Assembly: GCA_039804165.1 (NCBI GenBank)
Contig: JBDRZZ010000035.1
Span: 1-10,496, forward strand
Source: a candidate division WOR-3 bacterium
Lineage (GTDB): Bacteria > Hydrothermota > UBA3072
DNA: 10,496 nucleotides
Direction of reading: 5' to 3'
The notes beneath the pieces were generated by a model that saw only the letters and a list, made by a program, of their open reading frames with translations, was not told the DNA's origin and ran no database searches. The position numbers were made by a program, and so were the translations under genes. Positions 1 through 10,496 of the stretch are shown here, piece by piece. Numbering within the stretch: position 1 is the first letter of the stretch; each line of letters opens with the position of its first letter.

Positions 1-1074
1 GCCATTCTTTTTTTCTATATAATCAAGGTCCATCAATCTTTTTATAGCTCCCTGAACCCCTCCTATAGAACCAAGGTTGTATCTGTTCATATATTCGGTT
101 GAGTATGGTTTATCTGTAGGTTCCTCGGATATGGCATACAGTAGTTTTATCTGCTGAGGTGCCAAAATCTGAAGCATTGCTTCATACATGGGCCTTTCCT
201 CATTAATGGCTTTGATAAATCCTTTTGAATAGTCCTCTTCCGTTATATGTTTACCGCTAACCTCGTATATAGAATAGGGAACTCTCTGAATGTAATATGG
301 ATAACCGCCAACCTTTTCAGAAATTTTTCTGGCAATTTCCTCTTGACATATCTTTCCTCCATGCCTAAATTGTTCAACTATAAAGGCTGTGGATTCATCG
401 AGCGGAAGTGGACATAAAGGATAATTAATAGCACTTCTGTAGAAAGGTCTTTTTCGCTCATTGAAGATCTCACTCAATATCCTTCTCCTGCTTCCTACAA
501 AGAAATATGAAGCATTTCTATGGGTCTGTATGTGAGACCTCATGATACCTTCTATCTGAAGAGATTCACGTAATTCGGCAATCTCCTGAAATTCATCAAT
601 AACCACATGGAAGCCTTTCTTACTCGTCTCCATAAACTTTCCAAAGCCAGCAAGAACATCCTCAAGCAGCTCAATCCCCCTTCTTTTTCCTGCGGGCTCA
701 GCAGTTATGGACATCCCGAATTCTGGATCAGGACGGATAACCGGCCGCCATGACGTTAAAAACCTCATTGCCTTTTTTAGAAGATTCTCGTCTTTATGAC
801 AAAAGGAATATAATCTTGAGGCTAATCTTGATGCTATATCTTCTAAAGAATACACCCCAAAAAAATCAATGTATAGAGTAATAATTCCCTCACGGGACAA
901 TTTTGCTTGAATTCTTTTTACAAGGGATGTTTTTCCATAACGTCTTGGTGAATAAAGAACAACATTCGCCCTATTTCGTGAATGTGAAAGAAGCTCTTCG
1001 ATCTCTTTCTTTCTGTCACAAAAAGGAGCTGTCAAGGGAAGCTCTCGAAAATAAAAAGGATTTGCCAGCGCCAA
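1..1074 (-). CDS. Archaeal-type P-loop ATPase with C-terminal winged helix, 3' end outside window
   Basis: This frame is open for 358 codons and leaves the window without a stop, so the C-terminus is missing. It looks like the archaeal ATPase family of STAND/AAA-type proteins (PF01637-like). Visible are an N-terminal NPFYFRE stretch, a Walker A SPRRYGKTS at about residues 42-50, a Walker B HVVIDE ending in D160-E161, and a sensor-like FVGSRRR segment. The last ~80 residues resemble a winged-helix domain. There is no ATG before Walker A, and a TGA lies directly before the TTG at 1072-1074. TTG, preceded by AGAGGTGA, is therefore the best start; a CTG two codons later is possible. Such ATPases are often found in mobile and defence islands, and the target is unknown. 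The family call is fairly sure, the role is not. Confidence 0.8.
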   Translation of the reverse strand, partial: MALANPFYFRELPLTAPFCDRKKEIEELLSHSRNRANVVLYSPRRYGKTSLVKRIQAKLSREGIITLYIDFFGVYSLEDIASRLASRLYSFCHKDENLLKKAMRFLTSWRPVIRPDPEFGMSITAEPAGKRRGIELLEDVLAGFGKFMETSKKGFHVVIDEFQEIAELRESLQIEGIMRSHIQTHRNASYFFVGSRRRILSEIFNERKRPFYRSAINYPLCPLPLDESTAFIVEQFRHGGKICQEEIARKISEKVGGYPYYIQRVPYSIYEVSGKHITEEDYSKGFIKAINEERPMYEAMLQILAPQQIKLLYAISEEPTDKPYSTEYMNRYNLGSIGGVQGAIKRLMDLDYIEKKNG

Positions 1075-1093
1075 TCACCTCTTTCGTAATTAT

Positions 1094-1131
1094 TCTATTA
1101 TAGTTACTCTATTATAGTTACTATATTATAG
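1094..1131. repeat. 14-base tandem repeats with palindromic core upstream of the ATPase gene
   Basis: The unit TCTATTATAGTTAC occurs twice exactly (1094-1107 and 1108-1121) and a third time imperfectly (1122-1131). Each copy centres on CTATTATAG, an inverted repeat around one base; in the third copy the first base differs. On the minus strand each core contains TATAAT, so the array offers three -10-like hexamers 14 bases apart in front of the ATPase gene. I see no well spaced -35 for any of them. The array may be an operator for a regulator or a slippage-prone promoter; both are inferences. Confidence 0.6.
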
Positions 1132-1203
1132 CAATAATGATAAATCAAGGATAAATGCTAAACACAAGGCCCCTTGAAAGAGTGGCCATAAAATAAGAGA
1201 GAC

Positions 1204-1254
1204 CAGAGTTGTCAAAGAACAAAAGGGATTTTTTATAGAGAACCCAGTTTTCAC
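1204..1254 (-). pseudogene. Remnant of a cas5 3' end (second copy of the direct repeat)
   Basis: This segment matches bases 2410-2461, the end of the intact cas5, at about 45 of 52 positions, with one single-base gap. The first 22 bases (1204-1225) are identical to 2410-2431. Read on the minus strand it encodes SENWVLYKK, against GENWVLYKK near the end of Cas5. Weaker similarity may continue to about 1273, but an in-frame TGA lies a few codons upstream, so no Cas5 could be made from it. It lies next to the 3' end of the HEPN gene and, with the intact cas5, brackets the MNT/HEPN cassette. I read it as the tail of an older or duplicated cas5 left by recombination. Confidence 0.75.
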
Positions 1255-1269
1255 TGACATTTCTTCATT

Positions 1270-1707
1270 TTAATTTTGTTTCTTTCTCAGCAATTTCTTT
1301 GCAATAGCTAAAAAATCGTTAGCAGCTCTGATTAAACTCTGTGCACCTTCTTTTGAAAAACTTGAACGATAATCTGCTGACTCTCTCATTTCTTTTCCAA
1401 GCATAAGGCTTTCTAAAATTCCCTTTTCAATAAATCCTTTCTCTACATATAAATGTTCTAAAGCAACTACCAGACAGTAATGACTTTTCTCACGATATTT
1501 TCGGGCATAAATCAATGCTCTTGCTGTATGGAACATAGAGTAGTAAGCCTGTATTGTAGCCCATTTATAATTTTTTCTTTCGAAACTATCCTTAGAAGAT
1601 AAAAGGTCATCATTTGCAGATTTGAGTTCTTTCTCAACAAGTGAAGGCCCTTTTTCAAATGCAACAACCTTTTCCTTTTCAAGACATCTTTTAAACTCAG
1701 AAATCAT
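1270..1707 (-). CDS. HEPN-domain protein, putative toxin of an MNT/HEPN pair
   Basis: This 145-residue, mostly helical protein has the features of the HEPN family (PF05168-like): a central helix WATIQAYYSMFHTARALIYA at 49-68 and a following Lys/Arg-rich turn with REKSHY at 72-77. In the known MntA-HepT systems the HEPN partner is an RNase toxin using R-x4-6-H. Here R69-x6-H76 or R72-x3-H76 are the only candidates, so catalytic activity is uncertain. The ATG overlaps the stop of the upstream nucleotidyltransferase gene in an ATGA arrangement, which implies co-translation and a shared function. The gene ends beside the cas5 remnant, which suggests the cassette came in as a unit. Family sure, toxic role inferred. 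Confidence 0.85.
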   Translation of the reverse strand: MISEFKRCLEKEKVVAFEKGPSLVEKELKSANDDLLSSKDSFERKNYKWATIQAYYSMFHTARALIYARKYREKSHYCLVVALEHLYVEKGFIEKGILESLMLGKEMRESADYRSSFSKEGAQSLIRAANDFLAIAKKLLRKKQN

Positions 1708-2261
1708 CCTTTTTTCTCATAAAGGACTATCCCTTTATCAACTTCTTCTAAAAGAGCTTCTTTTTTATTTCTCATAGAGATGTATTCTTCGATATTAACA
1801 ATTACAGGCTTTATCTCTCTTTCAAATCTTCTTGCTTCTTTTCTTATTTCTTTTATTACTTTTTCCTTTTCTTTACTTATGATAAAAATGTCTATATCGC
1901 TCTCTAATGTATCATCCCCTGTTGCACAACTACCATAAAGAACTATTTTGTTAGAGATGTCTTTTATCTTTAAGATGAGGTTCATTAAATCGAGAATATT
2001 TTCGACCTTTTTGAATTCTTTCACAACTGGATTATCAGCCACTACTCTATACAAATATAGCTGCCCTTTTTTCTCCCTCGTTACAACTCCCATGCTCAGA
2101 AGAAGATTAAGTGTCTGATTCGTAGCTCCTATGCTTACATTTAATGTTCTTGCAATCTCTCTCCCGAAATGGGGTATATGTGGAACTCTGCAGAGATAAG
2201 AAAAGATTTTCAGAGGCACTCTGTTCAAAAGTTTTTCTTTAAATTCCAAACGATTTTTCAT
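1704..2261 (-). CDS. Winged-helix/MNT nucleotidyltransferase, putative antitoxin and autorepressor
   Basis: The 185-residue protein has two parts. Residues ~15-72 resemble a winged helix-turn-helix (REIARTLNVSIGATNQTLNLL as recognition region). Residues ~105-180 form a minimal nucleotidyltransferase with the canonical G110-S111, ten residues, then D122-I-D124 (GSx10DxD), plus a later strand PVIVNI that may supply the third acidic site. In characterised MntA-HepT pairs the MNT protein adds AMP to the HEPN toxin and so silences it; that is family knowledge, not shown here. The N-terminal DNA-binding domain suggests it also represses its own promoter, which overlaps palindromes upstream. The start ATG has no clear Shine-Dalgarno sequence, and an earlier in-frame ATG at 2280-2282 meets a stop after six codons. 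Confidence 0.88.
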   Translation of the reverse strand: MKNRLEFKEKLLNRVPLKIFSYLCRVPHIPHFGREIARTLNVSIGATNQTLNLLLSMGVVTREKKGQLYLYRVVADNPVVKEFKKVENILDLMNLILKIKDISNKIVLYGSCATGDDTLESDIDIFIISKEKEKVIKEIRKEARRFEREIKPVIVNIEEYISMRNKKEALLEEVDKGIVLYEKKG

Positions 2262-2275
2262 TTAATTATGATAAC

Positions 2276-2312
2276 TGTTCATTCAATTATAATTAGTGTT
2301 CATTATAATGAA
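2276..2312. promoter_or_regulatory. Probable operator of the MNT/HEPN pair
   Basis: TTCATTATAATGAA at 2299-2312 is a perfect 14-base palindrome, and AATTATAATT at 2285-2294 is a perfect 10-base one. TGTTCATT occurs at 2276-2283 and again at 2297-2304, exactly 21 bases or two helical turns apart. The larger palindrome covers the -10 element of the promoter. The gene that follows encodes a winged-helix domain, so autorepression by this protein is a reasonable inference. Confidence 0.6.
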
Positions 2313-2330
2313 TTATTATTTAAATGTCAA
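2302..2330 (-). promoter_or_regulatory. Consensus sigma70-type promoter for the MNT/HEPN pair
   Basis: On the minus strand TTGACA (2330-2325) is followed after exactly 17 bases by TATAAT (2307-2302). Both hexamers match the bacterial consensus fully. Transcription would begin near 2295, giving a leader of about 34 bases before the ATG at 2261. The promoter shows that the pair can be expressed independently of the cas operon. The -35 lies in GTCAATTTGAC (2326-2336), an inverted repeat around one base. Confidence 0.8.
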
Positions 2331-2409
2331 TTTGACCACACAGGAGATATTTAGTTTCACTATAAGAACTTAAATAAACTTAGCCCCCATTCTGCCGTAG
2401 ATAGGGAAT

Positions 2410-2461
2410 CAGAGTTGTCAAAGAACAAAAGGATGTTTCTTATATAAAACCCAATTTTCAC
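2410..2461 (-). repeat. Direct repeat copy within the cas5 3' end
   Basis: These bases encode the last residues of Cas5, its stop and eight bases beyond it. They recur about 1.2 kb to the left at 1204-1254 in the same orientation. The match is best over the final coding bases, the stop and the few bases just downstream (22 identical in a row), and I see no similarity beyond that on the downstream side. Together the two copies bracket the MNT/HEPN cassette. Confidence 0.75.
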
Positions 2462-3113
2462 CCCTGCGTTCTTCTATTAAAGGAAGGACAAAGGTTTTTT
2501 GAATATAAGGATTTCCTCTTTTGCCTTTGGCATATGGATTAACTTGAGAAAATTGTGCATCGTTTTTCAATTCATTTAGAGTAAACACTGGACGCTTTGC
2601 AAGATTTGCAACCTCTGGTTTCAGAGTTATCGTCTCTTTCCAGGTGAATTTGAATAATGGCTCTTTATCTTCAATCTGTGCTATTACAAAGGCGATTGAA
2701 TCAGTTGTTCCTAACCGCCTTAAGAGTCTAAAGAGTTTAGTGATTTCATCTTCCTTTTCTGAAATCTCAAGATAGACTTTCAGTGGTCCCAGAAAATGGC
2801 AATACTCTCTTAATCCAAAGGATTCTTCAAAACTTTTTCCTTTAGATTTTGAAGGTTTTAATCTCTTGATAAAAAATTTTAAAACTGCTAATTTCTCAGG
2901 TGGCTCTATTTCTAATGGTGCTGATTTAACTATCTCAAAGACCTCTTCACCATAAGACACTTTTCCTGTTGACTTTATGGCGGCATCTACCAATGCAAGT
3001 CTCAAAGCCGCAGGGCTTGGAATAGGAGAAGTTAAAGCATAACTCGGAGATAATTTTGGCATTCTATAAGAATAGAGACTTCCAAAATTGAGTTCTGCAA
3101 AAATCCATGCCAC
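2418..3113 (-). CDS. cas5: Cas5, type I-A-like Cascade subunit
   Basis: In type I effectors Cas5 caps the 5' handle of the crRNA and contacts Cas8 and the Cas7 backbone. This 231-residue protein has the Cas5 pattern PSPAALRLALVDAAI at 32-46, LRRLGTTDS at 131-139 in the middle, and a C-terminal strand ending in NWVLYKK (220-226). Length is typical for Cas5 of I-A or I-B type. The start is GTG at 3111-3113, placed by an AAGGAG five bases upstream that overlaps the stop of cas7; the nearby ATG at 3113-3115 is out of frame. It is the last gene of the cas operon, after cas8, cas11 and cas7. I see no strong terminator after it. A copy of its 3' end lies beyond the MNT/HEPN pair. Confidence 0.85.
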   Translation of the reverse strand: MAWIFAELNFGSLYSYRMPKLSPSYALTSPIPSPAALRLALVDAAIKSTGKVSYGEEVFEIVKSAPLEIEPPEKLAVLKFFIKRLKPSKSKGKSFEESFGLREYCHFLGPLKVYLEISEKEDEITKLFRLLRRLGTTDSIAFVIAQIEDKEPLFKFTWKETITLKPEVANLAKRPVFTLNELKNDAQFSQVNPYAKGKRGNPYIQKTFVLPLIEERRGENWVLYKKHPFVL

Positions 3114-3118
3114 ATTAG

Positions 3119-3124
3119 CTCCTT
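3119..3124 (-). promoter_or_regulatory. Ribosome binding site fixing the GTG start of cas5
   Basis: AAGGAG on the minus strand stands five bases before the GTG at 3113-3111 and overlaps the cas7 stop codon (3125-3123). This supports the GTG start and coupled translation of cas7 and cas5. Confidence 0.75.
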
Positions 3125-4058
3125 ATTTGGGCATAGTCAATTCATAAATAACTTTTGTTGTCAATCCGTCTAATATGGTACAAAGTTCTGTCAAATTGCT
3201 GAATTTCTCATTGGATAGCCCTTTTTGTCCTTTTACAAGATTCTCTGTCTGAGTAATATAGTCATCTTTTATAGGACTAATTATTGGAGCTGGAAAATTC
3301 GTTTCAGAGATAACCATTATTCCCTCTACTGCCTCTATGTGGGGGAGACGTGTAGAAGTCATTGCTCCATCCGTTCTTATAAATGTCGCTTTAAAAGCAT
3401 TAAGAGCTAACTGATATCTGCCCTGTCTTCTTTCACCATCTATTACATAATTGTAATCAATTTCATTTAGACCTATTCTCCATGGCTGGAAGATAGAAAC
3501 AATTGCATACACTCCTGAACGGGTTGGTCTGTGGTAAATCATTTGAGCAGTTACTTGCCTCTCCACAGTTTCTTCCTGTCCTGCCTCAAATTCTTCACGA
3601 GAGCGTCCTTCCATTGAATGCCTTGCATGAATATGAATATCTCTATGTGTTCTATCAGGAAGACCTAATGCCCATCCAAATTCAACTGTTGAAGGTCTTG
3701 CAATTGTTGGTCTTTGAACCAAAAAACCGTGAAGGTCACAAAGGGCACATAACTTTATAGCCTCACTCATAGCCTTTGCCTCATCCATTCTTTTACCGCT
3801 TACCAGAGGATTCATATCTGCTTTTTGTGGATGAAATTTTTGACATGCCTCGCAAAATTGACTTTTATCTTCCTGCAATAACCAAACATTATAAGCATGA
3901 ATATGTTTCAGCATTTCACCAGAAATTCCATCTGTCTTTTCACCACTTGCCAGAACAACTGTCCGAGGTTCTGTGACATTGCCAACCGTTCCTTCATTAT
4001 TAAGCGAATGGAGATTCCATGTTGCTCTACCCAATATTGCTATTTCAAAGATTGCCAT
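3123..4058 (-). CDS. cas7: Cas7 of the DevR/Csa2 family, type I-A-like Cascade backbone
   Basis: Cas7 forms the helical backbone that coats the crRNA spacer in type I effectors. This 311-residue protein shows the hallmarks of the DevR/Csa2 group: N-terminal RATWNLHSLNNEGTVGN at 11-27, then ISGEMLKHIH at 45-54, where the equivalent segment in homologues precedes the large insertion domain. The insertion holds two Cys pairs, C69/C72 and C104/C107, which could bind zinc. A later GRYQLALNAFKAT at 213-225 and the LPHIEAVEG strand complete the fold. It follows the Csa5-like gene after 14 bases and has a strong Shine-Dalgarno sequence. It is clearly different from the second Cas7-type protein at 7375-8115, so the operon codes for two backbone families. 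Confidence 0.92.
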   Translation of the reverse strand: MAIFEIAILGRATWNLHSLNNEGTVGNVTEPRTVVLASGEKTDGISGEMLKHIHAYNVWLLQEDKSQFCEACQKFHPQKADMNPLVSGKRMDEAKAMSEAIKLCALCDLHGFLVQRPTIARPSTVEFGWALGLPDRTHRDIHIHARHSMEGRSREEFEAGQEETVERQVTAQMIYHRPTRSGVYAIVSIFQPWRIGLNEIDYNYVIDGERRQGRYQLALNAFKATFIRTDGAMTSTRLPHIEAVEGIMVISETNFPAPIISPIKDDYITQTENLVKGQKGLSNEKFSNLTELCTILDGLTTKVIYELTMPK

Positions 4059-4064
4059 TTGATT

Positions 4065-4071
4065 CCTCCTC
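4065..4071 (-). promoter_or_regulatory. Strong ribosome binding site of cas7
   Basis: GAGGAGG stands six bases before the cas7 ATG (4058-4056), in the 14-base gap after the small-subunit gene. Strong initiation fits the need for several Cas7 copies per complex. Confidence 0.75.
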
Positions 4072-4072
4072 T

Positions 4073-4396
4073 TTATTCTTCTTTCATACCTCTAACAAGG
4101 GCATGGCTTATTAGGGCTGCCCTTACAAGTCTTACTCCGTAATCACTTACCAACTTCATAAGTTTTTCCAAATTCTCTTCTGTTGGTCTTTTTAAATGCA
4201 TTCGTCGAGCGTGTGTCTCATATCTACGCAAAAATTTACGTAATGCATCTGCAAAATCTTCTTCTTTTTCAGCATTTTCTAATTCAATAAGGGAAGCATA
4301 GTCCTGAATCTCTTCCATGCGTAAAGCCTTCCGTAATGTGCTGCCAAAGTCTTTTATAGCTTCATCAGAGTAAAGCATCGCTAAACTATCTGACAT
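4073..4396 (-). CDS. Csa5-like small subunit (Cas11) of a type I-A-like Cascade
   Basis: The 107-residue product is predicted from its sequence to be all helical, charged, with no Cys. The region YGVRLVRAALISHALVRG at 86-103 resembles the C-terminal helix of Csa5, the type I-A small subunit that lines the inner face of the Cascade complex. Its place between a Cas8-like gene and cas7 is the usual one for this subunit and is the main support. The ATG lies inside the end of the Cas8-like gene (11-base overlap), with a near-perfect ribosome binding site. The sequence is too short and divergent to be certain by eye. Confidence 0.65.
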   Translation of the reverse strand: MSDSLAMLYSDEAIKDFGSTLRKALRMEEIQDYASLIELENAEKEEDFADALRKFLRRYETHARRMHLKRPTEENLEKLMKLVSDYGVRLVRAALISHALVRGMKEE

Positions 4397-5462
4397 AGGC
4401 TACCACCTCCTTTAAGGTTTCATAGTCATATAAATTTGCAGACTTAATTTCTTTTGGTCTTGATATATATTTCAGAAAAATTTTTACATGTTTTTCATAA
4501 GTTTCTAAAGATGGATTCATTATGAATTCTGTTATTGCCTCAGCTAAATCCTCACATCCCTGAACGCTCCCTTTTCTAAATAGATAATTCCATACCTCAA
4601 AAACCTTTGAGATATTTGGTCTTCCAGAAAGGGCAAGCTCCATCAAAGGATAAATGCTTAAATTGCCACCTGTAGCCGGCTTGAACTGCTGCCCGCTTTG
4701 AACAATTGAGAAATAAAAGACTCCTGAAAATCTATCGCTGAATTGAGATTTTGATGCTGCCATCGCACGCATCTTCTCTGCAAGGACAACAGAAAAATGG
4801 GCAGCAGCATTCTGGATGCTAAAATATTTAAGACCAATAGTGTATATTGAGTTTCTTATTTCTCTGAAGTTATTAAGTTCAATTCTTTGAGGTACAGGAA
4901 AAATAACAAAATAGTCCCATTTATTCCCCTGAGACTTTTGAATTTTGTATCTTCCAGAAATAGCTCCACCAAGACAGGCAAGCGCCCAGTTATGGCTATC
5001 AACCTTAGTTTGGCCTTCTGAGTAATCTCCTCTTGTTCTTCCTCTGAGACCCTTAAAGGCTGATGGGTCAAGAGGACCAGAAAGCGTTTCACCTCTGTCA
5101 GAAGATATCACAGGTAAATTTGTAGGGTCTTGGAAATCATTGATAATCTTCTCCGCATCTTTGCTTAATATATCTTTTACCTTTTTGACTTTTTTTGACC
5201 AGTTCTGTTTATCAGTAAGAAATATCCGACTCCATGTCCTGTCATCAGGAGATTCTTCAAAAAGAGAATACCAGCCAGTGTTCTCGAGAAGCCTTTGGGC
5301 AGATACATCTGTTGCTTCATGCTCTATCAAATAAAAACTTCCTGCATCATTGATAACAGGTATCTCCCCTTCAGAGCTTGCATAATCCAGTAGCATTGCC
5401 AACCCGTAAGCCCTGCAAAGGTCAAAGATTTCAAGGCCGGTTTTGGGGATGAAGTGTAGCAT
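4386..5462 (-). CDS. Small Cas8-like large subunit, type I-A-like
   Basis: I assign this 358-residue protein as the Cas8-type large subunit mainly from position: it stands directly before the small subunit, Cas7 and Cas5. Features seen are an N-terminal helix GLEIFDLCRAYGLAMLLDYA at 9-28, a Gly/Arg-rich GLRGRTRGDYSEG at 138-150, then NWALACLGG at 158-166 and a helical C-terminal third. These recall the Cas8a1/Csx13-type proteins of compact I-A-like systems. Length is at the low end for Cas8, and I see no zinc-binding Cys pairs. Cas8 normally recognises the PAM and recruits Cas3; that role is inferred. The ATG is two bases after the stop of the HEPN gene and lacks a Shine-Dalgarno sequence, so translation probably depends on coupling. 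Confidence 0.65.
   Translation of the reverse strand: MLHFIPKTGLEIFDLCRAYGLAMLLDYASSEGEIPVINDAGSFYLIEHEATDVSAQRLLENTGWYSLFEESPDDRTWSRIFLTDKQNWSKKVKKVKDILSKDAEKIINDFQDPTNLPVISSDRGETLSGPLDPSAFKGLRGRTRGDYSEGQTKVDSHNWALACLGGAISGRYKIQKSQGNKWDYFVIFPVPQRIELNNFREIRNSIYTIGLKYFSIQNAAAHFSVVLAEKMRAMAASKSQFSDRFSGVFYFSIVQSGQQFKPATGGNLSIYPLMELALSGRPNISKVFEVWNYLFRKGSVQGCEDLAEAITEFIMNPSLETYEKHVKIFLKYISRPKEIKSANLYDYETLKEVVAYVR
4403..4412 (-). promoter_or_regulatory. Near-perfect ribosome binding site of the small-subunit gene
   Basis: AAGGAGGTGG lies within the last codons of the Cas8-like gene, six bases before the ATG at 4396-4394. It suggests high expression of the small subunit compared with Cas8, as expected from Cascade stoichiometry. 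Confidence 0.75.
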
Positions 5463-5464
5463 GT

Positions 5465-6352
5465 TTATGGATTATTTTTGTTTTTCAATAGTTCCTGTAA
5501 ATATCTTGCTGCTTGAAGGGTAGCGATAATAGCAGATCTTGCACAATCACAATCCTCGACCATTGTTTTTCTGCAGGCATCTTGCCATTGCGGAATTCTT
5601 GAATCAATTTCAGATCGATGAGCGTAAGCATTTCTTATCCATAAAACTATATACAAATTGGAAAGAATATACCATTCTATTCTACTTTTAGGACTGAGAT
5701 TTATAGGATTTTGAGTGTTTTCCAAAATAGTCTTTATTTCTCCAAGTTTTGGTCCCCAGTCTGAAGAACTACAATTCCTTCCAGATAATTCATGAAGATA
5801 TTGAGCAAATTTATCAGTCAATCGTCTGGATGCATTGCCACAATAAGAAATGGTCTCAGGAAACTCTTTATTTTTAAATCTTTCTATTGACTCTTTTGTG
5901 TCATTAATTATCTCATCAGTTAAATAGGATGAATCTAAAGATTGAATACCTTCAGTAAAATCAAAATGGGAAGGCGGTAATACTGAATCTATCCTCCTGA
6001 ATCTTTCTACCATCTCTTTATAAATTTCATTTGAAATGATAGTTTCATGGTAAACATTTAGTCGAGCAGAGAATTCTAAAATGCGTTTATAAATTGGCGA
6101 TTTTCTGTCTATAGTCTCTTCCAAATCTTCAGAAAATTCAGCTTCCATAGATTCATTTATTGAATTGATTTCTCGCCATATTTTGAAAATAACTAAGCCT
6201 CTTTCTATTAGAGGAGGCTCTGCATCATTACCCAATGTAACTCCAAGTTCCTTTGCCACGTCATTCATATATTCAAAAACTCTTTCTGCTTTAAGTGGTA
6301 AAGCGTCTATAAGTTCTTTAATTTTTACTATAGCTGATGAGAGGTCTTCCAT
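5465..6352 (-). CDS. Helical protein with C-terminal HEPN domain, embedded in the cas operon
   Basis: The 295-residue protein looks fully helical. Residues ~150-290 fit a HEPN domain: a helix NASRRLTDKFAQYLHEL at 173-189, then IEWYILSNLYIVLWIRNAYAH at 225-245 containing R240-x4-H245, the catalytic R-x4-6-H motif of HEPN RNases. Residues 1-140 match nothing I recognise and hold no CARF-type fold that I can see. HEPN RNases act in Csm6/Csx1, Cas13, RNase toxins and abortive infection proteins. The gene has 6 bases before it and 2 after it, between the RAMP gene and the Cas8-like gene, so it is an integral part of the operon. It could be an RNase effector triggered by target recognition, or a structural subunit of the complex; the motif favours RNase activity. 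Confidence 0.75.
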   Translation of the reverse strand: MEDLSSAIVKIKELIDALPLKAERVFEYMNDVAKELGVTLGNDAEPPLIERGLVIFKIWREINSINESMEAEFSEDLEETIDRKSPIYKRILEFSARLNVYHETIISNEIYKEMVERFRRIDSVLPPSHFDFTEGIQSLDSSYLTDEIINDTKESIERFKNKEFPETISYCGNASRRLTDKFAQYLHELSGRNCSSSDWGPKLGEIKTILENTQNPINLSPKSRIEWYILSNLYIVLWIRNAYAHRSEIDSRIPQWQDACRKTMVEDCDCARSAIIATLQAARYLQELLKNKNNP

Positions 6353-6358
6353 GTATTA

Positions 6359-7363
6359 TCAACCTTCAATTGAAAACCTTCCAAACCCTATATCTGCCCA
6401 TTCCCCTACTCCAAACAAACTACAAAGGGCTAACTGAGTTGGTAACGATTGATTACTATCTCCAAAATAACAGTCAAAATAACTACCTGCTTTTGCAACT
6501 AAACGATTTTTCTTTGTTGATTCTTCAAGTGAGTATCTACTGACATAATCAGGAATAATGTATGTTCTAATAGAATCAATGACTGTAGGTTCAACATTTA
6601 AATTTAAATTGAAGAATTCAGACAGTTCTTTACTTCTGTTTAAAAGCATTTTTGAAAATAATGCGGCAAATTGATTTTGATCCAGATCTATTGGTAAGCC
6701 ACTATTATTATGAAGCAGAAAGGGGGTTATGAAAGTAAGACGTTGTTTCTTTTCATATTGTCTAAATTCAGTGATCTTTTCATTTAATACATCTTTTACT
6801 TTTTTTATTGACATGTTCTTGATGGAAAATCTACCCATTGCAACATTCTTATATTTGCCAATTCCAAAATATAGTCCAATGACTTTAAATGCTGACTTTA
6901 CATCATCAATTATTTGTTCATCATTACATAAAACAATTTCGACAGAGAAATTACAGCCGTCTCTTATCTGCTCTATATTTACAATACCCCCCCCTGAAGA
7001 AGCTCTTGACTCTCTACTGATTGCTATTCTTGTTATTGCCCTGAATTGTGGTCTTTCAAATTGACCAAAAGATAATAATATTCCCCATTTCTCATTCCAT
7101 AAAAATTTTTTAACTATGCATTGAATTTCACATTTTGAATGAAACTCTATAATATCTGACTCTTTTTTCAAAGCCGAAAGAGTTCTTATATTATTGGCAG
7201 TACAATTTTTTATAATCAGATAATTTAATAATTCTCCCCTAATAGAACTACCTAATATATAAGGAGAACATTTTAAGAGATTCTTATATTTTTTTTCAGT
7301 TGAATGAAAAGGTGTGTCTAAGCAACAATCAAAATGGAGAATAATACCTTCTCTCTCGCTCAT
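6359..7363 (-). CDS. Double RAMP-fold Cas protein, Csx10/Cas6-like
   Basis: The 334-residue protein seems to contain two RRM-like RAMP domains. The first has GSSIRGEL at 38-45, the usual GSxxRG turn of RAMP proteins, then FRAITRIAISRESRASSGGG at 107-126, which matches the conserved strand-loop of Csx10 and Cas7 proteins, and a Gly-rich loop FGIGKYKNVAMGRF at 166-179. The second ends in FGVGEWADIGFGRF at 317-330, as in Cas6 C-termini. In type III-D systems Csx10 plays the Cas5 part. With no other Cas6 in view, crRNA processing is also possible. It follows the Csx7-type gene by 11 bases. The coding sequence runs through a G8 tract at 6988-6995, in frame here. Confidence 0.7.
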   Translation of the reverse strand: MSEREGIILHFDCCLDTPFHSTEKKYKNLLKCSPYILGSSIRGELLNYLIIKNCTANNIRTLSALKKESDIIEFHSKCEIQCIVKKFLWNEKWGILLSFGQFERPQFRAITRIAISRESRASSGGGIVNIEQIRDGCNFSVEIVLCNDEQIIDDVKSAFKVIGLYFGIGKYKNVAMGRFSIKNMSIKKVKDVLNEKITEFRQYEKKQRLTFITPFLLHNNSGLPIDLDQNQFAALFSKMLLNRSKELSEFFNLNLNVEPTVIDSIRTYIIPDYVSRYSLEESTKKNRLVAKAGSYFDCYFGDSNQSLPTQLALCSLFGVGEWADIGFGRFSIEG

Positions 7364-7374
7364 TGCCTTATGCC

Positions 7375-8115
7375 TTATCCTCGATATGATGTGAATGCGG
7401 AAAGGAACTCTTCGGATTTATTGGTAACATCGGTATCTTCCCATTTGCTATCCTTTAGTTCTTTCTTTTTTATAGAAATAATTGTCGTCTCAATTTCACC
7501 GTAGCCAGCACTTTTCTTAGCGCCAAGTCCTAACATCTCTAATGATTTGATAGATAAAAGGACTGCTCCTATCTGCCATGGTTCCGGGTTTATGATTCTA
7601 ATAGTTCCTGTAAATTTAGCACCTGCATCCACTGTTTGAACTTGCATAAGCTTTCCGCCCGCTGCTGCCTTGTTGTCTCTTGTAATAGCTACATGGGTTC
7701 TATCAGTAAGAGTTGGCTCCCCAGTTGGCTTAGCATCCATGAACATAGCCCTTGCGGCAAGATCCGCAGCACCAAAAATTTGACAAACAGAACATGGGTT
7801 TTTACTTCTCGGTTCACAGGGAGCAATCCTACCAATACTTCTAGCATATTCTTCAGGATTTCTTGAAAAGTCTTTTGGTATAGCACTTAATGGAACACAG
7901 ACCCTTTCTCCTCTTTCAGTAAGAATTGATTCTAAAGTACTCCTAATCGCTCCTTTTAAAGAAGAACCTGGTATGACGGGTTTTCCTCCTACCATAGTTA
8001 CGACCTGGTCAATAGCTTTAAAAGCTGGCTCTCGACCAGCTAATATTGACAATGAACTTTTCGTAGTATATTCAACTTCGATTTCGTAAATTTCTTTTAA
8101 TTTTTCAAAAGCCAT
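7375..8115 (-). CDS. csx7: Csm3/Csx7-family Cas7 (type III-like RAMP backbone)
   Basis: This 246-residue protein has the full set of type III Cas7 marks. GKPVIPGSSLKGAIRS at 44-59 is the classic RAMP turn. D36 in FKAIDQVV lies where Csm3/Cmr4 proteins carry the Asp that cuts target RNA at 6-base intervals. C100, C108 and C111 (CSVCQIFGA), perhaps with C73, suggest a zinc site. TDRTHVAITRDNKAAAGGKL at 137-156 and the Gly-rich GLGAKKSAGYGEI at 196-208 complete the family pattern. It best resembles the Csx7 (SSO1426) group. A strong ribosome binding site overlaps the stop of the Cas10-like gene. It probably forms the crRNA-coating backbone of the type III-like module; RNA cleavage is inferred from D36. 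Confidence 0.88.
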   Translation of the reverse strand: MAFEKLKEIYEIEVEYTTKSSLSILAGREPAFKAIDQVVTMVGGKPVIPGSSLKGAIRSTLESILTERGERVCVPLSAIPKDFSRNPEEYARSIGRIAPCEPRSKNPCSVCQIFGAADLAARAMFMDAKPTGEPTLTDRTHVAITRDNKAAAGGKLMQVQTVDAGAKFTGTIRIINPEPWQIGAVLLSIKSLEMLGLGAKKSAGYGEIETTIISIKKKELKDSKWEDTDVTNKSEEFLSAFTSYRG

Positions 8116-8120
8116 TTTAT

Positions 8121-8126
8121 CCTCCT
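8121..8126 (-). promoter_or_regulatory. Strong ribosome binding site of the Csx7-type gene
   Basis: AGGAGG stands five bases before the ATG (8115-8113) and overlaps the TAG stop of the Cas10-like gene. It links translation of the two genes and suggests that the backbone protein is made in excess. Confidence 0.75.
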
Positions 8127-10065
8127 ATCTTTTAGAAAGATTTGCAATATATTTAAGAAAAACCGCCCTTTTTTCACGATCTGAATATTCACTATTTGTT
8201 GGTTCTAATTGTTGTAATGAGTTCTTGAGTTCATTTTCAATGCCTCTGAGATGATCTTTCCTTACATCAATTTCCAATAAAAGTTCATCTAATGTCGTCT
8301 CCATAGCAACTTGACTTACATTATGTATCTGTGTTGGCCAAACCTTGCGATTTCTTGCCAAATCAGCCAATCTTCTAATATCCTTTACTTCTTTTGCAGT
8401 AAACACTATAACCACCTCCTTAGAAACATCAAAAAAAATATCTTTCTCATAATGCTTCAGAGCACCTTCTATCAAAGACCAGAAAGGAGTTTTTGCATCA
8501 CATATTATTACTTTTATACCCATTTCTAATTGCATCTTTAATCTTTCAGAGTTCAGAATTCCAATAAACCCCCAAACCTTATCTTCTCTAAATAGGAAAA
8601 CTTTCAAATTAGGGAAAATAAACAATGTGTTAGCTGAAATCTCGTCCTTCTTAACCTTCATTTTGTTAATCTCATCCTTCAAGGTTTCATCAAATCTCTG
8701 CAAATCCAGAAGCATCTGGAGATATTCATACATTCCAGTTTGAGTTGCATTTATCTTTTGTTGGAGACCAATCCTTTCATAAAATCGAGGTAATAAAATA
8801 TTGTCTGCTACATCTTTTGCATGTTGCAATAAATTATCAGGAAATGTTATAAAAACAAAGGCAATTCTTTCTTCACCTTCTTCGGACTGCGAAACTTTAT
8901 CAAAGTCAATACCAGATGTAATGTTTCTTAATGTTAAACAATCTTCACATATTAAATTATTTTTTTCATCGGGTCTTAAAAAACTTTCATCATATGGTAT
9001 CTGACACATTTCACACCGTACTAAAGAATTGTAATTAAATGAAAACAAATTCTTAGAAAATAAAGTTTCCTTAAGTCGAGATGGTGTATTTATTAAATTG
9101 ATTTTAGTGGGTACATTAGGTCCCCATTCGATTTCTAATTCAAAGTCGTAATGTTCGACATCAATATATCTTATCCCTTTTATATTTGAAAAAGATGATA
9201 TCAATTCCTTTTTAAATATTTCGTAATTATCAAATATGTAAACCATGGAATCTTCAGAATAAAATACAAAAGGGTTGTAAATAGGGTCAATGTCTTGCAG
9301 GTCATTTGCAAACTTTGAATAGATTTGCCTAAAAATAGTTCTGTTTAAAATTTGGCTAAGTTTTTGGCAGATAATCACATCACGTAATCTATAAAAAATG
9401 TCTATAAAATTTGGTTGCACTCTAATTATGGAAAATTTAAATTCTTTAAATTCTGAAAAATGGCTAAGTTCTTTAAGTTTGCTAATTATCAAATAATAAA
9501 TAATTGCTGTAAATTGGTGGTGAACCGCCAATGAAAGATGAGGGATATAGGATGTGTGTGGGAAATTTATCATTTCTTTCTGCATTTCAAGAAGGTCTTT
9601 AACATTTATATTTTTTGTAAGATAGTTGTAAATCTTTCTGAATACTGTAATCATATGATCAGTATCCCAGTCATAAGGGAATCCCCAAAAAGAGTAAAAC
9701 CTCTGTGGGTCCTGACTCCTTCTTTGGGTTAATTCTTGATCATTTTCAAGGTCAAAAGGGTAGCCTTGTATTGTTTTACTAATTCTATCAGCTAAATACA
9801 TTGCGACTCCTTCTAATCCTGCCTCAACCTTTCTTTTGTGTAAAGTTAAAACATCTGAAGGGAGCTTTACTGGTGGCAATGCGAATTTTTTACCGAATAA
9901 CTCTAAATAGTCTTGCAAATTCTCATGTGAAGTACTTTTACCTTCCTTACTTAAGTCACGCATTATTTCAGTTCTGAATTCAAGCAGTTTTCCAATGTCA
10001 TGAATCATTGAAGAAATGAAACCATTCCATATTTTTGCAGTATCTTTATTTGACATGTTTCTCAT
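8125..10065 (-). CDS. cas10: Cas10-like large subunit: intact HD domain, inactive palm
   Basis: The 646-residue protein follows the Cas10 domain order. The N-terminal HD domain has H22-D23 in HDIGK, H47, H76 and A92-D93. PHLSLAVHHQFTA at 175-187 matches the conserved segment after HD in Cas10 and Cas10d. RVQPNFIDIFYRLRD at 215-229 aligns with the first palm signature, normally GDxxGIQxF, and is degenerate. A zinc ribbon C351/C354-C373/C376 lies between the two palms. The second palm starts at IAFVFITFPDNL (401-412), and KVIICDAKTPFW at 518-529 stands where GGDD would be. Without GGDD no cyclic oligoadenylate should be made, while the HD nuclease looks intact. This pattern recalls III-F-type Cas10 or type I-D Cas10d, but neighbours do not match I-D. 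The start overlaps the end of the cas3'' frame by 20 bases; M4 is an alternative start. Confidence 0.8.
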   Translation of the reverse strand: MRNMSNKDTAKIWNGFISSMIHDIGKLLEFRTEIMRDLSKEGKSTSHENLQDYLELFGKKFALPPVKLPSDVLTLHKRKVEAGLEGVAMYLADRISKTIQGYPFDLENDQELTQRRSQDPQRFYSFWGFPYDWDTDHMITVFRKIYNYLTKNINVKDLLEMQKEMINFPHTSYIPHLSLAVHHQFTAIIYYLIISKLKELSHFSEFKEFKFSIIRVQPNFIDIFYRLRDVIICQKLSQILNRTIFRQIYSKFANDLQDIDPIYNPFVFYSEDSMVYIFDNYEIFKKELISSFSNIKGIRYIDVEHYDFELEIEWGPNVPTKINLINTPSRLKETLFSKNLFSFNYNSLVRCEMCQIPYDESFLRPDEKNNLICEDCLTLRNITSGIDFDKVSQSEEGEERIAFVFITFPDNLLQHAKDVADNILLPRFYERIGLQQKINATQTGMYEYLQMLLDLQRFDETLKDEINKMKVKKDEISANTLFIFPNLKVFLFREDKVWGFIGILNSERLKMQLEMGIKVIICDAKTPFWSLIEGALKHYEKDIFFDVSKEVVIVFTAKEVKDIRRLADLARNRKVWPTQIHNVSQVAMETTLDELLLEIDVRKDHLRGIENELKNSLQQLEPTNSEYSDREKRAVFLKYIANLSKR

Positions 10066-10496
10066 CTGATGTTTTCAGTAAATTCTCTTCCACTGCTCTT
10101 CTATCTGCCAATCTTAATGCCCTCGACAGAATGACATAGAGATTGTAACACTTTTCTTTTTCAAAGGCTGGGAAGTGATCAGAGAGAGTTGTTGGGGAAT
10201 CTTGAACTTCAAAGTTCTTCACATATTTCAAATCAAATTTTATCCCTAATTCAGAAAGCAATTTATCAACCTCATCAAACCATCCATCACAAAGTCTATA
10301 TTCAGGGACCTTTGTGGCTCTGACTGAATGGTGGTGGGCTATAGCAAAGAAAGCAGCATCTCCCATAATATTACCCCATTCCTTTCTGAGATAATCTCTT
10401 AAAATATAAGCAGAAATAGGTGCATGGGGTGGGAGTTTAACTTTTTTCTAATTTTTCTGAATGGGCAAGGAATTCATCTTTGGCACCGATCTTTTT
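10046..10496 (-). CDS. cas3'': Cas3'' HD nuclease, 5' end outside window, apparent frameshift
   Basis: Two overlapping frames together read as one HD domain. The first (10496-10437) gives KKIGAKDEFLAHSEKLEKS and then a TAA; it begins where LHDIGK would be expected just beyond the window. The second (10447-10046) continues with KLPPHAPISAYIL, then AIAHHHSVRA and, 62 residues after its HHH, SRALRLADRRA, which are the later HD motifs of Cas3''. Joining them needs removal of one base in an A6 run at 10442-10447. An ATG at 10366 opens a 106-residue reading frame, but it would cut the HD fold in half. Cas3'' cuts DNA for type I-A interference together with a separate helicase Cas3', which is not in view. 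It may be a sequencing error, a true pseudogene or slippage. Confidence 0.75.
10437..10450 (-). other. Frameshift point in cas3'' at an A6 tract
   Basis: On the minus strand the sequence GAAAAAAGTTAA closes the upstream frame (AGT TAA). The HD continuation is in the frame that reads GTT AAA CTC, with its own TAG just before. The two frames overlap only over this run, so a change of one base in the A6 tract is the simplest way to join them. Confidence 0.65.

Follow-up and report, generated by a model that had tools for sequence, protein, structure and literature searches.

The window, which is an entire WOR-3 (Caldifarciminota) MAG contig of 10,496 bp, carries on its minus strand a type I-A effector operon with its full set of cas8a, cas11a, cas7 and cas5, in which a four-gene type III-like cassette separates cas8a from cas3. 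The cassette encodes an HD protein, a Csx7-type Cas7, a Csx10-like Cas5 and a helical protein of 295 aa. On balance we favour reading this as a type I-A interference operon with a compact type III-like cassette inserted at the cas3/cas8a junction, whose products would form two effectors fed by one crRNA pool: an I-A Cascade-Cas3 acting on DNA and a cyclase-dead III-D-like complex acting on RNA. The features, in the order of the operon, are:

10046..10496, minus strand: 3' part of cas3 (helicase-HD fusion), ending at the contig end; 65% identical to residues 615-737 of the Cas3 of a related locus (L011)
8125..10065, minus strand: large HD protein, 646 aa, putative cyclase-dead Cas10-like large subunit; HDIGK, ADR and CxxC motifs, GGDD absent
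7375..8115, minus strand: Csx7/Csm3-type Cas7 backbone subunit, 246 aa, with conserved Asp36 (TIGR02581, Csm3 profile)
6359..7363, minus strand: Csx10-like double-RAMP protein (III-D-kind Cas5), 334 aa, with a Cas6-like C-terminal half (Cas5_IIId, TIGR02674)
5465..6352, minus strand: all-helical protein, 295 aa, with an RNAYAH motif; candidate HEPN-like RNase or small-subunit replacement
4386..5462, minus strand: cas8a, type I-A large subunit (PDLC01513, 1.8e-40)
4073..4396, minus strand: cas11a (Csa5), small subunit (PDLC01488, 1.5e-38)
3123..4058, minus strand: cas7 (DevR/Csa2), I-A backbone subunit (PF01905, 7.3e-57)
2418..3113, minus strand: cas5a (PDLC01390, 9.2e-30)

The coordinates confirm what a preliminary description of this DNA had claimed, namely nine tightly packed reading frames on one strand, separated by no more than 14 bases or slightly overlapping; the four cassette frames are intact and the blocks are joined by gaps of 2-11 bases. 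A single operon does combine a type III-like block that lacks the cyclase with a complete I-A Cascade, and profile searches back the earlier naming of the Csx7-type Cas7, double-RAMP protein, Cas8, Csa5, DevR Cas7 and Cas5.

The type I-A part holds Cas8a, Cas11a, Cas7 (DevR/Csa2) and Cas5a, i.e. all effector genes of this type, arranged as in its relatives. It differs from type I-A in that the cassette parts cas3 from cas8a, the host is a bacterium and Cas1 was not found in the genome. Its subunits are 73-85% identical to those of a relative with a different insert, and Cas8a is 82% identical to the Syntrophaceae copy. A weak Cas8a match at another locus (L008) was spurious and fell on a glycosyltransferase gene. 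For Cas3, the window retains the C-terminal HD part, the reading frame of which shifts once at an A6 run (10442-10447); the intact frame downstream covers 10046-10366. The Cas3 of L011 is 745 aa long, and full-length helicase-HD Cas3 is found at the equivalent place in L011, L031 and L079. The first gene, previously taken for a stand-alone Cas3'' HD, is therefore the C-terminal HD of a Cas3 fusion that is cut by the contig end. The earlier count of two HD nucleases was right in content, but one of them belongs to an ordinary Cas3.

The short contig and the frameshift at its end could point to an assembly chimera or a mis-binned contig, which we regard as very improbable. The end of cas3 and cas8a, on either side of the cassette, come from one I-A lineage, and the nested architecture is also found on long contigs (119.7 kb for L010/L079 and 551.8 kb for L012). 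Composition fits the genome as well: the tetranucleotide usage of the window correlates with that of other contigs of the genome at r 0.93-0.965, which makes mis-binning unlikely and led us to reject contamination of the contig.

The Cas7 of the cassette belongs to the Csm3/Cmr4/Csx7 group characteristic of type III. It scored 122.5 bits with TIGR02581 (cut-off 108) and 6.6e-38 with the Csm3 profile, while the PADLOC profiles Cas7_IIIf (2.4e-15) and Cas7_IIIg (6.5e-12) both matched more weakly. Its best PDB match was the type III-D Cas7 8bmw (5.9e-18). In the alignment Asp36 was invariant with III-D and Cmr4 proteins, and this conserved residue has a role in RNA cleavage by type III (PMC11026444). 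The Csx10-like protein was matched by Cas5_IIId of PADLOC (2e-9), PF03787 (2.9e-5), PF10040 (9.3e-4) and TIGR02674 (4.8e-7, though with only 29.3 bits against a cut-off of 177). Against a cyanobacterial Csx10 it reached a Z of 5.8, equalled by 0 of 500 shuffles.

The large subunit is less readily placed. The 646-aa protein carries HDIGK at residue 22, ADR at 92 and a zinc-ribbon-like CxxC pair at 351 and 373, in the order found in Cas10, and a motif search found no GGDD. Its first 140 residues align to a III-C Cas10 with a Z of 5.0 (1 of 1000 shuffles as high), and beyond the HD region its similarity to Csx11 is not significant. Searches of Pfam, NCBIfam, PADLOC and the PDB gave no match, and a palm-2 profile of the palm domain scored no better than shuffles. 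A conversion of GGDD into REDK, seen by eye, was dropped for want of statistical support. The preliminary label of an inactive HD-Cas10-like protein thus agrees with the motifs, but no library profile recognises the protein; going by its sequence, an inactive Cas10 is plausible, yet unproven. It could instead be an unrelated HD nuclease, the cassette then being a minimal Cas7-Cas5 RNA-targeting unit equipped with a nuclease of its own, type VII-like in principle. The missing Cas10 matches and the shuffle-level palm score would fit this, as would a match of Csx7 (3.9e-13) to the Cas7 of PDB entries 21bh/8yhd, which we take to be type VII. We nevertheless consider an unrelated nuclease unlikely, given the Cas10-like motif order, the N-terminal alignment and a gene order matching that of a cyanobacterial III-D locus.

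The 295-aa protein is predicted to be all-helical in a low-confidence model; AlphaFold models made without homologues were unusable (mean pLDDT 35.6 and 40.8). It had been called a HEPN protein, and one RNAYAH motif is indeed there, but an Rx4-6H motif arises by chance in 56% of shuffles (8% for a stricter form), and Pfam found no HEPN domain nor any other profile a convincing match. A HEPN identity is plausible but unproven. A tetratricopeptide match was a repeat artefact made up of many single-domain scores of about 3 bits each. The protein takes the position of the small protein in the cyanobacterial III-D locus (L085), and profile searches recognised no type III small subunit in the cassette; it may either stand in for a small subunit or act as an RNase within the complex.

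The earlier statement that the type III part cannot be assigned to a named subtype was borne out, as the cassette matches no profiled subtype. Like type III-C, it has a large subunit with HD and without GGDD, but it lacks Cmr1, Cmr6 and Cmr5, with no match to TIGR02682, Cmr1 or Cmr5, and uses a Csx7-type Cas7. Its Cas7 and Cas5 are most closely related to III-D proteins, and the local order cas10-cas7-csx10-small protein is common to the cassette and L085. It differs from type III-D in having a single Cas7 in place of several paralogues and in lacking a GGDD Cas10, Csx19, the TIGR03986 protein and a CARF gene; most III-D Cas10s are the reverse of its large subunit, in which HD is present and GGDD absent. 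The cassette has few genes, retains HD, has lost the palm motif and has no adaptation genes nearby.

Type I and type III systems often coexist and can share guides, yet each is treated as a module of its own. The two lie side by side in co-located archaeal loci and also at a second locus of the same genome (L072), which encodes cas6, cas3', cas3'', Cmr1, a GGDD Cas10, Cmr3, CARF-RelE, Cmr4 and Cmr5. Unlike in the window, the type III part of L072 is not enclosed by cas3 and cas8, and the GGDD of its Cas10 is intact.

Among relatives, cas3 directly adjoins cas8a in 16 of the 22 loci with a readable junction. At the same junction L079/L010 and L012/L050, belonging to two of the closest relatives, hold a complete III-C module, likewise without GGDD; in L010 and L012 it consists of Csx11/Cas10c with Cmr1 and Cmr3-Cmr6, thus including its own Cmr5. 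The junction of L011 holds a sigma-like gene. Nested type III modules without the cyclase motif were found in three genomes (WOR-3, Syntrophaceae and Saccharicenans). The two III-C modules share 27-42% identity as compared with 62-69% for their I-A genes, and a single origin of both was rejected (AU p 0.036). In L079 the III-C block has a GC content of 57.6% versus 43.8% for the neighbouring I-A genes. From this excess divergence together with the GC contrast we infer that the junction is a recurrent insertion site for type III modules. Pictured as a socket, the I-A operon seems to have received RNA-targeting modules more than once, and the recurrence points to co-expression with the I-A genes as the selected trait. 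More tentatively, the junction of this I-A lineage may be a docking slot that took up cyclase-dead type III modules at least three times, the unclassified four-gene cassette included, so that one operon with one crRNA pool would direct interference against both DNA and RNA.

This exact cassette turned up in no other genome searched. Homologues of its large subunit were found in none of 150 relatives, 142 Saccharicenans-class genomes, 23 Syntrophaceae-class genomes, plasmids and viral contigs. The 295-aa protein had no match in 16 genomes and viral contigs, nor the Csx10-like protein in viral contigs, and the sole match of Csx7 elsewhere was at 30% identity in one other genome of the phylum. 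Most I-A relatives are without a type III block, in line with the chance meeting of two usually separate blocks that the preliminary description had considered; III-C at the identical junction in two of the closest relatives, however, argues against a one-off event. Alternatively, the cassette might be a passenger without joint function, in which case recombination between Cas loci would have brought in a type III fragment that is now decaying or being lost. Its absence from all relatives searched, the frameshift in cas3 and the lower GC of two of its genes (31% each for the large HD protein and the Csx10-like protein versus 36-39% for the I-A genes) are compatible with such a fate. We doubt it, as none of the closely spaced cassette frames is disrupted, Cas7 still has its catalytic Asp and type III modules recur at the exact site in two further lineages.

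Whether the products form two complexes or one mixed complex had been left undecided. In a mixed machine the cassette would borrow Cas11a from the I-A part, or its proteins would decorate Cascade. That Cas11a also matches a III-B Cas11 profile (4.2e-7), that no Cas11 was recognised in the cassette while relatives' III-C inserts carry Cmr5, and that the blocks are so closely joined would agree with this. We find a mixed machine of either kind rather improbable, however: every I-A subunit is present and well conserved, so that Cascade needs nothing from the cassette to be complete, each block encodes a Cas7 and a Cas5 instead of sharing one set, and Cas11a is conserved also in loci without any insert. 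The full I-A set together with the cassette's own Cas7 and Cas5 favours two complexes.

In the favoured arrangement a single transcript would supply two complexes that use one crRNA pool from one Cas6. A cas6 gene lies upstream of cas3 in L079, L050, L013 and L014, and one Cas6 may supply several complexes (PMC4041471). Neither the window nor a sampled 274 kb of the same genome yielded a CRISPR array; L012 has one array of 43 repeats beside its combined locus. Cascade would locate double-stranded DNA and recruit Cas3 for shredding. On the same crRNAs the HD large subunit, a Csx7 filament and a Csx10-like cap would assemble into the second complex, which would bind matching transcripts and cut RNA through Asp36 of Csx7, while its HD domain may cut single-stranded DNA; no cyclic oligoadenylate signal would be produced.

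With the insertion, the operon has probably gained RNA targeting for use against phages that evade DNA targeting or are too fast for it. Since the large subunit is missed by current profiles, this compact cassette may be overlooked in surveys. The recurrent nesting offers a test of whether type III systems free of cyclase signalling persist by cutting RNA in support of a Cascade that cuts DNA.

The window is the complete contig C35 of a draft genome of 1.96 Mb in 49 contigs, and its host is a member of candidate division WOR-3, now Caldifarciminota. Nine ORFs on the minus strand share one orientation and are either separated by 2-14 bases or overlap slightly. Profile searches identified the last four operon genes as cas8a, cas11a, cas7 and cas5 of type I-A, which share 82, 85, 77 and 73% identity, respectively, with the Syntrophaceae copy. 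At the other end, the Cas3'' of the preliminary description was not borne out: the first gene is an ordinary cas3, of which only the 3' end lies within the contig. In relatives a single Cas3 of 743-757 aa, helicase first and HD last, is encoded directly upstream, and the window's portion is 65% identical to residues 615-737 of one such protein. An apparent single frame shift in an A6 run (10442-10447) close to the contig end may be a sequencing slip or a mutation.

Four genes, here called the cassette, occupy the space between cas3 and cas8a. The product of the first, of 646 aa, contains the motifs HDIGK and ADR and two CxxC pairs but lacks GGDD. The N-terminal 140 residues can be aligned with the HD region of a III-C Cas10, and 1 of 1000 shuffles scored as high; neither whole-protein profiles nor a palm-domain profile recognised it, and it is a candidate Cas10-like protein by position and motifs only. 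The second gene product, a 246-aa Csx7-type Cas7, exceeds the NCBIfam cut-off, and its nearest PDB match is a type III-D Cas7. When it is aligned with III-D and Cmr4 proteins, its Asp36 is fully conserved; in type III complexes the equivalent aspartate is required to cleave RNA (PMC11026444). The third, of 334 aa, is a Csx10-like double-RAMP protein. For the fourth, of 295 aa, no library searched gave a convincing match; it is helical by a low-confidence prediction and contains RNAYAH, a motif arising in 8-56% of shuffles depending on strictness. Since the III-D locus L085 has the order cas10, cas7, csx10, small protein, this gene occupies the expected small-subunit position. III-C subunits differ from those of the cassette, and III-D systems as a rule carry an active cyclase and several Cas7s. 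The most fitting description of the cassette is a III-D-related module, cyclase-less and unclassified.

Scanning 84,980 species genomes for the Cas7 pair yielded 25 loci from bacterial and archaeal MAGs. The nearest are all bacterial except L011 (MTND01000035.1), from Archaeoglobi archaeon JdFR-42. Its contig, which carries a bacterial sigma-70-like gene and an I-A locus whose closest counterparts are bacterial, is probably mis-binned in the archaeal MAG. Junction states were read by mapping the window proteins and III-C proteins onto the loci. The cas3/cas8a junction was visible in 22 loci, the window and L081 included, and was closed in 16 of them. Of the others, L018 has a gap of ~670 bases, and L022 has cas3 downstream on the opposite strand. 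The cas3 of L015 is followed by an IS-like ORF, at which point the contigs end. The window is the third locus with a type III module at this junction.

Gene order at I-A loci with a III-C module
L079 (Syntrophaceae), start: cas6, WYL regulator, cas3, sigma-like gene, complete III-C module
L079, III-C module: cmr1, cmr6, cas10c, cmr4, cmr5, cmr3; then cas8a-cas11a-cas7-cas5
L050/L012 (Saccharicenans): as L079 minus the sigma gene; a 43-repeat array after it

The sigma-70-like gene lies directly 3' of cas3 inside the I-A operon (L079:4665-5423 and L011:3422-4195) and is the sole insert at the L011 junction. The two proteins are 52% identical, and Pfam recognises sigma regions 2 and 4 in that of L011. 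To our knowledge, a sigma factor gene inside a CRISPR operon is unusual.

A tree of the four I-A proteins placed the window, L010 (the Syntrophaceae locus) and L011 in one group with full support and grouped L012 with L015, L013 and L014 (support 83), the split from all remaining loci having support 100. The junctions of L013 and L014 are closed. Between L010 and L012, identity is 27-42% for the III-C modules but 62-69% for the I-A genes. A single origin of these two modules was rejected (AU p 0.036) when six additional III-C modules, drawn from the class to which the Saccharicenans genome belongs, were included; with long branches and a small number of taxa, the test is a modest one. The III-C block of L079 has a GC content of 57.6% (third-position GC 0.63-0.71) against 42-46% (0.40-0.43) for the surrounding cas3, cas8a, cas7 and cas5, which marks the block as foreign by composition. 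The cassette of the window does not belong to III-C. The simplest reading is that separate arrivals, at least two and probably three, occurred at one junction. III-C modules also stand alone, since Csx11 sits at the I-A locus in only 1 of 6 Csx11 genomes of the Saccharicenans class; in one, III-C and I-A lie on different contigs.

In Pyrococcus furiosus a III-B block adjoins a type I-G block, so that co-location of types I and III is already known. We know of no description of modules that are nested, and exchanged, at one fixed junction, and a literature search of limited journal coverage found no title or abstract on a type III module nested in a I-A operon. Immediately ahead of their RAMP genes, the III-D-like loci L092-L094 of cyanobacterial plasmids encode a GGDD protein of 537-569 aa whose sole annotation is 'hypothetical'; L093 and L094 are followed by a cas3 helicase.

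Behind the operon, an exact 23-nt direct repeat, CAGAGTTGTCAAAGAACAAAAGG (window 1204-1226 and 2410-2432), flanks an MNT-HEPN toxin-antitoxin-like pair (1270-2261), an arrangement that would fit insertion of the pair at this site. One copy overlaps the cas5 3' end; 274 kb from other contigs contained no match to the repeat. A perfect sigma-70 consensus promoter, TTGACA-17-TATAAT (2302-2330, minus strand), lies just upstream of the pair and downstream of the cas operon.

The second CRISPR locus of this genome, L072, encodes cas6, cas3', cas3'', Cmr1, a GGDD Cas10, Cmr3, a CARF-RelE protein, Cmr4 and Cmr5, and could be a source of Cas6. Signalling by cyclic nucleotides is predicted for that locus and would not depend on the window cassette. 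Type I nuclease-helicase genes are joined to the III-B operon in this locus; between cas6 and cas3' it (L072:1-13000, G000:C11) also encodes a DUF7309/DUF6930 protein and a 311-aa protein without assigned family, and no Cas8 was recognised in the operon. The genome yielded no Cas1, and neither the window nor a 274-kb sample of the genome showed a CRISPR array.

Beyond gene content, we infer every step of how the locus would work. Because the I-A set is conserved and none of its members is missing, Cascade and Cas3 should be able to work without the cassette. With its own backbone and cap, the cassette would most likely assemble a second complex that shares its crRNAs with I-A. According to work cited in PMC4041471, one Cas6 serves a I-A and two III-B complexes in Sulfolobus islandicus, and L012, where one array lies next to the combined locus, likewise points to shared crRNAs. 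The missing GGDD argues against signalling by the cassette complex, which would cleave RNA through the conserved aspartate and, given the HD motif, may cleave ssDNA.

Follow-up and report, generated by a model that had tools for sequence, protein, structure and literature searches.

A very diverged Cas10 without a cyclase motif in a III-H-like module within a bacterial type I-A operon

The window analysed here, 10,496 nt long, is the whole of contig C35 of a bacterial genome (1.96 Mb, 95% complete, with an SSU rRNA matching the bacterial model RF00177), and the product of its frame at 8125..10065 (minus strand) is a very diverged Cas10. This protein is probably, at a chance that we put near 0.6, the large subunit of a type III complex of the III-H kind, minimal in composition (Cas10, one Cas7 and one Cas5) and without signalling, the genes of which were inserted together with that of a 295-aa protein (p295) into a type I-A operon.

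The frame, which the initial annotation had called Cas10-like, is intact and encodes 646 aa. The reading frame, the orthologues, Foldseek and hhalign together define an HD domain, two palm domains without GGDD, a zinc ribbon and a Cas11-like C-terminal helical domain, i.e., the order HD, palm, zinc ribbon, palm and helical bundle of the Cas10 superfamily fold. Pfam, NCBIfam and PADLOC gave no Cas10 match for this protein, the PADLOC Cas10 models remaining without a match at E<=1, and phmmer against the PDB returned none. The AlphaFold2 model, built with three sequences, was weak (pLDDT 52 overall, about 35-45 in the HD part, too low there for metal ligands to be read from it), and its superposition showed a Cas10 fold: the top Foldseek rows were all Csm1, Cmr2 or III-D Cas10 (best E 8e-8), and VIA-align to Cas10 structures gave Z up to 10.7. 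The five-member family aligned by hhalign to archaeal III-D-like Cas10s over residues 16-574 with a probability of 90.5 (E 1.4e-6). The zinc ribbon (CxxC...CxxC, residues 351-376, 8938..9015, minus) could be placed as expected, with C351, C354, C373 and C376 invariant in the five orthologues. The C-terminal domain (residues 558-646, 8128..8394, minus; pLDDT about 80-90 there) came closest to the III-D Cas11 8bmw_B, with Z 10.1 and an rmsd of 1.9 over 81 residues, where helical bundles score easily and Z <13 is weak; a sequence search with this domain found no Cas11 match, and ordinary Cas10 ends in much the same way.

Of the four full-length orthologues found, three belong to archaea of the Methanosarcinia and the fourth to a Chloroflexi MAG. 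The scan with the Cas7 alignment yielded L009 (Chloroflexi MAG; Cas10 identity 27%, E 3e-68) and L010 (Methanosarcinaceae MAG; 31%, E 1e-89), and L095 and L096 (E <1e-230) emerged when the class to which L010 belongs was searched with a profile. Among 199 relatives of the window genome no Cas10 orthologue was detected, and when about 390 genomes of the L010 phylum were sampled, the family alignment recovered L010 as the only strong full-length member, L095 and L096 having come from the class search. No match came from the genome scan with a single protein, from plasmids searched with Cas10, or from viral contigs, for which both Cas7 and the Cas10 alignment served as queries. Each orthologous Cas10 adjoins one Csm3/Csx7-like Cas7, plus a Csx10-like Cas5 where the contig reaches; a single Cas7 and a single Cas5 accompany Cas10 in the window, L009, L095 and L096, and the L010 contig stops inside cas7. 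Because orthologous sets are found in these four loci, the Cas10-Cas7-Cas5 module is a recurrent unit and not a local accident. It is standalone in L095 (cas6-cas10-cas7-cas5-CRISPR array, 13 repeats) and in L009 (cas10-cas7-cas5-array, 13 repeats), lies downstream of a complete type I-B set, cas6 and cas1 in L096, and lies downstream of cas4 and cas1 in L010. The L009 Cas10 has an unusual architecture, being fused in frame behind SLFN_AlbA_2 (Pfam E 3e-18) and HATPase_c_4 (3e-23) at L009:5611-8808. The L095 array (L095:528-1346) holds four consecutive copies of one spacer. A single spacer search in viral contigs gave no match.

The cyclase motif has indeed been lost, as neither GGDD nor GGDE occurs anywhere in the window Cas10. 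The palm-2 beta hairpin at the GGDD position, located from the model secondary structure and hhalign at approximately residues 479-493 (8587..8631, minus), reads NTLFIFPNLKVFLFR and carries no acidic pair, and the motif is absent from the equivalent hairpin in all five orthologues. CDAKTPFW (522-529) had been taken for the segment replacing GGDD, but the profile alignments place it after beta-4 and not at that hairpin. In these and in the orthologue alignment, CDAKTPFWSL (residues 522-531, 8473..8502, minus) is a post-beta4 'KxP' segment with '..AKPKHP..' and '..MPQRFP..' as its counterparts in ordinary Cas10, and TPFWSL is invariant across the five-member family. Ordinary Cas10 often shows 'KxP' after that strand, as in 'HYKTPL' of the III-B Cmr2 of the same genome. 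A 'KxP' regular expression matched after GGDD in 12 of 69 ordinary Cas10s, compared with 5.1 after shuffling (shuffled maximum 12), which is not clearly above chance, so the placement rests on two profile alignments and the strand order of the model. The first palm signature, previously described as degenerate, is not random, FYRxR being invariant within the family. Since GGDD is absent from five orthologues in two domains of life, a loss of cyclic-oligoadenylate synthesis in this Cas10 family is well supported, and the complex would make no such product, as had been anticipated. The ten main window proteins match no CARF family in the family libraries, in agreement with the earlier observation that the window holds no CARF protein.

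The HD core (residues 16-110, 9736..10020, minus) was placed by alignments, with H22-D23 at 9997-10002, M35 in the position of a conserved His at 9961-9963, H76 at 9838-9840 and D93 at 9787-9789. The initial annotation stated that the protein keeps its HD nuclease, and H22-D23, H76 and D93 are found where it had put them, but H47 aligns with no conserved His. All five family members share H22, D23 and D93, and H76 is the first His of the HH motif, the second being replaced by K77. The conserved His ('HxDL' / 'HxxxS'), present in all 13 other aligned Cas10s, is M35 or a gap in the window protein. Judged by alignment, H22, D23, H76 and D93 are present and two histidines are missing. In Cas3-type HD nucleases the missing histidines hold the second metal, and because both are absent, the second metal site of the window Cas10 is predicted to be incomplete and its HD activity appears uncertain. 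The archaeal members retain the full HD motif set, HxDL and HH included, the Chloroflexi member is without the HH motif, and the HD nuclease looks degraded in the bacterial copies of the family. Could the HD domain nevertheless have full DNase competence and act as the complex's effector, in line with the general prediction for III-H? The invariance of H22, D23 and D93, the intact motifs of the archaeal members and the published prediction of DNA cleavage as the III-H function (Makarova 2025, PMC12669027) speak for it, but the window protein has neither the His common to 13 other Cas10s nor the second His of HH, and HH is also lost in the Chloroflexi member, and we regard this as rather unlikely.

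It is very unlikely that the window Cas10 is a decaying pseudogene without function. The loss of GGDD and of HD ligands in this copy and the broken cas3 nearby would suit such decay, but the 646-aa frame is intact, its neighbours overlap it or are adjacent, and about 100 residues, TPFWSL among them, are invariant in the archaeal and bacterial members; the pseudogene reading was rejected on the intact frame and these invariant residues.

The module's Cas7 (Csx7/Csm3-like; 7375..8115, minus) was recognised by family matches and alignment, and its D36 is invariant in all five family members and in III-D relatives. In Csm3 this position is that of the target-RNA-cleaving Asp, and because it is invariant, target-RNA cleavage by Cas7 would be the best-preserved predicted activity of the module. 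The earlier proposal of the HD domain as effector is weakened, since two HD histidines are gone in the window copy and Cas7 retains this Asp. The type III Cas5 (Csx10-like RAMP; 6359..7363, minus) was identified by family matches and has an L009 orthologue with 32% identity (E 5e-49). The protein p295 (5465..6352, minus), which came with the type III module, has no match in Pfam, NCBIfam or PADLOC and no convincing homologue in the phylum, and its model was unusable (pLDDT 40). It is probably all-helical, without CARF, and its residues 240-245 (RNAYAH) resemble the HEPN RxxxxH motif, which is a lead only.

The order on the minus strand is the end of cas3, the Cas10-like gene, cas7, cas5, p295, cas8a, cas11a, cas7a and cas5a, and with neighbouring genes spaced by only -20 to +14 nt all the way from cas3 through cas5a, it looks like one transcription unit. 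The type I-A genes, all on the minus strand, are the C-terminal HD part of cas3 (10046..10435; 34% identity to the C-terminus of G099 Cas3, E 2e-10), cas8a (4386..5462; PADLOC 1.8e-40), cas11a (4073..4396; PADLOC 1.5e-38), cas7a (DevR/Csa2; 3123..4058; Pfam 7.3e-57) and cas5a (2418..3113; PADLOC 9.2e-30). In G099, from the same phylum, the operon is cas3-cas8a-cas11a-cas7a-cas5a with nothing separating cas3 from cas8a, and its I-A genes share 33-49% identity with their window counterparts, with which they are colinear apart from the extra genes. Because G099 has the same order without them, the genes of Cas10, Cas7, Cas5 and p295 look like a four-gene insertion. The host operon carries the normal I-A effector set (Cas3-Cas8a-Cas11a-Cas7a-Cas5a) and differs from type I-A in these four genes between cas3 and cas8a. 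A frame break interrupts cas3 at about 10437 (10430-10440), within the HD domain and an A-run 60 nt from the contig end, where the gene runs off the contig; the break may be an assembly error. A perfect 23-nt direct repeat at 1204-1226 and 2410-2432, with similarity extending over about 50 nt, flanks a nucleotidyltransferase (MNT)/HEPN-like pair, its second copy overlapping the 3' end of cas5a, and no third copy was found in the window genome. The pair with its repeat looks like an insertion with a duplicated end. As in the window, a nucleotidyltransferase/HEPN-like pair lies inside the archaeal I-B/III composite locus (L096:4681-5660), and such pairs are possibly recurrent guests of CRISPR loci.

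No Cas1 was found in the 95%-complete window genome and no CRISPR array in the window or in 19.5 kb around cas6, and one Cas6 is encoded on C11, beside a III-B locus whose Cmr2 bears GGDD. That locus (L147, C11:3000-22500) has Cmr2 (GGDD), Cmr1 and Cmr3-like genes, and it also holds separate Cas3'' and Cas3' genes, Cas6 and two proteins (311 and 374 aa) between them. With no Cas1 and with Cas6 beside this locus, guides would be supplied, and any cOA signal produced, by other parts of the genome, and because the III-B Cas10 has GGDD, signalling by a different system may still take place in the cell. Another reading joins the I-A Cascade to the type III module in one dual system using the same crRNAs, in which the III complex recognises RNA, Cas8a/Cas3 destroys DNA and Cas10 is mainly a sensor or scaffold. 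The single tightly packed operon, the otherwise colinear I-A genes of G099 and the archaeal L096 module, which likewise has a complete type I-B locus, cas1 and cas6 included, beside it, are consistent with it, but L095 and L009 stand alone with their own arrays, so type I linkage is not required, and in this assembly cas3 carries a frame break. We consider a dual system possible, though doubtful. A bolder version, somewhat less likely again, is that the one operon encodes two complete crRNA-guided complexes, the I-A Cascade with Cas3 and the non-signalling III-H-like complex, which would share guides so that one and the same crRNA leads Cas7 (D36) to cut transcripts and Cas3 to destroy DNA; p295, through its HEPN motif, would act as an extra RNase.

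III-H is a rare subtype, first described in 2023. Altae-Tran (2023, PMC10910872) described a type III subtype in which a single Cas7 and a single Cas5 accompany a Cas10 that has an active HD and a dead polymerase, and under the name III-H it was further characterised by a Cas11 that took the place of the Cas10 C-terminus and by a Cas7 Asp that is not conserved (Makarova 2025, PMC12669027). The window module agrees with III-H in its single Cas7, single Cas5 and Cas10 with an HD domain and an inactivated polymerase, the polymerase/cyclase residues being replaced in five of five family members, as well as in the lack of nearby cOA effector genes, the spread over archaea plus a few bacterial MAGs, and the missing adaptation module, the window genome being without Cas1. 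The Cas10 C-terminus may also resemble Cas11. The module differs in that Cas7 D36 is kept in all five members, the window Cas10 is without two HD histidines and the module sits inside a type I-A operon; in addition, III-H is described as lacking adaptation modules, whereas the relatives L010 and L096 adjoin cas1 and L010 also cas4. Because the Cas7 Asp is conserved, HD activity uncertain and the Cas11 likeness weakly scored, the label "III-H-like" was preferred to membership. By the published III-H outline, the window module is thus a III-H-like variant, not a proven member, in an unusual I-A/III composite operon. III-D (Cas10, Csx10, Csm3/Csx7) resembles it in that the module's Cas7 is nearest Csx7/Csm3, its Cas5 nearest Csx10 and the best profile match of its Cas10 an archaeal III-D-like Cas10, but the window has a single Cas7 where III-D has several, no recognisable Cas11 of its own and no GGDD. 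III-F shares the dead palm and single Cas7, and the window Cas7 matches the Cas7_IIIf model at 2.4e-15, but it has better matches than this one. Of the two comparisons drawn in the initial annotation, the one with III-F was therefore close, with III-H the better match, and the one with I-D is unsupported, as the neighbours are not Csc1/Csc2. Cas10d has an HD domain and an inactive palm, as does the window protein, but its identity as a type I-D large subunit is extremely improbable: its partners are Csx7/Csm3-like and Csx10-like, with Csc2 reached only at E 0.12, the operon already encodes a type I large subunit, Cas8a, and the top structure matches are all type III Cas10. The I-D reading was rejected for the want of Csc1/Csc2 partners beside Csx7/Csm3-like, Csx10-like and I-A genes.

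In the preferred reading, a minimal III-H-like complex, crRNAs would be made by the Cas6 encoded elsewhere in the genome and loaded into a Cas7 filament capped by Cas5 and Cas10, and binding of a complementary transcript would lead to RNA cutting by Cas7 (D36). The dead palm would yield no cyclic oligoadenylate and would have a scaffold role, and cleavage or nicking of single-stranded DNA by the HD domain may persist. Because the second metal site is incomplete in the window copy, DNA destruction may fall mainly to the co-transcribed I-A/Cas3 arm. In type III immunity, the recognition of RNA is normally linked to an alarm carried by cyclic nucleotides. This diverged Cas10 family appears to have dropped that alarm in archaea and bacteria and to have kept a Cas7 predicted to cut RNA, and erosion of the HD nuclease is visible in its bacterial copies. 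Its place inside a type I-A operon makes the module a naturally occurring case in which to ask whether effectors of types I and III can draw on a single pool of guides.
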